A stretch of DNA of 64,000 nucleotides from a virus. Positions 1 to 64,000 of the stretch are shown here, in pieces (position 1 is the first letter of the stretch; every line of letters begins with the position of its first letter). The stretch spans positions 1 through 64,000 of the IMG/VR virus record IMGVR_UViG_3300021962_000077. One strand, 5' to 3'. The notes under the pieces are model-generated. The model had not been told where the DNA came from. It did not search any database and worked only from the letters and a program-made list of their open reading frames with translations. A program made the position numbers and the translations under genes.

Positions 1-66
1 ACTGGTACTCCTTGGCAAAATGAAGGCTATGTAACAGGTACTCCTTGGCAAAATGAAGGGTACTTA
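1..66 (+). repeat. Two tandem 33-bp coding repeats
   Basis: Bases 1-33 and 34-66 are near-identical in-frame units, each encoding TGTPWQNEGY plus one residue. More copies may lie upstream of the window. Confidence 0.8.
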
Positions 67-837
67 GTTGTTACAGGTGGTGTACTAACATACAACGACT
101 TAGTAGGGTATGATGGTAGTCCTATTGTAACGGGGAACATGGTTGTTGGTACGTTCCAATGGGAAACTTCTATTAAAGGGGCAAATACCAGTGGCGGAGA
201 TGGCTACGGACTGTTAACAGCAACTCCCGTTGGCATGGTAGACTCTATAGAATATCAAGGGTTTGCAACTCGCACTCAACTCATATTTGTTCCAGGCACA
301 TACGGATCAAATGTTGTAACACTTACTGATATTAACGGTAGTACAAGTGTAACTATTACCATTGACGGTATTACCAGCGATGCTGGAACATTCAGTACTG
401 ACGGCAATTCCCTATATGTTAGGATTCCTGGAGACCCATTTGGTATCAATAGTAAAGTAGGGCAGACGCTGAATTTGTCAATATATGTGCCAGACGTGGC
501 AACCACTGCCGCAGGTGTTGGCTATATTGGCATGCCGCAAAAACTTAAGAGTGCTAACTACGGACTAGTAATGAGTGACATGGGCAAACACATTTATGTG
601 ACTGCTACTAGTACTGTTACAGTTCCATCATACACATCAGTGAACTTTCCAATAGGAACTACCATTGCTGTGGTTGCTGGCACAGGTGCTACTGTAAGTA
701 TTGCTATCACAACTGATACTATGTATTTGGCAGGTCCAGGTACAACAGGAACTAGAACACTGGCCGCCTACGGTATGGCAACATTGGTCAAAGTAGCACA
801 GAGTACTTGGTTTATCAGCGGCGTAGGATTAACATAA
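1..837 (+). CDS. Virion/tail-associated protein, 5' truncated by window edge
   Basis: The reading frame is open from base 1 with no start needed, so the gene begins upstream; an internal ATG at 139 is not the natural start. About 278 residues are visible. The protein is rich in Thr, Gly, Val and Ser with short beta-strand-like stretches, typical of phage fibre or decoration proteins. It opens with two copies of an 11-codon repeat containing TGTPWQNEGY. No catalytic motif is seen. The stop TAA at 835-837 overlaps the next ATG (837-839), suggesting translational coupling. A structural role is inferred from composition and from the tail genes downstream. Confidence 0.6.
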   Translation, partial: TGTPWQNEGYVTGTPWQNEGYLVVTGGVLTYNDLVGYDGSPIVTGNMVVGTFQWETSIKGANTSGGDGYGLLTATPVGMVDSIEYQGFATRTQLIFVPGTYGSNVVTLTDINGSTSVTITIDGITSDAGTFSTDGNSLYVRIPGDPFGINSKVGQTLNLSIYVPDVATTAAGVGYIGMPQKLKSANYGLVMSDMGKHIYVTATSTVTVPSYTSVNFPIGTTIAVVAGTGATVSIAITTDTMYLAGPGTTGTRTLAAYGMATLVKVAQSTWFISGVGLT

Positions 838-1286
838 TGACTGGTATAATGATGTCCCATATGAGTACTGCTGTTGCTCTTGGTCCAGGTGATCCTGATA
901 TAACAGCGTCAATGACAATTGGTAATGGCTTTGGAAATCTATATGGTTACAGTCCAGGGAATCCTATGCAGTTTATTCCGGCTCACGGATCGTTAACTAC
1001 AACTCCTACAGGGTTGATATACAGTATTAATTATAGTCCTGCTAGTCAGGAAACTGTGATTACATTTACTCCAGGAACTTATACTGGCGCTAACGGGTCA
1101 TTAGTAGTGACAGACGGTGAAACTATCAATGGACATACTACATATATTGTTAGTATTGGTGTGCTAACACAAACTATGTCAGCTACTCCAACACCAGACA
1201 GCCGTGTACTATTGCAAGGAAACGATCCGTTCAATCTAGTAGGACGAATCGGAATGACTGTGGCTATTGAGATAACATTAGCATAA
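837..1286 (+). CDS. Hypothetical virion-like protein
   Basis: 149 residues. The ATG at 837 overlaps the stop of the gene before it and is preferred to upstream in-frame codons that lie inside that gene. The protein is Gly/Thr/Ser-rich with alternating hydrophobic residues, similar in style to its upstream neighbour (both have a GLIYSINY- or SIEYQGF-like segment followed by a T-x-G-T-Y segment). The two may therefore be distant paralogues of a beta-rich structural module. Function unknown. Confidence 0.6.
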   Translation: MTGIMMSHMSTAVALGPGDPDITASMTIGNGFGNLYGYSPGNPMQFIPAHGSLTTTPTGLIYSINYSPASQETVITFTPGTYTGANGSLVVTDGETINGHTTYIVSIGVLTQTMSATPTPDSRVLLQGNDPFNLVGRIGMTVAIEITLA

Positions 1287-1296
1287 AGGAACAAAT

Positions 1297-2151
1297 ATGA
1301 AAACAGCAGGCGTAAACTTATCAACAATCAATGTATCAGCATTATTTAATCCTTCATTTTTTGGCAAGTATCGTTGGCTTCCAGATAAGCCCGACCCTAG
1401 AGATCATCTTTACCAATTAAATACAGCACTAACACTAGCACCAGTTGTTGATCTTAGACAGTATTGTAGTGCCATTGAAGACCAGGGAAACATTGGGTCA
1501 TGTACTGGCAATGCCATTGCTGGGCAAATAGAACTAATACAAAGAAAAGTTAATCCTACAAAAGGTCGCGATGTTAGTCGACTATTCATCTACTACGAAG
1601 AACGTGTGCTAATAGGGTCAGTGCGCTACGATTCAGGTGCTTATATCCGCGACGGTATTAAAGTAGTAAATAAAAAAGGTGCTCCGTTAGAAAGCCTATG
1701 GCCTTACATAACAAACAAATTTGCAACTAAACCTCCTACCGCTGCCTACAACGATGCCCTTAAACGTAAGGTTACAGGATATCAACGTTGTTCAAATTTT
1801 ACGGCTGTTAAAAATGCTGTGGCTGCAGGTAATCCAGTTACCATTGGATTTACTGTCTACGATAGTTTTGAAGGTGCGTGGGCAGACATTCCCAGCGGAC
1901 AACCAGGTTCGGGTATGATGCCATACCCTAATGTTGCAACAGAACAAGTCTTAGGCGGACATGCCGTGTGTATCGTGGGATACGATGATACTATGCCAGT
2001 TGCCGGTAAAGCTAATGGTAGATTTATTGTACGTAACAGCTGGGGCACCAACTGGGCCGACAACGGGTATTTTTATATGCCATATGACGTTATTAAAAAT
2101 ACATCAATGAGCAGCGACTTTTGGTTAATCAGCGCGGTAACTAATCCTTGA
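1297..2151 (+). CDS. Papain-like (C1 family) cysteine peptidase
   Basis: 284 residues. All parts of a papain active site are visible: the oxyanion Gln (Q63) and nucleophile Cys (C69) in EDQGNIGSCTGNA, the His (H222) in GGHAVCIVGYDD, and the Asn (N247) in RNSWGTNWADNGYF. This matches the bacterial C1A peptidase type with a short N-terminal segment; no secretion signal is evident. RBS AAAGGA lies ahead of the ATG. Set among tail genes, it may be a virion-associated protease acting on host surface protein or on tail maturation (inference). The last codon overlaps the TTG start of the desaturase. Confidence 0.85.
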   Translation: MKTAGVNLSTINVSALFNPSFFGKYRWLPDKPDPRDHLYQLNTALTLAPVVDLRQYCSAIEDQGNIGSCTGNAIAGQIELIQRKVNPTKGRDVSRLFIYYEERVLIGSVRYDSGAYIRDGIKVVNKKGAPLESLWPYITNKFATKPPTAAYNDALKRKVTGYQRCSNFTAVKNAVAAGNPVTIGFTVYDSFEGAWADIPSGQPGSGMMPYPNVATEQVLGGHAVCIVGYDDTMPVAGKANGRFIVRNSWGTNWADNGYFYMPYDVIKNTSMSSDFWLISAVTNP

Positions 2152-2855
2152 ATATTATCTTATACACTCTACTAATGACACATGTTACTATAGCCTGTGT
2201 CACTCTATACCTGCACCGAAGTCAAGCCCATAAAAGTGTAGAATTTCATCCAGTACTAGCACATCTAATGCGCTGTTGGTTATGGTTAACCACAGGTATG
2301 ACTACTAAATCATGGGTTGCAATACATCGAAAACATCACGCATTTACAGAAAAATCAGACGATCCTCATAGTCCGCATGTACACGGTGTCCTTACAGTGT
2401 TATTTAAAGGTGCATTTTTATATGCTCAAGCTGCTAAAGATAAAAAAATGATCAGCAGTTACGGTGTAGGAACACCCGATGACTGGATTGAAAATAAAAT
2501 TTATACTCCCCACCCTTGGCTTGGAATTCTTGTAATGTTAGTCATTGACTTGTTGTTATTTGGTCCAATTGGTTTCATTGTGTGGGGAGTTCAAATGCTA
2601 TGGATTCCGTTCTGGGCAGCTGGTGTAATTAATGGCCTAGCGCACTGGTGGGGATATCGCAATGGAGAAACCAGAGATCAAAGCCGTAATTTAATACCTT
2701 GGGGTATAATTGTAGGAGGCGAAGAGCTGCATAATAACCATCATCTTAATCCTGCAAGCCCTAAACTCAGTTTAAAATGGTGGGAATTTGACATAGGTTG
2801 GTTTTATATTAGGGTTTTAGAACGCATAGGATTAGCAAAATCCAAAATCAACTAA
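2148..2855 (+). CDS. Membrane fatty-acid desaturase (delta-9 type)
   Basis: 235 residues, TTG start overlapping the upstream TGA. The three histidine boxes of membrane di-iron desaturases are all present: HRSQAH (23-28, HX4H), HRKHH (60-64, HX2HH) and HNNHH (195-199, HX2HH). Hydrophobic segments flank them (about 1-20, 42-55, 125-150). It would introduce a double bond into acyl chains at the cytoplasmic membrane, using host electron carriers. It is shorter than many bacterial homologues but has every metal ligand, so it looks functional. It is an auxiliary metabolic gene embedded in a tail-gene operon. Confidence 0.88.
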   Translation: MNIILYTLLMTHVTIACVTLYLHRSQAHKSVEFHPVLAHLMRCWLWLTTGMTTKSWVAIHRKHHAFTEKSDDPHSPHVHGVLTVLFKGAFLYAQAAKDKKMISSYGVGTPDDWIENKIYTPHPWLGILVMLVIDLLLFGPIGFIVWGVQMLWIPFWAAGVINGLAHWWGYRNGETRDQSRNLIPWGIIVGGEELHNNHHLNPASPKLSLKWWEFDIGWFYIRVLERIGLAKSKIN

Positions 2856-2858
2856 ATA
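2851..2858 (+). promoter_or_regulatory. Candidate late promoter box (ACTAAATA)
   Basis: The box TAAATACAT-type is shared with sites near 14.9, 22.2 and 34.6 kb and resembles the T4 late -10 TATAAATA. It lies 22 nt upstream of the tail gene at 2880. Confidence 0.35.
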
Positions 2859-2879
2859 CATGATAAAAGAACGATTATT

Positions 2880-3554
2880 ATGGCAATAGAATCAGTTAAT
2901 CTTGGAGCTTATGCAAACGACGGGACCGGAGACGATCTCAGAGCTGCATTCCGCAAAGTTAATAATAACTTTGTTGCGTTAGCGCCTGCTATTTTAGACG
3001 GTGAAAATTTGGGTACTGGGATTGGTATTTTTGACAGTGTCAATCCGACAACTAATGTAATTCAATTTAACAGTTTACAAGCAGGTAATAATGTTAGCCT
3101 AAGTCTAGTAGATGGTACATTAACTATCTCTTCTGCAAATAGCGTTCTAAATAGTTTAGAAGAAGATTTAGATCTTAACGGACATAGTATAGTAGGAACT
3201 GGTACTATTGCCATAGAAGGCAGTATAACCACTACTGGTGCTATTAGTGCAGGTGATGTTCAGTCAACAGTATGGGGTATAGACATTAGAAATCTATACT
3301 TACTAATGTTGTTAGTCAGCGGTCAAACTGTTGATTTTGGAAGTTTACTTGTACCCACTCAAGGTGAGCTTGATATGGGATCATTCCTTGATCCGTATGG
3401 TATCAGCTATGACTTTGGCACATTCCTAGGCACAAGTGGGCCAACTATCATCCAACAAGATTTCGGAACATTTGATAACCCCTTTATAGGTGGTTACGAC
3501 TTTGGATCATTTACTAACCCACTTGCAGGGAATATTGATGCAGGGGCATTTTAA
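2880..3554 (+). CDS. Tail/fibre structural protein with DFG-F repeats
   Basis: 224 residues. The N-terminus (MAIESVNLGAYANDGTGDDL) and following FRKVNNNF resemble N-terminal attachment segments of T4-like fibre/baseplate-associated proteins. The C-terminal 75 residues carry six spaced copies of a short motif, D-(F/M/A)-G-(S/T/A)-(L/F), for example DFGSL, DMGSF, DFGTF and DAGAF. No enzyme motif is seen. It sits directly upstream of two large fibre-like genes, the second of which contains related DLGTF elements, suggesting a shared assembly. Confidence 0.6.
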   Translation: MAIESVNLGAYANDGTGDDLRAAFRKVNNNFVALAPAILDGENLGTGIGIFDSVNPTTNVIQFNSLQAGNNVSLSLVDGTLTISSANSVLNSLEEDLDLNGHSIVGTGTIAIEGSITTTGAISAGDVQSTVWGIDIRNLYLLMLLVSGQTVDFGSLLVPTQGELDMGSFLDPYGISYDFGTFLGTSGPTIIQQDFGTFDNPFIGGYDFGSFTNPLAGNIDAGAF

Positions 3555-3567
3555 TTAGGAGAATACA

Positions 3568-5595
3568 ATGGCTTTAAAATTAAGACGAGGACTAGAAGCA
3601 GATCGTACTAGTATATTACCTGCAGAAGGTGAGTTAATTTATACAACAGATCAAAAACAACTATTTGTTGGCGATGGAACTACTGCTGGTGGTACCCTCG
3701 TTTCGTCGGCTGTAGTTAGTGTCAATGGGATCAATGGTGTAGTATCATTAACCACCGACGACATTGACGAAGGTGTTTCAAATTTATACTACAGCGATAC
3801 CTATGCTAGAGCAGCTATTAGCGTAACTGGTGCAGGTGGTTCTTATGATTCTGGGACTGGCGTAATTACACTCACCGGCGGTGGTGGTGGATCAAGCGAT
3901 AGCTTTAAAACAATCACAGTAGCAGGTCAAAACAATGTTGTAGCTGATAGTGCAACCGATACACTAACACTTGTTGCTGGTACAAATATTACAATAACAA
4001 CTAACGATACCACTGATACTATCACAATTAATTCTACTGCAAGTAGCAGTGTAGAAAATCTCGACGACTTGTTAGATGTAGATGCAGCTAGCCCCGGAGG
4101 CGGTCAAGCACTTGTTTGGAACTCGGGTACTAGCACATGGCAAGCAGCAGATGTTGGATCTGGAACTGTGTCAGCATCGGTCATACATCAACTTGCTTGG
4201 TATTCAGATACTTATGAAGTTACTGGCAGTGACAAATTTAGTATCGATGACGATCTTGGAGCATTGTTTGTTAATGGCAACATCACTACACCTTCTTTGG
4301 TTTTACCAAACGATTCAGACGTAGACGCAATATCAGTAAACAAATTCCATAGTGGTCCAACTGAAAGTACAATTACTGCTACTAGAGCTAGAGGTACACA
4401 ATTAGCGCCAACTGCTGTTCAAGCAGGTGATGGTATTTTTGTTATGAATGTCCGAGCTAATAACGGAATTGACTATAATGATGTACTAAGAATTGTAACT
4501 GAAACTTCGTATGTAGTTGAAGCAGTTGAAGGATTAGAAGCAACTCTAAGTCTAGGCACTGCTGTTGTTACACTTACAACAGGTGATACTTCTGGTCTTT
4601 CAGAAGGACAATATGTATCGAAGACAGCAGGCGTTGGAGAATTTGGTGTAAGTTTTGGTAATGCACTTGAGGATTTTCCAGCTTATATCGTTTCAATCGA
4701 TGGTCCTACACAGATTACATTAAACGCTAATCATACTGCGGCAGGAGCAGTAACTTTCCGTAGTGGCGGTGTTACAGCCGGTATTACAAAATTCTTTACA
4801 GAATCTACAGATGGGCATGATAGACCAAATCTAAGAATTAAAGACGACGGTAGAGTACACATAGGTCCAGACATAGGTGATTTTGATGGCGATAGCTTTA
4901 ATGGTAAATTAAACATCACTTCTCAAACACCATCTGATCATGAATTTGATAAGGCCATGCTACGTTTGATATCAACAGGTAGTACAGCCAACGGACAAGA
5001 AATTAACTTTACTAGAGCTAGAGGAACTATTACCCAAGGTGGTTTAGGATTTGCCTTAACTGCTGTACAGACTGGAGATGAACTAGGTTCATTGGCGTTC
5101 TACGGTTGGTACGAACCTAACCCAGGCGGGGACAATCTTGAAAGCAGCCGTATTCTAGCAGAAGTTACTGGAACAGTTACTGGCAGTGCTATTCCTGGAA
5201 AATTAAAACTTCAGAATGCAAACTCTAGTGGAGTGATGGTTGACAGTCTTTCTTTAACTGCTACCGCTGCTACATTTGCAGGCAGTATATTAGTTGGAGA
5301 TGGTACAGTAGGTGCTCCAAGTATCGGATTCTCAACAGATGGTGGTACAGACACAGGATTCTCACATCCAAGTGACGGCACTATTGTAGTATCAACAGAT
5401 GGCGTTGAAGCTCTACGTTTTGATAACAACCAAATGACTACCTTTAGTGGCATGGCTAAAGTTGCAACTTATGCCGACGAAACTGCTGCAGAAGCTGCGG
5501 TAGACGGAAGTCCGACTAATGGTATGATGTATTATGATACAGGAGCAAATGCAGCTAAGATGTACGGTAACGGCACTTGGCATACATTATGGTAA
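3568..5595 (+). CDS. Tail fibre protein with Mtd-like N-terminal domain
   Basis: 675 residues, RBS TTAGGAGAA. The first 40 residues (LRRGLEADRTS then ILPAEGELIYTTD and LFVGDGTTAGG) form the phage fibre N-terminal module found in Mtd and many T4-like fibres. The rest is a long Gly/Thr/Ser-rich beta-structured shaft. Two segments with TRARGT (about residues 271 and 480) indicate an internal repeat. A short C-terminal block around residues 620-675 (AAEAAVDGSPTNGMMYYDT) resembles terminal caps of marine phage fibres. The role in host recognition is inferred. Confidence 0.8.
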   Translation: MALKLRRGLEADRTSILPAEGELIYTTDQKQLFVGDGTTAGGTLVSSAVVSVNGINGVVSLTTDDIDEGVSNLYYSDTYARAAISVTGAGGSYDSGTGVITLTGGGGGSSDSFKTITVAGQNNVVADSATDTLTLVAGTNITITTNDTTDTITINSTASSSVENLDDLLDVDAASPGGGQALVWNSGTSTWQAADVGSGTVSASVIHQLAWYSDTYEVTGSDKFSIDDDLGALFVNGNITTPSLVLPNDSDVDAISVNKFHSGPTESTITATRARGTQLAPTAVQAGDGIFVMNVRANNGIDYNDVLRIVTETSYVVEAVEGLEATLSLGTAVVTLTTGDTSGLSEGQYVSKTAGVGEFGVSFGNALEDFPAYIVSIDGPTQITLNANHTAAGAVTFRSGGVTAGITKFFTESTDGHDRPNLRIKDDGRVHIGPDIGDFDGDSFNGKLNITSQTPSDHEFDKAMLRLISTGSTANGQEINFTRARGTITQGGLGFALTAVQTGDELGSLAFYGWYEPNPGGDNLESSRILAEVTGTVTGSAIPGKLKLQNANSSGVMVDSLSLTATAATFAGSILVGDGTVGAPSIGFSTDGGTDTGFSHPSDGTIVVSTDGVEALRFDNNQMTTFSGMAKVATYADETAAEAAVDGSPTNGMMYYDTGANAAKMYGNGTWHTLW

Positions 5596-5614
5596 TTTAA
5601 CATAAGGATCTAGA

Positions 5615-8284
5615 ATGGCCTTAGAGATATGGCAGAAGCGTTCTGGCTATTCGTTTGGCACATTTCAAGAGCGCATTCCGTTAGAAATAAATCTGCCAGT
5701 ATCTCCGGATGCTGGTGTAGAAACGTTCGTAGGAAGTCGATTAATAGTCGATCTAGGAACGTTTAACAATCCACGATATGCTAATGTTGACCTCGGAGTA
5801 GGGTTTGAAGAATCTCAATACGAATACGAATTTGGTGCTCCAGATAAACCTATTGTAATTCCGCCAGAAGGAGTTACCTATACTATTATTTCTGGATCGT
5901 TACCCCCTGGACTTAGACTGTCAGATTATAAAATAGTCGGTACTCCGTTTGAAGTTCCAAGACCTACAACATTTACTTTCTGTGTACGAGCAACAAGCAC
6001 AGATGATATAGCAGATAGAACTTTTTCAATTACTATCGAAGGTGCAGATTTACCAACATTCCAAACAGCAGCAGGAGATCTTCCACTTGGTCCTGGCAAT
6101 GCCTATTATGTACTAGATTCATCTTTTGTAGATTTTCAACTTGATGCTGTAGATTTTGACACAGCCACTGGCCAAAAGCTGCATTTTTTCATAGCCAACG
6201 ACGATGGAGATCTTCCACCCGGGCTCACACTCAGCGGTGATGGAAAAATTACAGGATTTGTTGAACCTGCACTTGCCATAAAGAAAAGTGACGGTGATGG
6301 TTCATATGACAGTGGGCCGTATGACGCTGTAGTCTACGACTTCGGCGGTAGACCAAGTGATGGATATGACAGTTATGTCTATGACATTGTCAGTTATGAT
6401 TATAACATACCTACAAATACTCCTACTAAAGTTAATAGAAATTACGAATTTATTGTTTCCTTAAGTGATGGCGATACTATAAGGCAAAGAAAATTTAAAA
6501 TATTTGTTGTGGCTGATGATTATTTTAGAGTCGACAACACCCTACTTCCAGTAAGTACAGGTATATTTAAAGCCGACGGCACATTCTTAAGAAATCCAAT
6601 TTGGAGAACAGAAGCTAATTTAGGACAATATAGAGCAAACAACTATGTTACTCTAATGCTAGATATCTACTCTACTGTAGACACAGGATTAATTAGCTAT
6701 AGTATTGATGCTAGCAATTTGTATGATGCTGATCTGCTGTATACCGTAGACGACAAAGTATTATATAAAGACAAAACATACATTTGTATTAAAAACACTA
6801 CAACTCCAATTACAACACCTGACTTAGACAGTGAACATTGGTTGTTATCTAAAGTGCCGCCTGGTCTATTATTTGATTCATCAACCGGCGAATTGTTTGG
6901 CATAGTACCTTATCAACCTGCTGTTACAAAACAATATATTTTTAATGTACTGGCTACTAGATACTCAAATACTTTAGAAACTGCTTATAGTAGTAGAACA
7001 TTTACTATCGATATAATAGGTGAGATTGACAGCACAATCCATTGGTTAACTGATAATAATCTAGGAAACCTAGCTGCTAACTACACTAGTAATTTAAAGG
7101 TAGAAGCTGCCACTACAATTACAGGGGCAGTGTTAGTGTATAGCTTAGAAAGCGGCAAATTACCCCCAGGATTGAGTTTATCGTCAGACGGTGAAATAAT
7201 TGGAAAAGTAAATCAATTTTCAACTATTAATAAATCTGGGCTTACAAGATTTTATGATGAATCTAATTTTGATATTATCTATACTACATTTGATCAAGGC
7301 ACAACATCTATTGATCGTTCATACACATTCACAGTTAAAGCACGAGATCAATATAACTACAGTGCTATAACTAGAGAATTTACAATAAATGTAACTACAC
7401 CAAATGATAAACTTTATAGTAATCTAACTGTAAAACCGTTTATGCCAGTTGCACAAAGAAATATTTTTAAGTCATTCATAACTAATAATCTTGTATTTTC
7501 AGCAGGCAGTATCTACAGACCGAATGATTCAGAATTTGGGATTCAAACACAATTGAAGATGCTGGCCTATGCAGGCATAGAGACTAAAGAAGCGGCAGTG
7601 TATGTAAGTGCGATAGGACTTAATCACAAAAAGAAACAATTTAAATTTGGGGATATTAAAAAAGCAGTGGCTAAAATTCCCGGAACAAATACTGTAGTTT
7701 ATGAAGTAATATATGTGGAAATGTTTGATCCATTAGAACCAAACGGTAAAAGATTGCCTAATAAGATCAAAAATATCAGTAAAGACCAACACAAAATAAC
7801 TATTGACTCGACTAACGATTTCTGGAGTATAAGCCTAGATAGTCTAGAAGAAGATAATTTTTTCAATGGACGTAGGCCTAACCCATCTATAAAAATAGAT
7901 CAAACTAATATACAAATAAGTGATCCTAATACTAGAAATATTTTTCCATCTAGTATTTCTAACTGGCAGGATCGTATTAAAAATTGGAAAGATGACGAAG
8001 GTCAAGGATTATCAACTGAGCGAAACTATTTGCCCTTGTGGATGAGATCTATACAACCAGAAACAAAACAAGAACTTGGATTTATCTTAGCCATTCCTAT
8101 CTGCTTTTGCCTTCCAAATAAAGCAGACGATATATTAATTAATATTAAAAATTATGTTAAAACTACAGGATTTAATTTTAATCAATTAGACTACACTGTA
8201 GATAGATACATAATAGATTCGGTAACCAACGAGGATGGTGATAAATATCTTGTATTTAAAAATGACAGGAATACTATAACGTGA
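5615..8284 (+). CDS. Large virion protein with Ig-like (He_PIG) modules
   Basis: 889 residues. At least four putative-Ig modules of the He_PIG/cadherin-like type are marked by the PPGL core: SGSLPPGLRLSDYKIVGTP (about 95), DLPPGLTLSGDGKITG (about 200), VPPGLLFDSSTGELFG (about 415) and KLPPGLSLSSDGEIIGK (about 515). A Tyr/Asp/Gly-rich stretch lies near residues 230-265. The N-terminus contains DLGTFNNP, related to the repeats in the protein at 2880. The C-terminal third is Lys/Asn/Ile-rich and has no recognised domain. Likely a tail or baseplate protein. It ends in a GTGA overlap with the next gene. Confidence 0.72.
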   Translation: MALEIWQKRSGYSFGTFQERIPLEINLPVSPDAGVETFVGSRLIVDLGTFNNPRYANVDLGVGFEESQYEYEFGAPDKPIVIPPEGVTYTIISGSLPPGLRLSDYKIVGTPFEVPRPTTFTFCVRATSTDDIADRTFSITIEGADLPTFQTAAGDLPLGPGNAYYVLDSSFVDFQLDAVDFDTATGQKLHFFIANDDGDLPPGLTLSGDGKITGFVEPALAIKKSDGDGSYDSGPYDAVVYDFGGRPSDGYDSYVYDIVSYDYNIPTNTPTKVNRNYEFIVSLSDGDTIRQRKFKIFVVADDYFRVDNTLLPVSTGIFKADGTFLRNPIWRTEANLGQYRANNYVTLMLDIYSTVDTGLISYSIDASNLYDADLLYTVDDKVLYKDKTYICIKNTTTPITTPDLDSEHWLLSKVPPGLLFDSSTGELFGIVPYQPAVTKQYIFNVLATRYSNTLETAYSSRTFTIDIIGEIDSTIHWLTDNNLGNLAANYTSNLKVEAATTITGAVLVYSLESGKLPPGLSLSSDGEIIGKVNQFSTINKSGLTRFYDESNFDIIYTTFDQGTTSIDRSYTFTVKARDQYNYSAITREFTINVTTPNDKLYSNLTVKPFMPVAQRNIFKSFITNNLVFSAGSIYRPNDSEFGIQTQLKMLAYAGIETKEAAVYVSAIGLNHKKKQFKFGDIKKAVAKIPGTNTVVYEVIYVEMFDPLEPNGKRLPNKIKNISKDQHKITIDSTNDFWSISLDSLEEDNFFNGRRPNPSIKIDQTNIQISDPNTRNIFPSSISNWQDRIKNWKDDEGQGLSTERNYLPLWMRSIQPETKQELGFILAIPICFCLPNKADDILINIKNYVKTTGFNFNQLDYTVDRYIIDSVTNEDGDKYLVFKNDRNTIT

Positions 8285-9078
8285 CCAGCTCAATTAACAC
8301 AGATAATATTGATCCAGAATTTCCCGTAGCAGGACAGGATAATAACAGTCAAGGATTTAGAGATAACTTTCTTTACATTAAAGAAGGATTAGAAAGTGCT
8401 GCGTCTGACATAACTGATCTACAGCTTAATACACCTAGATTAGACGACGATAATGATTTTAACGGAAATATAATATCTAATGCAGTAACTTCTAGTGTGT
8501 ATGGGCTGGTATATACAGCTAGCGAAGGTGATCCAGCAGGTGAAGCAGATATTAATATTCCAAACGGGCCTCTACAATTTTTATACGCGAATAGCAATGA
8601 TTTAACAGTTACTTTTAGAAGTTGGCCTGCTATTAATCGCTATGCATCAGTAAGAGTGCATTTAATAGGTGATGCAACATCAACAAAAGTTGTAACTATT
8701 GAAACAGAAAATGCAGGATTAATAAAATTTCCTAAAGGTGTAACTAATGGATTAAAACTAATTTATGATGTTAGTAAAACAGTTGTGGGAACATATTCAT
8801 CAGGTCAGCCACAGGTTGTTTTAGACGATGTTACCGACTTAGAAGTTGGGTTTAATGTTACAGCACAAACAGGAAAAATTCCTTTAGGTACAACAATCGT
8901 AGATGTAGATTCAACAAATAATGTTGTTACATTTAATAATAATCTTACTGGTACTGTTGACGACGGTTTGACTATAGATTTTACTAGCCACGAGGTCAAA
9001 GTTAAAGTAATTGAGGCATGGACTTATAATGGCGGGTCAACTGTCTATATTAATTATATTGGAGAATATGCTCTATGA
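8281..9078 (+). CDS. Tail/fibre-associated structural protein
   Basis: 265 residues from a GTG start overlapping the upstream TGA. The N-terminus (about IDPEFPVAGQDNNSQGFRDN) is typical of T4-like marine phage proteins that sit near baseplate or fibre genes, followed by a short coiled segment (SDITDLQLN) and a beta-rich C-terminus. No catalytic motif is visible. It ends in an ATGA overlap with the next gene. Confidence 0.6.
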   Translation: MTSSINTDNIDPEFPVAGQDNNSQGFRDNFLYIKEGLESAASDITDLQLNTPRLDDDNDFNGNIISNAVTSSVYGLVYTASEGDPAGEADINIPNGPLQFLYANSNDLTVTFRSWPAINRYASVRVHLIGDATSTKVVTIETENAGLIKFPKGVTNGLKLIYDVSKTVVGTYSSGQPQVVLDDVTDLEVGFNVTAQTGKIPLGTTIVDVDSTNNVVTFNNNLTGTVDDGLTIDFTSHEVKVKVIEAWTYNGGSTVYINYIGEYAL

Positions 9079-9308
9079 TACATCCATTAGCTGAAGACTT
9101 CAATGATTTAAAGGATGCAGAAATTGAATCGCGTATCCAAGATTTATCTAGTAAATATTTCATGAGTCAAAATCCTGCTGTTCAAAGGCAGATTGGTTTA
9201 TTTTTAGATATGTATAAAGCTGAACTACAGCATCGTCGGGCAAATGCTTGGCAAAAAGAATACCAAAAACGCAATAAAGATCTTGACGATTTAATTAAAG
9301 TAAATTAA
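9075..9308 (+). CDS. Small helical hypothetical protein
   Basis: 77 residues, highly charged and predicted helical throughout (EIESRIQDLSSKYF, LQHRRANAWQKEYQKR). It is coupled to the upstream structural gene by ATGA overlap. No family is recognised. It could be a chaperone or assembly factor for the tail operon (inference). Confidence 0.6.
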   Translation: MIHPLAEDFNDLKDAEIESRIQDLSSKYFMSQNPAVQRQIGLFLDMYKAELQHRRANAWQKEYQKRNKDLDDLIKVN

Positions 9309-9317
9309 AATGCTAGG

Positions 9318-9824
9318 ATGACCCTAGACAAATACGGAAATCCTATATTCACCGAACAAGATATTTTTGAATTGTTATATCAAGGACAATTTCAAAAATT
9401 AGATCAGCTGTTTGTAAAAGATTCCAAAGAGATTCAAAAATTAGAATTGGAATCTAGCATTTCATTTAAAAAACCCAACGAACAATTTTATACTCTGGCT
9501 GTGGAGGATTTTGATCATATACTACAGTCAGATTGGTTTATGCCCGAAGAATATAAAAATATGGACATAGAAGCATTTTTGATTCAGCATAGTACTAAAG
9601 AGCATAATGATCGATTAATGGAAGAATTGCAAGAATACAAAAAGCGCGATATGATCAATCTCTTACGCTGGTTAAAATACTTTGTAGATACCCTGAGAGC
9701 TAAGAACATTATCTGGGGAGTAGGACGGGGTAGTAGCGTAGCCAGTTATGTTCTCTTTATTTTAGGTGTACATAAAATCGATAGTATTAAGTATAATTTA
9801 GATTGGCGAGAATTTTTGAGATAA
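9318..9824 (+). CDS. Stand-alone fragment resembling DNA polymerase III alpha (GRGS segment)
   Basis: 168 residues. The last ~40 residues (IIWGVGRGSSVASYVLF, then LGVHKIDSIKYNLDWREFL) match the bacterial replicative polymerase segment G-x-GRGS-x2-S-x-V ... LGI-x2-IDP-x3-Y-x-L-x-(F/W)-x-RFL at the thumb/palm junction, where GRGS contacts nucleotide phosphates. The preceding helical part may match the region after the PHP domain. The catalytic aspartates of the palm are absent, so it cannot be a polymerase by itself. The ATG sits in the loop of a 5-bp hairpin (9313-9327). The function of this fragment is unknown. Confidence 0.6.
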   Translation: MTLDKYGNPIFTEQDIFELLYQGQFQKLDQLFVKDSKEIQKLELESSISFKKPNEQFYTLAVEDFDHILQSDWFMPEEYKNMDIEAFLIQHSTKEHNDRLMEELQEYKKRDMINLLRWLKYFVDTLRAKNIIWGVGRGSSVASYVLFILGVHKIDSIKYNLDWREFLR

Positions 9825-9853
9825 GTAATAATATAATCCCTAAGGAGAAAATT

Positions 9854-10102
9854 ATGGCAATGAAAGAACAACAAAGATCAGTATATAAAACCATGCAAGG
9901 TAAAGAAGTTGACATGCATAAATTGGCTATGCAGCACGAGATGACTGTGGCCGTGGGAAATGTTAGAGTCAACGCTCGTGGCGACGAACTAGGGCCCGGT
10001 GGTCAAATTATTCGTAAAAGAGAAGATGTTCTAGAGGAATATTATCAAGGACATCCGGATGCAGCTCCGGACGAAGTTGTAATTAGAAAAAGACAAAAAT
10101 AA
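9854..10102 (+). CDS. Small hypothetical protein
   Basis: 82 residues. The start at 9854 is chosen because it has a strong RBS (AAGGAGAA at 9842-9849); an in-frame upstream start near 9803 lies inside the previous gene. The protein is hydrophilic with segments VGNVRVNARGDELGPGGQI and a basic tail. It immediately precedes the GroES-like gene, with the shared context IIRKRED. No family is recognised. Confidence 0.6.
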   Translation: MAMKEQQRSVYKTMQGKEVDMHKLAMQHEMTVAVGNVRVNARGDELGPGGQIIRKREDVLEEYYQGHPDAAPDEVVIRKRQK

Positions 10103-10110
10103 GGACAAAA

Positions 10111-10509
10111 ATGAACGTTGTAAAAGGTAAAATTATTCCGCTCAATGATAGTGTTATTATCAGTGACATGCATTTTGATGAAATAAAAACTACTTCTGGA
10201 ATTATTATCAGAAGTGACGACGGTAAAAGCGAAGGAATTAAACCTCGCTGGGGGAAAGTTTGGGCCATTGGTCCAAACCAAGTAGATGTAAAAGTCGGAG
10301 AATGGATCCTAGTAGAACATGGACGATGGACTAGAGGGGTTACAGTTGAGGACGAAGAAGGAAATCAAACTGTCATTCGTCGAGTAGATGTTAAAAACAT
10401 TCTAGCAACCGCCGACGAACGTCCAAATGATATTCAGTTTGGATCTCATAGTAGTACAGAACAAGGTCAAGTATTTAGGCCGGAAATGTTTGCGGGCGCA
10501 CAGTTTTAA
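10111..10509 (+). CDS. GroES-like co-chaperonin
   Basis: 132 residues. A Cpn10 beta-barrel is recognisable: IPLNDSVIISD at the start, a mobile-loop candidate around residues 25-40 (DEIKTTSGIIIRSDD, with III in the place of the IVL tripeptide that docks onto GroEL), then GKVWAIGPN and the barrel strand VGEWILVEHGRWTRG, ending in VDVKNILA. A ~25-residue C-terminal extension follows. By analogy with T4 gp31 it may replace host GroES in folding phage capsid protein with host GroEL. A terminator follows immediately. Confidence 0.8.
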   Translation: MNVVKGKIIPLNDSVIISDMHFDEIKTTSGIIIRSDDGKSEGIKPRWGKVWAIGPNQVDVKVGEWILVEHGRWTRGVTVEDEEGNQTVIRRVDVKNILATADERPNDIQFGSHSSTEQGQVFRPEMFAGAQF

Positions 10510-10524
10510 ATCAATTTGATTATC

Positions 10525-10551
10525 AGGGCTCTTGACGAGCCCTATTTTTTT
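10525..10551 (+). terminator. Rho-independent terminator after groES-like gene
   Basis: Perfect 7-bp stem AGGGCTC / GAGCCCT (10525-10531, 10537-10543) with loop TTGAC, followed by A and seven T. The loop also forms the -35 box of a promoter. Confidence 0.85.
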
Positions 10552-10560
10552 CTGTATACT
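10532..10560 (+). promoter_or_regulatory. Sigma-70 promoter nested in the terminator
   Basis: -35 TTGACG (10532-10537) lies in the terminator loop and 3' arm; a 17-bp spacer leads to -10 TATACT (10555-10560). Expected +1 is about 10567, the A of an ATG, which would give a leaderless mRNA. Confidence 0.7.
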
Positions 10561-10566
10561 ATGCAT

Positions 10567-10815
10567 ATGAAATGCAATACCTGTAATAAAGAATACACAC
10601 CAGATTGTAACTACAATCAAGGACGCTGTCCGCATCATCCACCGTTAATAAGCATACAACCTAAAGACACCAGTCGGGGACATTTTTACGTTAGCCTTAT
10701 CAAAAGCGGATTACGAATTGTAGCAGGCATTTTTCTAATTGATGGAAACTTGCTTGTTGCAGGATCATTGTTAATCCTAGCAGAAGGGTTGGGCATTATT
10801 GAGGAACTAGTTTGA
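10567..10815 (+). CDS. Small zinc-ribbon-like membrane protein
   Basis: 82 residues from the ATG at 10567 (another in-frame ATG lies at 10561). The nested promoter puts transcription start at about 10567, so the first is unlikely to be in that mRNA. An N-terminal metal-binding-like cluster (CNTC at about 3-6, then C and CPHH further on) is followed by one or two hydrophobic helices (residues about 45-82, rich in L, I, G, A). No RBS precedes either ATG. Function unknown. Confidence 0.55.
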   Translation: MKCNTCNKEYTPDCNYNQGRCPHHPPLISIQPKDTSRGHFYVSLIKSGLRIVAGIFLIDGNLLVAGSLLILAEGLGIIEELV

Positions 10816-11249
10816 AAATAGGTTTTACTTGTTCCACTTTCGACTTGTTTCACGCAGGTCATATCATAATGCTTAAAGAAGCAAAGAGCCAATGTGATTA
10901 TTTAATTGTAGGATTGCAAACCGATCCCACCATAGATCGTCCAAAAGAAAAAAATAGACCTGTTCAAAGTATTTTTGAAAGATTTGTACAGCTACAGGCC
11001 TGTAAATATGTAGATGAAATTGTAGTATATGCCACAGAGAAAGACTTAATTGATATACTACTTTCTTATCCCATAAATGTTAGAATTTTAGGTAATGAAT
11101 ACGAACACAAAACATTTACCGGTCGACAAGAGTGTATCGACAGAGGTATAAAATTTTATTATAATAAAAGAGAACATACTTTCTCAACAACAGAACTAAG
11201 GCAACGAGTTGTAGATGCAGAAGCTGAAAAGTTAATAAGGCCAATATGA
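10812..11249 (+). CDS. Cytidylyltransferase-like nucleotidylyltransferase (TagD/RfaE type)
   Basis: 145 residues, TTG start in a TTGA overlap with the previous stop. It shows the nucleotidylyltransferase HxGH motif (FDLFHAGHIIML, H14/H17), a segment RPVQSIFERF matching the glycerol-3-phosphate cytidylyltransferase family, and the C-terminal ISSTxxR-like motif as FSTTELRQR. It would activate a small phosphorylated substrate with CTP or ATP. Substrate cannot be told from sequence. A role in making an activated sugar or polyol for surface or DNA modification is possible. Confidence 0.82.
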   Translation: MKIGFTCSTFDLFHAGHIIMLKEAKSQCDYLIVGLQTDPTIDRPKEKNRPVQSIFERFVQLQACKYVDEIVVYATEKDLIDILLSYPINVRILGNEYEHKTFTGRQECIDRGIKFYYNKREHTFSTTELRQRVVDAEAEKLIRPI

Positions 11250-11992
11250 CAGTATTGATAGAGAAAATTAGAAAAGGCCAGTTTTTAACTGTAGATACTT
11301 CTAGCATAAACAAAAATTTTGCAGTATCTGACACTGAAGAATTATTCAATCATAATTTAAAAATTATGCCGCAAGATTGGTTTTACAGAACCAATCCAGT
11401 AAATTACACAGTGAATAGTCAAGGCTACAGAACTGAAGAATTTGAAAAAATTGATTGGGCACAGTCTGTGGTAATCTTTGGCTGTTCAACAGTTTTTGGT
11501 ACAGGTGTCAGTGACGATCATACCATTGATTATTTTTTATCTAAAATATTAGGTATTCCGGTTATAAATCTTGGTGTGGCATCAACATCAATTGCCTATT
11601 CATTACATAATTCTTTAATATTAAGTGAATATTATCCTACCCCAAAAGCAGTTGTAAATCTTTGGACAGAGTACAGTAGAACTGCATATTATTTAGATAA
11701 TAGAGTAGATAATAAAGGTGTGTGGACCGAAGACCATTTTACACAAGAATGGCTACACTATGACAGTAACTCTGCCACTCACGCTATATTTGCTCAGATG
11801 ACTAGTCATCTTCTTTGGAAAAACAAATCCGCCTACTATGAGGCTAGTTTTTTCCCTGGTACAGCAATACTATTTCATTGTGATCATTTACCAGTATTTG
11901 ATCAAGCAAGAGACTTAATACACTATGGAAGAAAGACCAATAAAATGATAGCCGAAAAAATAGCATATAATTTAAAAAAGGAGTTAAACTAA
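11246..11992 (+). CDS. SGNH-like hydrolase family protein
   Basis: 248 residues, ATGA overlap with the previous gene. An SGNH-like block I is seen as VVIFGCSTVFGTGV (residues about 73-86) and block II as NLGVAST. A convincing C-terminal DxxH is missing, so activity is uncertain. The fold call rests on the GCS motif and Rossmann-like order. The protein at 34058 shows the same GCS start with better catalytic residues. Such phage proteins often lie near glycan-related genes; here the cytidylyltransferase is directly upstream. Confidence 0.6.
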   Translation: MTVLIEKIRKGQFLTVDTSSINKNFAVSDTEELFNHNLKIMPQDWFYRTNPVNYTVNSQGYRTEEFEKIDWAQSVVIFGCSTVFGTGVSDDHTIDYFLSKILGIPVINLGVASTSIAYSLHNSLILSEYYPTPKAVVNLWTEYSRTAYYLDNRVDNKGVWTEDHFTQEWLHYDSNSATHAIFAQMTSHLLWKNKSAYYEASFFPGTAILFHCDHLPVFDQARDLIHYGRKTNKMIAEKIAYNLKKELN

Positions 11993-12265
11993 ATGACCGT
12001 AGAAAATGCAGCAATGTTCTTAGCCAACAGTATCTTAATCGGAGCAGGATTTTGTATTGTTTTTATTGTAACCATTGTAATCAATAATCTGCTACACAAA
12101 TATTGGAAGCCAGTGAGAATTTTTAGTAAGGATTCTTGGCATTTTAATCCTCCGCATCGTTTTGTTACTGAACAAGAACTTAAGGAAATGGGCAAGGAAC
12201 TAGATCCAGAATGGGGGCAAATCCGTCCAGTTGATCCAGCAGAGAAAACAAACAATCAAAAATGA
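11993..12265 (+). CDS. Single-pass membrane protein, unknown
   Basis: 90 residues. A hydrophobic helix spans residues 6-30 (AMFLANSILIGAGFCIVF onwards), followed by a soluble C-terminal part with Trp- and Pro-rich segments. No family is recognised. It probably sits in the inner membrane. Confidence 0.6.
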   Translation: MTVENAAMFLANSILIGAGFCIVFIVTIVINNLLHKYWKPVRIFSKDSWHFNPPHRFVTEQELKEMGKELDPEWGQIRPVDPAEKTNNQK

Positions 12266-12345
12266 ATTATGATATACTAAAAAAATATAGATTTCAGGAC
12301 ATAGTTGACTACTATAAAAATATTATTTTAAATAAAGGATTATAA
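12262..12345 (+). CDS. Putative 27-residue microprotein
   Basis: An ATGA-coupled ORF, MNYDILKKYRFQDIVDYYKN onward, fills exactly the gap between the membrane protein and the clamp loader and stops one base before its ATG. The tail of the ORF holds the AAAGGA RBS of the next gene. It may simply be a coupling leader. Coding status unproven. Confidence 0.35.
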   Translation: MNYDILKKYRFQDIVDYYKNIILNKGL

Positions 12346-13260
12346 ATGAAAACCTTATGGACTGAAAAGTATAGGCCTAAAACTATTAACGGCTATGTTT
12401 TTAGAGACGATGCTCAAAAATCGCAAGTTAATCATTGGATTGAACAAAAGACTATCCCACATTTACTATTCAGCGGAAATGCAGGTATTGGTAAAACTAC
12501 CCTAGCAAAGATCTTGCTCAACGAACTAAACATAAATGATCTTGACATTTTAGAAATTAACGCTAGTCGTACAAACTCAGTAGAAGATGTTAGAGATAAA
12601 ATTGTAAACTTTGTCCAAATGATTCCATTTGGAGATTTTAAGGTAGTACTATTAGATGAAGCAGATTACTTGTCTCCCAACGCACAAGCGGCTCTTCGCG
12701 GTGTTATGGAAGAATATCACACAACCGCACGATTTATTCTTACTTGCAATTATCCTAACAGAATCATTCCTGCTTTACATAGTCGATGCCAAGGATTTCA
12801 CATTGAGCGTGTCGATATTACTGAGTTTACCGCTCGTGTTGCTACTATTCTTGTTGAAGAAAACATTGAGTTTGACCTCGATACCCTAGACACATTTGTC
12901 AAGGCAACTTATCCAGACTTACGCAAGTGTATCAATACTGTACAAATGAATAGTATGAGTGGTACATTACATACTCCAGAAAAAGGAGATACTGGAGATG
13001 CAGACTATAAGATTGAAATGGTTGAACTGTTTAAGAAAGGTAAGATTTCAGAAGCACGTAAACTAGTATGTGCTCAGGCTAGACCAGAAGAAATTGAAGA
13101 TATCTATAGATGGCTCTATGATAATGTAGCTATTTTTGGAGAAGAGTCTAAACAAGAAGCTGCCATATTGTGGATTAAACAAGGCATGGTAGATCATACG
13201 CTAGTAATCGATCCAGAAATTAATCTAGCAGCAACATTAATTAGGCTAGCACATATTTAA
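12346..13260 (+). CDS. 44: Sliding-clamp loader ATPase subunit (gp44/RFC-like)
   Basis: 304 residues. An RFC-type AAA+ ATPase: RFC box KYRPKTINGYV at the N-terminus, Walker A GNAGIGKTT (44-52), Walker B VVLLDEADYLS (about 100-110), and the SRC motif HSRCQGF with the arginine finger for inter-subunit ATP hydrolysis. It loads the gp45-like clamp (gene at 38202) for the gp43-like polymerase. In T4 the partner gp62 lies next door; no gp62-like gene is recognised here, so it may be divergent or elsewhere. Confidence 0.92.
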   Translation: MKTLWTEKYRPKTINGYVFRDDAQKSQVNHWIEQKTIPHLLFSGNAGIGKTTLAKILLNELNINDLDILEINASRTNSVEDVRDKIVNFVQMIPFGDFKVVLLDEADYLSPNAQAALRGVMEEYHTTARFILTCNYPNRIIPALHSRCQGFHIERVDITEFTARVATILVEENIEFDLDTLDTFVKATYPDLRKCINTVQMNSMSGTLHTPEKGDTGDADYKIEMVELFKKGKISEARKLVCAQARPEEIEDIYRWLYDNVAIFGEESKQEAAILWIKQGMVDHTLVIDPEINLAATLIRLAHI

Positions 13261-13272
13261 AGGATACAATAT

Positions 13273-13512
13273 ATGGGATTCCGTACTCCGATAGACTATA
13301 ACAGTGTACATCATCAAATTTATCTTACAGGTGTAGAAATAAACAGTCCGTACAATGATGGATTTACATCTTGGCACTTAAAACAAGATCTTTATAAAAT
13401 TAAATGGTTAGTCGATGAAATCATTAGAACTAGTCCTACATTTGCAGGTGAAGATGAATTTGTAAATGAAAATAGTAAAAAGATCATGTGGAAAAGACTA
13501 AATGAAAAATAA
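13273..13512 (+). CDS. Small hypothetical protein downstream of clamp loader
   Basis: 79 residues, RBS AAAGGA. Hydrophilic, with MGFRTPIDYNSVHHQIYLTG at the start and a helical basic end. Its position just after the gp44-like gene is where T4 has gp62, but no gp62 similarity is visible. It overlaps the dCMP deaminase start by 11 nt. Confidence 0.6.
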   Translation: MGFRTPIDYNSVHHQIYLTGVEINSPYNDGFTSWHLKQDLYKIKWLVDEIIRTSPTFAGEDEFVNENSKKIMWKRLNEK

Positions 13513-14029
13513 ATTAAAATTTGCTTACATGAAAACTGCAGAAACATTTGCAGCACTTAGTCATGCTCGCAGATTACATGTAGGCGCTATTATTGTTAAA
13601 GATGATAGAATTATCTCTATAGGTTACAACGGTATGCCTAGCGGATGGGATAACGATTGCGAGAACGTAGACTTTATGAGTAGAGATGCCGGACAATGGT
13701 TAAATCCAGAAGAGGTTTATCAACGGTGGCCTTTTCAAGAAGAAGATATTGATCCTGATTTAGGTCATGCTAGAAGATACAGACTTGTTACAAAACCAGA
13801 GGTGTTACATGCTGAAACAAATGCGATTGCAAAACTTGCTAAATCTAACGAATCTGGTATGGGTGCTACTATGTTTGTTACCCATGCTCCATGTTTGGAC
13901 TGTGCCAAACTTATCTACCAAAGTGGTATTGGCAGTGTTTTATATAGGGACACTTATAGGGATACTAGTGGTATCACGTTTCTGGAACGATCGGGTGTAA
14001 AAGTTGAACAAGTAGAAAAGGGCTCCTGA
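13502..14029 (+). CDS. Deoxycytidylate (dCMP) deaminase
   Basis: 175 residues. It has the zinc-dependent deaminase core: HAETNAIAKL (His ligand and catalytic Glu) and APCLDCAKLI (PCxxC), plus the N-terminal signature HVGAIIVKDDRIIS, GYNGMPSGWDNDCE typical of T4-like dCMP deaminases. It makes dUMP for ThyX (gene at 57058). The ending YRDTYRDTSGITFL is typical of the family. The stop codon lies in the loop of a bidirectional terminator. Confidence 0.92.
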   Translation: MKNKLKFAYMKTAETFAALSHARRLHVGAIIVKDDRIISIGYNGMPSGWDNDCENVDFMSRDAGQWLNPEEVYQRWPFQEEDIDPDLGHARRYRLVTKPEVLHAETNAIAKLAKSNESGMGATMFVTHAPCLDCAKLIYQSGIGSVLYRDTYRDTSGITFLERSGVKVEQVEKGS

Positions 14030-14039
14030 GAGCCCTTTT
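14016..14039. terminator. Bidirectional terminator between convergent genes
   Basis: Perfect 10-bp inverted repeat AAAAGGGCTC / GAGCCCTTTT with loop CTGA, giving a T-tract on both strands. It separates the + strand dCMP deaminase operon from - strand PhoH; the deaminase stop TGA lies in the loop. Confidence 0.9.
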
Positions 14040-14053
14040 CTCATAACATTATT

Positions 14054-14767
14054 TTAATCTCCATAAACCGTTAACACCTCCTTTACGGCATTATGGCGTT
14101 CAATGTCCTTATGATCAAACTGTACTATGTCTAAATAGGTCAGTGATTTATTTTCTATTAGGTCGCAGAAGTTGATTAAACCATTATCGTTTAATCTGTC
14201 GGCTTGTGCTAGGTCTCCTGTAACTACCATCTTAGATCCCTCCCCTAATCTAGTCAGTAGCATTTTCATTTGATTGACTGTAGCATTTTGCATTTCGTCT
14301 GCGACAATGTATGCGTTTTTAAATGTACGTCCACGCATATAGGCCAGCGGACTTATTTCTATTACTCCTTCCTCTAACATTTTTGCAATGTCTCTAGTTT
14401 GGTAATACTCACCTAGAACATCAAAAATAGGTCTTGTCCAAGGTGCCATTTTTTCATTTAGCGTTCCTGGTAAGAATCCTAGATCTTCATCTACACTAAC
14501 GGCGGGTCTGGTAACAATGATTTTGTCTACTTGCCCCTCTTGAAATAGTTTAATTCCAACTTGTACAGCCAGCATGGTTTTGCCCGTGCCTGCTGGCCCG
14601 ATAGCAAATACTATGCTCTTCTGTTCGTCTTGGAGTTTTAGCAGATACTCTTGCTGGTTTCTATTTCGAGGTGTAAGTATCACCCTATGCTTCTTTTGAG
14701 GCATATAAGTGTTAAAATCAATCACGTTTACTTCACTTGTAAATCGTTTTTTCACTCTTTTTGTCAT
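14054..14767 (-). CDS. phoH: PhoH-like P-loop ATPase
   Basis: 237 residues. It matches the PhoH core: Walker A GPAGTGKTML (57-66), the family segment IIVTRPAVSVDEDLGFLPGT, Walker B-like YIVADEMQNAT, and TGDLAQADR. PhoH-like genes are common in marine phages, with putative RNA helicase/ATPase activity; their role in infection is unsettled. It is the only - strand gene in this half of the window and has its own ~95-160 nt leader, which contains an inverted repeat. Confidence 0.93.
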   Translation of the reverse strand: MTKRVKKRFTSEVNVIDFNTYMPQKKHRVILTPRNRNQQEYLLKLQDEQKSIVFAIGPAGTGKTMLAVQVGIKLFQEGQVDKIIVTRPAVSVDEDLGFLPGTLNEKMAPWTRPIFDVLGEYYQTRDIAKMLEEGVIEISPLAYMRGRTFKNAYIVADEMQNATVNQMKMLLTRLGEGSKMVVTGDLAQADRLNDNGLINFCDLIENKSLTYLDIVQFDHKDIERHNAVKEVLTVYGD

Positions 14768-14773
14768 TGTTAA

Positions 14774-14935
14774 ATGTCTCCTACATTTGGGGAATGCAGG
14801 ACGACTGTAGCGACCGCCCTGATTACTACAGTGGTCCTACAAATTTATTTAACAAAACGGGCTAAAAGTAAACTGATAGCATATAAAATTGATTGGGCTA
14901 AATACATGATGAAACTGCGAGATAGAAATGCATGA
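14774..14935 (+). CDS. Putative 53-residue single-TM protein
   Basis: A continuous ORF from ATG 14774 to TGA 14933-14935, overlapping the next gene start by 8 nt (ATGCATGA). It encodes a hydrophobic helix (TVATALITTVVLQIYL) followed by a basic tail (TKRAKSKL). No clear RBS is seen, and the ORF overlies the PhoH leader, so it could be fortuitous. Confidence 0.4.
   Translation: MSPTFGECRTTVATALITTVVLQIYLTKRAKSKLIAYKIDWAKYMMKLRDRNA
14799..14837. repeat. Inverted repeat in the phoH leader
   Basis: GGACGACTGTAG (14799-14810) and CTACAGTGGTCC (14826-14837) pair at 11 of 12 positions with a 15-nt loop. It would form a stable stem in the phoH 5' leader (- strand) or in a + strand transcript. Confidence 0.6.
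14897..14904 (+). promoter_or_regulatory. Candidate late promoter box (GCTAAATA)
   Basis: The TAAATACATGATGA context closely matches the site at 2851 (TAAATACATGATAA). It lies 24 nt upstream of the gene at 14928. Confidence 0.35.
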
Positions 14936-15503
14936 CATTTTAGACGTTATTAAAAACATACAAACCATTTACGAAAGCAATAGTACCCTAGCTATTCTTA
15001 AAGATTTCGAACGTGTGCTCGACGAGAGCAACTTATACGTTTATGAAAACTGGTTAGACGGGGAAGTTGCTTACGGTCCTAAAGTTGATCGTCATTGGGT
15101 AACAGCCGGGTTTATGTGGCCTAGAGATAAAATGCCAGACCCTATGGCTGCTAAAAGACTTACTGAGTTAGGCTGCAAAGTCAAATATCAAAAAACTCAC
15201 CTTATCGAAGTTAGAAAAATTAAAAAGCCTAGCGACATTCGTCCAGGTACTAAAAAAGGGCATTTAGATCATAAGCCTATCTGGGTGGTAGAAATTACTA
15301 TGCCAAAGAAATTAGCCTTTGATGTATATAAAGGTTATATGGATAAAATGCGCGAAGAAAAATATGGTAACAACCCTAAGGCTAAAGGTAGTGTTCCACA
15401 GGCTGATGTAAATGCTGCAATGCCTCCAAATCCTGCGATGCCTCCGGCAGGTGCAGTTCCACAAACACCGATGCCAGCAGCTGGTGCAGCACCTGCAGTA
15501 TAA
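14928..15503 (+). CDS. Conserved T4-like hypothetical, Pro/Ala-rich tail
   Basis: 191 residues. The N-terminal 150 residues look folded (LKDFERVLDESNLYVYENW, MWPRDKMPDPMAAKRLTELG) and resemble a conserved T4-like cyanophage hypothetical protein. The last ~35 residues are low-complexity Pro/Ala/Met (MPPNPAMPPAG). A virion or head-assembly role is plausible from context but not shown. RBS is weak; a late-type box precedes it. Confidence 0.6.
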   Translation: MHDILDVIKNIQTIYESNSTLAILKDFERVLDESNLYVYENWLDGEVAYGPKVDRHWVTAGFMWPRDKMPDPMAAKRLTELGCKVKYQKTHLIEVRKIKKPSDIRPGTKKGHLDHKPIWVVEITMPKKLAFDVYKGYMDKMREEKYGNNPKAKGSVPQADVNAAMPPNPAMPPAGAVPQTPMPAAGAAPAV

Positions 15504-15512
15504 GGATCATAT

Positions 15513-16235
15513 ATGTCACTTAGAGCAAAAGATCTAATAGACCTAGTTAAACCGGTATTCGAAGTAGATTCGTATTCGTCAAAAATGGGCAACGACAAAG
15601 ATGTTGTTGTAATTAGTTTTACTGTAGATCAAAAAGAACCAGCAGATGACCTAGTAGCATTTTGTGAAATGGGTTATAGTTTTGTACTTGATGCAGATGT
15701 AACACCTGGTGAATTAGACGACGGTACTTATAGAGTATTTGTAGAAATACAAAGAAATAAACGTATCGGTGAACAGATTAATGAATTATTAGATGGTGTT
15801 AAAAAATTAACAGGTCACGATGATCTACGTTTTCGGTACTATAAAAGTTTTAAAAGTTTACCAGCTGATCAAAATACTTTAGAAGAAACTGTGCCTAGTG
15901 ATGCAAACTCCTACGAGATGTCTATACAAGAAAATTCAATGAATAACTTCACTAACTTTTTTGGTAGAAGTAATGTAGATACTATTTCAGCATTGAATGA
16001 AAATTCTATCAAGTTCAAAAAAATCTATGCAGAGCCATTGACCATGCGTGTCATAGACTTTGGACCCCGTGCAGAAGTCTATTCTCGTATAGAAGGACCT
16101 ATTGGTATTAGTAGTACAGATATAAGCGAGTGTTTATATCTAACAAAATATCTCGGTAATTATAATATAACAAAAATTGGCAATGCATTTGTTTTTGAGA
16201 ATCAAGGATATGCCGTTGCCTTAGAAAGGATATAA
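15513..16235 (+). CDS. Hypothetical protein, possible virion component
   Basis: 240 residues, RBS AAGGATCAT. Acidic, mixed alpha/beta, with MSLRAKDLIDLVKPVFEVD at the start. No motif is recognised. It lies between the preceding conserved protein and the endolysin with tight spacing, so it is probably co-transcribed with the lysis genes as a late gene. Confidence 0.6.
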   Translation: MSLRAKDLIDLVKPVFEVDSYSSKMGNDKDVVVISFTVDQKEPADDLVAFCEMGYSFVLDADVTPGELDDGTYRVFVEIQRNKRIGEQINELLDGVKKLTGHDDLRFRYYKSFKSLPADQNTLEETVPSDANSYEMSIQENSMNNFTNFFGRSNVDTISALNENSIKFKKIYAEPLTMRVIDFGPRAEVYSRIEGPIGISSTDISECLYLTKYLGNYNITKIGNAFVFENQGYAVALERI

Positions 16236-16236
16236 T

Positions 16237-16866
16237 ATGTCAGGATTTACATTTGATTTTACAGAAGATAAACTTGCAGCAATTATTGGTAAAAATCCAT
16301 ACTTAGAACATTGGTACGAGGCATTAGTACAAATTCTTCCAGACTATGATATTAATACCCCGGAAAGAGTCGCAGCTTTTGTTGCACAGTGTGCTCATGA
16401 AAGTGGCGGATTTAGAGCTATCAAAGAAAATCTTAACTATAAAGCAGAAACATTAAGAAAATTATTTTCTAAATATTTTCCAACAGATGAACTAGCAAGG
16501 CAGTATGAAAAACAGCCTGAACGTATTGCTAACCGTATATATGGTGGGCGTATGGGCAATGGTCCAGAAGAAAGTGGAGATGGATTCCGTTATTGTGGTA
16601 GGGGTCTAATTCAATTAACTGGTAAAGACAACTATAATCGCTATGCTGAAAGTCTACAGATTAGTGTAGAAGAAGCCAGTGAACATCTAACAACATTTGA
16701 AGGCTGTGTACAATCAGCTGCTTGGTTTTGGGAAGCTAACAATTTAAATGCTGAAGCAGATGCTGGCGATATTAAAAAGATGACTAAAAAAATCAATGGC
16801 GGATACATTGGTTTAGAAGATCGTATCAAACACTACGATCACGCACTACACGTATTCGGAGCATAA
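16237..16866 (+). CDS. Endolysin, GH19 chitinase/lysozyme family
   Basis: 209 residues. GH19 features: AFVAQCAHESGGF with the catalytic Glu (about residue 53), the second acidic region ENLNYKAETLRKLF, then FRYCGRGLIQLTGKDNY, a strong GH19 signature. It would cleave the glycan strands of peptidoglycan. There is no signal peptide, so it needs a holin; the holin candidate lies three genes downstream. RBS AAGGATAT precedes the ATG. Confidence 0.92.
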   Translation: MSGFTFDFTEDKLAAIIGKNPYLEHWYEALVQILPDYDINTPERVAAFVAQCAHESGGFRAIKENLNYKAETLRKLFSKYFPTDELARQYEKQPERIANRIYGGRMGNGPEESGDGFRYCGRGLIQLTGKDNYNRYAESLQISVEEASEHLTTFEGCVQSAAWFWEANNLNAEADAGDIKKMTKKINGGYIGLEDRIKHYDHALHVFGA

Positions 16867-16867
16867 A

Positions 16868-17338
16868 GTGAGCACAATCGTTTGGATCCTAGGTTTTCTA
16901 CCTGATACATTGTTTGTAATGATTGCTTACCTCTGTTGGGGTGCAGGACTTGCACTGTATGTGGCCAGTAAGTTAGTTAAATGGATTCCAATGATGAGTA
17001 CCTATAAACTTCCATCTGAAATTATAGGTGTTCTTGCACTTATGTTTGGCAGTTACTTATTTGGTAGTCACGCAACTAATCTTCTATGGGAAGAGCGTGT
17101 AAAAGAAATGGAAGCCAAAGTAGCTGCTGCTGAAGCGCAAAGTAAGGAAGTCAATACAAAAATTGTCACTAAAGTAATAACAAAAACACAAATTGTTAAA
17201 ACTAGAGGTGAAGATATAGTAAAGTATGTTGATCGCGAAGTTATCAAATATGATGAAAAATTTGCCAAGGGCGGTCAATGCGAAATACCTAAAGAATTTA
17301 TTAAAGCACACAATGATGCTGCCGAGGCGCCAAAATGA
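16868..17338 (+). CDS. Inner-membrane spanin (i-spanin, Rz-like)
   Basis: 156 residues, GTG start. Two hydrophobic helices (about 5-35 and 50-68) are followed by a long charged periplasmic coiled coil (WEERVKEMEAKVAAAEAQSK), ending in CEIPKEFIKAHNDAAE, which resembles the Rz C-terminal (C-x-(I/L/V)-P-x2-F-(I/V)-x2-H-(N/D)-x-AA). Most i-spanins have one N-terminal helix; two here is unusual. It overlaps the o-spanin by ATGA. With its partner it would fuse inner and outer membranes at lysis. Confidence 0.78.
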   Translation: MSTIVWILGFLPDTLFVMIAYLCWGAGLALYVASKLVKWIPMMSTYKLPSEIIGVLALMFGSYLFGSHATNLLWEERVKEMEAKVAAAEAQSKEVNTKIVTKVITKTQIVKTRGEDIVKYVDREVIKYDEKFAKGGQCEIPKEFIKAHNDAAEAPK

Positions 17339-17598
17339 AAATAGTTAGTATCTTATTGTTATCATTGTTAGTAGGTTGTTCAACAACAGTACCAGTTACA
17401 GCTAAATTTCCTGAAGTTCCAGAAAGGTTATTAGAAAAATGCCCTCAATTAAAAAAATTAGAAGAAGAAGCAAAGTTAAGCGACATATCAAAAACAGTAA
17501 CCGTTAACTATACAACATATTATGAATGTGCTGTTAAAAATGACGCATGGATAGAATGGTATCAAATACAAAAACAAATTTTTGAAAGTGTAAAATAA
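17335..17598 (+). CDS. Outer-membrane lipoprotein spanin (o-spanin, Rz1-like)
   Basis: 87 residues. The N-terminal lipoprotein signal has the lipobox LLVGCST (Cys about 15). The mature part has a conserved-looking CPQLKKLEEEAKLSD segment and a C-terminal tyrosine/tryptophan-rich helix. Position directly after the i-spanin with a 4-nt overlap supports the pairing. It would sit on the inner leaflet of the outer membrane, implying a Gram-negative host. Confidence 0.82.
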   Translation: MKIVSILLLSLLVGCSTTVPVTAKFPEVPERLLEKCPQLKKLEEEAKLSDISKTVTVNYTTYYECAVKNDAWIEWYQIQKQIFESVK

Positions 17599-17608
17599 AG
17601 GAGTAGAT

Positions 17609-18106
17609 ATGCCTGATCAAGTGCAAGAACCAGAAAAGAAAAAAGACGAAGATTGGATGCAGAAGAAATGGCGTCCTGCTATGGGTTGGCTATACATGTT
17701 AGTATGCTTTTGTGACATGATTGTGTTTCCCGTCCTTTGGAGTATATTACAAGCCATACAAAAAGTACCTATTACACAATGGAACCCATTGTCGTTACAA
17801 GGTGCAGGGTTATTCCATGTGGCCATGGGTGCTGTACTAGGTATTGCAGCATTTGGTCGTACACAAGAAAAAATTGCTGGTGCTGCTGCTAATCCATCGC
17901 CTACATCATTTACTCCACCACCAGCTGCGCCTGCTGCTAGCGGATTTGGTATGCCAACACAAACTTATAACCCGCCAGCGCAAACATTTAGTCCACCTCC
18001 ATCGCCCCCTAGTAGCTTCGGCGGTGGGTTTGGAAGTCCGGCACCAATATCAACTACTGCAAGCGGGAAGAAAATTATCCCAACAGATCCAGATCCAGTT
18101 CTATAA
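17609..18106 (+). CDS. Holin, GTA/3TM-type, with Pro-rich tail
   Basis: 165 residues, RBS AAAGGAG. The region RPAMGWLYMLVCFCDMIVFP, LWSILQAIQK and LQGAGLFHVAMGAVLGIAAF with RTQEKI matches the holin family known from gene-transfer-agent and phage lysis modules. Two or three helices are predicted. A ~70-residue Pro/Ala/Ser-rich C-terminal tail (PPPAAPAAS, SPPPSPPS) extends past the usual end. It completes a lysis set with the upstream endolysin and spanins. Confidence 0.82.
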   Translation: MPDQVQEPEKKKDEDWMQKKWRPAMGWLYMLVCFCDMIVFPVLWSILQAIQKVPITQWNPLSLQGAGLFHVAMGAVLGIAAFGRTQEKIAGAAANPSPTSFTPPPAAPAASGFGMPTQTYNPPAQTFSPPPSPPSSFGGGFGSPAPISTTASGKKIIPTDPDPVL

Positions 18107-18116
18107 AGGAAATATT

Positions 18117-18329
18117 ATGAAAAAATTATTAGCACTATTAGCACTAACACTAGCTTCAACTGCTTTTGCAGGTGGTGAAATTAAGGAAATTTGTAAAGAT
18201 AAAGTTGACAAGGCCGGCAAACCAGTCTTAGACAAAAAGACCAAAAAGCCTGTTCAAGACTGTAAAAAAATCAAAGTTCATAAAAAGGTAGAAGGCGATA
18301 AGGTTCCAGAACCAGCCAAAAAGAAATAA
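18117..18329 (+). CDS. Small secreted Lys-rich protein
   Basis: 70 residues from the ATG at 18117, with RBS AAAGGA; longer upstream frames overlap the holin. A Sec signal peptide is clear (KKLLALLALTLASTAFAGG, cleavage likely after AFA). The mature ~50 residues are very Lys-rich with two Cys (EICKD, QDCKK) and an imperfect repeat K-x-G-K-P-V-(L/Q)-D. Periplasmic location is expected. Function unknown; being last in the lysis operon suggests a role at or before lysis. Confidence 0.65.
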   Translation: MKKLLALLALTLASTAFAGGEIKEICKDKVDKAGKPVLDKKTKKPVQDCKKIKVHKKVEGDKVPEPAKKK

Positions 18330-18341
18330 TCTACCAAACTT

Positions 18342-18370
18342 TTGACAAAGCAAGGCCATGGCAGTATAAT
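18342..18370 (+). promoter_or_regulatory. Consensus sigma-70 promoter for dnaJ
   Basis: TTGACA (18342-18347), 17-bp spacer, TATAAT (18365-18370), both perfect. Expected +1 about 18377. Confidence 0.92.
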
Positions 18371-18392
18371 TACTGTTGTACCTTGCTTTTTT
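18347..18392 (+). terminator. Terminator of lysis operon, enclosing a promoter
   Basis: 9-bp perfect stem AAAGCAAGG (18347-18355) / CCTTGCTTT (18381-18389) followed by TTT. The 25-nt loop contains the -10 box of the dnaJ promoter. RNA reading through from upstream forms the full hairpin; RNA starting at about 18377 does not. Confidence 0.75.
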
Positions 18393-18408
18393 AATTGTGA
18401 GATAAAAT

Positions 18409-19242
18409 ATGGATTACTATGAAACACTAGGCGTAAGAAAAAACGCCACCCAAGAAGAAATTAAAAAGGCCTACAGAAGCCTAGCAAATAAACACCATCC
18501 TGATAAAGGGGGAGATCAAGCTAAATTTAAAGACATTAGTGTGGCCTATGATACACTCAGTGACCCGCAAAAACGTCAAGAATATGATATGGGTGGAAGT
18601 CAAAACATTCATATCAATAGCGGCAATTTTCACGATGTATTTAATAATGCTTTTCAATTCCATTTTGGAGGAGGGCATCCATTTGGAGATATATTTGGAC
18701 GTAGGCAGCATCGAAATCGAGACTTAAACATACAATGTCAAGTTACACTACTTGACTCGTTTTCTGGTAAACAGTTTGAAGCTAGTTACACATTACCTAG
18801 TGGAAAAAATCAAACAGTAGTAATTAATGTGCCGCCCGGAGTAGACAATGGAGGTACTATAAGATACCAAGGGCTAGGGGACGATAGTATTCCTGGTATC
18901 CCTCGTGGAGATCTAAATGTCACTGTGATAATTATTCCAGATTCTAAATACGTGCGGCATAATGATGATCTGTATACTAATTTAGAAATAAATCCAATCG
19001 AAGCTATGATTGGCACTAGAAAGACTGTAAAAAATATAGACGGACAAGTGCTGAATATCGATGTACGTGCAGGAGTAAGTGATGGTACAGAATATGCAAG
19101 GGCAGGTATGGGATTTCCAAATATGCGAGGAGGAGCACGGGGAAGATTTGTTATAGTTGTAAAAATTAAAGCTCCGGCTGTGACCAATCCAGACTTAATA
19201 AAAAAATTGCAAAAAATTAACGAAGAAATCAACGGCTCTTGA
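18409..19242 (+). CDS. DnaJ-like (type II Hsp40) co-chaperone
   Basis: 277 residues. The J domain (1-65) has HPD at 30-32 for stimulating DnaK. A Gly/Phe linker ([14 protein letters not shown]) follows, then two C-terminal substrate-binding beta domains with [18 protein letters not shown] and [19 protein letters not shown]. The four CxxCxGxG zinc repeats of type I DnaJ are absent, so it is the CbpA/DnaJB type. It has its own strong host-type promoter, suggesting early expression. The stop codon lies in the -35 box of the next promoter. Confidence 0.9.
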
Positions 19243-19266
19243 CATAAATCAAAAAGAGTGTATAAT
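19239..19266 (+). promoter_or_regulatory. Consensus sigma-70 promoter for clpA-like gene
   Basis: TTGACA (19239-19244), 16-bp spacer, TATAAT (19261-19266). The dnaJ stop TGA is inside the -35 box. It lies 23 nt upstream of the ATG at 19290. Confidence 0.9.
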
Positions 19267-19289
19267 AACTGTAGTAAAAAGGAATTCAA

Positions 19290-21551
19290 ATGGTAGAGCC
19301 TAGCAATGATTTACAAATGGTTTTTGAAAAAGCCATAAGTGTAGCCAAACAACTTCAGCATGAATATTTGACAATTGAACATTTGTTATTTGCCATGCTA
19401 TGCGAAGAAAGTTTTAGTAATTGTATTTCAGGATACGGTGCAGACCCTGAGTACATAAAAAAGAATTTAGAACATTATTTGAAAAATAAATGTGATGAAA
19501 TAGTAGGGGCTAGTACAGATGTTAAACCTCGAAAAACACAAACGGTAGAACGTGTATTAAATCGTGCATTTACACAAGTTTTATTCAATGGTCGTCAAAA
19601 AATTGAACCCACAGATGTTTTTGTTGCTATGATGGCTGAAAAACGTAGTTGGAGTTACTACTACATTCAGCAAGCAGAAATAGACAAAGATAAATTTGCC
19701 GAATATATCAACAGTGGAATAGAAAGTGACGAAGAAGAACAAGTGCCAGACAATCATGCAGATAAAGCATTAAAAGCATTTACCACAAATCTAAACGATG
19801 CTGTTAAGAAAAATAAAGTAGATCCAGTAATTGGCAGAATTGAAGAACTGGAAAATATAAGCCTTGCATTGGGTAGACGCAGTAAGAATAATGTTATTCT
19901 TGTTGGAGATCCTGGTGTAGGTAAAACTGCCATTGCAGAAGGTCTAGCATTTAACATTGTTAAAGGTGCAGTTCCAGAATTTCTTAAAGACTATCAAGTG
20001 TTTAATTTAGACATTAGTGCTATGTTAGCAGGTAGCAAATATCGTGGAGATTTCGAAGAAAGATTTAAACTTGTACTAAAAGGCCTACAAAAGAAAGGTA
20101 AAACAGTACTGTTCATTGACGAAGCACACATGATTAGTGGTGCAGGTTCGGCTAGCAATAGTGCTAACGATCTTAGCAATATGATGAAACCTGCTCTAAG
20201 TAAAGGTAATATCAAAGTAATTGCCAGCACTACTTGGGAAGAATATCGCAAACACTTCGAAAAGGATCGCGCATTGATGCGTCGATTCCAACGTATTACT
20301 GTAGACGAGCCTACTACAGAAGTTACACTACAGATACTTAAAGGCATCAAAAAATATTATGAACAATTTCATAATACAAAAATTAAAGATGATGCTCTAC
20401 AGGCTGCAATTAAACTTAGTGTAAGATATCAAACAGATAAAAAATTACCTGACAAAGCAATCGACTTAATCGACTTGGCTTGCAGCCGATTTAATCTTAA
20501 ACTAGCAGATGAAAGAGTGGTAACTGAAAATGAAATTCAATTTGAAATAGCCAAACTTCTTCAAATGCCTGAAGAACAGATCAGAGAAGCAGAAGATGTA
20601 GGCTTAGTAAAATTAGAAGATCAATTATCAGGAGAAGTTTATGGACAAGGCAAAGCAATTACAGAAATTGTTGATAAGATTCTTGTTGCTAGGGCTGGAC
20701 TTAAACCAGAAAACAAACCAGTTGGGAGTTTTGTATTCATGGGGCCAACCGGTTGCGGCAAAACAGAAACTGCTAAAGCTCTAAGTAAACACCTTGGTGT
20801 AAAACTTATTAGATTTGATATGAGTGAATATCAAGAAAAACACAGTATAAGTAAACTGATCGGTAGTCCTCCTGGGTATGTTGGCTTTGAAGAAAATGCC
20901 GGTCTGTTAATTACTCAGGTACAAGAGTCACCTAACTGTGTTTTATTATTCGATGAAATTGAAAAATCGCATCCTGATGTGAGTACAGTATTATTACAAA
21001 TGATGGATAACGGATTTGTTACAGGATCAAATGGGAAACGTGCTGATTGCAGAAATGTTATTTTAATTCTGACAACAAATCTTGGGGCTCAAGAAGCTGA
21101 AAAAAATACCATAGGTTTTGGTCGTCAAGAAAAAGATCATGATGATAAAGATCTTAAGAAATTCTTTACTCCAGAGTTCCGTAATAGACTCGATGCGATT
21201 GTTACATTTAATAAACTAAACAAAGAGACTATGGTTAAAATTATTCATAAGTTTGTTGATGAATTAAAAGATCAAGTCAAAGATAAAAGCATACGTGTTA
21301 AAATCGACTCTGCTGCTACAGAGTGGTTAATTGAAAAAGGGTTTGACGCTAAGATGGGTGCAAGACCGTTACAGCGTGTTATTGATAAAGAAATTAAACG
21401 TCCTATGGCTAGGTTAATGCTATTTGGAGATTTAAAACAAGGCGGTAGTTTAAGTATTACTGTTAAAGATGATCAAATTTTCTTAGTAGCAAAACCAAAA
21501 GCAGTTCGGATACCATTATTAACTGTGGAAAAGACAAGTGATACGGTGTAA
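19290..21551 (+). CDS. ClpA-like AAA+ unfoldase with ClpP-docking loop
   Basis: 753 residues, RBS AAAAGGAA. Order: N-terminal Clp_N-like repeat domain (YLTIEHLLFAMLCEES), D1 with Walker A GDPGVGKTAIAEG (about 206) and Walker B VLFIDEAH, D2 with Walker A GPTGCGKTETAKAL (about 484) and Walker B LLFDEIEKSHPDV. The long ClpB middle domain is absent, so it is ClpA/C-class rather than a disaggregase. At about residues 608-610 it has IGF, in the D2 loop where ClpA has IGL and ClpX has IGF for docking to ClpP. No phage ClpP is seen in the window, so it could redirect host ClpP. Confidence 0.9.
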   Translation: MVEPSNDLQMVFEKAISVAKQLQHEYLTIEHLLFAMLCEESFSNCISGYGADPEYIKKNLEHYLKNKCDEIVGASTDVKPRKTQTVERVLNRAFTQVLFNGRQKIEPTDVFVAMMAEKRSWSYYYIQQAEIDKDKFAEYINSGIESDEEEQVPDNHADKALKAFTTNLNDAVKKNKVDPVIGRIEELENISLALGRRSKNNVILVGDPGVGKTAIAEGLAFNIVKGAVPEFLKDYQVFNLDISAMLAGSKYRGDFEERFKLVLKGLQKKGKTVLFIDEAHMISGAGSASNSANDLSNMMKPALSKGNIKVIASTTWEEYRKHFEKDRALMRRFQRITVDEPTTEVTLQILKGIKKYYEQFHNTKIKDDALQAAIKLSVRYQTDKKLPDKAIDLIDLACSRFNLKLADERVVTENEIQFEIAKLLQMPEEQIREAEDVGLVKLEDQLSGEVYGQGKAITEIVDKILVARAGLKPENKPVGSFVFMGPTGCGKTETAKALSKHLGVKLIRFDMSEYQEKHSISKLIGSPPGYVGFEENAGLLITQVQESPNCVLLFDEIEKSHPDVSTVLLQMMDNGFVTGSNGKRADCRNVILILTTNLGAQEAEKNTIGFGRQEKDHDDKDLKKFFTPEFRNRLDAIVTFNKLNKETMVKIIHKFVDELKDQVKDKSIRVKIDSAATEWLIEKGFDAKMGARPLQRVIDKEIKRPMARLMLFGDLKQGGSLSITVKDDQIFLVAKPKAVRIPLLTVEKTSDTV

Positions 21552-22173
21552 AGAAACTAAAAAACTGTTCATGGACGAGTATGCTTACAAGGCAGTATTA
21601 GTTGTTCCAGGAGCACACTGGTTTAGATCAAATGATTTGGATGGTGTTAGTAAAAGAATACGTGCCCTAAAACGCGGTGGTAGTCCCTACAAGTCTGGTT
21701 TTATTACTATAAAAAATGAAGATGATCTACAGTATATAGAAAAACTTGTCAAAGTATTAAAGCAGATGACTGACTTTAATATTAGAGTTGAGATCCCGTT
21801 AGTCAGTGTCTATACTAATTTACCAACAGACATTGACAAATTATGTAGTTTAGATTCAGAACGAGTCAAATATATATCTAAACCTCCTAGCCAAGGACTA
21901 GATAAAAATATAGTTGTTATGAATCGTACAGGTTGGGATTTTAAAATAACACTAGGACCAACTAGCCAAAATTACAGTAATTTTGTCGAATGGGCAGAAA
22001 ACGGGAAAGATCTTGTTAAATTAACAGGCAGCGCAAAGAGAGCTCTAATGCGTGACTCCCACTGGGGCGGCAGTCATTTTTATGCTAAAAACGACAAAGC
22101 AGTTACTATGACTCGTGTGTTTTTAGGCGATACAATCAGTAGAGTCGATCAAGTAGTTAATCTTAAAGATTAG
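21538..22173 (+). CDS. Conserved T4-like hypothetical protein
   Basis: 211 residues from a GTG overlapping the previous gene by 14 nt (a GGAAAAG RBS precedes); an ATG at 21571 is an alternative start. The segment YKAVLVVPGAHWFRSNDLDG resembles a conserved protein of T4-like marine phages. Mixed alpha/beta with no catalytic motif recognised. Function unknown. Confidence 0.6.
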   Translation: MIRCKETKKLFMDEYAYKAVLVVPGAHWFRSNDLDGVSKRIRALKRGGSPYKSGFITIKNEDDLQYIEKLVKVLKQMTDFNIRVEIPLVSVYTNLPTDIDKLCSLDSERVKYISKPPSQGLDKNIVVMNRTGWDFKITLGPTSQNYSNFVEWAENGKDLVKLTGSAKRALMRDSHWGGSHFYAKNDKAVTMTRVFLGDTISRVDQVVNLKD

Positions 22174-22227
22174 GAAATATCTGTATACTGCGTTTACGAT
22201 AAATACATTGTAAATGCAGGATATTTC
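22174..22227 (+). promoter_or_regulatory. RBS-sequestering hairpin with late promoter box in its loop
   Basis: GAAATATC (22174-22181), a 6-nt bulge, and CTGCGTTTAC (22188-22197) pair with GTAAATGCAG + GATATTTC (22210-22227): 18 bp including one G-U. The RBS AGGA (22218-22221) is inside the 3' arm. The loop carries GATAAATA (22198-22205), a T4-late-like box; its start (about 22211) would remove the 5' arm and free the RBS. Confidence 0.6.
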
Positions 22228-22229
22228 TT

Positions 22230-22577
22230 ATGAAAATAATAGAGCTATTTGAGGACTTTCAACTACCTTCAGAAAAAAAGGACGATAAACTACCCTTTGA
22301 TCTTAAAGACGATTTAGAATTCTTCATGCGAAATGACGATGATTTTTATCGTCGTCACTACTATCCTCACATCATCAAATGTAAAAACTATATGGAATCA
22401 GGCAAAAACCTGGGTCCACGTGCATTTAAAAAACTTGTAAACCACGCTTACGAGTGCTATACTAAAAAATTCCCTGTTCGTCAATTACCTGATTCATTAG
22501 AAGAAGACATAGTTAACAAGATATGTTCTAAATTGCATAATGAAGAAGTAAAATATATTAAAGAAAAAGTCTATTGA
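22230..22577 (+). CDS. Hypothetical protein with leader-type N-terminus
   Basis: 115 residues. The N-terminus MKIIELFEDF matches a short hydrophobic/charged leader shared by several genes up to 32 kb. The rest is helical and charged, and looks like a small cytoplasmic domain (LKDDLEFFMRNDDDFYRRHY, ARG-Lys-rich). It is controlled by the hairpin/late-box element just upstream. No family recognised. Confidence 0.6.
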   Translation: MKIIELFEDFQLPSEKKDDKLPFDLKDDLEFFMRNDDDFYRRHYYPHIIKCKNYMESGKNLGPRAFKKLVNHAYECYTKKFPVRQLPDSLEEDIVNKICSKLHNEEVKYIKEKVY

Positions 22578-22578
22578 T

Positions 22579-23310
22579 ATGAAACTCAAAGAAGGCGGCA
22601 ATGTAGTTCCAGGTGCTGTAGAACTTACACGCAAAAATTTTAATACAGCAGTACATAATCTAAAAAAAGTGTTGCCTGACGGTATTAATGTATATCCTAT
22701 TGGATCAGCTGGGCACAAAGAAGTTAGCAGTGACATTGATGCACTTATTGATGCCGGCGAACTTATGGCTGTTTTTCCCGCTAAAGAATTAAAATTAAGT
22801 CGTAAAGCATTAGAAGATTACTTTAAAGAACAAGGCCTGTTTGCTGCTAGAACAGGAGTAAGTATCCACGTTGGTATCCCTACTGGTGAAGGCGATAGCG
22901 TAGTACAAGTAGACTTAATGGCAGTAGAAAATGCTGCCCGCGTACAACCTTTACACACGCATGATTATACCGATCCAACTATGAAAGGTGGAACCTTACA
23001 TGGTATGTGGGCAGATCTTGCCAACCTAAGTTCTTTACCCGATCATTCTAGTTTAATGATGAGTCCATATAAAGGTCTAGTAGACAGAGAAACTAAAGAA
23101 TTAATAACACACGACAAAGACGAGATAGCAAAAATTATTATCGGTCCTACTGCCAGTGCAAGCGACATGGGTAATCCTAAAAGAGTATTAGCCGCGCTAC
23201 AACAATATCCAGACAAGTATAAAGCAATCAAAGACAAATACTTCCCACAAGAAAGTCTAGGCACAGCCAGTTGGTTTAGACAAATGATTAATATTGCGAG
23301 CGTAAAATGA
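22579..23310 (+). CDS. Pol-beta-type nucleotidyltransferase-like protein
   Basis: 243 residues. The superfamily signature is clear: YPIGSAGHKEVSSDIDALID, with GS at 42-43 and the first two metal-binding acids D52 and D54, and a third Asp in the strand VVQVDLM (D112). The N-terminus MKLKEGGN gives LKE-G, a hydrophobic-x-Glu step like the leaders of its neighbours. Substrate unknown; the family includes tRNA CCA-adders, antibiotic nucleotidyltransferases and toxin MNTs. It overlaps the next gene by ATGA. Confidence 0.75.
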   Translation: MKLKEGGNVVPGAVELTRKNFNTAVHNLKKVLPDGINVYPIGSAGHKEVSSDIDALIDAGELMAVFPAKELKLSRKALEDYFKEQGLFAARTGVSIHVGIPTGEGDSVVQVDLMAVENAARVQPLHTHDYTDPTMKGGTLHGMWADLANLSSLPDHSSLMMSPYKGLVDRETKELITHDKDEIAKIIIGPTASASDMGNPKRVLAALQQYPDKYKAIKDKYFPQESLGTASWFRQMINIASVK

Positions 23311-24458
23311 GACTAAGACAACTGTTTGAAGCTGCGCCTCCGGCTGTTGGTCGTAAATATCAACATATTGAAGATCTTGTTTTCACCAATGGTTCAAGTG
23401 GTGGCTTGCATGCCATTGAACGTATGCGTCATATGACAGAAGCAGGTGGCAACATTGAATTAAAATGGGATGGCAGTCCTGTTATATATTGGGGCAGAGA
23501 TGAAGCGGGTAGATTTAGTCTAATACCAAAAAATGCTTGGGAATATCTCAAAAGAGGTAAAACAGAAACTAATACTGGTGCCAAGACAGTAATGAATTCT
23601 GCAGAAGATGTTAGAAATTTTATCATGCAGACCGGCAAAGCAGAACCAGGTAGAGAAGCAGAAAGAAAACAGTACGCTAAACAACTAGCTGATCTTTGGC
23701 ATTTGTTTGAACAGGCTAGTCCTGAACGTGGATTTATTGAAGGCGGTCTATTATTCTTTCCTGGTGCGCCAGCTGTACTAAACAAACAAACACTAGAATG
23801 GGATTTCACTCCTAATATTACCAGTTTCCATATACCAAAAGATTCAGAACTAGGTAAACGTATTGGCAAAGCTAAAGTAATGATTGCTGCCACTGGCTAC
23901 TATGAATCACTGGGTAGTAGTGATGAATCACGTTATCCGAACGCAGAAGAATTATCTACACCCACAGTTATTGTGCAAGGTACTACCTATGTAGAAGAAG
24001 CACCTAATATTCCGCAAGAAGGTCTTGACCGTATAGAAAATTTCATACAAACAAATGCTGCTGCCATTGACGGATTTATTGCAGGTCAGCCTGGTCTAAG
24101 TAAACCAGGTGATGTTCTTTATAAGTTTTACAATCAAAATTTACGAATAGCTGGTGTTAAGCAAAAGTTTATCGATTGGGCTACTGCTAATTTGTCAGCA
24201 GGACAAGCACAAAAGGTAGTAAAAGATCCTAGACTAAATGTTGTATTAGATGCTGTGGAAATGTTAACTAACGAAAAGATGAAGATTATTCAACAGTTAA
24301 GTCAAGGTACACATGGAAATATTAGACAGACTAAACCAGAAGGTTATGTGCAAGCGCATCCAGGAGCACGAGCATCTGGAGAACCGTTTAAACATGATTT
24401 GCCTGGACAGTTTGTCAAGGCTATTGACCAAGCCAATTGGGCTCCAAGGAAAGACTAA
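23307..24458 (+). CDS. Ligase-like protein with KxDG motif
   Basis: 383 residues. MRLRQLFEAA gives LFE-A, a perfect match to the T4 gp21-type site LxE|A. ELKWDGSPVIYWGRDE contains KWDG (K53-G56), like motif I of covalent nucleotidyltransferases (DNA/RNA ligases, where Lys is adenylated). FIEGGLLFFPG could be motif III and EGYVQAH motif IV-like. The assignment is tentative because the later motifs are weak. It lies between two other nucleotidyl-transfer-fold proteins. It resembles a conserved marine T4-like phage family of unknown function. Confidence 0.55.
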   Translation: MRLRQLFEAAPPAVGRKYQHIEDLVFTNGSSGGLHAIERMRHMTEAGGNIELKWDGSPVIYWGRDEAGRFSLIPKNAWEYLKRGKTETNTGAKTVMNSAEDVRNFIMQTGKAEPGREAERKQYAKQLADLWHLFEQASPERGFIEGGLLFFPGAPAVLNKQTLEWDFTPNITSFHIPKDSELGKRIGKAKVMIAATGYYESLGSSDESRYPNAEELSTPTVIVQGTTYVEEAPNIPQEGLDRIENFIQTNAAAIDGFIAGQPGLSKPGDVLYKFYNQNLRIAGVKQKFIDWATANLSAGQAQKVVKDPRLNVVLDAVEMLTNEKMKIIQQLSQGTHGNIRQTKPEGYVQAHPGARASGEPFKHDLPGQFVKAIDQANWAPRKD

Positions 24459-24459
24459 T

Positions 24460-25266
24460 ATGCGTCTAAGAGAATTATTACAAGAAGATATAGATAGAAC
24501 AGGCGAAGGTAAAAGTGCAGTTGTAGGCTGGGGGCGTGGTATGGGGCATAAAGGCCATATGTTCTTGGCCAGTAGTGTTATTACACAAGCCAACGATACC
24601 GATAGTGATCCATATTTTGTTGTTAGTCGTACTGTTGGCAAAGATGATCCTATTACGCCAGAAGAAAAATTAGCAATTTATAAAAAAGTATTTCCTAAAC
24701 ACGGTCATATCTTTCAAACAGCTACAGAAGAAATGCCCGACCTTACACGAGTCTTAACTAGATTAAATCAGCATGGGTACACAGATGTAACTGTGGTTGT
24801 AGGTGCAGATCAAGTTAACGCTCTAAGTTATGTAAAAAATTATAATGGTAAACCTAACAAAGCAGGAGATATTCCGTTTCATTTTAACACATTAAATGTT
24901 ATCAGCAGACAAGAAACAAATGATCCAAGCCGCGAACAAGAAGGACCACGTGCTACACCTATGCGAGCTGCTTTAATGGATCCTACAAAGTCAGAAGAAG
25001 AAAAATTTGCTGTATGGCGTGATGCTATGAGTCCAGAGCTTAGTGACGAAGAAGTTATGGATCTAATGCAGAAAGCACAACAACGTATGGCTAGTTTTGA
25101 AAAACCTAAAGCGGCAAAGAAAAGTAAAGAAAAAGAAGTAGCAGAAGTTGCACCCAAAGGTTGGGAAGGTACTGTTAAAGCTATGAAGAAACACGATGAT
25201 ATTGATAATCCATGGGCACTAGCACATTGGATGAAAAACAAAGGCTATAAAAGTCATAAGAAATGA
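24460..25266 (+). CDS. HxGH nucleotidylyltransferase-like protein
   Basis: 268 residues from ATG 24460; longer frames overlap the previous gene. The leader MRLRELLQED precedes VVGWGRGMGHKGHMFLA, in which H30-x-G-H33 matches the HxGH motif, and ATPMRAALM matches the ISSTxxR motif of the class that makes NAD, CoA and CDP-compounds. VVVGADQVNAL resembles the family core strand. The last ~70 residues are Lys-rich, ending HWMKNKGYKSHKK. Substrate unknown. Confidence 0.7.
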   Translation: MRLRELLQEDIDRTGEGKSAVVGWGRGMGHKGHMFLASSVITQANDTDSDPYFVVSRTVGKDDPITPEEKLAIYKKVFPKHGHIFQTATEEMPDLTRVLTRLNQHGYTDVTVVVGADQVNALSYVKNYNGKPNKAGDIPFHFNTLNVISRQETNDPSREQEGPRATPMRAALMDPTKSEEEKFAVWRDAMSPELSDEEVMDLMQKAQQRMASFEKPKAAKKSKEKEVAEVAPKGWEGTVKAMKKHDDIDNPWALAHWMKNKGYKSHKK

Positions 25267-25550
25267 AACAGTATAGAATTACATCAGCCGATATTAATCA
25301 AAGTAGCCCAGACGATTGTTATCTTGCACCTGAAGATCCTATACATGAATTAAAAGCCATACAACATCTAGCTGGATTAGGCAGTGATGCTAGACTACAT
25401 GAATTGCGTGTCAAACAAGGTAGTAATATATCTGTAACTGGTATGGAAAAAGCAGAGCTAATGCGTAAGCATAATATTAAACCCGGAACTGACGAATGGT
25501 TTAAACTTTGGTTTAGCAAGCCTTATCTTACAGGAGAAAAACCTGTATGA
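25263..25550 (+). CDS. Small hypothetical protein
   Basis: 95 residues, ATGA overlap on both sides. Hydrophilic (LAPEDPIHELKAIQHLAG, MRKHNIKPGTDEWFKLWF). Lacks the leader found on its neighbours. No family recognised. Confidence 0.6.
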   Translation: MKQYRITSADINQSSPDDCYLAPEDPIHELKAIQHLAGLGSDARLHELRVKQGSNISVTGMEKAELMRKHNIKPGTDEWFKLWFSKPYLTGEKPV

Positions 25551-26950
25551 AAATTTTAGATATTCTTGAAGACCAAACTGATCAGCCAGATCTGATACAG
25601 GCATTTAAAGATTTCCTGCCGTTGGCAATGAAAGAACTTGATCTTTCTCAACTACCACCTATTAAATTAGAACCAAAAATAGAACAAAAAAATCAGCCCA
25701 CCTTTGGACGGTTTCAAGAAAAGGCACAGGTGATTTATCTTGGTATAAAAAATAGGCATCCTATTGACATACTAAGAACTCTGGCACACGAGCTTGTACA
25801 CTATAAACAACTATTAGACGGTAAACTTGGAAGTAAGCACAGTGGTGACACCGGAAGTCCAACTGAGAACGAAGCACATGTAAGAGCAGGAATTATAATG
25901 AGACATTTTGGCAAACAATTTCCTCATTATTTTGATGATCAAGCAGTAGAACTAGACGAAGATGCAAGTGATCGTGAAATACATAACTATGAAAAACTAG
26001 ACAAGATTCTAGTTTTATTATGTAAAATGGTCGTTAAAGGTCAAAAGAAAGACAAAGATTACTATGGTATGGTTGCAGCCTGTGTTTTAGATCCCGATAA
26101 TCGCATGGTTGCTAAGGTAAACTATCCTAGAGAAGACGGACTACGTGTTCATGCAGAACGTGCTGCTATGGAAGCATATTATGACAAATATGGAGAAATA
26201 CCCGAAGGTAGTATTGTAGTGACCACACTAAGTCCTTGCAATGAGTTTAGTGACGAAACAGCAGACGGACGTGCGGGTAACAACTGTGTAGATCTAATTA
26301 ATAATAGTCCAATACGTAAAGTCTATTGTGGTTATATGGATCCTAGTCAAGGTGACGAATCACATGCGGAACGTGACTTTAATCTTATGGAAACTGAAAA
26401 CGGTAGCATACGTGAACTATGCAAATCTTTTGCAGATACTTTTTTAGACGAAGATCAACATCCAAATGACATACCACGCGGTCCTGAATTTAAACCTACT
26501 ATGCCAGCAGGTACTGTTAGAGTAGATGTAAGCGATGTATATGACTGGTATAAGTTAGGTAAAAATATCAGCAACTTAGGTAATGCTAAAGCTAGTGATT
26601 TTGGTAAGGGACCTCCTAGTACTATTATGGCATTTGGCAGCGAGCCTGAAGAACACAAGTATATTAAGAATCTAAAGAAGTTAGGATTAGATACTACTGA
26701 CATAGATCCCCTTGATCCTAAGCAACCTAAAAAAATGCCTCGTCAGAAGGTTGATCCTACTTACAACGTAGGAGAAAATTTTGCTGATGGTAAAAATCCT
26801 GGACGCAAAGGTCTAGCCAAACGCAGCGGTGTTAATACTAAAGCATCAGTAAGTACATTACGCAACGTGGCTAAACACAGCTCGGGTGAAAAGGCTCGTA
26901 TGGCACATTGGCTAGCCAACATGAAGGCTGGTAAGGCTAAAAAGAAATGA
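25547..26950 (+). CDS. Metallopeptidase-deaminase fusion
   Basis: 467 residues. After the leader MKILDILEDQ comes a zincin domain with LAHELVHYKQ (HExxH 81-85) and a candidate third ligand in ENEAHV. A second domain is deaminase-like: VHAERAAMEAYY (HAE, about 202) and LSPCNEF followed by NNCVDLI (a PC...C pair separated by about 15 residues instead of 2), with preceding ACVLDPDNRMVA. The C-terminus is Lys/Gly-rich and ends MAHWLANMKAGKAKKK. The combination suggests a processed, nucleic-acid-acting effector, but both activities are inferred. Confidence 0.7.
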   Translation: MKILDILEDQTDQPDLIQAFKDFLPLAMKELDLSQLPPIKLEPKIEQKNQPTFGRFQEKAQVIYLGIKNRHPIDILRTLAHELVHYKQLLDGKLGSKHSGDTGSPTENEAHVRAGIIMRHFGKQFPHYFDDQAVELDEDASDREIHNYEKLDKILVLLCKMVVKGQKKDKDYYGMVAACVLDPDNRMVAKVNYPREDGLRVHAERAAMEAYYDKYGEIPEGSIVVTTLSPCNEFSDETADGRAGNNCVDLINNSPIRKVYCGYMDPSQGDESHAERDFNLMETENGSIRELCKSFADTFLDEDQHPNDIPRGPEFKPTMPAGTVRVDVSDVYDWYKLGKNISNLGNAKASDFGKGPPSTIMAFGSEPEEHKYIKNLKKLGLDTTDIDPLDPKQPKKMPRQKVDPTYNVGENFADGKNPGRKGLAKRSGVNTKASVSTLRNVAKHSSGEKARMAHWLANMKAGKAKKK

Positions 26951-27546
26951 CTCTAGTTTATATACATGGTGCAAGTGCTACTAGCGAAAGTTTTAACTAC
27001 ATTCGCGAGCACATACCCGGAAAAAACATATCTGTTAACTATAACAGTGCCGATGGGTTTGAACATAACCTTAAAGATATGCAGACTGCACTAACAGATA
27101 TAGAAGATATTTTCTTTGTTGCACACAGCCTAGGGGGTATTTACGCATTGCACCTTGCAAATTATATGCCCAATCAAGTTATAGGTGCTGTAACTCTAAG
27201 CACGCCATATGGCGGTGCAGAACATGCAGACTATGCCAAATATTTTTTACCTTTTAGTAGATTACTACGTGATATAGGACCTAGTAGCTGGCCTATGCGA
27301 CAAGCAAATAAAATAGAAATACACCATCCTTGGACCAATGTAGTTACTGTGAAAGGATCGGCCCCTTGGATTATAGGCGATAATGATGGTGTTGTCACTG
27401 TTCGTAGCCAAAAAGAACACGAACACGATATGGAAATTATAGAAGTAAACATTAATCATTACGAAGTAGTGCTAAGTGAACAAGTTGTTGACATTATTAA
27501 AGAACGAATAAATATGCATACGAGTCAAAAATATGAAAATACTTGA
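26947..27546 (+). CDS. Alpha/beta-hydrolase (lipase/esterase-like)
   Basis: 199 residues. Oxyanion segment YIHGASATSESF, nucleophile elbow VAHSLGGIYALH (AHSLGG in place of GHSLGG), acid candidate in IGDNDGVVTV and His in NHYEVV form a complete triad in the right order. The PNQVIGAVTLSTPYGG segment is lipase/PGAP1-like. Substrate unknown; lipid or ester bonds are likely. The start overlaps the fusion gene by ATGA. No leader of the kind seen in its neighbours. Confidence 0.82.
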   Translation: MTLVYIHGASATSESFNYIREHIPGKNISVNYNSADGFEHNLKDMQTALTDIEDIFFVAHSLGGIYALHLANYMPNQVIGAVTLSTPYGGAEHADYAKYFLPFSRLLRDIGPSSWPMRQANKIEIHHPWTNVVTVKGSAPWIIGDNDGVVTVRSQKEHEHDMEIIEVNINHYEVVLSEQVVDIIKERINMHTSQKYENT

Positions 27547-27910
27547 AATCATTACGGAAAGCGGTGGAATGAAACCTATACATCCGCAGCACAAAGCGGC
27601 TATTAAAAATGCCACTACTTTTCCATCGATGAATATGAATTCTGGAAGTCAATATTTAGGATATCGTATGGGCATTGCTCTAGCAGGTGCTCCTGAATAT
27701 CCCACTAAACAAGAAGCAGATAACTGGATCGGAGGAGATCCTTTACTAGCGCCATATACTGAAGAAGAAAACGAAATGATAAATGCCGCTGCCAAACAAG
27801 TAGGCGGAGGTAAAAGGCAAACATGGAGTAACAATCGCAGCTTAGAAACTGCGGATGTAAACAAAACAAGTCCTGTGGCTAAACGCAAAAAGAACAAATA
27901 CGGAGTTTAA
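27533..27910 (+). CDS. Hypothetical protein with leader-type N-terminus
   Basis: 125 residues. MKILEIITESGG resembles the shared leader (ITE-S). A middle segment YLGYRMGIALAGAPE is followed by an acidic helical part and a basic end (VAKRKKNKYGV). It resembles conserved small proteins of T4-like marine phages. Function unknown. Confidence 0.62.
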   Translation: MKILEIITESGGMKPIHPQHKAAIKNATTFPSMNMNSGSQYLGYRMGIALAGAPEYPTKQEADNWIGGDPLLAPYTEEENEMINAAAKQVGGGKRQTWSNNRSLETADVNKTSPVAKRKKNKYGV

Positions 27911-27911
27911 A

Positions 27912-28547
27912 ATGAAGATAACAGATTTATTAAATGAAGAACAGATTGCAGAAATTAGTCTAGGTGATTATCGTAAAAAAGCTATGTTAAACAAAGCCAT
28001 GGCTCAGACAGACAAATTTTTTGGCCGTGACGATCCTGAAAAAGTAGCTCATGCTGATAGAACTATTGCAAAGAGAGAAAAGGGTCTAGCCCGTGCAGAT
28101 CATCGTGCAGAGAAAAAATTACAAGCAATGCCAAAACACGAACCAGCTCCTCGTGATCCTGCTGCTGATGCAGAACGATTGGCTAAAATGAAAGCACGTT
28201 TTAGACAGCTAGGCGGAACTAGTTATCAATATGCAGATAGGATGAGTGACGATGATCGTGAAGCACAAGATCTACATCAGGCTATTCAACGTTTAGAAAG
28301 ACACTTAGGAGAAACTGCTAGTGCCGGTGCTACTAGTGCTGCTAGTATTGGTACTGTAGATGCCCCACATATTAGCCCAGGTAAAGCACGTGGTAAAAAG
28401 AGCTATACCGGTAGCCCTAGTACAGGGTCCGGGACAAAAGCACCACCACAGCCTAAGATTATACAGCCTAAAACCAGTTCAGGTACTGCTAAGAATGCAT
28501 TAGATATGAAGGGCGCGAACTTATTCGGCGCACCTATTAAACGATAA
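27912..28547 (+). CDS. Hypothetical, candidate head-internal protein
   Basis: 211 residues. The leader MKITDLLNEE is followed by a basic, helical N-terminal half (KREKGLARADHRAEKK, Arg/Lys/Ala-rich) and a low-complexity C-terminal half (ETASAGATSAASIGT, TGSPSTGSGTKAPPQPK). Predicted strongly basic, as expected for a protein packed with DNA. No enzymatic motif. Confidence 0.6.
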   Translation: MKITDLLNEEQIAEISLGDYRKKAMLNKAMAQTDKFFGRDDPEKVAHADRTIAKREKGLARADHRAEKKLQAMPKHEPAPRDPAADAERLAKMKARFRQLGGTSYQYADRMSDDDREAQDLHQAIQRLERHLGETASAGATSAASIGTVDAPHISPGKARGKKSYTGSPSTGSGTKAPPQPKIIQPKTSSGTAKNALDMKGANLFGAPIKR

Positions 28548-28550
28548 ATA
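28543..28550 (+). promoter_or_regulatory. Candidate late promoter box (GATAAATA)
   Basis: Same 8-mer as in the regulatory hairpins at 22198 and 51851. It overlaps the previous stop codon and lies 21 nt before the ATG at 28571; RBS CGGAG follows. No strong hairpin is seen here. Confidence 0.45.
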
Positions 28551-28570
28551 TACAATAACGGAGATTTACA

Positions 28571-29710
28571 ATGGATTTACAACCTCATCCAGACGACCAC
28601 GAAGCTAAAATGGCTCGCGCTGACCTTTTTAAACTAGCACAGTATTCATTTAAACTGTTTAAGATGATTCACGAAGATATGGAATTAGAAGGCTGGGTGC
28701 AGGCTAAGATTACCAAAGCTGCTGATTATATTGCTTCAGTATATCACTATATGGAATACGAAATGAAGTTTAGTGAGTATGGTGAAAGATTAGAACAATC
28801 TGACATGTATTCTTCTATGAGTGAAAGTCAGCAACGTGCTATTAAGCACATGTTAAGTGAAGCAAAAGAAACTATGAAAAAGTTAAATGCTGCACAGGCT
28901 AAAAAACTTAAGAAAAAAGGTAGTAAAGTTGAAGAAGCTTCTAAACCAGATTTCTTAGACATGGATAAAGATGGTGACAAGAAAGAGCCGATGAAGAAAG
29001 CTGTCAAAGACAAGAAGGTCAAAGAAGGTTTTCCAACTGTTGATGATGCTCGTAAGCGTCATGAACAAGAAAAAGGTACTGGTAAATTTGACAAGAAAGA
29101 AACTGAAAAAGGTACACAGTATACACGCAAATCTAGTACATTCACCGACGGCGGTGATGATAGTGATGTAAAAGCAGCTAAAAAGAAAGCCAAGAAAACC
29201 GACGAAGGCGTAATGGACACAGTTAAGAAAGTTGGCAAGAAAGTTGCCGGCGCTGTTAACAAAGCAGTTGGTCATGGCAGTGATGAAGACATGATTAAAG
29301 ATCTACAACGCAAGTCAGGTGCTCCCGTTACAGGCAAAAAACCTGCACCAGTCAAAGAAGCCAGCAAAAAGAAAGCTGACAAAGACTATGACGGTGACGG
29401 CAAAGTTGAAAGCGGTAAAGACGAATACTTAGGTAGTCGTATTGCTGCTGCTAAGAAGGCCGGCAAAATGGAAGAAGCTGCTAAATGTAATCACACACCA
29501 AAAGGTAAATCTTGCCCAGTACATGGACTAAAAGAATGCGGAATGACCTATGAAAGTTCCACTGGCGATTACTCAGCTAAGAAAGCGGCCGCAGGTAAAG
29601 ACATCGGCAAGCCAGGCAAGAATTTTGCTAAGATTGAAAAGTCTGCAGGTGGTGGCGAAAAAGGCAAGCGTATTGCTGGTGCAGTTCTAGCTAAATTACG
29701 CAAAGGCTAA
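28571..29710 (+). CDS. Lys-rich protein with EF-hand-like loops, candidate head-internal/core protein
   Basis: 379 residues. The N-terminal ~110 residues are helical (ADLFKLAQYSFKLFKMIHED). The remainder is extremely Lys-rich and low in complexity. Two Asp-rich loops resemble calcium-binding EF-hand loops: DMDKDGDKKEPM and DYDGDGKVESGKDE. Several hydrophobic-x-Glu|Ala steps (MLSE-A, PVKE-A) could be prohead-protease sites. A short Cys/His cluster (CNHTPKGKSCPVHG) lies near residue 310. This pattern is common in marine T4-like phages; a scaffold or DNA-associated head role is inferred. Confidence 0.65.
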   Translation: MDLQPHPDDHEAKMARADLFKLAQYSFKLFKMIHEDMELEGWVQAKITKAADYIASVYHYMEYEMKFSEYGERLEQSDMYSSMSESQQRAIKHMLSEAKETMKKLNAAQAKKLKKKGSKVEEASKPDFLDMDKDGDKKEPMKKAVKDKKVKEGFPTVDDARKRHEQEKGTGKFDKKETEKGTQYTRKSSTFTDGGDDSDVKAAKKKAKKTDEGVMDTVKKVGKKVAGAVNKAVGHGSDEDMIKDLQRKSGAPVTGKKPAPVKEASKKKADKDYDGDGKVESGKDEYLGSRIAAAKKAGKMEEAAKCNHTPKGKSCPVHGLKECGMTYESSTGDYSAKKAAAGKDIGKPGKNFAKIEKSAGGGEKGKRIAGAVLAKLRKG

Positions 29711-29716
29711 TTTGTA

Positions 29717-30832
29717 ATGGACATGAAGAAAATTCTACAGGCTATGGACGGTGCTTCTACAAAGCCTGTAGAAGGTGTCAATAGCATGGCTAAATTTCTT
29801 AGTGTTGTTAAAGAAGCAGAAGTAGCAGCACCGGTTTCAACACTACCTCCAGAACAATTAGAATATAATCGTCTAAGAGCACAAGTTGATACTTTAAATT
29901 TTATGCAAAGTGATAGAGCTAACAGCAATACTTTTGTAGATCAAGATCCTCAACTAGTAGTTAAACAAAATGCCATGCGAACAAAATTAGCTCAGATGGC
30001 TGCTGCATTAAAGGCCAAAGGTATAGATGCTGCCGCTGAATACGATGCTCCAGAGCCAGGTGATCAACCTGCACAACCAGTTGACCTAGCACAAAAATAT
30101 AATAGTAAAAAACCGCCTGTGCCGACTCAAGAAAATAAAACTGGCAAAATTAAACAATATTTTGAAGCTGTTCAAACAGAAGCTCAACAAGCATTTGATC
30201 AACGTCGAGCAAAGTTCAAAGAACAAGCTCGACGAATAGCACAGCGTATGCGTGAAGATGCCAAAGTTAGTGCTATAGATCCTGCTAAGAAAACTATTAC
30301 CTATACTGATCCACAAACAGGAATTTCTACCACTGTTCCGCAGGCCATGGCCAAACCAGGAGAAGGCGGACAGGTAATGATTGATAAGAATCAAGTTGAT
30401 CAAGCGGTAGGTCAAAGCCAGCCGCCAGCAATCAAAGTTGGTGATACAATTAAAATGTTAGATACTGAGTCTAGCAGTGCAAGTGTACGTATGCACAGAG
30501 CATTGCAACGCGAAAAAGAAAAGCGTGAGTTTAGTCAACGCTATGCTGAGAAACATTTCCCCATAGGTAAGAAACCTGAGCCAATTAAAGAACCAAAGAA
30601 AGACCAAGATGTAATTGAATACGGTGATACTGCCAAAGGTCAAAAGATGTTGACTAAGGTGCAGAAACGTGCCGTAGATAGAGTAGTATCTAAAAAAGCA
30701 GAAACAGATCCTAAGTATGCTAAGAAGAACGCAGATACTGCTGACCGTGCTTGGGAAAGAATGACAGACAAGGATGTAGCGGAAGGCAACGAAGATCCTT
30801 CTTGGATAAACAATCTAAGGCTTAGAAAATAA
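29717..30832 (+). CDS. Hypothetical, candidate head-internal protein
   Basis: 371 residues. The N-terminus MDMKKILQAMDGAS and SMAKFLSVVKEAEVAAP contain a VKE-A cleavage-like step. The rest is Lys/Gln/Ala-rich, mostly helical and charged (FDQRRAKFKEQARRIAQRM; REKEKREFSQRYAEKHF). No catalytic motif. Composition and position match its neighbours. It is coupled to the Dps gene by a TAATG overlap. Confidence 0.62.
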   Translation: MDMKKILQAMDGASTKPVEGVNSMAKFLSVVKEAEVAAPVSTLPPEQLEYNRLRAQVDTLNFMQSDRANSNTFVDQDPQLVVKQNAMRTKLAQMAAALKAKGIDAAAEYDAPEPGDQPAQPVDLAQKYNSKKPPVPTQENKTGKIKQYFEAVQTEAQQAFDQRRAKFKEQARRIAQRMREDAKVSAIDPAKKTITYTDPQTGISTTVPQAMAKPGEGGQVMIDKNQVDQAVGQSQPPAIKVGDTIKMLDTESSSASVRMHRALQREKEKREFSQRYAEKHFPIGKKPEPIKEPKKDQDVIEYGDTAKGQKMLTKVQKRAVDRVVSKKAETDPKYAKKNADTADRAWERMTDKDVAEGNEDPSWINNLRLRK

Positions 30833-31269
30833 TGGATGAGCAACTAATTAAAGCAATGAAGATGGCACATGCAAATACATTTGCATTCTATCTTAAAACA
30901 CATGGATTTCACTGGAATGTTGAAGGTGAAAATTTTCCTCAGTATCATACGTTCTTCGAAATGATATACAGCGAAGTATACGGATCTGTAGATAAATTTG
31001 CAGAAGAAATTCGTGCTTTAGGTTCATATGCTCCTGCAGGGTTAGGACGACTAATGGAATTAGCCGGTATTGAAGATCAACGTGAAGTAGTCGATGCTAG
31101 AATGATGTTAGAAATACTGTATCAAGATAATCAAACAGTTTTAGAAAGTGTTGGACAAGCCTACGAACTAGCAGAAAATGCTGGAGCACATGGTCTAAGT
31201 AATTTCTTAGCCGAGCGTCAAGATGCACATAAAAAACATGCTTGGATGATTAGAGCAACATTAAAGTAA
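30832..31269 (+). CDS. Dps/ferritin-like protein
   Basis: 145 residues. Dps signature: TFAFYLKTHGFHWNVEGENF with His ligands, then FFEMIYSEVYGSVDKFAEEIRALG, which holds the acidic ferroxidase residues of the neighbouring subunit. Normally a dodecamer that oxidises iron and protects DNA. In a phage it could protect or pack DNA, or scavenge iron. No N-terminal basic DNA-binding tail is evident. Confidence 0.9.
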   Translation: MDEQLIKAMKMAHANTFAFYLKTHGFHWNVEGENFPQYHTFFEMIYSEVYGSVDKFAEEIRALGSYAPAGLGRLMELAGIEDQREVVDARMMLEILYQDNQTVLESVGQAYELAENAGAHGLSNFLAERQDAHKKHAWMIRATLK

Positions 31270-31381
31270 AGGACACACTACCTTAGGACCTTATGGTTAT
31301 TAAGTGTGGGGCGGCTGCTGCCCGTAGAAAGTGATTCGCTACATGGACTACTGAGTGAGCAAGAATTTTAAGGATTATTAA
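31270..31381 (+). other. 112-bp noncoding spacer
   Basis: The longest spacer in this block. It contains a short G/C-rich hairpin (GGGCGG / CTGCCC with loop CTG at about 31309-31323) and a 6-bp CACACT / AGTGTG repeat (about 31275-31307), but no convincing ORF, promoter or T-tract. A small structured RNA is possible but unsupported. RBS AAGGATT closes it. Confidence 0.35.
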
Positions 31382-32032
31382 ATGTCTTCAATTTATAAAG
31401 ATTTAGTCGAAAGTTTTGGATACACTCCAATTATGGAAGCTGTGTCATTAGACTCTATCATGGCAGCAGTTGGGCAAGAAAAAGACGAACAAAAACGTGC
31501 GGCCGCACTAAATGATATTGCATGGAGAGAAAATCTTCCTGGACTATATGATCCTATTAGTGGTTATTTTGTTCGTAAACAAAGTATGCCTGCGGGACGC
31601 GGTGTTCAACGATACAACATTGGTGCTACTGCTAGCCGTGGGGACGACGAGGTATTGAGTAGTAAAGGATTAATTCCAGACAATGCTAAAACTACTAGTC
31701 CGCTTGGTAAGTTAGCAAATAAGATAACTGGTAAAGATAGCGATGCATACGATCGAGATATTAGAGCTCGTAGTGCTGCTGCTCAAAATCCGCCAGCAGG
31801 ACAGGCTGCACAGCCTTCATCCGCCTCTGATCAAGCCACTGCTAGTCAAACGCAGACTAGCAATTACACAGGTACTGACCAAAGAACACCTAATGCAAGA
31901 GATGCTAACACTGCTCCGCCTAAACAAGATGATTCTAAACCAACTGCTCGAGTTACAATTCCAGGACAAGGCGGTGATATAGAAGTTAAACGTAAAAGAT
32001 ATGCAGAATTACTTGCTAAAGCTAAAGGATAA
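31382..32032 (+). CDS. Hypothetical, candidate head-internal protein
   Basis: 216 residues. The N-terminus SSIYKDLVESFGYTPIMEAVS has IME-A, a good LxE|A-type site. A structured centre (RENLPGLYDPISGYFVRKQS) precedes an Ala/Gln/Ser/Thr-rich disordered tail and a basic end (VKRKRYAELLAKAKG). No family recognised. Confidence 0.6.
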   Translation: MSSIYKDLVESFGYTPIMEAVSLDSIMAAVGQEKDEQKRAAALNDIAWRENLPGLYDPISGYFVRKQSMPAGRGVQRYNIGATASRGDDEVLSSKGLIPDNAKTTSPLGKLANKITGKDSDAYDRDIRARSAAAQNPPAGQAAQPSSASDQATASQTQTSNYTGTDQRTPNARDANTAPPKQDDSKPTARVTIPGQGGDIEVKRKRYAELLAKAKG

Positions 32033-32035
32033 AAA

Positions 32036-32809
32036 ATGAACTTTTATAAAGACCCGCTAATAGAAAAATTAAGAATAATCGAATCTCAAATCATTGGTGA
32101 AGGTTTATCTGACGACGAATTTGTAGAGTTACAAAGGCTAAGAGCCGAACTTGGTGATGACCCAGCTTCTGCTAAACTACACTCAGAAGTAGATGCAGTA
32201 GTTAAAGCAAGAGCTGCCGACTTTGAAAAGTCTGCTGATACACCAGCTGATACACCAGCTGATACACCTGCTGATACACCAGCTGATAAACCAACTGTTG
32301 AATGGCCGAAAACTAGAGACGAAATTATTGCATTCCAACGAGCAAATAACTTACAAGCTGACGGGTTGATTGGTCAAAAGACTATGGCTGCACTAATAGC
32401 TGCCGGAGCAACTCCACCGCCAGGATTTAAACCAGTCAGTAATAAAGTTAAGCCTACTGGAAAACCTCCGGGGCAAGCTGGGCAACCAACACCTACTACA
32501 CAGGCTGGAATACCTCCAGAATTATCAAGGGCTATACCTAGTCCAAAAGAAGGTGATCAGTACTGGGTTAACGGTACAAGATATGAGTTTAGAAGCAACT
32601 ATGATGGTCGACAGTTTGGAAAACCTCAATGGACTGTTGAGCATAAACCTGGTGATTTTGCATTTAAGGCAGATACAGAATGGGCTGCAAAAAATAAATT
32701 CACAGGTACCCCGGCTCAAGCAAATGCCCAGTTTATGCAGAAAACTTACCCGAAACCACAAGCAGAATCTACTGAAATAGATAGATTAAAAGAACTACTT
32801 AAATTTTAA
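32036..32809 (+). CDS. Protein with PG-binding-like domain and PADT repeats
   Basis: 257 residues. The N-terminus FYKDPLIEKLRIIESQIIGEG is helical; a (ADTP)4 ADKP repeat (about 67-86) leads to a helical module, IIAFQRANNLQADGLIGQKT, typical of peptidoglycan-binding domain 1 (AFQ-x5-L-x-DG-x-(V/I)-G-x2-T). A Pro/Gly linker and a C-terminal domain with Trp and aromatic residues follow (YWVNGTRYEF). It could bind cell wall during entry if it is in the virion (inference). Confidence 0.66.
   Translation: MNFYKDPLIEKLRIIESQIIGEGLSDDEFVELQRLRAELGDDPASAKLHSEVDAVVKARAADFEKSADTPADTPADTPADTPADKPTVEWPKTRDEIIAFQRANNLQADGLIGQKTMAALIAAGATPPPGFKPVSNKVKPTGKPPGQAGQPTPTTQAGIPPELSRAIPSPKEGDQYWVNGTRYEFRSNYDGRQFGKPQWTVEHKPGDFAFKADTEWAAKNKFTGTPAQANAQFMQKTYPKPQAESTEIDRLKELLKF
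32234..32293 (+). repeat. 12-bp tandem coding repeat, five units
   Basis: Unit GCTGATACACCA encoding ADTP: four near-identical copies plus one divergent (ADKP). In frame, so copy-number change would only lengthen a linker. Confidence 0.9.
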
Positions 32810-32815
32810 TCAAAT

Positions 32816-32841
32816 AAAAAGCACCCCTGGGGTGCTTTTTT
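32816..32841. terminator. Bidirectional terminator
   Basis: 11-bp stem AAAAAGCACCC / GGGTGCTTTTT with loop CTG, T-rich on both strands. It ends the + strand 22-32.8 kb block and the - strand gene at 32843. Confidence 0.92.
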
Positions 32842-32842
32842 A

Positions 32843-33160
32843 TTAGTGCCAATTACCTTGAAAGCAATGACGCATCTCATGTCCTAAGGTATGCATATTT
32901 GGACGCTTGCTAGTAATGATTGTACAACTATTGCCTTCCCAAAAAGAGCAGGCTTTAATAGCAAAACCAAAACCACCGTTGTTGCGCTTGCGGCTTTCTG
33001 CATCACATACTTGTTGAACATTGTCAACTGGCATCCATTTGATATTCATCGGAGTCTTTTGAACGTCACCTGCTGGAAATGATGCCGTAGGATCATCCCA
33101 ATCTGCCGATGCTGAGCCCAATTGAGCAATCAAAAAAAGTGTAAGAACAGTTTTTTTCAT
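32843..33160 (-). CDS. Secreted HExxH metalloprotease-like protein
   Basis: 105 residues. A Sec signal peptide (KKTVLTLFLIAQLGSASA) is followed by a small domain with four or more Cys and, near the C-terminus, TLGHEMRHCFQGNWH, containing HEMRH, an HExxH zinc motif, plus a further downstream His. Very short for a peptidase, so possibly a minimal zincin. It sits alone on the - strand with its own consensus promoter and terminator, as expected for a moron acting in the host periplasm. Confidence 0.72.
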   Translation of the reverse strand: MKKTVLTLFLIAQLGSASADWDDPTASFPAGDVQKTPMNIKWMPVDNVQQVCDAESRKRNNGGFGFAIKACSFWEGNSCTIITSKRPNMHTLGHEMRHCFQGNWH

Positions 33161-33188
33161 GTCTACCTCTGTGTGTTAATATGCTATA

Positions 33189-33217
33189 ATTATAGCCTCA
33201 AAAGTATAGATTGTCAA
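33189..33217 (-). promoter_or_regulatory. Consensus sigma-70 promoter for the - strand metalloprotease
   Basis: On the - strand: TTGACA (33217-33212), 17-bp spacer, TATAAT (33194-33189). Only ~30 nt to the ATG at 33160. Confidence 0.92.
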
Positions 33218-33220
33218 TTA

Positions 33221-33236
33221 TTTTGGTTAACCAAAA
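33221..33236. promoter_or_regulatory. 16-bp perfect palindrome, operator candidate
   Basis: TTTTGGTTAACCAAAA is a perfect dyad ending 4 bp upstream of the -35 of the divergent metalloprotease promoter and 20 bp before the ATG at 33256. Position suits a dimeric regulator controlling one or both directions. Confidence 0.5.
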
Positions 33237-33255
33237 ATTAATACTTAAATATACT

Positions 33256-33747
33256 ATGATCAAAACTTTAGACACAATCGATTCAAATTTTCTATACGAA
33301 GAATATGCCAAAATAGAACATCATATTGATTGGTTTATAACGGGACAACAAGGACGCCAAACGTGTATACAGACTAGACCAGATCAACCCTTGGGGTTAG
33401 ATGGGTGTGGTAGCGTAGATCCAAGTGTAGGTATAACATCCTATAACTGTGTTAACAGTTTGGTACAAGGTACTATTTGGCAAGAACTGATCGAAAAGTA
33501 TCAAATGTTTAGAACAAGATTTTTATGGATAAATGAAAAATCCTGTTATTCAATACACAAAGATTCTAGTCCAAGAATACATATACCAATTTTTACAAAT
33601 CCGCAGGCATTATTTTATTTTAGTAAATCAGGATTTCAATATTTGGCTCCAGATAAAATATACTGGGTAGACACTAGAAGTATGCATAGTTTTGTAAACT
33701 TTTCTGATCAAAAAAGACTGCATCTAGTTGGCTGTGTTGAAGGTTGA
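33256..33747 (+). CDS. 2OG-Fe(II) oxygenase / aspartyl-hydroxylase-like protein
   Basis: 163 residues from ATG 33256; upstream in-frame codons overlie the palindrome and divergent promoter. The double-stranded beta-helix signature is visible: YSIHKDSSPRIHIPI (H-x-D, about residues 100-102, with the following R-x-H-I-P strand), and a distal His plus Arg in MHSFVNFSDQKRLHLVG. This pattern suits the aspartyl/asparaginyl beta-hydroxylase type. Substrate unknown. A TATACT element lies directly before the ATG. Confidence 0.7.
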   Translation: MIKTLDTIDSNFLYEEYAKIEHHIDWFITGQQGRQTCIQTRPDQPLGLDGCGSVDPSVGITSYNCVNSLVQGTIWQELIEKYQMFRTRFLWINEKSCYSIHKDSSPRIHIPIFTNPQALFYFSKSGFQYLAPDKIYWVDTRSMHSFVNFSDQKRLHLVGCVEG

Positions 33748-33771
33748 CAAATAAAACAAATATAGTATAAT
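33744..33771 (+). promoter_or_regulatory. Consensus sigma-70 promoter for dsbA-like gene
   Basis: TTGACA (33744-33749), 16-bp spacer, TATAAT (33766-33771). The previous stop codon TGA lies in the -35, as at 19239. Confidence 0.9.
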
Positions 33772-33794
33772 AGGCAAATTAACGAGGAGATGTT

Positions 33795-34058
33795 ATGTCA
33801 TCAAGAATGTATGGCCCTGAAGAAAAGGCTAAATTAGAAAGATTAATTACCGAAGGTAGTACAGTACTACGTGAAATTGAAGATTTAAAAGAAGGCTTAA
33901 AAGAAACCGTTAAGGCAGTAGCAGAAGAACTTGATATCAAACCCAGTATCATCAATAAAGCAATTACCATTGCACATAAAGATAATTGGAAAGATCACGA
34001 AGACGAATGGAACGAGATTGAAATGATCTTGGGCGTAACTAAACGTCTACCAGAATAA
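33795..34058 (+). CDS. dsbA: DsbA-like late-transcription DNA-binding protein (T4 family)
   Basis: 87 residues, RBS GAGGAG. The segment EKAKLERLITEGSTVLREIE then DLKEGLKETVKAVAEELDIK and PSIINKAITIAHK matches the small dsDNA-binding DsbA protein of T4-like phages, a coiled N-terminus plus a HTH-like end. In T4 it binds late promoters and enhances late transcription. Its host-type promoter suggests early synthesis, ready for the late boxes found here. Overlaps the next gene by TAATG. Confidence 0.8.
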   Translation: MSSRMYGPEEKAKLERLITEGSTVLREIEDLKEGLKETVKAVAEELDIKPSIINKAITIAHKDNWKDHEDEWNEIEMILGVTKRLPE

Positions 34059-34654
34059 TGTCTAGGCTAGTTGCATTCGGATGTTCTTATACCCAAGGGT
34101 CTTCCTTGGATGACAATTATCAATTTCCCCCTTATCCTGCAGTACCTAGTATTTTTGCGTGGCCTCAAGTTTTAGCAAATTTATTAGGTTTAGAATGTAA
34201 AAACTATGCAGTAGGTGGAAGTGGTAATTTAGAAATTTTATGGGAACTTCTAAAAAAGAATGTATCGTCAAATGATATAGTTCTTTTAGGATGGAGCCAT
34301 TTCAATAGAGAAATCATTTTTGATAAACAACAAGAATTTTCAAGAATGTTAGATAATGAAGAAACATTCAAGCGTTGGTTGTTGGCGCACCCCGAATCCG
34401 ATATTAACATAAGAAATTGGTTATATATTCATCACGCCAACAAATATTTAAAAAGCAAAAAAATAACAGCTTATAATGTTTTTTGTGCATTTGATATCGA
34501 TCCTAGTACTAAACCAAGTTGGATTGAAATAGATAATATGTTACCTTGTAATTTCCAGCCGTTAGATCGTGGGCATGACGGTTTACACCCGGGTATAAAA
34601 AGTCACGAAGATCTAGCAAATAACATATATAAATACATAACAAACGTAGGGTAA
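34058..34654 (+). CDS. SGNH/GDSL-like hydrolase
   Basis: 198 residues. Block I LVAFGCSYTQGSSLDD (Ser nucleophile about 9), block II AVGGSGNLEILW (Gly), a possible block III in LLGWSHFNRE, and block V DGLHPGIKSHE (D-x2-H) form a complete SGNH set. It would hydrolyse an ester such as an acetyl group on a sugar or lipid. Similar proteins appear in many phages near the polymerase genes. A perfect TATAAATA box lies in its last codons. Confidence 0.75.
   Translation: MSRLVAFGCSYTQGSSLDDNYQFPPYPAVPSIFAWPQVLANLLGLECKNYAVGGSGNLEILWELLKKNVSSNDIVLLGWSHFNREIIFDKQQEFSRMLDNEETFKRWLLAHPESDINIRNWLYIHHANKYLKSKKITAYNVFCAFDIDPSTKPSWIEIDNMLPCNFQPLDRGHDGLHPGIKSHEDLANNIYKYITNVG
34628..34635 (+). promoter_or_regulatory. 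TATAAATA late-promoter match inside gene end
   Basis: Exact T4 late consensus, 78 nt upstream of the polymerase ATG and inside the last codons of the SGNH gene. May be fortuitous, because a DNA polymerase gene would be expected early. Confidence 0.3.
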
Positions 34655-34683
34655 GCAGGGCCATAAACCGCACAATAGGTATT

Positions 34684-34707
34684 TGTGAGCCAAAAATCAC
34701 ATAAGGA
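34684..34707 (+). promoter_or_regulatory. Putative translational operator of the DNA polymerase gene
   Basis: TGTGA (34684-34688) / TCACA (34697-34701) form a 5-bp stem with an 8-nt loop GCCAAAAA, followed at once by the RBS AAGGA (34703-34707) and ATG 34713. In T4 the gp43 operator is likewise a 5-bp stem with an 8-nt loop next to the Shine-Dalgarno, bound by gp43 itself. Confidence 0.5.
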
Positions 34708-34712
34708 AAAAT

Positions 34713-37385
34713 ATGAGCTATGTAGACGCATGGTTCGATCGCGAGAACGACATTATCAAGATTGTCGAGCGTTCGAACCAAGGTAAAAGAGAATTTAGAG
34801 ACATACCTGTTAGGTATACATTTTACTACGAAGATGCACGTGGTAAATTTCAATCAATTTATGGCACGCCGTTATCAAGAGTTGTTTGCCGTAATTCAAA
34901 AGATTTCCGTAAAGAAATGGCCATACACTCTAACAAAAAGATGTATGAAGCAGACATTAATCCAATCTTTGTTTGTCTAAGTGAAAATTATTTAAATCAA
35001 GACGCACCAAAACTAAACACTGCCTTCTTTGACATTGAGGTAGACTTTGATCCAGAACGTGGGTATGCTAGCCCAGACGATGCATTCATGCCAATTACTG
35101 CTATCGCAGTTTATCTGCAATGGTTAGAAACAATGGTCTGCCTAGCTATTCCGCCTAAGGGAATGAGTATTGACACCGCCAAAGAACTAGTAAAAGATTT
35201 TCCTAACACACATATTTTTGACAACGAAGCAGATTTGTTAGACACATTTTTGAAATTAATCGAAGATGCAGATGTTATCAGTGGTTGGAACTCAGAGGGT
35301 TTTGATATTCCCTATACTACCAATCGCATTACCAAAGTACTCAGCAAAGACGATACACGCAGGATGTGCTTGTTTGGACAGTATCCTCGCAAGCGTGAAT
35401 ATGAAAAATATGGAAAACAGGCCATAACATATGATATGATTGGTCGTGTACACTTAGACTATCTTGAATTATATCGTAAGTACACATATGAAGAACGTCA
35501 CAGCTACAGACTAGATGCCATTGCCGAATATGAATTAGGTGAACGTAAAACACAATACGAAGGCACACTTGATCAACTATACAACAATGACTTTAAAAAG
35601 TTTGTTGAATATAACAGACAAGACTGTGCGCTTCTTGATCGATTAGATAAGAAACTAAAGTTCTTAGATCTTGCCAATAAACTGGCACATGAAAACACTG
35701 TACTACTACAAACAACAATGGGTGCTGTGGCTGTGACAGAACAGGCCATTATTAATGAAGCACATCGCAGAGGATTTCAAGTTCCCAATCGTACTAAAAT
35801 GGACGATCGTGAGAGCAACGAAGGTGCCGCGGGTGCCTATGTTGCTTACCCTAAAGAAGGCCTACAAGATTGGATTGGATCACTGGACATTAACAGTCTA
35901 TATCCCAGTGCTATTCGTGCGCTTAACATGGGTCCAGAGACTATTGTGGGGCAGTTACGTTCTACATACACAGATGAGTACATAACAGAACAAACTACTC
36001 TTAAAAAGAAAACGTTTGCTGCCGCGTGGGAAGGATTGTTTGGATCGCTAGAATATGAAGCTGTTATGCGGCAAGATCGCGGAGTCGATGTTACTATCGA
36101 CTGGGAATCCGGAGAAAGCGATACACTTAGTGCCGCAGAAATATACAAATTAATTTATGATAGTAATCAACCTTGGATGTTAAGTGCCAATGGAACTATT
36201 TTTACATGGGAAAGAGAAGGAATCATTCCCGGATTATTAAAACGATGGTATGCTGAACGTAAAGAGATGCAGGCCAAATTAAAGGAGAGCAAAGATGCAG
36301 GCAATGATATTGAAGAAGAGTATTGGGATAAGCGACAATTGGTTAAGAAAATTAACCTCAATTCGCTTTACGGTGCGATCCTTAACCCTGGCTGTCGCTT
36401 TTTCGATAAGCGTATTGGGCAATCTACCACTCTTACTGGGCGACAGATTGCCAAGCACATGGCTGGAAAAGTCAATGAGATCATCACTGGAGAGTTTAAT
36501 CATGTCGGCAAGGCAATCATATACGGTGACACAGATTCTTGTTATTTCTCAGCATATAAAACCTTAAAGAAAGACATAGATAGTGGACAAATACCTTGGA
36601 CTAAAGAAACTGTCGTACAACTTTATGACCAGATTGGAGAAGAAGTAAACACAACGTTCCCACAGATGATGCTAGACTCTTTTCATTGTCCAAAGAGTCG
36701 TGGTGAAGTTATCAAAGCAGGACGAGAAATCGTTGCATCAAAAGGATTGTTTATTACTAAGAAACGTTATGCCGTACTCTATTATGACAAAGAAGGCAAA
36801 CGAGCAGATGTTGACGGTAAACCTGGTAAAATCAAAGCCATGGGCTTAGATCTAAAACGCAGTGATACTCCAGAATTTATTCAAGACTTTCTAAGTGATG
36901 TATTAGAAAAAGTACTAACAGGTGCAACTGAAGAAGAAGTTTTAAATCAGATTACAGAATTCCGCACTCTATTTAAGGCTAGACCTGGCTGGGAGAAAGG
37001 ATCTCCTAAACGTGCTAATAATATTACTGAGTATCAGGCTAAAGAAGTCAAACAGGGCAAGGCCAATATGCCGGGTCACGTAAGAGCCAGTATAAATTGG
37101 AACACGCTTAAACGCATGATGGGAGACAAATATTCGATGAGTATTACAGATGGTGCTAAAGTAATCGTGTGTAAAATTAGAGATAATCCTATGGGGTTTA
37201 CTAGTGTGGCATATCCAGTAGATGAACTACGGTTACCGCAATGGTTTAAGGATCTGCCATTTAACGATGCTGAAATGGAAACTACTATCATTGATAACAA
37301 ATTAGATAATTTGATTGGCGTACTAGGTTGGGATATTAGATCAACTGAAGAAAAAAATACGTTTAATAGTTTATTCGAGTTTTAA
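34713..37385 (+). CDS. 43: Family B replicative DNA polymerase (gp43-like)
   Basis: 890 residues, similar to T4 gp43 (898). Exonuclease motifs: FFDIEVDFD (ExoI, about 106), ISGWNSEGFDIPY (ExoII), VEYNRQDCALL (ExoIII). Polymerase motifs: SLDINSLYPSAIRALN (A, about 391), KKINLNSLYGAI (B, about 546), IYGDTDSCYF (C, about 603). All catalytic acids are present, so it is a proofreading polymerase. Works with the clamp (38202) and loader (12346). A gp43-type operator hairpin lies just upstream, so autoregulation is likely. Confidence 0.97.
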   Translation: MSYVDAWFDRENDIIKIVERSNQGKREFRDIPVRYTFYYEDARGKFQSIYGTPLSRVVCRNSKDFRKEMAIHSNKKMYEADINPIFVCLSENYLNQDAPKLNTAFFDIEVDFDPERGYASPDDAFMPITAIAVYLQWLETMVCLAIPPKGMSIDTAKELVKDFPNTHIFDNEADLLDTFLKLIEDADVISGWNSEGFDIPYTTNRITKVLSKDDTRRMCLFGQYPRKREYEKYGKQAITYDMIGRVHLDYLELYRKYTYEERHSYRLDAIAEYELGERKTQYEGTLDQLYNNDFKKFVEYNRQDCALLDRLDKKLKFLDLANKLAHENTVLLQTTMGAVAVTEQAIINEAHRRGFQVPNRTKMDDRESNEGAAGAYVAYPKEGLQDWIGSLDINSLYPSAIRALNMGPETIVGQLRSTYTDEYITEQTTLKKKTFAAAWEGLFGSLEYEAVMRQDRGVDVTIDWESGESDTLSAAEIYKLIYDSNQPWMLSANGTIFTWEREGIIPGLLKRWYAERKEMQAKLKESKDAGNDIEEEYWDKRQLVKKINLNSLYGAILNPGCRFFDKRIGQSTTLTGRQIAKHMAGKVNEIITGEFNHVGKAIIYGDTDSCYFSAYKTLKKDIDSGQIPWTKETVVQLYDQIGEEVNTTFPQMMLDSFHCPKSRGEVIKAGREIVASKGLFITKKRYAVLYYDKEGKRADVDGKPGKIKAMGLDLKRSDTPEFIQDFLSDVLEKVLTGATEEEVLNQITEFRTLFKARPGWEKGSPKRANNITEYQAKEVKQGKANMPGHVRASINWNTLKRMMGDKYSMSITDGAKVIVCKIRDNPMGFTSVAYPVDELRLPQWFKDLPFNDAEMETTIIDNKLDNLIGVLGWDIRSTEEKNTFNSLFEF

Positions 37386-37386
37386 T

Positions 37387-38169
37387 ATGAAAATTATAGT
37401 TGCTGGTTACGGATACGTGGGCAAAGCAGTACAGGCTGCTTTTGGCTACAAACATGAAGTGGTAATAGTTGACCCTGCTCTTACAGATGAAGATATTAGG
37501 AATCACTTTGATGCGGATTGTATTATTATTTGTGTTAGTACTCCACCTACCGACTCTGGGACTTGCAATGGTGCAAATGTACTAGATGTAATCGATCAAA
37601 CTCCGATTGATATACCAATAATGATTAAAAGTACCGTAAGTCCAGATATAGTTGATCTATTAGAAGAAAAATATTCTAAACATAGCATTGTAATAAGTCC
37701 AGAATTATTAAGAGCTAGATCTAGCGCAGAAGATTTTATTAATCAAAAGTATGTTATTATAGGCGGAGAAGATCCCGAGTGTTTTTGGCAAGAACTTTTT
37801 ACAGATACTTTACCAAGTTGTAAGTTAGCATTAAAATGCTCTATGAAAGAAGCATCAATAGTCAAATATGCTTCAAATAGTTTTCTTGCATTAAAAACGT
37901 CATACTTCAATCAATTATACGATGTATGTCAATCTACTAATACTGACTTTGACATTGTTAGACACATTATGTCACAGGATCTACGTATTGGATCGGATCA
38001 TACTATGGTTCCAGGTCCAGACGGAGAAAGAGGATGGGGCGGTCATTGTTTCCCCAAAGATACACTTGCCTACACACTATGGGCAAGATCAATAGATGCT
38101 AGACAAAGTGTTCTAGAATCAGCCATATCATATAATAATATGGTAAGAAAAAACATTGACAAAAAGTAA
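37387..38169 (+). CDS. UDP-glucose/GDP-mannose dehydrogenase-like, lacking C-terminal domain
   Basis: 260 residues. N-terminal Rossmann GYGYVGKAVQAAFG (8-21), ICVSTPPTDSG, SPELLRARSSAEDF and the catalytic-Cys motif GWGGHCFPKDTLAY (Cys about 217) of nucleotide-sugar 6-dehydrogenases. The ~100-150-residue C-terminal nucleotide-sugar-binding domain is missing: the protein ends about 40 residues after the Cys. It may use a different or smaller substrate, or work with a partner. The end carries the next promoter's -35. Confidence 0.82.
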   Translation: MKIIVAGYGYVGKAVQAAFGYKHEVVIVDPALTDEDIRNHFDADCIIICVSTPPTDSGTCNGANVLDVIDQTPIDIPIMIKSTVSPDIVDLLEEKYSKHSIVISPELLRARSSAEDFINQKYVIIGGEDPECFWQELFTDTLPSCKLALKCSMKEASIVKYASNSFLALKTSYFNQLYDVCQSTNTDFDIVRHIMSQDLRIGSDHTMVPGPDGERGWGGHCFPKDTLAYTLWARSIDARQSVLESAISYNNMVRKNIDKK

Positions 38170-38184
38170 TTTTCTAAATATAAT
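38156..38184 (+). promoter_or_regulatory. Consensus sigma-70 promoter for the sliding clamp
   Basis: TTGACA (38156-38161), 17-bp spacer, TATAAT (38179-38184), both perfect. RBS GAGGAG follows, ATG at 38202. Confidence 0.92.
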
Positions 38185-38201
38185 ATTACGAGGAGACATT
38201 T

Positions 38202-38930
38202 ATGAAAGATATTTTACAAGATATTGTAGCACATACATACCAATTAGGTATTATTTCGCTGGTAAAGATTACAGGCAACAACGGAGAAACTCTAGTTGAA
38301 TCAATGGCTGAAGATCGTTCAGTTATTATTTCTGCAAAAACTGTAGAGCCTGTTACAGAATTTGACGGCATTTTTGGTATGCCAAACTTAGATAAACTTA
38401 AATTTTTACTTAACTGTGAAGAATATAAAGAGGATGCTAAGATAACTGTTGTTGAAGCAACAAGAAATAACGAAGTAGTACCAACAGGTTTACATTTTGT
38501 AAATCAAACACAGGATTTTCAAAACGACTATCGTTTTATGAATACTGAAATTATTAATGAAAAACTTAAATCAGTTAAGTTTAAAGGTACTACTTGGGAA
38601 ATTGATTTTGAACCAAGTATTACTAGTATTACAAGATTAAAATATCAATCACAAGCTCACAGTGATGAACCAAACTTTCAAGTTAAAACTGAAAATAATA
38701 ATCTTATCTTTAGTTTTGGAGATGCAGGATCACACGCAGGTAGTTTTGTGTTTCAACCAAATGTTAGCAAATTAAAACACACATGGTCTTGGCCAGTTAG
38801 CCAGGTTACGAGTATACTTGCATTAAGTGGTAATAAGACTATGAAGATTAGCGATGCAGGTGCTATGATGATCACCGTAGATAGTGGTATGGCAACATAT
38901 GACTATATTTTACCAGCAATGAGCAAATAA
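38202..38930 (+). CDS. 45: Sliding clamp, DNA polymerase processivity factor (gp45-like)
   Basis: 242 residues (T4 gp45 is 228). It matches the T4-like clamp: FDGIFGMPNLDKLKFLLN, the repeated two-domain beta-alpha layout, and the C-terminal YDYILPAMSK. Trimeric ring around DNA; in T4 it also activates late transcription with gp33/gp55. It has its own perfect host-type promoter, suggesting early high expression. Confidence 0.9.
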   Translation: MKDILQDIVAHTYQLGIISLVKITGNNGETLVESMAEDRSVIISAKTVEPVTEFDGIFGMPNLDKLKFLLNCEEYKEDAKITVVEATRNNEVVPTGLHFVNQTQDFQNDYRFMNTEIINEKLKSVKFKGTTWEIDFEPSITSITRLKYQSQAHSDEPNFQVKTENNNLIFSFGDAGSHAGSFVFQPNVSKLKHTWSWPVSQVTSILALSGNKTMKISDAGAMMITVDSGMATYDYILPAMSK

Positions 38931-38932
38931 TT

Positions 38933-39154
38933 ATGGAAACTAAACGCAGAACCGTTGTTAGAATGATAACTTATCGCTTGACCGCATGGTTATTTACAAT
39001 CTTTTGGACTTACTTGTTTACAGGTAACTTAGGTAACTCAGCAGGATTTGCCACAGCCTTGCACATTCTTCTCAGTATAGATTACTACATACACGAAAGA
39101 ATATGGCTTAGAATTAAATGGGGTAGAATAGATGGGGACATCAATGCCGAGTAG
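38933..39154 (+). CDS. DUF2061-type small membrane protein
   Basis: 73 residues. KRRTVVRMITYRLTAWLFTI then HILLSIDYYIHERIWLRIKW matches the DUF2061 pattern (K-x-x-TYR-x-x-A, then YY-x-HE-R-x-W). Two helices in the inner membrane. Function unknown in phage and host. It overlaps the next gene by 23 nt. Confidence 0.82.
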   Translation: METKRRTVVRMITYRLTAWLFTIFWTYLFTGNLGNSAGFATALHILLSIDYYIHERIWLRIKWGRIDGDINAE

Positions 39155-39632
39155 AGAAAAAGACCAAGCAGACTTTGACTTGGAAACATTTGTAGATTTG
39201 TTTGACACAGCTATTTCGTCAGATAATCCTGCTGTACAACGAGCATTGAAAAACTTGTTGATGATTGCGGCTATTGTTAATGCAGAAGATCCCCAAGCAG
39301 GTATGCGTCAAGGGCCGTTAAAAAGAGTGTTGGAGGATCAACGAAATATTATTCGTAGATTAGAAAATATAGAAAACAACGGTGGCAACTTACATAGACA
39401 ATATGGTCCTATTCCTAGTACACCAAATATGCCTACACCTTGGGTTGTGCCAACACCAGTTCAAAGTCCTAATACTGGAACACCAAATTTTCCTCCAGGT
39501 ACAATTTGGACTACAACTAATACATCTACCAGTTACGCTGCCAAAGACAGCGGAGCAGTGGCTGCACAGGGTCATGTATCGACAGTATCACTTGACGGAT
39601 TATTTGAAAAACTAGAAGCAAAGTCTCTATGA
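39132..39632 (+). CDS. Hypothetical protein with Pro/Thr-rich linker
   Basis: 166 residues from ATG 39132 (GGGGTAG RBS); ATG 39144 is an alternative. N-terminal ~90 residues are helical (FVDLFDTAISSDNPAVQRAL), followed by a Pro/Thr/Asn-rich stretch and the C-terminal SLDGLFEKLEAKSL helix. The short acidic C-terminus (DGLFEKLEAKSL) echoes the end of the next protein (TFEDLFE), a hint of a shared docking tail. Confidence 0.6.
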   Translation: MGTSMPSREKDQADFDLETFVDLFDTAISSDNPAVQRALKNLLMIAAIVNAEDPQAGMRQGPLKRVLEDQRNIIRRLENIENNGGNLHRQYGPIPSTPNMPTPWVVPTPVQSPNTGTPNFPPGTIWTTTNTSTSYAAKDSGAVAAQGHVSTVSLDGLFEKLEAKSL

Positions 39633-41311
39633 ATCGAAATTTAACAGCAACACAAAATGACTATGCATATTTCTTGCCAGCAACGTCAGGATTTTATAGC
39701 ACATTCATAGGTAAACAACGCTATGGAAACTATGTAGATCCTGCACGGTTACCTGCTAGTTTTACTAATGGTGTTGAAGGATTGAATTATCTTAATCCGG
39801 ACAAAGGCATGTTCTATTATCATCACTGCCTTTATTCGGCAGGACACGCTAATTTAGATTTGTCTAAACCAGACGAAACTGAAGACATGTTCCGTAATAG
39901 AGATCGTTCGACTAGTTGGGTGTTAGGCGATTCAGGTGGATTCCAGATTGGTAAGGGTGTATGGGCCGGTGAGTGGCGTGATCCAAACGGTCCCGAAGTT
40001 GCTGCTAAATGGAAAGAAGTTAATGCCAAGGGTATCGAACTTGTCCCACAATTAGATGCCAGCGGCAATCCTAAGCTAGATAAAAATGGCAATCCAAAGA
40101 TGACCAAGATTGATCATCCTAAACTTTATCAAGCACAATTAGATGCCGCACAAAAGAAACGTGAACAAGTATTAACTTGGATGGACGCACTTATGGACTA
40201 TGGAATGGTACTGGATATTCCAGCATGGGTGGCTCGTAGTCCTGCAGGTATGGCTGCTACAGGTATCGAGTCATACGATCAAGCCGTTGATGCTACCAAA
40301 TACAATAACGAATACTTTATTAAACATCGTACTGGTGCATGTAAATTTCTAAACGTTCTTCAAGGCGAGACTCACAGTCAAGCAGAAGATTGGTATCAAA
40401 AAATGAAAGACTTTTGCGATCCAAAAGTATATGAAGACAAAGCATTTAATGGTTGGGCCATGGGTGGCCAAAACATGTGTGATATTCACTTGGTCTTAAA
40501 AAGACTAGTGGCATTAAGATTTGATGGACTACTTGAAAAAGGCAAACAAGATTGGATGCATTTTTTAGGTACATCAAAATTAGAGTGGGCAGTCCTGCTC
40601 ACAGACATCCAACGTGCTGTAAGGAAATATCATAATGAAAACTTTACCATATCTTTTGACTGCGCCTCACCGTTTCTGGCAACAGCAAACGGACAAATCT
40701 ACATCCAAACAGAAACAGAAGACCGCACTAAATGGGTCTATAGGATGCAGGGTGGCGCAGACAACAAAAAATACGCCTCTGACACACGTCTCTTCAAAGA
40801 TGCTGTAGTACAAGATGGTATATTTGAAGGATTTGAATCTAGTCCAGTTATGGATCAAGTCCAAATGAAAGACATCTGCATTTACGGACCAGGCGATGTA
40901 AACAAGAATGGCAAAGAAGGTAAAACAAGTTGGGATTCATTTAGTTATGCTATTATGATGGGCCATAATGTATGGATGCATTTAAATGCGGTTCAAGAAG
41001 CCAATCGACAATATGATTTGGGCAAATTACCTTCAATGTTGGTTGACGAACAATTTGATAGAGTGTATTATAAGGACATAGTAGAAGCTATTTTTGCAAC
41101 AGATGACAGAGCTACCGCAGAAGCAATTATTGAACACTACAGTAGATATTGGGATACTATAATTGGTACTAGAGGTAATACTGGTAAAAGAATTGTGAAT
41201 GCACATACCAAAGCTGATGAACTAGGTATACCGGCTGTAGATTTCAGTGATCTTAAAATAGTTAAGAAACAAGAACCTGTAACAACAACATTTGAAGATT
41301 TGTTTGAATGA
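39629..41311 (+). CDS. dpdA: DpdA-like DNA guanine transglycosylase
   Basis: 560 residues. It resembles the TGT superfamily member DpdA, which swaps guanine in DNA for a 7-deazaguanine: the active-site region WVLGDSGGFQIGKGVW (about residue 100, DSGGFQ), YGMVLDIPAWVARSP, FLNVLQGETHSQAEDWYQ and FNGWAMGGQNM (TGT-like (G/A)-x-GG) are visible. It overlaps the genes on either side by 4 nt. FolE, QueE and a QueD-like protein downstream supply the precursor. QueC is not in this window. The substrate is probably preQ0 made with host QueC; a later modification is possible. Confidence 0.85.
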   Translation: MNRNLTATQNDYAYFLPATSGFYSTFIGKQRYGNYVDPARLPASFTNGVEGLNYLNPDKGMFYYHHCLYSAGHANLDLSKPDETEDMFRNRDRSTSWVLGDSGGFQIGKGVWAGEWRDPNGPEVAAKWKEVNAKGIELVPQLDASGNPKLDKNGNPKMTKIDHPKLYQAQLDAAQKKREQVLTWMDALMDYGMVLDIPAWVARSPAGMAATGIESYDQAVDATKYNNEYFIKHRTGACKFLNVLQGETHSQAEDWYQKMKDFCDPKVYEDKAFNGWAMGGQNMCDIHLVLKRLVALRFDGLLEKGKQDWMHFLGTSKLEWAVLLTDIQRAVRKYHNENFTISFDCASPFLATANGQIYIQTETEDRTKWVYRMQGGADNKKYASDTRLFKDAVVQDGIFEGFESSPVMDQVQMKDICIYGPGDVNKNGKEGKTSWDSFSYAIMMGHNVWMHLNAVQEANRQYDLGKLPSMLVDEQFDRVYYKDIVEAIFATDDRATAEAIIEHYSRYWDTIIGTRGNTGKRIVNAHTKADELGIPAVDFSDLKIVKKQEPVTTTFEDLFE

Positions 41312-41568
41312 CACTACCAGACGAAAGATATCGAGCAGTTGTACAAACAAGGAGATTCCTGCTTGACCTCTGCAATCCACAGCATACTCCGCGTATTCCT
41401 AAACTTATAAGAGATACTGCTCGCTCTATGTTACGTCATTATCCAAGCGAGTACGAAATGTTAATTGCCTGCGATGAAGCTCCTGATTTGTTCCAAGAAC
41501 GTATGGAAGATGTAACTAGATTTTTTTCAAAATATCAACAAGGTAAAAAGGATAAAAATGAAACGTAA
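41308..41568 (+). CDS. BPSL0761-family small protein
   Basis: 86 residues. DERYRAVVQTRRFLLDLCNP and RIPKLIRDTARSMLRHYPS match the BPSL0761-type family found in proteobacteria and phages. Helical and basic, function unknown. Overlap with dpdA on the 5' side (ATGA) suggests it is made together with it. Confidence 0.75.
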   Translation: MTLPDERYRAVVQTRRFLLDLCNPQHTPRIPKLIRDTARSMLRHYPSEYEMLIACDEAPDLFQERMEDVTRFFSKYQQGKKDKNET

Positions 41569-42082
41569 CTATACTAACGGCACATTAGAAGGTGTAGAAT
41601 TCTTTATTGGCACAGAAGTTGAGCACACACCTGCATTTGGTATGCCTACGCTATTTGTAACAGGATTACAATCAATAAATGCAATTGAAGGTGTTCTAGC
41701 CAATAACAACGTTAAACACATATTCTTTGGTGCTAATCATAGTTTCAATCCTGTGTATAATGACTACGCAGGTTGGAAACAATGGGATGACATGATTACT
41801 CATTTCTTAGACAAAGATTATCTTTGCTCACTAGATATACCGTTGAGTGCAGTAGAAGAATTTCACGACGGCGGACTTTGTGAATATTTGAATTTTATTC
41901 CGCAGATAAGAGTGCCAATACCTTATATAAAATTATGGAATTATAATACAATGCTTAAGATTGATGACAAAGATTTTAAGGCAACTAATCCTGGTGTGTG
42001 GTCCCACAGTCTACACTCACTAATGTCCCGAAGAACTTTTACAGACTGGTCACAATATAAAAATGATGAAGTGATAAAATGA
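41558..42082 (+). CDS. Hypothetical in the 7-deazaguanine cluster
   Basis: 174 residues. Mixed alpha/beta, with FFIGTEVEHTPAFGMPTLFV, HIFFGANHSFNPVYNDYAGW and DIPLSAVEEFHDGG segments. The strand/helix pattern suggests a globular enzyme-like fold, but no motif is recognised. Squeezed between DpdA-linked and QueD-like genes with overlaps on both sides, so a role in base modification is plausible only by position. Confidence 0.6.
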   Translation: MKRNYTNGTLEGVEFFIGTEVEHTPAFGMPTLFVTGLQSINAIEGVLANNNVKHIFFGANHSFNPVYNDYAGWKQWDDMITHFLDKDYLCSLDIPLSAVEEFHDGGLCEYLNFIPQIRVPIPYIKLWNYNTMLKIDDKDFKATNPGVWSHSLHSLMSRRTFTDWSQYKNDEVIK

Positions 42083-42477
42083 ATCAAACAACAATGAGAC
42101 AAGACTGGCGTCCAAACAAAATGATTTGGGTTACCTTTCGTAAAGAAGGTATTCATAAGTATCCAGCCGCACTTACTGAACCAACACTAGCAACAGGAGA
42201 TGAATATGATGTATCGTTTTTGGGTCATCCTCATCGTCATATATTCCATTTTCGTGTCTGGATTTCAGTTACCCACAACGATCGTGACATCGAATTTATT
42301 CAATTTAAACGCTGGTTGGAAAAACTATACTCAGATGGTACAGTACAACTAGACTATAAGAGTTGCGAAATGATGAGTGATGAACTTCATTCTATCATTT
42401 CCAATAAGTATCCAGGTCGTGAGATCTGGATCGAAGTCTCCGAAGACGGAGAAAATGGTTCATTTATCAAATACTAA
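42079..42477 (+). CDS. queD: QueD-like (6-carboxytetrahydropterin synthase family) protein
   Basis: 132 residues. HPHRHIFHFRVWISV gives a paired-His strand like the zinc-binding HxH of PTPS/QueD; EFIQFKRWLEKLY fits the DF-x-x-L-K helix; SCEMMSDELHSII fits the (P)T-x-E-x-(L/I)-A helix; IWIEVSEDGENGSF resembles the V-x-V-x-E strand. The family is compact and these features are in order. The overall similarity is moderate, so the call leans on the FolE/QueE/DpdA neighbours. It would convert dihydroneopterin triphosphate to CPH4. Confidence 0.6.
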   Translation: MNQTTMRQDWRPNKMIWVTFRKEGIHKYPAALTEPTLATGDEYDVSFLGHPHRHIFHFRVWISVTHNDRDIEFIQFKRWLEKLYSDGTVQLDYKSCEMMSDELHSIISNKYPGREIWIEVSEDGENGSFIKY

Positions 42478-42495
42478 AAACAAGGAAAAAGTAAA

Positions 42496-42729
42496 ATGAT
42501 TAAAAGTTACAAAGGTTATGCCTATTTTGACAACCATCCTGAGATTGTAAAAATCTTTGAGGACTTAGAGGCATTTCATGATTTTTGTCGCTTTGAATTA
42601 ATGCCTTTCAATGAGGCAGATCTCTATAACAATCGTAGCTATGTATGGCGAGCGTTTAGTGATCGAAACGGCAGACGTTACCCTGCTAAGAAACGTCAAT
42701 TTGAAAAGAAACCATATAGAGCATACTGA
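42496..42729 (+). CDS. Small hypothetical protein
   Basis: 77 residues, RBS AAGGAAAAAG. SYKGYAYFDNHPEIVKIFED then a basic end (KKRQFEKKPYRAY). No family recognised. ATGA-type overlap with the glycosyltransferase. Confidence 0.6.
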   Translation: MIKSYKGYAYFDNHPEIVKIFEDLEAFHDFCRFELMPFNEADLYNNRSYVWRAFSDRNGRRYPAKKRQFEKKPYRAY

Positions 42730-43826
42730 TGGCAAAGATTTGGCTTATTGATTTAGAAGCCGTTGAAACAAGGTACACTGGTCAATGGAAGACCCATGTA
42801 CCTAATCTCTTACGCAAGGAAGGACATGATGTTCAAGTTATTTCTGGTCCGGTGGATATCCCTAGTGCTACTACTCCCGGTGCTTTTCTTAATTTCGGCG
42901 GGACTAATATATACAAAGCTAGCCAAGTTGAGCAAATCGGTAGGTTATTTTGTAGCGGATCCGTTACCGCTGGCGACCATTTTATTTTTACTGATGCTTG
43001 GCATCCAGGCATTATAAATCTAAAATATATGAGTGAACTACTGAATATCCCAGTAGTTACACACGGTCTTTGGCATGCTGGTTCATACGATCCTCAAGAC
43101 TTTCTTGGGCGCTTAGTCGGTAAAAAGGCTTGGGTACGTCACGCTGAAAAAAGTTTTTATCACGCATTTGATCATAACTATTTTGCCACAGAGTTTCACG
43201 TACACTTGTTTATGAAACAGTTACTCAACGATGGCTACACTAGTGAAAATCCTTGGTGGCACGAGGATTGGTATGAACGCTATGACAGCGGTAAAATTGT
43301 TAAGACTGGTTGGCCTATGGAATATATGCAGGATACTCTTGCACCTTATAAAGGTCTGAAGAAACGAGATATGATTTTGTTTCCGCACCGTATTGCACCA
43401 GAGAAGCAAGTTGAAATTTTTAGAGACTTAGCTATCCACTTACCGCAATACGAGTTTGTTGTTTGCCAAGATCGACAACTTACTAAGCATGAGTATCACA
43501 CACTGCTAGGCGAAGCAAAGATGGTGTTTAGCGCCAATCTACAAGAAACACTGGGTATCAGTTGGTACGAAGGTGCTTTAGTAGATACTATACCATTAGT
43601 TCCAGATAGACTTAGCTATAGTGAAATGGCATTTGATACATTTAAATATCCTAGCCAATGGACTGAAGACTTTGATGCATATACTGTTTATCGTCCAAAT
43701 TTGTGTCGTTTAATTATAGAACACATGGCTAACTATAACACTAGAATTTCGTCAATTCGTAAACAAGCAGATGCATTAACAGAACAATTCTTTTCAGCAA
43801 CTAGGTTATTAGAAAGACTAAAATGA
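42729..43826 (+). CDS. GT-B glycosyltransferase-like protein
   Basis: 365 residues. The C-terminal half has GT-B features: MILFPHRIAPEKQVEIFRDL (nucleotide-sugar domain strand and helix) and SANLQETLGISWYEGALVDT with PLVPDRLSY, equivalent to the E-x7-E region of GT4-like enzymes. The N-terminal half (WLIDLEAVETRYTGQWKTHV, VVTHGLWHAGS) would bind acceptor. It lies inside the 7-deazaguanine cluster, so a DNA-base acceptor is an attractive but unproven idea; surface glycans are the alternative. Confidence 0.72.
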   Translation: MAKIWLIDLEAVETRYTGQWKTHVPNLLRKEGHDVQVISGPVDIPSATTPGAFLNFGGTNIYKASQVEQIGRLFCSGSVTAGDHFIFTDAWHPGIINLKYMSELLNIPVVTHGLWHAGSYDPQDFLGRLVGKKAWVRHAEKSFYHAFDHNYFATEFHVHLFMKQLLNDGYTSENPWWHEDWYERYDSGKIVKTGWPMEYMQDTLAPYKGLKKRDMILFPHRIAPEKQVEIFRDLAIHLPQYEFVVCQDRQLTKHEYHTLLGEAKMVFSANLQETLGISWYEGALVDTIPLVPDRLSYSEMAFDTFKYPSQWTEDFDAYTVYRPNLCRLIIEHMANYNTRISSIRKQADALTEQFFSATRLLERLK

Positions 43827-44284
43827 TACTGAAACTGTTAGAACGTTTAGGTCGTAAACGTATTATCATGGACCGTATTGACAACGAGCCATATCTAGAA
43901 AGATACTATATCTTTCTAAAAGATCGTACATGGTTTCCATTTAATATCTTTATTCATAAATTTCTAAAATCAGATCCAGACGATGTACACGATCATCCTT
44001 GGCCTTATGCTACACTAATCTTAAAAGGTGGCTATTGGGAGTGGATTCCGCAGTTTGATAGCAAAGGTAATAAGTTTAGTGAAATTGCCAAATGGCGCGG
44101 TCCTGGACATTTCCGTATGTGCAGTGCTACCAGTTATCATAGAATCGAATTAGATCCTAATATAACTGCATGGACCTTGTTTATGCCTGGTCCACAACAG
44201 CGAGAATGGGGATTTCTCGTTAAAAATAAATGGATTCAAAATGACGACTACCTACAAGATCGCAGACAACACAACAAGCAATAG
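43823..44284 (+). CDS. Cupin-fold protein
   Basis: 153 residues. DVHDHPWPYATLILKGGYWE is a cupin motif 1-like (H-x-H-x-W-x10-G) strand set, then RMCSATSYHRIEL (motif 2 with H) and TLFMPGPQQREWGF. Two His and a Glu could bind metal. Function may be isomerase, dioxygenase or sensor. It overlaps the glycosyltransferase by ATGA, suggesting a functional pair. Confidence 0.7.
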   Translation: MILKLLERLGRKRIIMDRIDNEPYLERYYIFLKDRTWFPFNIFIHKFLKSDPDDVHDHPWPYATLILKGGYWEWIPQFDSKGNKFSEIAKWRGPGHFRMCSATSYHRIELDPNITAWTLFMPGPQQREWGFLVKNKWIQNDDYLQDRRQHNKQ

Positions 44285-44627
44285 TATCACATGGTCCGAT
44301 GGGTCTATGTCAACCCTACCATATCTTACAGGTTCATCATCCGGAACATATTCGATTACATCAAATGGTAGTAATTATGCATTTACTAGTCCTATGGCAG
44401 TTGTCAAACAAGAACCTAATAGTTTAACAGTACAAGGTAAAATTATTCATAATGGACTAGATTTAGAAGAACGGTTATCTACAATCGAAAAAGTCTTGCA
44501 AATACCAGAACGTGATGTTAAACTAGAGGCTAAGCATCCAAAGCTAAAAGAATTATATGATGCATATATTCATGCTTTGGGAAAATATAGAACATTTGAA
44601 GCAATTAAAGGCGACGATAATGACTGA
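44241..44627 (+). CDS. Hypothetical phage protein
   Basis: 128 residues, starting 44 nt inside the cupin gene. The N-terminus is Thr/Ser-rich (TTYKIADNTTSNSITWSDGS) and the C-terminus helical (LDLEERLSTIEKVLQIPERD, HPKLKELYDAYIHALGKY). Resembles small proteins of T4-like phages that end in a coiled coil. Function unknown. Confidence 0.58.
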   Translation: MTTTYKIADNTTSNSITWSDGSMSTLPYLTGSSSGTYSITSNGSNYAFTSPMAVVKQEPNSLTVQGKIIHNGLDLEERLSTIEKVLQIPERDVKLEAKHPKLKELYDAYIHALGKYRTFEAIKGDDND

Positions 44628-44874
44628 AGAAAAGAAAATGCAAATTACATTTGCACCCGGAGCATTTGATTCTTTTGAAGGTACACAGGAAGAATTAGAC
44701 GAACTTGTAAAAGAAATACAAACTATGTTCTCCGAACTTACACCTGAAGAATTAAAAAATCGTAGTCAGCCTGTAGACATCACTGATTTGATTGATGACG
44801 AAACTTTAACTGATGAACAGTTTGAGCAAATTTTAGAAAATCTCGTTGGTGAGCAAAATAAAAAATTGCAATAA
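44620..44874 (+). CDS. Small acidic hypothetical protein
   Basis: 84 residues from ATG 44620, which overlaps the previous stop; longer frames lie inside the previous gene. Very acidic (FEGTQEELDELVKEIQTMF, DLIDDETLTDEQFEQILEN). No motif. Could be a DNA mimic or regulator by charge alone (speculative). Confidence 0.6.
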   Translation: MTEEKKMQITFAPGAFDSFEGTQEELDELVKEIQTMFSELTPEELKNRSQPVDITDLIDDETLTDEQFEQILENLVGEQNKKLQ

Positions 44875-44883
44875 GGAAATAAT

Positions 44884-45096
44884 ATGAAAGAATTTATAGT
44901 AAAAGAAAATGATGCTTTTAGACTTCGCGTAAAAAGTCATAAATGTATTAACCCATCAGATCTTAATAGCTTAGAATTTATTCAAGAAATTAAAAACAAT
45001 AAAGGTGACATAGATGAAACATCAACATACAATTTTTTCCTCACTGACGAAGAAATTAAAAAACTTGCTGTCGGGCTCACAACTATCTCAGAATAA
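44884..45096 (+). CDS. Small hypothetical protein
   Basis: 70 residues, RBS AAGGAAAT. Alpha/beta, charged. Its last 83 nt overlap the start of the PRTase gene in another frame, which is a long overlap; if the PRTase starts later (for example a TTG at 45065) the overlap shrinks. Confidence 0.5.
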   Translation: MKEFIVKENDAFRLRVKSHKCINPSDLNSLEFIQEIKNNKGDIDETSTYNFFLTDEEIKKLAVGLTTISE

Positions 45097-45652
45097 AATT
45101 TCTGATGATGAATATGTCAGTCTAGTTAAAAAAATCTGTAAGCAGATTGAAAAAAGTAACTGGCGGCCTAGTTGTGTCGTAGGCATCACTAGGGGAGGTC
45201 TATTGCCTGCTGTAATGATCAGTCATTACTTTAACGTTAAGATGTATTCTTTAGATATAAGTTTACGTGACGGTGGAGAATGCACTAGCAATTTATGGCT
45301 AGCTGAAGAAGCATTTGGTTACACTCCTAAAGAAGAACTAGACGAACAATTATATTTAGAAGTTAGTGGTATTCCAGCTTCTTCAGCAAGAGCACAAAAA
45401 GACATATTAATTGTAGACGATATTAATGATACAGGTGCTACACTAAATTGGCTTATGGACGATTGGCGTAGTGGATGTTTGTCCTATGACCCTAAATGGA
45501 ATAACATTTGGAATCATAATGTTAAATTTGCAGTAGTAGTTAATAACATTTCAAATAACTGCAATGTCAAAATGGATTTCGTTGGAAAAGAAATTGACAA
45601 GTCTAAAGATGACTCTTGGATTATTTTTCCTTACGAGGAATGGTGGAAATGA
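45014..45652 (+). CDS. Phosphoribosyltransferase-family protein
   Basis: 212 residues. Type I PRTase signature: VVGITRGGLLPAVMISHYF (strand and PPi loop) and KDILIVDDINDTGATLNWL, the PRPP-binding motif with adjacent acids. A RBS AAAGG lies 8 nt before ATG 45014. The insert ECTSNLWLAEEAFGY may shape substrate specificity. Could salvage a purine or deazapurine base; in the context of a deazaguanine pathway the substrate is worth testing. Confidence 0.82.
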   Translation: MKHQHTIFSSLTKKLKNLLSGSQLSQNKISDDEYVSLVKKICKQIEKSNWRPSCVVGITRGGLLPAVMISHYFNVKMYSLDISLRDGGECTSNLWLAEEAFGYTPKEELDEQLYLEVSGIPASSARAQKDILIVDDINDTGATLNWLMDDWRSGCLSYDPKWNNIWNHNVKFAVVVNNISNNCNVKMDFVGKEIDKSKDDSWIIFPYEEWWK

Positions 45653-45828
45653 TTAAAAAAATCATCAACGTGCTACATTTTATACTAATACCTGTCATTG
45701 CAATATGGGCATTTAACACTCTTTGGCCAAGTGCAAGTATTCCTCTATCTATTGAAACTTGGATTGCAGGTGCAGTATTATTTAATAGGCATGCAATAGA
45801 ACGTCTCATTAAATTTAAAAATGACTGA
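45649..45828 (+). CDS. Small two-helix membrane protein
   Basis: 59 residues from ATG 45649 in an ATGA overlap with the PRTase stop. Helices about 5-25 (NVLHFILIPVIAIWAFNTLW) and 34-48 (ETWIAGAVLF). No family recognised. Confidence 0.6.
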   Translation: MIKKIINVLHFILIPVIAIWAFNTLWPSASIPLSIETWIAGAVLFNRHAIERLIKFKND

Positions 45829-46189
45829 TTTAGAAAAAGCACTTAGTCAAGGTAGAGCTCCCTGGAAATCTATTGAATATAGAACTAAAGATTACTGGGT
45901 CTTTTCAGATGCGTATCCTGTAACTCAAGGGCATTTATTATTTGTTCCAACATATGAAAACTTTGACAACGTCATTGAATGTTGTAAAGCCGCTTACAAA
46001 TTCGGATATCTAGGGGTAGAATCTGAGAAATGGGATGGCTTTAATGTTGGACAAAATTGCGGAGAGGCTGCTGGACAAACAGTAGAATATCCGCATGTTC
46101 ATATGATACCTAGACGCAAAGGTGATATGGAAGATCCTCGCGGCGGGGTAAGACACGTAATACCAGAAAAAGGAAATTATAAAAAATGA
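45821..46189 (+). CDS. HIT-family nucleotide hydrolase/transferase
   Basis: 122 residues. VFSDAYPVTQGHLLFVPTYE and AGQTVEYPHVHMIPRRKGDM with DPRGGVRHVIP match bacterial HIT proteins. The usual H-phi-H-phi-H triad reads Y-P-H-V-H: the first His is Tyr while the nucleophile-position and third His remain. It may be active on nucleoside phosphoramidates or dinucleotides. Start overlaps the previous gene by 8 nt. Confidence 0.85.
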   Translation: MTDLEKALSQGRAPWKSIEYRTKDYWVFSDAYPVTQGHLLFVPTYENFDNVIECCKAAYKFGYLGVESEKWDGFNVGQNCGEAAGQTVEYPHVHMIPRRKGDMEDPRGGVRHVIPEKGNYKK

Positions 46190-46443
46190 GCGGAAAAGGT
46201 TCTAGTCCCAGACCGTTTAGCGTTGATCAAAAAACATTTGCTAACAACTGGAATACTATTTTTAAAAAGGAAAAACCCATGTCAGAAACAGAAAAAAAAG
46301 GTACTTGCGGATGCGGTCGTAGCCCTACTGGTAACTGCATCGGATGGCATGCTCTATCTGAAGATGTATATCTTCATCAAAAAATGCTTTGGAACGAAGA
46401 ACAGTTTCGAAAAGATGAAGAACAAAATTCACAAAAAAGTTGA
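46186..46443 (+). CDS. Two-part small protein with CDGSH-like Cys/His cluster
   Basis: 85 residues. The first ~30 (SGKGSSPRPFSVDQKTFANN) resemble a conserved stand-alone small protein of T4-like phages; the second part (from an in-frame ATG at 46279 with its own AAGGAAAAA RBS) has C-x-C-x7-C-x3-H (CGCGRSPTGNCIGWH), close to the CDGSH iron-sulfur motif (C-x-C-x8-C-x3-H). Either a fusion or two nested products. Iron-sulfur or zinc binding is likely. Confidence 0.65.
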   Translation: MSGKGSSPRPFSVDQKTFANNWNTIFKKEKPMSETEKKGTCGCGRSPTGNCIGWHALSEDVYLHQKMLWNEEQFRKDEEQNSQKS

Positions 46444-46675
46444 TCCTCGAACAACTGCTGCCAAGGAAGGCTACATCCATACAGTAAGGCTTCCTTGGCA
46501 CAGCCATCATGCTATGAATGATTGGAACGAGACATGTGCATCTATAATTGAAATATTTGGATTACCTGGGGATAGATTCTTAACCCATGCAACTACAGAT
46601 CATATGGATTTTATGTTTAAATCCCCTAAAGATTTAAACTTGTGTAAAATTTTAATTAGCGAAAAAATATCGTAA
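46415..46675 (+). CDS. Small hypothetical protein
   Basis: 86 residues from ATG 46415, overlapping the previous gene by 29 nt; longer upstream frames are shadows. HTVRLPWHSHHAMNDWNET then IIEIFGLPGDRFLTHATTDH and MDFMFKSPKDLNLCKILIS suggest a compact alpha/beta fold. His-rich; no family recognised. Ends the transcription unit before the folE promoter. Confidence 0.6.
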   Translation: MKNKIHKKVDPRTTAAKEGYIHTVRLPWHSHHAMNDWNETCASIIEIFGLPGDRFLTHATTDHMDFMFKSPKDLNLCKILISEKIS

Positions 46676-46678
46676 AGG

Positions 46679-46707
46679 TTGACACAACCTAAATAATCAT
46701 GTACACT
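46679..46707 (+). promoter_or_regulatory. Sigma-70 promoter for folE
   Basis: TTGACA (46679-46684), 17-bp spacer, -10 TACACT (46702-46707). ATG at 46751 with RBS CGGAG. Confidence 0.78.
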
Positions 46708-46750
46708 AGTACAACATAATGACATCCACGTCATAAACTCGGAGAATAAT

Positions 46751-47536
46751 ATGGTATATAACAAAGTATATGAAAGCAATGATCCAGAAGGATCAGAATC
46801 TTCAAGGCCTGTTTCAATAGATAATATAGATGAAGCAGAATATGAAGTTGGTTATTTAGGAGATGCTATTCGTGCCAAGATGCGGCGTGATGGTAAAAGA
46901 TTCTGGGCTGGTGACAATATCAGCAACTACCTACATCCTACAGATAAAGAACATCTAATTAATGAAGCCACAGAAGCATTTGAATTAGTACTAGACCGTT
47001 TATTAATTGATCGTGAAAACGATCCTAATAGTAAAGGCACAGCACGTAGACTGGCTAAAATGTATTTTGAAGAAATAATGGCAGGTAGATATGAACCAGC
47101 ACCAGATTGTACAGCGTTTCCTAATGATAGCGCGGATCGTTATGAGGGTATGCTTGTGGTTCGCAGTGAGCTTCGTAGTATGTGCAGTCATCACCATCAG
47201 CCTGTTAACGGTGTGGCTTATATTGGAATCATCGCCGCAGAAAAACTCATTGGATTGTCCAAGTACACACGTATTGCCCAATGGTGTGCTCGTAGAGGAA
47301 CCCTACAGGAAGAACTGTGTATTGACATAGCCAACGCAATCGAACAGGCCACAGGCAGTAATGATGTCGGTGTTTATATACAGGCTCAACATGGTTGTTG
47401 TGAAAACAGAGGAATTATGGCACACTCAAGTTTAACGCAGACTACAGTGTTGCGAGGGCTTTTCAAATCTGATACAAGCGTTAAAAAAGAGTTTATGGAC
47501 AATATTAAACTTCAACAAGATTTTGCACCGCGATGA
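46751..47536 (+). CDS. folE: GTP cyclohydrolase I (FolE-like)
   Basis: 261 residues. The zinc site is present: MCSHHHQPVNG (about 143; Cys-x-His-His) and QAQHGCCENRG with the third Cys. GLSKYTRIAQWCARRGTLQE resembles the GTP-binding LSK-x-x-R helix, and VLRGLF closes the fold. The common CEHH reads CSHHH, a variant also seen in phage deazaguanine pathways. It makes dihydroneopterin triphosphate from GTP, the first step to preQ0. Own promoter suggests early expression. Confidence 0.9.
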   Translation: MVYNKVYESNDPEGSESSRPVSIDNIDEAEYEVGYLGDAIRAKMRRDGKRFWAGDNISNYLHPTDKEHLINEATEAFELVLDRLLIDRENDPNSKGTARRLAKMYFEEIMAGRYEPAPDCTAFPNDSADRYEGMLVVRSELRSMCSHHHQPVNGVAYIGIIAAEKLIGLSKYTRIAQWCARRGTLQEELCIDIANAIEQATGSNDVGVYIQAQHGCCENRGIMAHSSLTQTTVLRGLFKSDTSVKKEFMDNIKLQQDFAPR

Positions 47537-47646
47537 TCATCACAAACTGCACAGGCGAGATTCGATTGCCTTGGGAACCAGGGCTGTTAGAATGGTTGCA
47601 GGAACACTATCCTGCCAGCCAATATAGAGTGGTAGAATTAACTTAA
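47533..47646 (+). CDS. 37-residue small protein after folE
   Basis: ATGA overlap with the folE stop. It reads MIITNCTGEIRLPWEPGLLE and ends WLQEHYPASQYRVVELT, a tidy amphipathic product that stops 11 nt before the next ATG. Unknown function; coding status likely given the coupling and RBS spacing to the next gene. Confidence 0.55.
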   Translation: MIITNCTGEIRLPWEPGLLEWLQEHYPASQYRVVELT

Positions 47647-47657
47647 AGGAAAACAAA

Positions 47658-47849
47658 ATGAGTAAATTGAGCAAATTGAATAAAGTAAACGAAAGTATCA
47701 CACTGCACCGTTATGACAACGGCTTTATGGTAGAAGTGGGTGGACGTGATGATGAAAACGATTGGAAAACTGCCAAGGTTCTTTGCAACACAGAAGAAGA
47801 AATGATCGCTGTGGTCAAAGAGTGGATCACTATGGAAATTGATACTTAA
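47658..47849 (+). CDS. Small hypothetical protein
   Basis: 63 residues, RBS AAAGGA. KLNKVNESITLHRYDNGFMV, then VEVGGRDDENDWKTAKVLCN; a small alpha/beta domain. Resembles small proteins of T4-like phages. Function unknown. Confidence 0.62.
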   Translation: MSKLSKLNKVNESITLHRYDNGFMVEVGGRDDENDWKTAKVLCNTEEEMIAVVKEWITMEIDT

Positions 47850-47859
47850 GGGGAAATTT

Positions 47860-48555
47860 ATGTTTGGATCTAACTATACAGAGTATAATGTTTTAAACTA
47901 TAGATCGGCTAGTGAGATTAATCAAGCTATGGGTAGAGTCTATGGCTATATGGGGCTAGCTACACTTGTCAGTATGTTGGTCAGTTTATTTGTAGGTACA
48001 ACACCTGAATTAGTAAACTTTTTCTTCACTGGCATTATGCATTGGATTGTAATTTTTGCACCGTTAGTTGCTGTAATTGGACTAACTATTGCATTGAATG
48101 CCAATCCGTCAAAAGAAATTGCACTTGCCATGCTTGTAGGTTTTTCAGCTATAATGGGGTTGAGCTTTGCTGTAATCTTTGCTGTATACACAATGGCTAG
48201 TATTTTTAGTGCATTTATGGGAGCAGCAGTGTTGTTCGGTACTATGAGTTTTTATGGTTACTTTACCAAAAAAGATCTAGATAGCCTAGGAAAATTTATG
48301 TTTGTTGGACTTATTGCTATTGTTATTGCCAGCCTTATCAATATTTTTGTTGGTAGTACTGTAATGCAAATGGTTATAAGTGCTTTGGCAATTATTATTT
48401 TTATGGGACTGACTGCTTATGACACTCAAAAGATTCGAGAAATTGTTAGCGCAGAAACTACACCAGCTGTAGAAATAAGTGGTGCATTAACACTGTACTT
48501 GGATTTTATTAATATATTCCTAAGTTTGCTACAGCTATTCGGTGATAGAAAATGA
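47860..48555 (+). CDS. Bax inhibitor-1 (YccA/YbhL-like) membrane protein
   Basis: 231 residues from ATG 47860 with RBS AAGGGG (a longer upstream frame lacks an RBS). Seven hydrophobic helices and the family C-terminal signature MGLTAYDTQKIREIV plus LYLDFINIFLSLLQLFG. Bacterial members such as YccA modulate the FtsH membrane protease; the eukaryotic BI-1 conducts calcium. In a phage it could protect from membrane-quality or death pathways (inference). Confidence 0.9.
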   Translation: MFGSNYTEYNVLNYRSASEINQAMGRVYGYMGLATLVSMLVSLFVGTTPELVNFFFTGIMHWIVIFAPLVAVIGLTIALNANPSKEIALAMLVGFSAIMGLSFAVIFAVYTMASIFSAFMGAAVLFGTMSFYGYFTKKDLDSLGKFMFVGLIAIVIASLINIFVGSTVMQMVISALAIIIFMGLTAYDTQKIREIVSAETTPAVEISGALTLYLDFINIFLSLLQLFGDRK

Positions 48556-48770
48556 ATTCAGCAGAACAGGCAAGTAATCTAATTTTTAGAGCAAAACATC
48601 TTGTTGAGTTTATAGTAGAAACAGAAGTGCCAGAAAATTTTAGATTTAATGGCACTATTCCGTTTGACATTACTATAAAAGATAATATAATTACTGCAAA
48701 GGTTTATGCTATAGATTTCGATGAGGCTGTACATAGGCTAAATGAATATTTAGAAAGTTGCAATGACTAG
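48552..48770 (+). CDS. Small hypothetical protein
   Basis: 72 residues, ATGA overlap with the membrane protein gene. NLIFRAKHLVEFIVETEVPE then an alpha/beta end (VYAIDFDEAVHRLNEYLE). No family recognised. Confidence 0.6.
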   Translation: MNSAEQASNLIFRAKHLVEFIVETEVPENFRFNGTIPFDITIKDNIITAKVYAIDFDEAVHRLNEYLESCND

Positions 48771-48787
48771 TTGTCAGAAAGATTAAA

Positions 48788-49648
48788 ATGAGTAAAATAA
48801 AAATAGCCGAATTATTCTATAGTATACAAGGAGAAGGACGTTACATGGGTGTACCGTCCGTATTCTTACGCACCTTTGGTTGTAACTTTAAATGTGCAGG
48901 GTTTGGTATGCCGGCAGGACAACTAAGCACTGAAGTTGAAGATATTGCCTACACTCATGAAAATATAGAATCGTTTCAACGTTACGAAGAGCTACCTTTG
49001 GTTAGTACAGGCTGCGATAGTTATGCATCGTGGGATCCAAGATTCAAAGATCTGAGTCCTATGCTAGAAAGCAATGCTATTGTTAATCGTATTATGGAAA
49101 TACTTCCACATCGTCGTTGGGAAGACGAACATCTTGTTATTACTGGCGGTGAGCCATTGCTGGGGTGGCAACGTGCTTATCCAGATCTATTAGATCATCC
49201 TAGTATGCACAGACTCAAAGAGATCACATTTGAAACCAATGGCACTCAAAAACTCACACCTGAGTTTAAAGAATATTTGTTAGGATGGGATCGACAGGAT
49301 CATCAGCAGAGAGAAATCACTTTCAGTGTAAGTGCCAAACTTCCTTGCAGTGGAGAAAAGTGGGAAGAAGCTATTCTACCAGAAGTTGTATGTGAATACG
49401 AAGAAGTAGGCACAGCGTATCTAAAATTTGTTATTGCTACAGAAGAAGATAGAGACTATGCATTGAAAGCGGCTGGCGAATATCGTGCGGCTGGTTTTAA
49501 AGGACACGTTTATCTCATGCCAGTGGGTGGTGTAGAAAGTGTTTACACGTTGAATAATCGTCGTGTTGCAGAACTGGCAATGAAACATGGTCTACGCTAC
49601 AGCGACAGACTACAAGTACCATTGTTTAAAAATGAATGGGGAACCTAA
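48788..49648 (+). CDS. queE: QueE-like radical SAM 7-carboxy-7-deazaguanine synthase
   Basis: 286 residues. YSIQGEGRYMGVPSVFLRTF is the QueE N-terminal signature; the cluster Cys reads C32-x3-C36 then, after a 39-residue insertion, C76 in TGCDSYASWD, in place of the classical CxxxCxxC. LVITGGEPLLGWQ binds SAM. Other QueEs also have modified cysteine spacing, but this insertion is long. It would turn CPH4 into CDG in the preQ0 pathway feeding DpdA. The stop overlaps the next ATG. Confidence 0.88.
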   Translation: MSKIKIAELFYSIQGEGRYMGVPSVFLRTFGCNFKCAGFGMPAGQLSTEVEDIAYTHENIESFQRYEELPLVSTGCDSYASWDPRFKDLSPMLESNAIVNRIMEILPHRRWEDEHLVITGGEPLLGWQRAYPDLLDHPSMHRLKEITFETNGTQKLTPEFKEYLLGWDRQDHQQREITFSVSAKLPCSGEKWEEAILPEVVCEYEEVGTAYLKFVIATEEDRDYALKAAGEYRAAGFKGHVYLMPVGGVESVYTLNNRRVAELAMKHGLRYSDRLQVPLFKNEWGT

Positions 49649-50121
49649 TGATAAAACAATTTTTCAAAAAAATCACAGGTATAGAGGCAATTGAAAATGC
49701 TAAATTGGCAGCTCGTGCAGAAGCAGAAGCCGCTGTAAAAATTGCAGAAGACGCTGCCAACGCTGCCAAAGATGCATTAGATGCAGTTGAACGGGCAAAT
49801 AAAGAAGCCGAGATAGCTAAGATGACTCCAAAAGAACGTGCTACTGCTAGAGGAGAACCTTGGGTAGACGTGTTAGAAACTCACGTTAACAAAGATAATA
49901 TTCGAAATGGCTTTTTTGAACTTGACTGGAACGATCTATTTGTGCTACAATTGAAACAAGCTGGATATGGTTTTGATGGTGATCCAGACGAAGAAATCGT
50001 AGATCGTTGGTTTAGAGATTTAGCCAGGAACATGTTAGGTGAAGAAGGCTTGGATCAAAGTCGAGGATCTGGATTTATTAATGTAAGCAAACTAGCGGAC
50101 GGTAAAGCCGAAGTAAAATGA
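49648..50121 (+). CDS. Conserved T4-like hypothetical protein
   Basis: 157 residues from ATG 49648 (TAATG coupling; an in-frame ATG lies upstream at 49636). The N-terminal 60 residues are an Ala/Glu/Lys coiled coil (RAEAEAAVKIAEDAANAAKD); the C-terminal part NIRNGFFELDWNDLFVLQLK and EEIVDRWFRDLARNM resembles a conserved protein of T4-like cyanophages, where it often lies near structural or replication genes. Function unknown. Confidence 0.66.
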   Translation: MIKQFFKKITGIEAIENAKLAARAEAEAAVKIAEDAANAAKDALDAVERANKEAEIAKMTPKERATARGEPWVDVLETHVNKDNIRNGFFELDWNDLFVLQLKQAGYGFDGDPDEEIVDRWFRDLARNMLGEEGLDQSRGSGFINVSKLADGKAEVK

Positions 50122-51137
50122 GTTATATTCTAGTTGATACTGCTAACACGTTTTTTCGTGCAAGGCATGTAGTAAGAGGTGATGCTAATATTAAACTTGG
50201 CATGGCCATGCATATTACATTTAACAGTATCAAAAAAGCATGGCAAGATTTTGGAGGGAAACATGTCGTATTCTGTCTCGAAGGTCGATCATGGCGTAAA
50301 GATTTTTATGCTCCTTACAAACGCAATCGACAAGAAACCCGCGATGCAATGTCAGCAAAGGAACAAGAAGAAGATAAATTGTTCTGGGAAACTTTTGATG
50401 CATTCAAAACATTCATTAGTGATAAGACTAATTGTACAGTTTTACAACATCCAAGATTAGAAGCCGATGATTTAATTGCAGGTTTTATACAAGCTCATCC
50501 AAATGATAATCATGTAATCATTAGCACAGACACAGATTTTCATCAATTAATTGCACCCAATGTCAAACAGTATAACGGTGTAGCAGATACACTGACTACA
50601 CACGAAGGTATCTTTGATAAAAAAGGTAAATCAGTTCTTGATAAGAAAACTAAAGAGCCAATGCCGGCACCAAATCCAAAGTGGATTTTATTTGAAAAAT
50701 GTATGAGAGGTGATACCAGTGACAATGTTTTCTCTGCTTATCCTGGCGTTCGTACTAAGGGTAGTAAGAACAAAGTCGGACTGACAGAAGCGTTTGAAGA
50801 CCGTGACAAAAAAGGCTTCAATTGGAATAATCTCATGCTTCAGCGTTGGGTTGATCATAACGGAATCGAACATCGTGTATTAGATGATTATCAGCGTAAT
50901 GTTACCCTTGTTGATCTAACTGCACAGCCTACAGAAATTAAACAGATCATTCGTGACACTATTGACCAAGGCGCAAGACCAAAAGATATTAGTCAGGTAG
51001 GAATTAGACTTTTAAAATTCTGTAATTTATATGACTTACAGAAAATCTCTGATAATATACAAAGTTATGCAGAACCATTTCAAGCCAAGTATCCTGAATC
51101 AGCAGTTACTTGGCGCAAACTAGTTGAGGAAGTTTAA
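50118..51137 (+). CDS. rnh: RNase H / 5'-3' exonuclease (FEN-like, T4 rnh family)
   Basis: 339 residues (T4 RNase H is 305). Metal-binding acids: ILVDTANTFFRARH (D7), PRLEADDLIAGF (E-x-x-D-D pattern, about 115), VIISTDTDFHQLI (D-x-D), and CMRGDTSDNVFSAYPGVRTK (helix-hairpin-helix 3' end with D-x2-D-N). It removes RNA primers from lagging strands and processes flaps, with the clamp and polymerase. ATGA overlap with the previous gene. Confidence 0.92.
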   Translation: MSYILVDTANTFFRARHVVRGDANIKLGMAMHITFNSIKKAWQDFGGKHVVFCLEGRSWRKDFYAPYKRNRQETRDAMSAKEQEEDKLFWETFDAFKTFISDKTNCTVLQHPRLEADDLIAGFIQAHPNDNHVIISTDTDFHQLIAPNVKQYNGVADTLTTHEGIFDKKGKSVLDKKTKEPMPAPNPKWILFEKCMRGDTSDNVFSAYPGVRTKGSKNKVGLTEAFEDRDKKGFNWNNLMLQRWVDHNGIEHRVLDDYQRNVTLVDLTAQPTEIKQIIRDTIDQGARPKDISQVGIRLLKFCNLYDLQKISDNIQSYAEPFQAKYPESAVTWRKLVEEV

Positions 51138-51611
51138 ATGACAGAATTATATGCTAAGCCGATAGTCGATGGTAAATTTTGGATCGTTGAAATGAACGGA
51201 GAAAAAATTGCCACTTTACACAAAAAAGAAAACAACAAGTTTATGTTGAGTAATAAAGATGGCGAAATTTACTTCAGTAAAAAAGAAGAATTGACTAAAC
51301 AATTTGGCAAAAATTTCTTTTTACCTAAGATCAAAACAAAAATTACTTCAGTCGAAATAAATGAATGTCACGGATTTCCTACTAGTTGTACACCTTACAA
51401 TAGTATGTTTGATGTAAGACAGAAATTACCATTATTCACAAAAAGTTCTGCAAGTAAAAGTTTATATTGTGCAGGGTACTATATAATTAAATTCGACAAA
51501 GGATGGGTAAAGAGTTTTTGTCCTAAACTTATCACCATTGAAAGATACCCTTTTAAAGGTCCATTTACTAGTGAATTAGAAATGAAACAGGTATTATCAA
51601 ATGTCAAATGA
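51138..51611 (+). CDS. Conserved hypothetical protein
   Basis: 157 residues. Begins YAKPIVDGKFWIVEMNGEKI, ends VLSNVK; basic, beta-rich, and with two Cys (CHGFPTSC, SLYCAGYY). Looks like a small nucleic-acid-binding or accessory protein, but no motif is diagnostic. Overlaps the next gene by 11 nt. Confidence 0.62.
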   Translation: MTELYAKPIVDGKFWIVEMNGEKIATLHKKENNKFMLSNKDGEIYFSKKEELTKQFGKNFFLPKIKTKITSVEINECHGFPTSCTPYNSMFDVRQKLPLFTKSSASKSLYCAGYYIIKFDKGWVKSFCPKLITIERYPFKGPFTSELEMKQVLSNVK

Positions 51612-51849
51612 TCCTATTAACACCATTGCCATACAACAGTTTATACAACAAGTTAAAATTGCAGATGCTAGTCAACAAAAAGAAATAAGACTAGATATGA
51701 AACAGGCAAAAAATATCAGCTTTGCACTAACAGAAGTTCTAGCAAAATTAACACAAGATTATGAAGTAATGCTTCAAGAATTGTTAAAAGCCGGTGGTAA
51801 CGACACTATAACAGTTGCCATGGACGGTGGTGGATTTGGCACGAAATAA
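51601..51849 (+). CDS. Small helical hypothetical protein
   Basis: 82 residues. IAIQQFIQQVKIADASQQKE then IRLDMKQAKNISFALTEVLA, a two-helix coiled-coil, and a Gly-rich C-terminus (DGGGFGTK). Resembles small conserved proteins of T4-like phages. Followed immediately by a regulatory hairpin. Confidence 0.62.
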   Translation: MSNDPINTIAIQQFIQQVKIADASQQKEIRLDMKQAKNISFALTEVLAKLTQDYEVMLQELLKAGGNDTITVAMDGGGFGTK

Positions 51850-51850
51850 G

Positions 51851-51886
51851 GATAAATATATGCGTAGTTATCAAGGACGCATATAT
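51851..51886 (+). promoter_or_regulatory. Late promoter box with start-codon hairpin
   Basis: GATAAATA (51851-51858) overlaps the 5' arm ATATATGCGT (51856-51865), which pairs perfectly (10 bp) with ACGCATATAT (51877-51886). The RBS AAGGA (51873-51877) is at the loop/arm edge and the A and U of the start codon (51885-51886) are in the 3' arm. Initiation about 6 nt after the box (51864) would remove nearly the whole 5' arm. Confidence 0.65.
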
Positions 51887-52169
51887 GTCAAGGCCCAAGC
51901 CAAACGTATTATTAGAGCATATTAATAAGAAAACTTATAAGAGCGAGCAGATCTTAGAAGCAGATGCTATTTGGGCGGTGTTTTATAAAGGCGAGCCATT
52001 TAATTTGAAAAGTTCTAACAGTTTAACCAGTTATCCTGGACCTAAATATAAAAAAGTAAGTTTTTCAAATCCTGGTCATGCACATAATCTTGCTAAGAAA
52101 TTGAACTTGACATTTGGCTGTCAAGACTTTCAAGTTGTAAAATTAACACAGGGCGAAATTATAAAATGA
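51885..52169 (+). CDS. Small hypothetical protein under hairpin control
   Basis: 94 residues. Basic: VLLEHINKKTYKSEQILEAD, IWAVFYKGEPFNLKSSNSLT, PGHAHNLAKKLNLTFGCQDF. Alpha/beta. No family recognised. Its start codon is inside the 51856-51886 hairpin, suggesting late, hairpin-free translation. ATGA overlap with the next gene. Confidence 0.62.
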   Translation: MSRPKPNVLLEHINKKTYKSEQILEADAIWAVFYKGEPFNLKSSNSLTSYPGPKYKKVSFSNPGHAHNLAKKLNLTFGCQDFQVVKLTQGEIIK

Positions 52170-52555
52170 TAAGCAAAGAAACATATACTACTATGTTTCT
52201 AAAAGAATGGGGCAAAAGTGCAGATGCTGCCAATCTAAAGCTGTATACTAGAACGTGGTGGCAAAACAACAGATCAAAAGATTCGGGCGGTTTACGTCTT
52301 ACTGATCAAGGTTATGAATTTTTGGTTGGAGAACTAAATTTAAAAGAATATGAAATTCCTTTTACCGAACCAATCGAACTTAGCCCGCAAACAATAATCT
52401 TTTTGGACAGATACATCGACTGTCCATACTATCTTACCAATAAAAGTATCACAGTATTCTCTGAACGTAAAAGTTTTGAACTTTTTATGTTTTCGGACGA
52501 CATACGAAAACTTGGCATCATCAAAGCCATCAATAATTTAAAAACGCAAGAATAA
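52166..52555 (+). CDS. Hypothetical protein
   Basis: 129 residues. TYTTMFLKEWGKSADAANLK, TDQGYEFLVGELNLKEYEIP then FLDRYIDCPYYLTNKSITVF and FELFMFSDDIRKLGIIKAI suggest a winged-helix-like or small regulator fold (WWQNN...GLRLTDQGYE), which is only an impression. No family assigned. Confidence 0.6.
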   Translation: MISKETYTTMFLKEWGKSADAANLKLYTRTWWQNNRSKDSGGLRLTDQGYEFLVGELNLKEYEIPFTEPIELSPQTIIFLDRYIDCPYYLTNKSITVFSERKSFELFMFSDDIRKLGIIKAINNLKTQE

Positions 52556-52575
52556 AATTTTTGGCTAACAAGCTG

Positions 52576-52604
52576 TTGACAGAATAGAATTATTGTCATA
52601 TAAT
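52576..52604 (+). promoter_or_regulatory. Consensus sigma-70 promoter for moxR-like gene
   Basis: TTGACA (52576-52581), 17-bp spacer, TATAAT (52599-52604). ATG at 52648 after a 37-nt leader with RBS AGGAA. Confidence 0.92.
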
Positions 52605-52647
52605 ACTAGGACAGTGATAGCAATTTTTTTAACAAGATAGGAATTTT

Positions 52648-53745
52648 ATGAGCGAAATCATTTCTCGTACAGTTGGCCCAAAAGGTGCTATGAAAGGTCT
52701 ACGCAAGGCTTTTAAAAATAAACGTCCGTTGTTTCTTTGGGGACCTCCGGGCATTGGCAAATCAGATATTATCAAACAACTAGGTGCCGAGTTAGATGCT
52801 CATGTCATCGACGTTCGTTTGAGCTTGTGGGAACCTACTGATATTAAAGGTATTCCATACTTTGACTCAAACACTAGCAAAATGGTTTGGGCTCCTCCTA
52901 GCGAATTGCCAGATGATGCAATGGCAAAAGAGCATAATCAAATTATCCTATTCTTGGATGAAATGAACTCTGCGGCACCTAGTGTGCAAGCGGCAGCTTA
53001 TCAACTTATTCTAAATCGTCGTGTTGGTACTTATAAGTTGCCAGATAACGTTGTAATGGTGGCAGCTGGTAACCGTGAAACTGACAAGGGCGTAACTTAT
53101 CGCATGCCTGCTCCGTTGGCCAACCGGTTTGTTCACTTGGAGATGCAAGTAGATTTTGATGACTGGGCACAATGGGCCACTGACAATCGTATTCATAAGG
53201 ATGTAGTCGGCTATTTAACTTTCTCTAAAAAGGACTTGTACGACTTTGATCCAAAATCTGGTTCACGTGCATTTGCTACACCTCGTAGTTGGAGCTTTGT
53301 TAGCGAATTGTTAATGGATGATGATACCGAAGAAGATACACTGTCAGATTTGATTAGTGGTTCCGTTGGTGAAGGCTTGGGCATTAAGTTTATGGCACAC
53401 CGCAAAGTATCAAGCAAGATGCCTAATCCTACAGATATTTTGCAGGGTAAAGTTAAAGAGATTAAGACCAAAGAAATCTCTGCTCAATACAGTTTGGTTA
53501 CTAGTTTGTGTTATGAACTGAAAGATGCCGCTGACAAAAAAGCCAAAGACTGGAACAAACAGGTCAATCACTTTTTTGAATTTATGATGAATAACTTTGA
53601 AACTGAGTTGGTTGTTATGGGCACTAAATTGAGTCTAAGCCAATACAAGTTGCCATTGGATCCAGATGAGATCGAGTGTTTTGATGAGTTCCATGGTAAG
53701 TTTGGCAAGTACATTGCACAGGCTACAGAAAAACACGAACGTTAA
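52648..53745 (+). CDS. MoxR-like AAA+ ATPase
   Basis: 365 residues. LFLWGPPGIGKSDIIKQLGA (Walker A about 30), IILFLDEMNSAAPSVQAAAY (Walker B), a sensor-1 VVMVAAGNRETDKG and RMPAPLANRFVHLEMQ arginine finger. It pairs with the VWA-metallopeptidase gene next downstream, the usual partnership of MoxR ATPases, which remodel protein or metal-cofactor assemblies. Each gene has its own strong promoter. Confidence 0.88.
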   Translation: MSEIISRTVGPKGAMKGLRKAFKNKRPLFLWGPPGIGKSDIIKQLGAELDAHVIDVRLSLWEPTDIKGIPYFDSNTSKMVWAPPSELPDDAMAKEHNQIILFLDEMNSAAPSVQAAAYQLILNRRVGTYKLPDNVVMVAAGNRETDKGVTYRMPAPLANRFVHLEMQVDFDDWAQWATDNRIHKDVVGYLTFSKKDLYDFDPKSGSRAFATPRSWSFVSELLMDDDTEEDTLSDLISGSVGEGLGIKFMAHRKVSSKMPNPTDILQGKVKEIKTKEISAQYSLVTSLCYELKDAADKKAKDWNKQVNHFFEFMMNNFETELVVMGTKLSLSQYKLPLDPDEIECFDEFHGKFGKYIAQATEKHER

Positions 53746-53762
53746 TCTAAAAATTATATCAT

Positions 53763-53791
53763 TTGACACCTCCTTCGGGAGGTGTTATAAT
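53763..53791 (+). promoter_or_regulatory. Sigma-70 promoter with UUCG hairpin in its spacer
   Basis: TTGACA (53763-53768), 17-bp spacer, TATAAT (53786-53791). The spacer with the -35 end forms an 8-bp stem ACACCTCC / GGAGGTGT closing a TTCG tetraloop. No T-tract follows, so it is a poor terminator but could mark the 3' end of the moxR transcript or act on the DNA. Confidence 0.85.
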
Positions 53792-53820
53792 ATATACATA
53801 CAGTAAACGAAGGAACTAAA

Positions 53821-55017
53821 ATGTCACACATTGATCCAGTAATTGACAAAATTATTGTAGCTCGCGTTGGCTTGCTACTACGTCATCCGTTTTTTGGCAA
53901 TATGGCTACTCGTCTTAAAATTATGGACGGTAGCGATTGGTGCCCTACAGCGGCTACTGACGGACGTCATCTATACTACAATCGAAAATTTTTTGAAAAA
54001 CTAAGCACTAAAGAAGTCGAGTTTGTAGTAGCACACGAAATTCTACACAATGTATTTGATCATATGTCTCGTAGCGAAGGCAGAAATAAAGCAATTTGGA
54101 ATGCCGCAGTTGACTATACTGTTAATGGTCAATTAGTTCGTGATCGAATTGGAACAAGTCCCAAAGACATTAAAATTTTCCATGATCCAAAACATTATGG
54201 TAAACCTGCAGAACAAATTTATGATGAAATCTTTGAAGAAGAAGATGAAAAAAGTTTAGCTGCCTTAGGTCAATTACTTGACGAGCATATCGATTGGTCC
54301 GACGGTGACGATAACGGCAACGGCAACGGAAAACCACAATATTCTAAAGAAGAACTTAAACAAATCAGAGACGAAATTCGTGAGGCTACTATACAAGCAG
54401 CCAATGCGGCAGGTGCAGGTAACGTTCCTGCTAATATCCAACGAATGATCAAAGAACTAACTGAGCCAAAGATGAATTGGCGCGAAATATTGCGTCAACA
54501 AATTCAAAGTACTATTAAGAACGACTACACATTTATTCGTCCTAATCGCAAGGGCTGGCATATGAGTGCTATTCTTCCAGGTACTAACTACGACGAAACG
54601 ATTGATATCTGTATCGGTATTGATATGAGTGGTAGTATCTCAGATAAGCAAGCCAAAGATTTTATTGCAGAAATAAAAGGTATTATGGATCAGTACCAAG
54701 ACTATAAGATTAAATTATGGTGTTTTGATACTCGAGTGTATAACGAAGCAGATTTTGATGGCACTGGTAGTAACGATATCATGGAATATGAAGTTATCGG
54801 CGGTGGCGGAACTGAATTTGATGCTAACTGGGAATATATGAAAGAGCACGATATTCAACCTAAAAAGTTTATCATGTTTACAGACGGTTATCCTTGGGGT
54901 AGTTGGGGCGATGAAAATTACTGTGATACAGTATTCATTATTCATGGCAACGATAAAATTGTTCCGCCTTGGGGGACTTACGCATATTATGAACAGAACG
55001 GTACCATTAGAAGTTGA
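53821..55017 (+). CDS. VWA-domain metallopeptidase-like protein (DUF2201 type)
   Basis: 398 residues. N-terminal zincin-like domain: FVVAHEILHNVFDHMSR (HExxH, residues about 70-74), NAAVDYTVNGQLVRDRIG. A Glu/Lys/Asn-rich linker follows. C-terminal VWA domain with a MIDAS motif DICIGIDMSGSISD (D-x-S-x-S) and MFTDGYPWG (TDG). Acts with the upstream MoxR ATPase. A role in metal-dependent assembly or proteolysis is likely; substrate unknown. Confidence 0.88.
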   Translation: MSHIDPVIDKIIVARVGLLLRHPFFGNMATRLKIMDGSDWCPTAATDGRHLYYNRKFFEKLSTKEVEFVVAHEILHNVFDHMSRSEGRNKAIWNAAVDYTVNGQLVRDRIGTSPKDIKIFHDPKHYGKPAEQIYDEIFEEEDEKSLAALGQLLDEHIDWSDGDDNGNGNGKPQYSKEELKQIRDEIREATIQAANAAGAGNVPANIQRMIKELTEPKMNWREILRQQIQSTIKNDYTFIRPNRKGWHMSAILPGTNYDETIDICIGIDMSGSISDKQAKDFIAEIKGIMDQYQDYKIKLWCFDTRVYNEADFDGTGSNDIMEYEVIGGGGTEFDANWEYMKEHDIQPKKFIMFTDGYPWGSWGDENYCDTVFIIHGNDKIVPPWGTYAYYEQNGTIRS

Positions 55018-55543
55018 TTCTTTCAGTGCCGGACAAGTTGAAAGTAAAATTTGGGCGGCACAAGAATTAGAACGTGTTGTAGCTCATACTCATATTCTTA
55101 GAATTAGCATTCTAGGTGGATGGTATGGGTTGCTACATTTTATTTTAAAATCAAGAGGGCGACAAATGATTGAATGGTGTCGCAGTTACGATATTAACCC
55201 CTCTGTATGTTCAGTGGCTAATGTTATTAATAACACATGGGAAATGAAGGAATGGTCGTTTAAAAGCCTTCCTATGGATGCTAATCTTGTAGACTTTTCT
55301 GATGGCACTAATACTGTCATTAATACATCTACAGAACATTTTTCCAGTAACCAGTGGTATGAAAATATCCCCGAAGGATTCTTGTGTTTATTTCAAGGTA
55401 ACGATTTAGATATAGAAGACCATGTACAACGCCCTCAAGATCTTGCACATTTTAAATCTATGTTTCCTCTAAAAACAATGTTGTTTGAAGGTGAACTTAA
55501 ATTTCCTGAATATACTAGATATATGATAATTGGACACAAATAA
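54989..55543 (+). CDS. Methyltransferase-like protein (SAM fold, tentative)
   Basis: 184 residues from ATG 54989, overlapping the VWA gene by 29 nt; a longer frame from 54911 overlaps it more. ILRISILGGWYGLLHFIL could be the SAM-binding GxG-like strand and loop (GGWYG), and VCSVANVIN an acidic-loop equivalent; NTVINTSTEHFSSNQWYENI resembles a catalytic core. Evidence is moderate. Substrate unknown. Confidence 0.5.
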   Translation: MNRTVPLEVDSFSAGQVESKIWAAQELERVVAHTHILRISILGGWYGLLHFILKSRGRQMIEWCRSYDINPSVCSVANVINNTWEMKEWSFKSLPMDANLVDFSDGTNTVINTSTEHFSSNQWYENIPEGFLCLFQGNDLDIEDHVQRPQDLAHFKSMFPLKTMLFEGELKFPEYTRYMIIGHK

Positions 55544-55824
55544 TGGCTATTAAAAACGGTAAGCCTAATCCATTAAATTACTTTGACCTACGCAAGGTAG
55601 ATTTTCCTGCGTTTCATTTTTACTATACTAGTCTTCCAAAATATACCCCTAATTTTATAAAACAATTAGATAACTGGATTTTTAATAGTTTGAACAGTCG
55701 ATACTACATAGGACAGGCGTTAGAACTAGACGCAAATAATAATCTTGTTTACGTTACTAGGATCGGATTTGAAGCTGAAAAAGAACTAAGTTTCTTCAGA
55801 ATTGCCTGTCCACATTTATCTTAA
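55543..55824 (+). CDS. Small hypothetical protein
   Basis: 93 residues, TAATG coupling with the upstream gene. FDLRKVDFPAFHFYYTSLPK, then DNWIFNSLNSRYYIGQALEL; aromatic-rich alpha/beta domain. Resembles small conserved proteins in T4-like phages. Confidence 0.62.
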   Translation: MAIKNGKPNPLNYFDLRKVDFPAFHFYYTSLPKYTPNFIKQLDNWIFNSLNSRYYIGQALELDANNNLVYVTRIGFEAEKELSFFRIACPHLS

Positions 55825-55863
55825 TGATAATTATATACGTATTTTATTTCTAAAGGAGAAGTC

Positions 55864-56112
55864 ATGACAGAAGAAGTACAGAACCAACCAGCAGCAGCAG
55901 AAACCGCTCAACCTGCTCAACAAAAAGGCGCTGATTTAAATATCAATGATCTAAACGCATTAAAACAAATTATTGATGTTGCAAGTTCAAGAGGTGCCTT
56001 TAAACCAGGTACTGAAATGGTTGCAGTAGGTCAAGTTTATGAAAAACTAGCTTCGTTTTTAGAAGCAGTTGCTAAACAAGCCGAAGCATCAAAAGAAAAA
56101 ACTGGAGCATAA
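55864..56112 (+). CDS. Small helical hypothetical protein
   Basis: 82 residues, strong RBS AAAGGAG. A disordered Gln/Ala/Pro N-terminus (AAAETAQPAQQ) precedes helices LNALKQIIDVASSRGAF and YEKLASFLEAVAKQAEASKE. Looks like a small conserved protein of T4-like cyanophages, likely oligomeric. Function unknown. Confidence 0.65.
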   Translation: MTEEVQNQPAAAETAQPAQQKGADLNINDLNALKQIIDVASSRGAFKPGTEMVAVGQVYEKLASFLEAVAKQAEASKEKTGA

Positions 56113-56113
56113 T

Positions 56114-56740
56114 ATGGAATTAAAACATGTAGGTAGAGTTGTTGGTACTGGACGTAAATGTCTAGTAGCCTATAGAACATTGCCCGGAGATTCTAGTAAT
56201 TGCTTAATTGTCCCGACAGAAGGCCTAACTGATGCACAACACGATGCAATTATTAACTTAGTAAACAGCACGGCAGGACAAGATGCAAATGAATTTGCGG
56301 AAGTAATGGCAAGAACTAATTTTCCCGACGGAAGTATCATGTTGGCTAACCTACATGTTAATGGAAAATTAATTAAAGTATCCACTAGTCAAATTGAAAT
56401 GACTCCTAATACTCAGATGAAAATTTTGTTATCTGAGTTAAACCAGATTATTGCCGAACAACGAGGTCTAACTGTCGATCAATTAGCTATTCAAACTAAG
56501 GATACTAAAGGATCAGAAGTTAAAGAAATAGCATCTGCTAAGGACATAAGTCCAAAACAAGGCGAAGATGTTACTAAAACTGTTGAAGAAAGACAAGCAG
56601 AAGTTTTAGCAGATAGCTCTATGACTCCGGAACAGAAAGCTTCTAAACTACGCAGTGAAGCAGATCGTTTATACAAGCAGGCCGCTATTTTAAGAAAAGA
56701 AGCCGAAGAACTAAGTCCAATAAAGAAAAAAGAAAAGTGA
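56114..56740 (+). CDS. Conserved T4-like hypothetical protein
   Basis: 208 residues from ATG 56114, one base after the previous stop. The N-terminal domain KHVGRVVGTGRKCLVAYRTL, LPGDSSNCLIVPTEGLTDAQ and FAEVMARTNFPDGSIMLANL resembles a conserved cyanophage protein of the same size; the C-terminus is a Lys/Glu/Ala helix (SEADRLYKQAAILRKEAEEL). Function unknown. Overlaps the next gene by GTGA. Confidence 0.66.
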   Translation: MELKHVGRVVGTGRKCLVAYRTLPGDSSNCLIVPTEGLTDAQHDAIINLVNSTAGQDANEFAEVMARTNFPDGSIMLANLHVNGKLIKVSTSQIEMTPNTQMKILLSELNQIIAEQRGLTVDQLAIQTKDTKGSEVKEIASAKDISPKQGEDVTKTVEERQAEVLADSSMTPEQKASKLRSEADRLYKQAAILRKEAEELSPIKKKEK

Positions 56741-57057
56741 CATTAAAAGGAAGAAATTTTCCTAAAGATGTCATCGCACACTGGCCTGAGGTATTCGGGG
56801 AGATAAATCTCAACGTAGTACCGCTAAAATATTTACATACTATCAGTGTGACATTTAAAGATGGCAAAGTTTGGGAAATTGATGTAACGAAAAACGGTAA
56901 GAATAATAACTGGGATTCTTTTGAAAAGGAGATCCAAGAAATATTTGTCACCTATGAGGAAAATATCGATAACATTGACTTTCAGATAAACACTGAAAAA
57001 GTCAAAAGCGATATAATAAAAACCACTGCAAAATTTTTAAAGAAAAAGAAATTATAA
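56737..57057 (+). CDS. Conserved T4-like hypothetical protein
   Basis: 106 residues, GTG start in a GTGA overlap. FPKDVIAHWPEVFGEINLNV then YLHTISVTFKDGKVWEIDVT and DFQINTEKVKSDIIKTTAKF resemble a small conserved protein of T4-like marine phages. Ends Lys-rich (FLKKKKL). Function unknown. Confidence 0.68.
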   Translation: MTLKGRNFPKDVIAHWPEVFGEINLNVVPLKYLHTISVTFKDGKVWEIDVTKNGKNNNWDSFEKEIQEIFVTYEENIDNIDFQINTEKVKSDIIKTTAKFLKKKKL

Positions 57058-57744
57058 ATGAAAGTCAGATTACTGTCATATAGTCAACCAACAGAAGAAT
57101 TTTTTGATCAGGGAATTTCTGATGCTCAAGAGTTAATTGCTTATTGTGCTAGAGTATCTAATCCAAGTAATCAACTTAATACTGATACTAGTGAAAAACT
57201 AATTAGATATCTAATCAAACATCAGCACTGGAGTCCTTTAGAAATGGTTAGTGCTTGTATTGAGATTACTACAACAAGAGATATTGCAAGGCAAATTTTA
57301 AGGCACAGAAGTTTTAGTTTCCAAGAATTTAGCCAACGTTATGCAGATCCTACTAAAGATCTTAATTTTGTCCTTAGAGAAGCAAGATTACAAGATCCAA
57401 AAAATAGACAGAACAGCATCGATGTTGTACAAGACACTCCAGAATCACGTATTCTAGCCACAGAGTGGGAACGTGCTCAACAACGAGTGTTATATGCAGT
57501 TAAAGAAGCATACCAGTGGGCCATTGATCATGGTATTGCTAAAGAACAGGCTCGTGCTGTACTACCCGAAGGTATGATGGAAAGCCGGTTATATATGAAC
57601 GGCACACTGCGTAGTTGGATACATTTTATAGAACTACGCAGTGCTAACGGCACACAAAAAGAACATCAAGAAGTTGCCAAGGCCTGTGCCTCGGTTATTG
57701 CGACTGTATTTCCGCTTGCTTCAGACTTAATAAGTACTGATTAA
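57058..57744 (+). CDS. thyX: Flavin-dependent thymidylate synthase ThyX
   Basis: 228 residues. The ThyX motif RHR-x7-S reads RHRSFSFQEFS (about residues 81-91), with WSPLEMVSACIEITTTRDIA and the C-terminal LYMNGTLRSWIHFIELRSAN. It makes dTMP from dUMP (from the dCMP deaminase at 13502) using FAD and methylenetetrahydrofolate. Its last 50 nt overlap the convergent glycosyltransferase gene on the - strand. Confidence 0.95.
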   Translation: MKVRLLSYSQPTEEFFDQGISDAQELIAYCARVSNPSNQLNTDTSEKLIRYLIKHQHWSPLEMVSACIEITTTRDIARQILRHRSFSFQEFSQRYADPTKDLNFVLREARLQDPKNRQNSIDVVQDTPESRILATEWERAQQRVLYAVKEAYQWAIDHGIAKEQARAVLPEGMMESRLYMNGTLRSWIHFIELRSANGTQKEHQEVAKACASVIATVFPLASDLISTD

Positions 57745-58780
57745 ATCTACCTTCTAACCAAGCCCAGTCATTAATCTTACGAAGTCCTTCTGGATTTTGT
57801 TTATTATCTAATCCAAATCTTCTTCCGGCAATCGCACCTGCTACAATATATTGTCCGTAGGTTGTTTTCTTACCTCTAGTACACCATGCAGCAAGACGCT
57901 TATCTGTTTCTAACTGAACTTGTCGATCAATTACTGCACTTGCTAGTTTAGCACATTCTCTAAATGCAGCTCTCCAGCTAGCGAAAGGACTAGTGTCAAA
58001 AGTATTATAATTACTTATTTGCTCCATAATCTTAATATTTGCGCCGATACTAGTAGTTACGTCTACACTGTCTCTGCTAGCTTGAAGTATTAAGTGTCTA
58101 GGAATAAGTTTTACTCCGCCATTACCATAGATTAAGTCATTAACTCTGTTTTTACTTTGCCAAATATGGACTACGTCAAAGTCCCAGCTTGGCACTTCAT
58201 AATCGAAATTAAAATCTTCAGCTATCTCTGCATCTGCATCAACTACCCAGAAAAAATCTGTAGAGCTAGAAACGGCTGCACAAAAATGAGCATTAAAAAT
58301 ACCTTTAATATTTTTTATATGTTTTGCATGTGGATATTTTGTTAACAGATGTTGAAAATTTATATCTGCATTTTTTTCTTTATATGACAAAAAGAATACA
58401 TCATATAACTTATTATAAAATACACCAAAGTCAATAAACTTTACATTATTAAAAAAGTTTTTTTCAAACTCATCATCTGTAAACTTATAGTCTTTAGGAA
58501 TTAAAAATAAATTTGAATACTTTAATAGCTGGTGATGTACATATGACTCGTCCCATTTAGGAATTGTAAAATGCTGCATATCTTTAGACATGCCTATGTC
58601 AGCAGGAATAAGCCAAAACATTTTTGTATTAATTTGAGCTTGAAGTCTTTTAGCGTATATAACGTAATTAAATTCTTTATCAACTTGAATAGTTTTAGAC
58701 TTTGGATATTTTGCCTTTAACCAATTAAGTTTATACTCGGGGAAATCTTTCTGATGATAAAACACAATATCGTAAAACAT
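57695..58780 (-). CDS. GT-A glycosyltransferase-like with duplicated N-terminal half
   Basis: 361 residues. The second half has a GT-A core: DVFFLSYKEKNADINFQHLL, WVVDADAEIAEDF (DxD-like metal site), VNDLIYGNGGVKLIPR and FASWRAAFRECAKLA. The first ~110 residues repeat the same order (YDIVFYHQKDFPEYKLNWLK, MFWLIPADIGMSKDM) with the DxD degenerated, so it looks like an internal duplication with one dead copy. The next - strand gene is a paralogue. Coupled by overlap to it. Acceptor unknown; phage tail or host surface glycan. Confidence 0.7.
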   Translation of the reverse strand: MFYDIVFYHQKDFPEYKLNWLKAKYPKSKTIQVDKEFNYVIYAKRLQAQINTKMFWLIPADIGMSKDMQHFTIPKWDESYVHHQLLKYSNLFLIPKDYKFTDDEFEKNFFNNVKFIDFGVFYNKLYDVFFLSYKEKNADINFQHLLTKYPHAKHIKNIKGIFNAHFCAAVSSSTDFFWVVDADAEIAEDFNFDYEVPSWDFDVVHIWQSKNRVNDLIYGNGGVKLIPRHLILQASRDSVDVTTSIGANIKIMEQISNYNTFDTSPFASWRAAFRECAKLASAVIDRQVQLETDKRLAAWCTRGKKTTYGQYIVAGAIAGRRFGLDNKQNPEGLRKINDWAWLEGRFNQYLLSLKQAEIQSQ

Positions 58781-59700
58781 TATTCTTTGTCCAATACTTT
58801 AAAATCTAATCTTGTATAATCAACATGCACCATTTTAAAAAACTTACTGGCATTTGCATCAAGTATACTAATAGGTAAATCTAGTCGTGATTTCAATTCG
58901 ACTCCTAGACGTTCTGCTTCTTGTAAAGCTTCATCGTCTGTTTTAGCAGATAATGAATTCCAAATTGTATCTAGGTGATCGAAATCTCTTACGTTTACAT
59001 AATCCCATGATTTATCAAAGTTTGTCATGTAACAACCTTGCCTTGATCCAAGTATTGCCCATACTCCATTTGGTACATCCATGCCAACATTCATCCATGT
59101 TACAAGTCTATGCAAATTTTTCCAATGGATTTGATTAATAAATGTGCCAGGGTCTACTGTTACACCCCTATCTAAACTCATCTTAACGCCTTCACGGAAT
59201 CCTGCACGCCATGCTTGGTATGGACTAGCATTGTTATGCACATTGCTATAACAAGCATTCATTTGAATATATTCAGCATCCCAACAAAAATCAACTTGGG
59301 CATTAGGATCGTCAGCAGGTGCGTTTTCATGCGTTTTCATGTTTAACACGTATTCCTTTGGCCACAACTTCAGTCCACCGTTTCCGTACATAAGACCATT
59401 TATAGCGTTATATCCTGCCCAAGAAATTACACATTTTGTCAAATCTTTATTTGTATCAAAGTCAACTTCTTGATTAAAAAATTCTTCACGAACAATATTA
59501 TCACCGTCAACTGTAATAAATCTATCTGTTTCGCTTAATTTAGCACAGGCTTTATGGGCAGCATCGCTACCTTTAACTCCATGTACACGTTTAGCCCAAG
59601 GTGCTTTATTGCATAAGTCTGCATAATTTTTTTCAGCATTAGGTTCGTCGTAACTAAGATATATAATATCAAAATCTATTATTTTAAACTTTTGGCTCAT
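58780..59700 (-). CDS. GT-A glycosyltransferase-like protein
   Basis: 306 residues. FDIIYLSYDEPNAEKNYADL, RFITVDGDNIVREEF (DGD metal site), INGLMYGNGGLKLWP and SPYQAWRAGFREGVKMSLDR match the gene at 57695, so the two are paralogues. A C-terminal ~60 residues (DEALQEAERLGVELKSRL) are different. Overlaps the next - strand gene by 17 nt. Function as for the paralogue. Confidence 0.72.
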   Translation of the reverse strand: MSQKFKIIDFDIIYLSYDEPNAEKNYADLCNKAPWAKRVHGVKGSDAAHKACAKLSETDRFITVDGDNIVREEFFNQEVDFDTNKDLTKCVISWAGYNAINGLMYGNGGLKLWPKEYVLNMKTHENAPADDPNAQVDFCWDAEYIQMNACYSNVHNNASPYQAWRAGFREGVKMSLDRGVTVDPGTFINQIHWKNLHRLVTWMNVGMDVPNGVWAILGSRQGCYMTNFDKSWDYVNVRDFDHLDTIWNSLSAKTDDEALQEAERLGVELKSRLDLPISILDANASKFFKMVHVDYTRLDFKVLDKE

Positions 59701-60331
59701 ATTTTTCCTTTAATGCATATGAATCAAAAAATTTGATAGTAAACAATCTTATTTTAGAAGTAATTGATTCTACTATCATTTCGTGCGGAACAGTAACTGA
59801 TCCTTTGGCAATTAATTCATTTAAATCAACATTAAATACTCTGTATAAAATATTTTTGTTTTCTTGAGATGTAACATAAACTTGTTTCATATAGTTGGCA
59901 ACAGCATTATGTAATCGTTGTTTTTCTTCCTCATCTAATACTATTACCCAATTTTTATTTTCAATGTCGTTTAAGATAGTAATAGTAGCTGGATTATCCG
60001 TTTGGGGTATTAAAATTAATGTTGACGACTTAGAATTTAAAGTAACAATTTTAGGAACAATATCAAATTTGTTATTTACATCAGTAACTACTTTAAATTG
60101 TGCAGTACTTTCCCCGCTAGGGATTAAACTGCTGAGATCCTCACTATTAATTTCAAAGCAAGGTACTTCTATATTAGAATTCTGTCGATCAGTAATAGAT
60201 AAAATATCACCTGTTACTTTATCAAAGTACACATATCTTGTATTACTAAATTTTAAAGATGCTTCAATTTCAGCAAGTTCTTCAGGAGTTAGATCAAACT
60301 CAACTTCTAAATCTTCATATTCTTCATTCAT
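59684..60331 (-). CDS. Hypothetical protein among glycosyltransferase genes
   Basis: 215 residues. Acidic N-terminus (EEYEDLEVEFDLTPEELAEI), beta-rich centre (DILSITDRQNSNIEVPCFEI; ATITILNDIENKNWVIVLDE), helical end. No catalytic motif. Could be a virion component or acceptor of glycosylation; not established. Confidence 0.58.
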   Translation of the reverse strand: MNEEYEDLEVEFDLTPEELAEIEASLKFSNTRYVYFDKVTGDILSITDRQNSNIEVPCFEINSEDLSSLIPSGESTAQFKVVTDVNNKFDIVPKIVTLNSKSSTLILIPQTDNPATITILNDIENKNWVIVLDEEEKQRLHNAVANYMKQVYVTSQENKNILYRVFNVDLNELIAKGSVTVPHEMIVESITSKIRLFTIKFFDSYALKEKYEPKV

Positions 60332-61160
60332 TGATCTTCTCCAAGTATGTAACTATATCATCTGTTAAGAATTCATTTTCTATATAATGAAAAATACCTG
60401 TTTGTCTGTATTGGTTAACGTAAAATTCAAATTCGTCATTAAAATAATAGTCACATGCATTAACCCAACTATCATGTACCGTAGGCCATCCTTGAATGTT
60501 AGGTCTCATATGAGCAAATGATACATTTAATCTTGGTTGCACTACTGCATCATCCATTCCAGTAATTTTTAAAGCTATAGCGGCACTAACGTCCATACTT
60601 AACCATCTTTGTTTAGCCTTAGGAGTTAATTTGCTATACGTTGTTTGCCAATTATTAACAATAAATTCAAGTGTTTTATAAAAAGCAAAAGCTTCTGGTG
60701 TCTTTTTAAAATAATGAAAACCAAAATAAACATTTGGAAGATCGTTATAAACAAACACCTGTCTATTTAATTCATTGGAAACAATATTTCCTCTATAATC
60801 TTTTACAGACGATGCAAAAAATATTTCGTGATTTGATAATAATTCCCATTTAGATACTAGATCATCTAAGACAATCATATCTGTATCTAATACGATAGTC
60901 TCATCATACGGTGAAGCATGGATGAATTTCCATCTATTTTCAACTTTCCATGCAGATTCTTCTGCATGGTCCTTCCAAGGAATTGGAATAACTTGATCAA
61001 ACACTGCTAGATATTGTTCTGGTACTTGATCATTAGTGATAATACTAATAGCAGAATATGTTGACTGTGTTTTTTTAATTGATAATGCAAGTGCATAGGC
61101 TTGTCTTACATAATCTATGCCTTCGCTGTTTTGTGCTAAAACTAAAAAACCTTTACTCAT
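60324..61160 (-). CDS. GT-A glycosyltransferase-like protein (second type)
   Basis: 278 residues. KGFLVLAQNSEGIDYVRQAY, YSAISIITNDQVPEQYLAVF, YDETIVLDTDMIVLDDLVSK (DTD metal site) and YFGFHYFKKTPEAFAFYKTL are like GT8/GT-A enzymes. The gene at 61153 is a paralogue (same KG-x-L-x-x-AQN start and ...SPYDETI). Substrate unknown. Confidence 0.72.
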   Translation of the reverse strand: MSKGFLVLAQNSEGIDYVRQAYALALSIKKTQSTYSAISIITNDQVPEQYLAVFDQVIPIPWKDHAEESAWKVENRWKFIHASPYDETIVLDTDMIVLDDLVSKWELLSNHEIFFASSVKDYRGNIVSNELNRQVFVYNDLPNVYFGFHYFKKTPEAFAFYKTLEFIVNNWQTTYSKLTPKAKQRWLSMDVSAAIALKITGMDDAVVQPRLNVSFAHMRPNIQGWPTVHDSWVNACDYYFNDEFEFYVNQYRQTGIFHYIENEFLTDDIVTYLEKINE

Positions 61161-61992
61161 TTATACATCTCGCTAAACTATACTTGTTCATAACATGAAT
61201 ATCTAAATTATCAGTTTTTATTAGAGTATATTCTCCAATATAATTTTGTTTTTCAACTAGCATAGTCATTGACGTATCTGTTGATGACACTAGTACATCC
61301 CTATCACGTGTATAGTACAATTTTCCAGGTAATGAACTTATTAAACTAGCACCGGTGCTACCATTTAACATATGAATAGCTATGCTAAAAGCATAATCAT
61401 TTCTAAAACTACTTGGTCCAATTGCATAAAGTAGCCTATAGTAGGCCCAATTATATCTAATGTGTTGTACAATTTTAAAAAAAGATTTAGCTAAAGATGT
61501 TTTTTTAAAATAAAAAACTGTTGCCCAATAAAAAGGTATTGTGTATTGATTAAAATATTCAAAACTACTTGTATCGCGCCACTGTGCTAGATCGTAACCT
61601 GTTTTATATATAGCAAGATCACTTTCTAAATCCCAAACTTGATTTAAATTATCAGAATTTAAAATATAATCTACATCCATTATTATTGTTTCGTCATATG
61701 GGCTTATGTCATATGCATCTGCTCTAGTGAAATTTTTCCATGGCAGAACTTTATTAGTAATAGATCCATCATAAAATTGTTTTTTTTGAACATATGATGA
61801 ATTAATATCTATAATATGTTCAAATACATTAATTTTTTCTGGGTACGTTCTCTCAATGTAATCCCTATTGTCTGTAGCAAGTGTAACAGAAACATTTAAA
61901 AATTTTTTGATTCGATCTGCGGCAAAAATAGCCATCTGAACATAGTCAATATCAGGGTTATTTTGAGCAAATAAAAGAACACCCTTGCTCAT
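61153..61992 (-). CDS. GT-A glycosyltransferase-like protein (second type)
   Basis: 279 residues. KGVLLFAQNNPDIDYVQMAI, SPYDETIIMDVDYILNSDNL (DVD metal site) and TVFYFKKTSLAKSFFKIVQH parallel the gene at 60324. It overlaps the genes on either side (8 and 4 nt). The N-terminus and core are conserved but the middle differs, so specificity may differ. Confidence 0.72.
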   Translation of the reverse strand: MSKGVLLFAQNNPDIDYVQMAIFAADRIKKFLNVSVTLATDNRDYIERTYPEKINVFEHIIDINSSYVQKKQFYDGSITNKVLPWKNFTRADAYDISPYDETIIMDVDYILNSDNLNQVWDLESDLAIYKTGYDLAQWRDTSSFEYFNQYTIPFYWATVFYFKKTSLAKSFFKIVQHIRYNWAYYRLLYAIGPSSFRNDYAFSIAIHMLNGSTGASLISSLPGKLYYTRDRDVLVSSTDTSMTMLVEKQNYIGEYTLIKTDNLDIHVMNKYSLARCINE

Positions 61993-62336
61993 ACTGAAAT
62001 TAAATCCTGAATTCTACGTTTAGATTTGATTTCGGAGTACTTAGAAAAGTATTCATTACTGGCTTTAAAATATTGAGATGATATTTCTTCATGAAAAGTT
62101 TTTATATTTTCAATATTAACTGGTATTTGATTAATGTCTATTAGTATACAGTTCAAACTTCCTGCATCAATAATCGATTTTACAAATGAAATTAGTTCTA
62201 GTGTGATATGAAAACTAGAACCATTTACATAATAAATTAAATTTTGTTGAAATTCTTCAAACGCTGCATTACGTTGATTTGTCAGAGTAGCCATATAATT
62301 GGCTGTTTGAAATGCTTTTTCTAATTGCTCGTCCAT
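61989..62336 (-). CDS. Small conserved phage protein near tail genes
   Basis: 115 residues. DEQLEKAFQTANYMATLTNQ, FEEFQQNLIYYVNGSSFHIT; an alpha-helical protein of a kind often found next to fibre genes in T4-like marine phages. Function unknown. Its RBS GGGAG lies inside an 11-bp hairpin upstream. Confidence 0.66.
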   Translation of the reverse strand: MDEQLEKAFQTANYMATLTNQRNAAFEEFQQNLIYYVNGSSFHITLELISFVKSIIDAGSLNCILIDINQIPVNIENIKTFHEEISSQYFKASNEYFSKYSEIKSKRRIQDLISV

Positions 62337-62339
62337 GAG

Positions 62340-62377
62340 ATCTCCCGCTGTATAGTGTAATTATCTCAGCGGGAGAT
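62340..62377 (-). promoter_or_regulatory. RBS-covering hairpin with late-box-like loop
   Basis: An 11-bp perfect inverted repeat (ATCTCCCGCTG / CAGCGGGAGAT, 62340-62350 and 62367-62377) with a 16-nt loop. On the - strand the 3' arm contains the RBS GGGAG (62346-62342), 5 nt before the ATG at 62336. The loop carries GATAATTA (62365-62358), one mismatch from GATAAATA; initiation about 6 nt on would give RNA without the 5' arm. Confidence 0.55.
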
Positions 62378-62396
62378 GATAGATAACTAATTCTGG

Positions 62397-63353
62397 TTAC
62401 AGAGTTGTTTGGTTAGCAATCGTTGGAGTGATTGCAAATGCACCTTGAATTGGAGTAACTGTAAAGGTACTTGTAATTGTACCGCTTAGAACTTCGTCAA
62501 TCGCTGGGCCAATACCAGTTTGAGTGCCTAAGTCTCCGTCAGTTAATGTTGCTGTAAGTTCAATTACATACGGACTTGTAGTAACATATCTCGCCTGAAC
62601 AGTAAATGTGTTAAGAGCATAAGGAGCACTTTGAGTACTAGTATAAATTGTTTGATTAACACCCGACAGTGTAATGCTACTAGTAGTACCGCTTGCTCCG
62701 CTGCGTGTAACAGTAAATGCTCCAAATGTAGAACTACTTTGATTAACAGCAAATGTTAAGGTACCCATACCAGATAATGTATTAACCCATGCTGTGTATT
62801 TGTTGTTTACAACACCACTGGCCAAACTAGCTGTGTAATTAATTTTTCCGCCTGCATTGAAGAAATATCTAGCTTGCACAGTGTCTGTTAGTGTAACTCT
62901 AGCCACATGTGTGATAGATGGAGCTGTTAAAGTTGTACCCCATGCAGTAGATCTGGTAGATGTTACTGCAGAACTGCCTAGTTGTGAACCGGCTGCTAGG
63001 AACCTGTCAGTTACAACTGCACTAGCAACACCTTGATACTGTGTTACGATAGCATTAGAAATAACTGTACCGCTAGCAATCGTAACCAAGTTAGCCCATG
63101 CAGGACCTTGTCCTGTACCAGTGCCTACTGATCCGATCTGTTTTGTTCGTGCTTTTGCTAAATCAGTTCTTAAATTAATCCAGCTTGAAGCACGAATAAT
63201 GCTACCAGCTGTTACGGCCGAGCTGGCCAATGATTGGCCGTAGCCATATCTCGAGTCTGCTAAATCAGTTGCTGGATTAGTACCACCTGTACCAAGAACT
63301 GCTGCTGCTTTTTTTTGAATAGCGTTAAATGTCGCTGCTGAAATTGTTGCCAT
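62397..63353 (-). CDS. Virion structural protein
   Basis: 318 residues, RBS AAGGA. Thr/Ser/Ala/Val-rich beta structure, with TISAATFNAIQKKAAAVLGT at the start, ARYFFNAGGKINYTASLASG in the middle and a repeat-like TGTITSTFTVTPIQGA end. This is typical of T4-like fibre or tail-associated proteins. No enzymatic motif. Confidence 0.7.
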   Translation of the reverse strand: MATISAATFNAIQKKAAAVLGTGGTNPATDLADSRYGYGQSLASSAVTAGSIIRASSWINLRTDLAKARTKQIGSVGTGTGQGPAWANLVTIASGTVISNAIVTQYQGVASAVVTDRFLAAGSQLGSSAVTSTRSTAWGTTLTAPSITHVARVTLTDTVQARYFFNAGGKINYTASLASGVVNNKYTAWVNTLSGMGTLTFAVNQSSSTFGAFTVTRSGASGTTSSITLSGVNQTIYTSTQSAPYALNTFTVQARYVTTSPYVIELTATLTDGDLGTQTGIGPAIDEVLSGTITSTFTVTPIQGAFAITPTIANQTTL

Positions 63354-63365
63354 TTCTTTAATTCC

Positions 63366-64000
63366 TTATATAATAATTGCTTCTACAAGCTTCACACCAG
63401 CATCATTACTTGATTCAAGTGCTATTGCAAACGTGTCTGGAAAACTACTTGCTCTTACAGGAGTGCCTACTAATAATAAACGGGCAGCACCTGCGCATCC
63501 ATTACTAGAAGCAACTAGTCTATCACCTTTTTGTACTGGTCCAAGAACTTTTATTGGTACTCGACCCTTAAGAGCGACCGGTGTGCCACCAGCTAGACCT
63601 TGATTCATCAAGTAAGCGGGCGCTGCACTCACAGCTCCAAATGCTCTTGATCCAGGTTGGCATGCAGTTACTTCTTGTTCTCCACCTACCATTAGTACAG
63701 TACCTACTTCGTATTCTGCATCGGCAAGGTATTTCTCTGCCAAGTCAGCTTCATCTGCAAATATTGCATTACCTCTGAAGGTAACAGCATAGATATCTCC
63801 TGCGCTGTCACGTGCCGCTACAGTATTAACAGTATTAGCAGTGTCGGCTAATAGATAAGATCCACCATCGACTTGCAATCTATCAGATTGAGTGGCTGTT
63901 CCATAGAAATTATCTGCCCAAACTTCGGTAAATCCTAGCGATGAATTACCTATTTTGCTGACTGCATCAGTGACCGGTAATAGATCTCTACCCGATAACT
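63366..64000 (-). CDS. Tail fibre protein, C-terminal part (truncated by window edge)
   Basis: The frame is open to the right edge, so the 5' end lies outside; about 210 residues are visible. SGRDLLPVTDAVSKIGNSSL, FTEVWADNFYGTATQSDRLQ and ADEADLAEKYLADAEYEVGT form the fibre-end pattern in which (A/Y)DLAEKY precedes the terminal module. The rest (GGEQEV, ALKGRVPIKVLGPVQKGDRL) is a compact C-terminal domain, also common on phage fibres. Confidence 0.75.
   Translation of the reverse strand, partial: LSGRDLLPVTDAVSKIGNSSLGFTEVWADNFYGTATQSDRLQVDGGSYLLADTANTVNTVAARDSAGDIYAVTFRGNAIFADEADLAEKYLADAEYEVGTVLMVGGEQEVTACQPGSRAFGAVSAAPAYLMNQGLAGGTPVALKGRVPIKVLGPVQKGDRLVASSNGCAGAARLLLVGTPVRASSFPDTFAIALESSNDAGVKLVEAIII

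What the first reader, a model, noticed from the sequence alone, without database searches (positions are those of the whole stretch)
22174..22230. Late-promoter box in the loop of a hairpin that hides the RBS (switch 1)
Seen: an 18-bp stem with a 6-nt bulge (22174-22227) covers the AGGA RBS of the gene at 22230, and its 12-nt loop contains GATAAATA, a T4-late-like -10. Known: in T4 (gene e and others) early read-through transcripts are silent because a hairpin hides the RBS, while late transcripts that start inside the hairpin are translated. Inference: initiation near 22211 would delete the 5' arm, so translation is late-only. It heads the candidate head-internal gene block.
Basis: partly seen in the sequence, partly recalled or inferred. 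Interest (0 to 1): 0.85.

Follow-up and report, generated by a model that had tools for sequence, protein, structure and literature searches.

The report
Late promoter hidden inside RBS-blocking hairpin
A large T4-related phage appears to keep a block of late, probably head-packaged proteins silent early in infection by folding the ribosome-binding site into a hairpin that only transcripts started late, from inside the hairpin, escape; the trick is known from T4, but here it sits at the same early/late boundary in dozens of related phages whose hairpin arms have been rewritten.

Summary
The + strand RNA at 22171-22230 folds into an 11-bp outer stem, 6-nt bulge, 13-bp inner stem and 6-nt loop (z -6.0). 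It covers the AGGA Shine-Dalgarno and the A of the ATG at 22230. GATAAATA (22198-22205) lies in the loop and the top of the 5' arm.

ATAAATA behaves as a T4-type late promoter box. It occurs six times on + and never on -, each time 25-84 nt before a gene. In relatives the ratio is 207:1, and gp55, the T4 late sigma factor, is encoded in four larger relatives.

The strongest evidence is comparative. In about 50 non-redundant relatives a box sits at the same place, after clpA and the next gene. There, sequence upstream of the predicted late start pairs across it far more than shuffles (mean z -2.1), unlike 91 other boxes (+0.3; p 6e-15). Arms change completely but covary (96% paired), and the + strand RNA folds better than -. 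The same metric recovers T4 e and I-TevII.

I therefore support the T4-type switch. Predicted RBS opening cost falls from 18.0 to 2.9 kcal/mol in late RNA. It is a new member of a known mechanism, made interesting by its fixed position and terminator-type variants. Nothing is tested experimentally.

The parts
18342..18370 (+). perfect sigma70-type promoter (TTGACA-17-TATAAT) before the dnaJ-like gene at 18409; inferred early
19239..19266 (+). perfect sigma70-type promoter (TTGACA-16-TATAAT) just before clpA; inferred source of early transcripts reading into the hairpin; 20 of 66 clpA loci score at least 10/12 here, random-segment control about 3%
19290..21551 (+). ClpA/B-type AAA+ ATPase gene upstream of the switch
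21538..22173 (+). gene of unknown function; its stop codon TAG (22171-22173) forms the base of the hairpin
22171..22181 (+). outer 5' arm of the hairpin
22182..22187 (+). 6-nt bulge; sequence varies between close relatives while the arms stay
22188..22200 (+). inner 5' arm
22198..22205 (+). GATAAATA late-promoter box in the loop and top of the 5' arm
22209..22214 (+). predicted late transcription start (about 22211, T4 spacing); inference
   Evidence: T4 spacing from prior knowledge; opening energies
22207..22219 (+). inner 3' arm
22220..22230 (+). outer 3' arm, reaching the A of the start codon
22218..22221 (+). AGGA Shine-Dalgarno, fully paired in read-through RNA
22230..22577 (+). gated gene, 115 aa, N-terminus MKIIELFEDF; no known family
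22579..28547 (+). following block of late candidates, many with the same N-terminal tag (for example 23307, 24460, 25547, 27533, 27912)
51852..51886 (+). second switch of related design: box 51852-51858, hairpin arms 51856-51865 and 51877-51886 covering the ATG at 51885; predicted late start falls inside the 5' arm

Best explanation
It is a T4-type late-only expression switch at the junction between an early operon and a late gene block. RNA started early at sigma70 promoters before dnaJ and clpA reads past the stop codon at 22173 into the hairpin; the 5' arm pairs with the SD and start codon of the gene at 22230, so ribosomes cannot load. Late in infection host RNA polymerase carrying the phage late sigma factor (gp55 type) recognises GATAAATA in the loop and starts about 22211. 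That RNA lacks the 5' arm, exposes AGGA and is translated. Shown: the structure, the box and its placement, conservation and covariation. Inferred: promoter activity, start site, translational silence and timing.
For: Fold z -6.0; upstream-arm shuffle z -4.4. RBS opening energy is 18.0 kcal/mol in read-through RNA and 2.9 in late RNA; for the window's other boxes the difference is 0.1-1.6, except the second switch at 51852 with 7.7. ATAAATA: 6 on +, 0 on -; 207:1 in 1.26 Mb of related loci; 49:0 in a reduced set, the only 5A2T heptamer with none on the antisense strand. A box 609-701 nt (one clade about 1030) after clpA in every relative with enough sequence. In 50 non-redundant post-clpA boxes coupling across the start has mean z -2.1 and 48% below -2, against 1% of 91 other boxes (p 6e-15). 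Thirteen aligned hairpins pair at 96%, 9 of 13 pairs show two-sided changes, and slid registers pair at 55-59%. The + strand folds better than - (36/50, p 2e-4; window -28.4 against -22.7). T4 e and I-TevII are recovered by the same metric (z -3.3, -5.1). gp55 family found in four large relatives.
Against: No RNA or protein data. gp55 is not on the window's 73.6-kb fragment, and gp45 was not found anywhere (the control was also silent). About half of the relatives are not individually significant. The upstream gene's stop codon abuts the hairpin in most relatives, so a terminating ribosome could melt the outer stem, though the 13-bp inner stem would remain. In one group the hairpin covers the start of a short leader ORF, not of the main gene.
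Confidence: 0.84

Rival explanations
1. The hairpin stops early transcription (an intrinsic terminator), and late initiation inside it escapes termination.
For: The crude scan lists it as terminator-like. Relatives L026, L030, L036 and L048 carry a long stem then a T-rich run just after the box. PA5oct has a plain terminator between clpA and the late box.
Against: In the window the inner stem is followed by GATATTTCTT, not a U tract, and the outer stem continues the pairing onto the SD and ATG.
Confidence: 0.08
2. The palindrome is a DNA operator for a repressor that covers the late promoter (as I-TevI does at its own promoter).
For: The inner arms form a near-perfect DNA palindrome round the box; autorepression at such a promoter is known (PMC2988022).
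Against: Arms differ completely between relatives and covary; the + strand RNA is more stable than the - strand, as G-U pairs would give; the 3' arm coincides with SD and ATG; other boxes of the same genomes lack it.
Confidence: 0.04
3. The hairpin gives translational coupling: ribosomes ending the upstream gene at 22173 open it, so early translation depends on the upstream gene rather than being shut off.
For: The stop codon lies at the base of the hairpin in the window and within about 6-31 nt of the box in most relatives.
Against: A ribosome at the stop covers only the outer arm; the 13-bp inner stem with half the SD remains. This does not explain the promoter box kept in the loop in relatives.
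Confidence: 0.06

Closest known systems
Phage T4 gene e (lysozyme) late switch (PMC3014915)
   Same: RBS hidden by a hairpin in early read-through RNA; late promoter placed so that late RNA lacks the 5' arm; stands next to ipIII/ipII head-internal genes
   Different: Different gene, not lysozyme; box in the loop of a 24-bp bulged hairpin, with stronger predicted coupling than T4 e (-19.2 against -14.9 kcal/mol)
T4 I-TevI/II/III, segB and Aeh1 mobE hairpins (PMC2988022)
   Same: Same logic; I-TevII scores z -5.1 by the same metric
   Different: Those gate homing endonucleases; here a head-of-operon gene of unknown function
Pseudomonas jumbo phage PA5oct clpA locus
   Same: Same synteny (PhoH, virion genes, dnaJ, clpA) and a GATAAATA box before the next, virion-detected gene
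   Different: Uses a strong terminator after clpA instead of an RBS hairpin
Sinorhizobium phage Phosso gene at record 129695
   Same: ATAAATA followed by a hairpin over the start codon
   Different: Different gene; box at the foot of the 5' arm, as in the window's 51852 switch

Membership tests
T4-type late-promoter-in-hairpin translational switch | Stable RNA structure pairs the SD/AUG in upstream-initiated RNA | tested here: met
   (prediction, with covariation)
T4-type late-promoter-in-hairpin translational switch | Late promoter element inside or 5' next to the structure, so that late RNA lacks the 5' arm | tested here: met
   Box at 22198-22205; strand bias and placement; start site assumed at T4 spacing
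T4-type late-promoter-in-hairpin translational switch | Upstream early transcription reads into the gene | tested here: inconclusive
   Perfect sigma70 promoters before dnaJ and clpA, no convincing terminator between; transcripts not measured
T4-type late-promoter-in-hairpin translational switch | Early RNA untranslated, late RNA translated | not testable with these tools
   Needs infection RNA and reporter data
gp55-dependent late transcription | Phage encodes gp55 | tested here: inconclusive
   Found in four large relatives, not on the window's fragment
gp55-dependent late transcription | NATAAATA late box upstream of late genes | tested here: met
   NATAAATA in S-PM2 per PMC2984593
gp55-dependent late transcription | Sliding clamp gp45 | tested here: inconclusive
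   Not found, controls silent; clamp loader gp44 is present at 12346
Intrinsic terminator | GC-rich stem followed directly by a U tract | tested here: not met
   Stem followed by GATATTTCTT in the window

The most novel reading that the evidence does not exclude
The hairpin with a promoter in its loop is a conserved early/late boundary element of a large, mostly uncultured phage lineage. Its position is fixed after clpA, but its design is interchangeable (RBS hairpin, terminator hairpin, leader-ORF hairpin, or a separate terminator in PA5oct). It insulates a whole block of proteins packed into the head rather than a single lysis or endonuclease gene.
Probability: 0.5. Interest if true: 0.68.

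Novelty: new member of a known kind. Interest (0 to 1): 0.55.

Why it matters
It extends the T4 gene e mechanism, known from a handful of genes, to a repeated, position-conserved regulator with many different sequence solutions. That allows promoter-in-hairpin switches to be found by computation alone, and gives a testable reason why late, possibly head-packaged proteins are kept silent early. A cultured relative (Phosso, on Sinorhizobium) carries a candidate that can be tested directly.

Tried and rejected
Rfam found nothing in the window. No near DNA match in cultured phages, and no match to the gated protein or in PHROGs/Pfam. gp45 searches were silent, including their controls. A joint MAFFT alignment of the window type with the other hairpins put pairs out of register, so covariation was counted on a hand-registered set in Python. 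DNA operator and terminator readings were considered and ranked low for the window. The post-clpA boxes of L050 and the first one of L035 probably lie inside the upstream gene and show no coupling; they were kept in the statistics. No held paper on PA5oct late promoters.

Full report
What is there. The + strand between the stop codon of the gene at 21538-22173 and the ATG at 22230 folds into one long bulged hairpin: 22171-22181 with 22220-22230, a 6-nt bulge, 22188-22200 with 22207-22219, and loop 22201-22206. It is much more stable than shuffles (-24.4 against -10.0 kcal/mol, z -6.0). The SD AGGA (22218-22221) and the first base of the ATG are paired. GATAAATA (22198-22205) occupies the top of the 5' arm and the loop.

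Is the box a promoter? The window belongs to a 73.6-kb fragment with T4-type genes: clamp loader, DNA polymerase, PhoH, baseplate connectors, gp47-like exonuclease. Among the cultured phages looked at, the Pseudomonas jumbo phage PA5oct has the same gene order round clpA. ATAAATA occurs six times in 64 kb against 32.6 expected, always on + and always 25-84 nt before a gene start. In 80 related clpA loci it is 207 on the coding strand against 1 on the other. In a reduced set of 342 kb it is 49 against 0, and no other heptamer of five A and two T is missing from the antisense strand. Cyanophages use NATAAATA and T4 uses TATAAATA (PMC2984593). The late sigma factor family of gp55 is found in four of the larger relatives. 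I take the box as a late promoter; activity itself is not shown.

Comparative test. Close relatives keep the arms and box while the bulge changes. More distant ones were reached through ClpA. In every locus with enough sequence a box lies after clpA, usually 609-701 nt downstream. Arms are rewritten, for example AGTCCCTTATTTC..GAAATAAGGGACT and ATCCCTTTTGCG..CGTAAGAGGGAT, yet the 3' arm again holds the SD, with a start codon just after it in many loci. In 13 such hairpins, set in register by hand, 96% of cells pair, 9 of 13 positions have two-sided changes, slid registers pair at 55-59%, and arms swapped between loci pair at 78% (maximum 90%). Over 50 non-redundant post-clpA boxes, pairing between sequence upstream and downstream of the predicted start has mean z -2.1 against shuffled upstream sequence; 91 other boxes in the same loci have +0.3 (Mann-Whitney p 6e-15). 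These loci are related, so the p-value overstates independence; the covariation and the contrast with other boxes carry the argument. The + strand folds better than the - strand at these sites only, which favours RNA over a DNA operator. As a positive control the same metric picks out T4 e and I-TevII and not alt; soc is missed.

Mechanism. Opening the start region costs 18.0 kcal/mol in read-through RNA and 2.9 in RNA starting at about 22211. Perfect sigma70-type promoters stand before dnaJ (18342) and clpA (19239), so early transcripts probably reach the hairpin. The reading is that of T4 e: silent early, translated late (PMC3014915). PA5oct has a plain terminator between clpA and the same kind of box, and some relatives have a terminator-like stem after the box (L026, L030, L036, L048). 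This suggests that what is conserved is insulation of the late block, by more than one device. That is inference.

What is gated. The gene at 22230 has no known family. It and several following genes start with M[KR]I..LL/LFE-type sequences, 39 of 168 ORFs in the block against 6 of 390 elsewhere in 20 loci (homologues inflate this). T4 Alt, which is packaged in the head, starts MELITELFDE, and IpII/IpIII start MKTYQEFIAE. A roughly 10-residue capsid-targeting sequence is known in T4 IPII and IPIII (PMC9958956). Packaging is therefore a reasonable but untested guess.

Second case. At 51852 a box is followed by a hairpin over the ATG at 51885; the predicted late start falls inside the 5' arm. 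A box is present in 76 of 81 loci, and the TATGCGTA..TACGCATA hairpin recurs in most of those printed. Phosso shows the same design at another gene.

Limits. No expression data. The start site is by analogy with T4 spacing. gp45 was not found, but controls were silent. The upstream stop codon touches the hairpin, so partial opening by terminating ribosomes is possible. About half of the relatives are not individually significant.

Noticed in passing
51852-51886: Second promoter-and-hairpin switch, with the start codon inside the 3' arm; conserved in many relatives. The gene at 51885 is a small conserved protein of unknown function also found in PA5oct.
   Followed up: partly
L051, L054, L061, L065, L087, L090, L020 (post-clpA box): The hairpin covers the ATG of a short leader ORF that ends just before or overlaps the start of the main gene; in L022, L023 and L031 that ATG reads ACG. 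Possible leader-peptide coupling.
   Followed up: partly
L026, L030, L036, L048 (post-clpA box): A long stem followed by a T-rich run directly after the box: a terminator-like element that late initiation would disable.
   Followed up: partly
L259:10215-10291 (PA5oct): A strong terminator after clpA, then a GATAAATA box before a virion-detected gene.
   Followed up: partly
L260:10117-10157 (Phosso): ATAAATA followed by a hairpin over the start codon, in a cultured phage.
   Followed up: partly
22230-28547: Shared N-terminal tag (MKIIELFEDF, MRLRQLFEAA, MKILDILED, MKITDLLNEE and others), a possible head-targeting sequence.
   Followed up: partly
18342, 19239, 33744, 38156, 48664, 52576, 53763 (+); 33217 (-): Eight perfect TTGACA/TATAAT promoters with 16-17 nt spacing, mostly just before genes; likely early promoters.
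   Followed up: partly
46751-49648: GTP cyclohydrolase-like and QueE-like genes, suggesting 7-deazaguanine synthesis.
   Followed up: no
30832-31269: PHROG DNA-binding family; the sequence looks like a Dps/ferritin-type protein.
   Followed up: no
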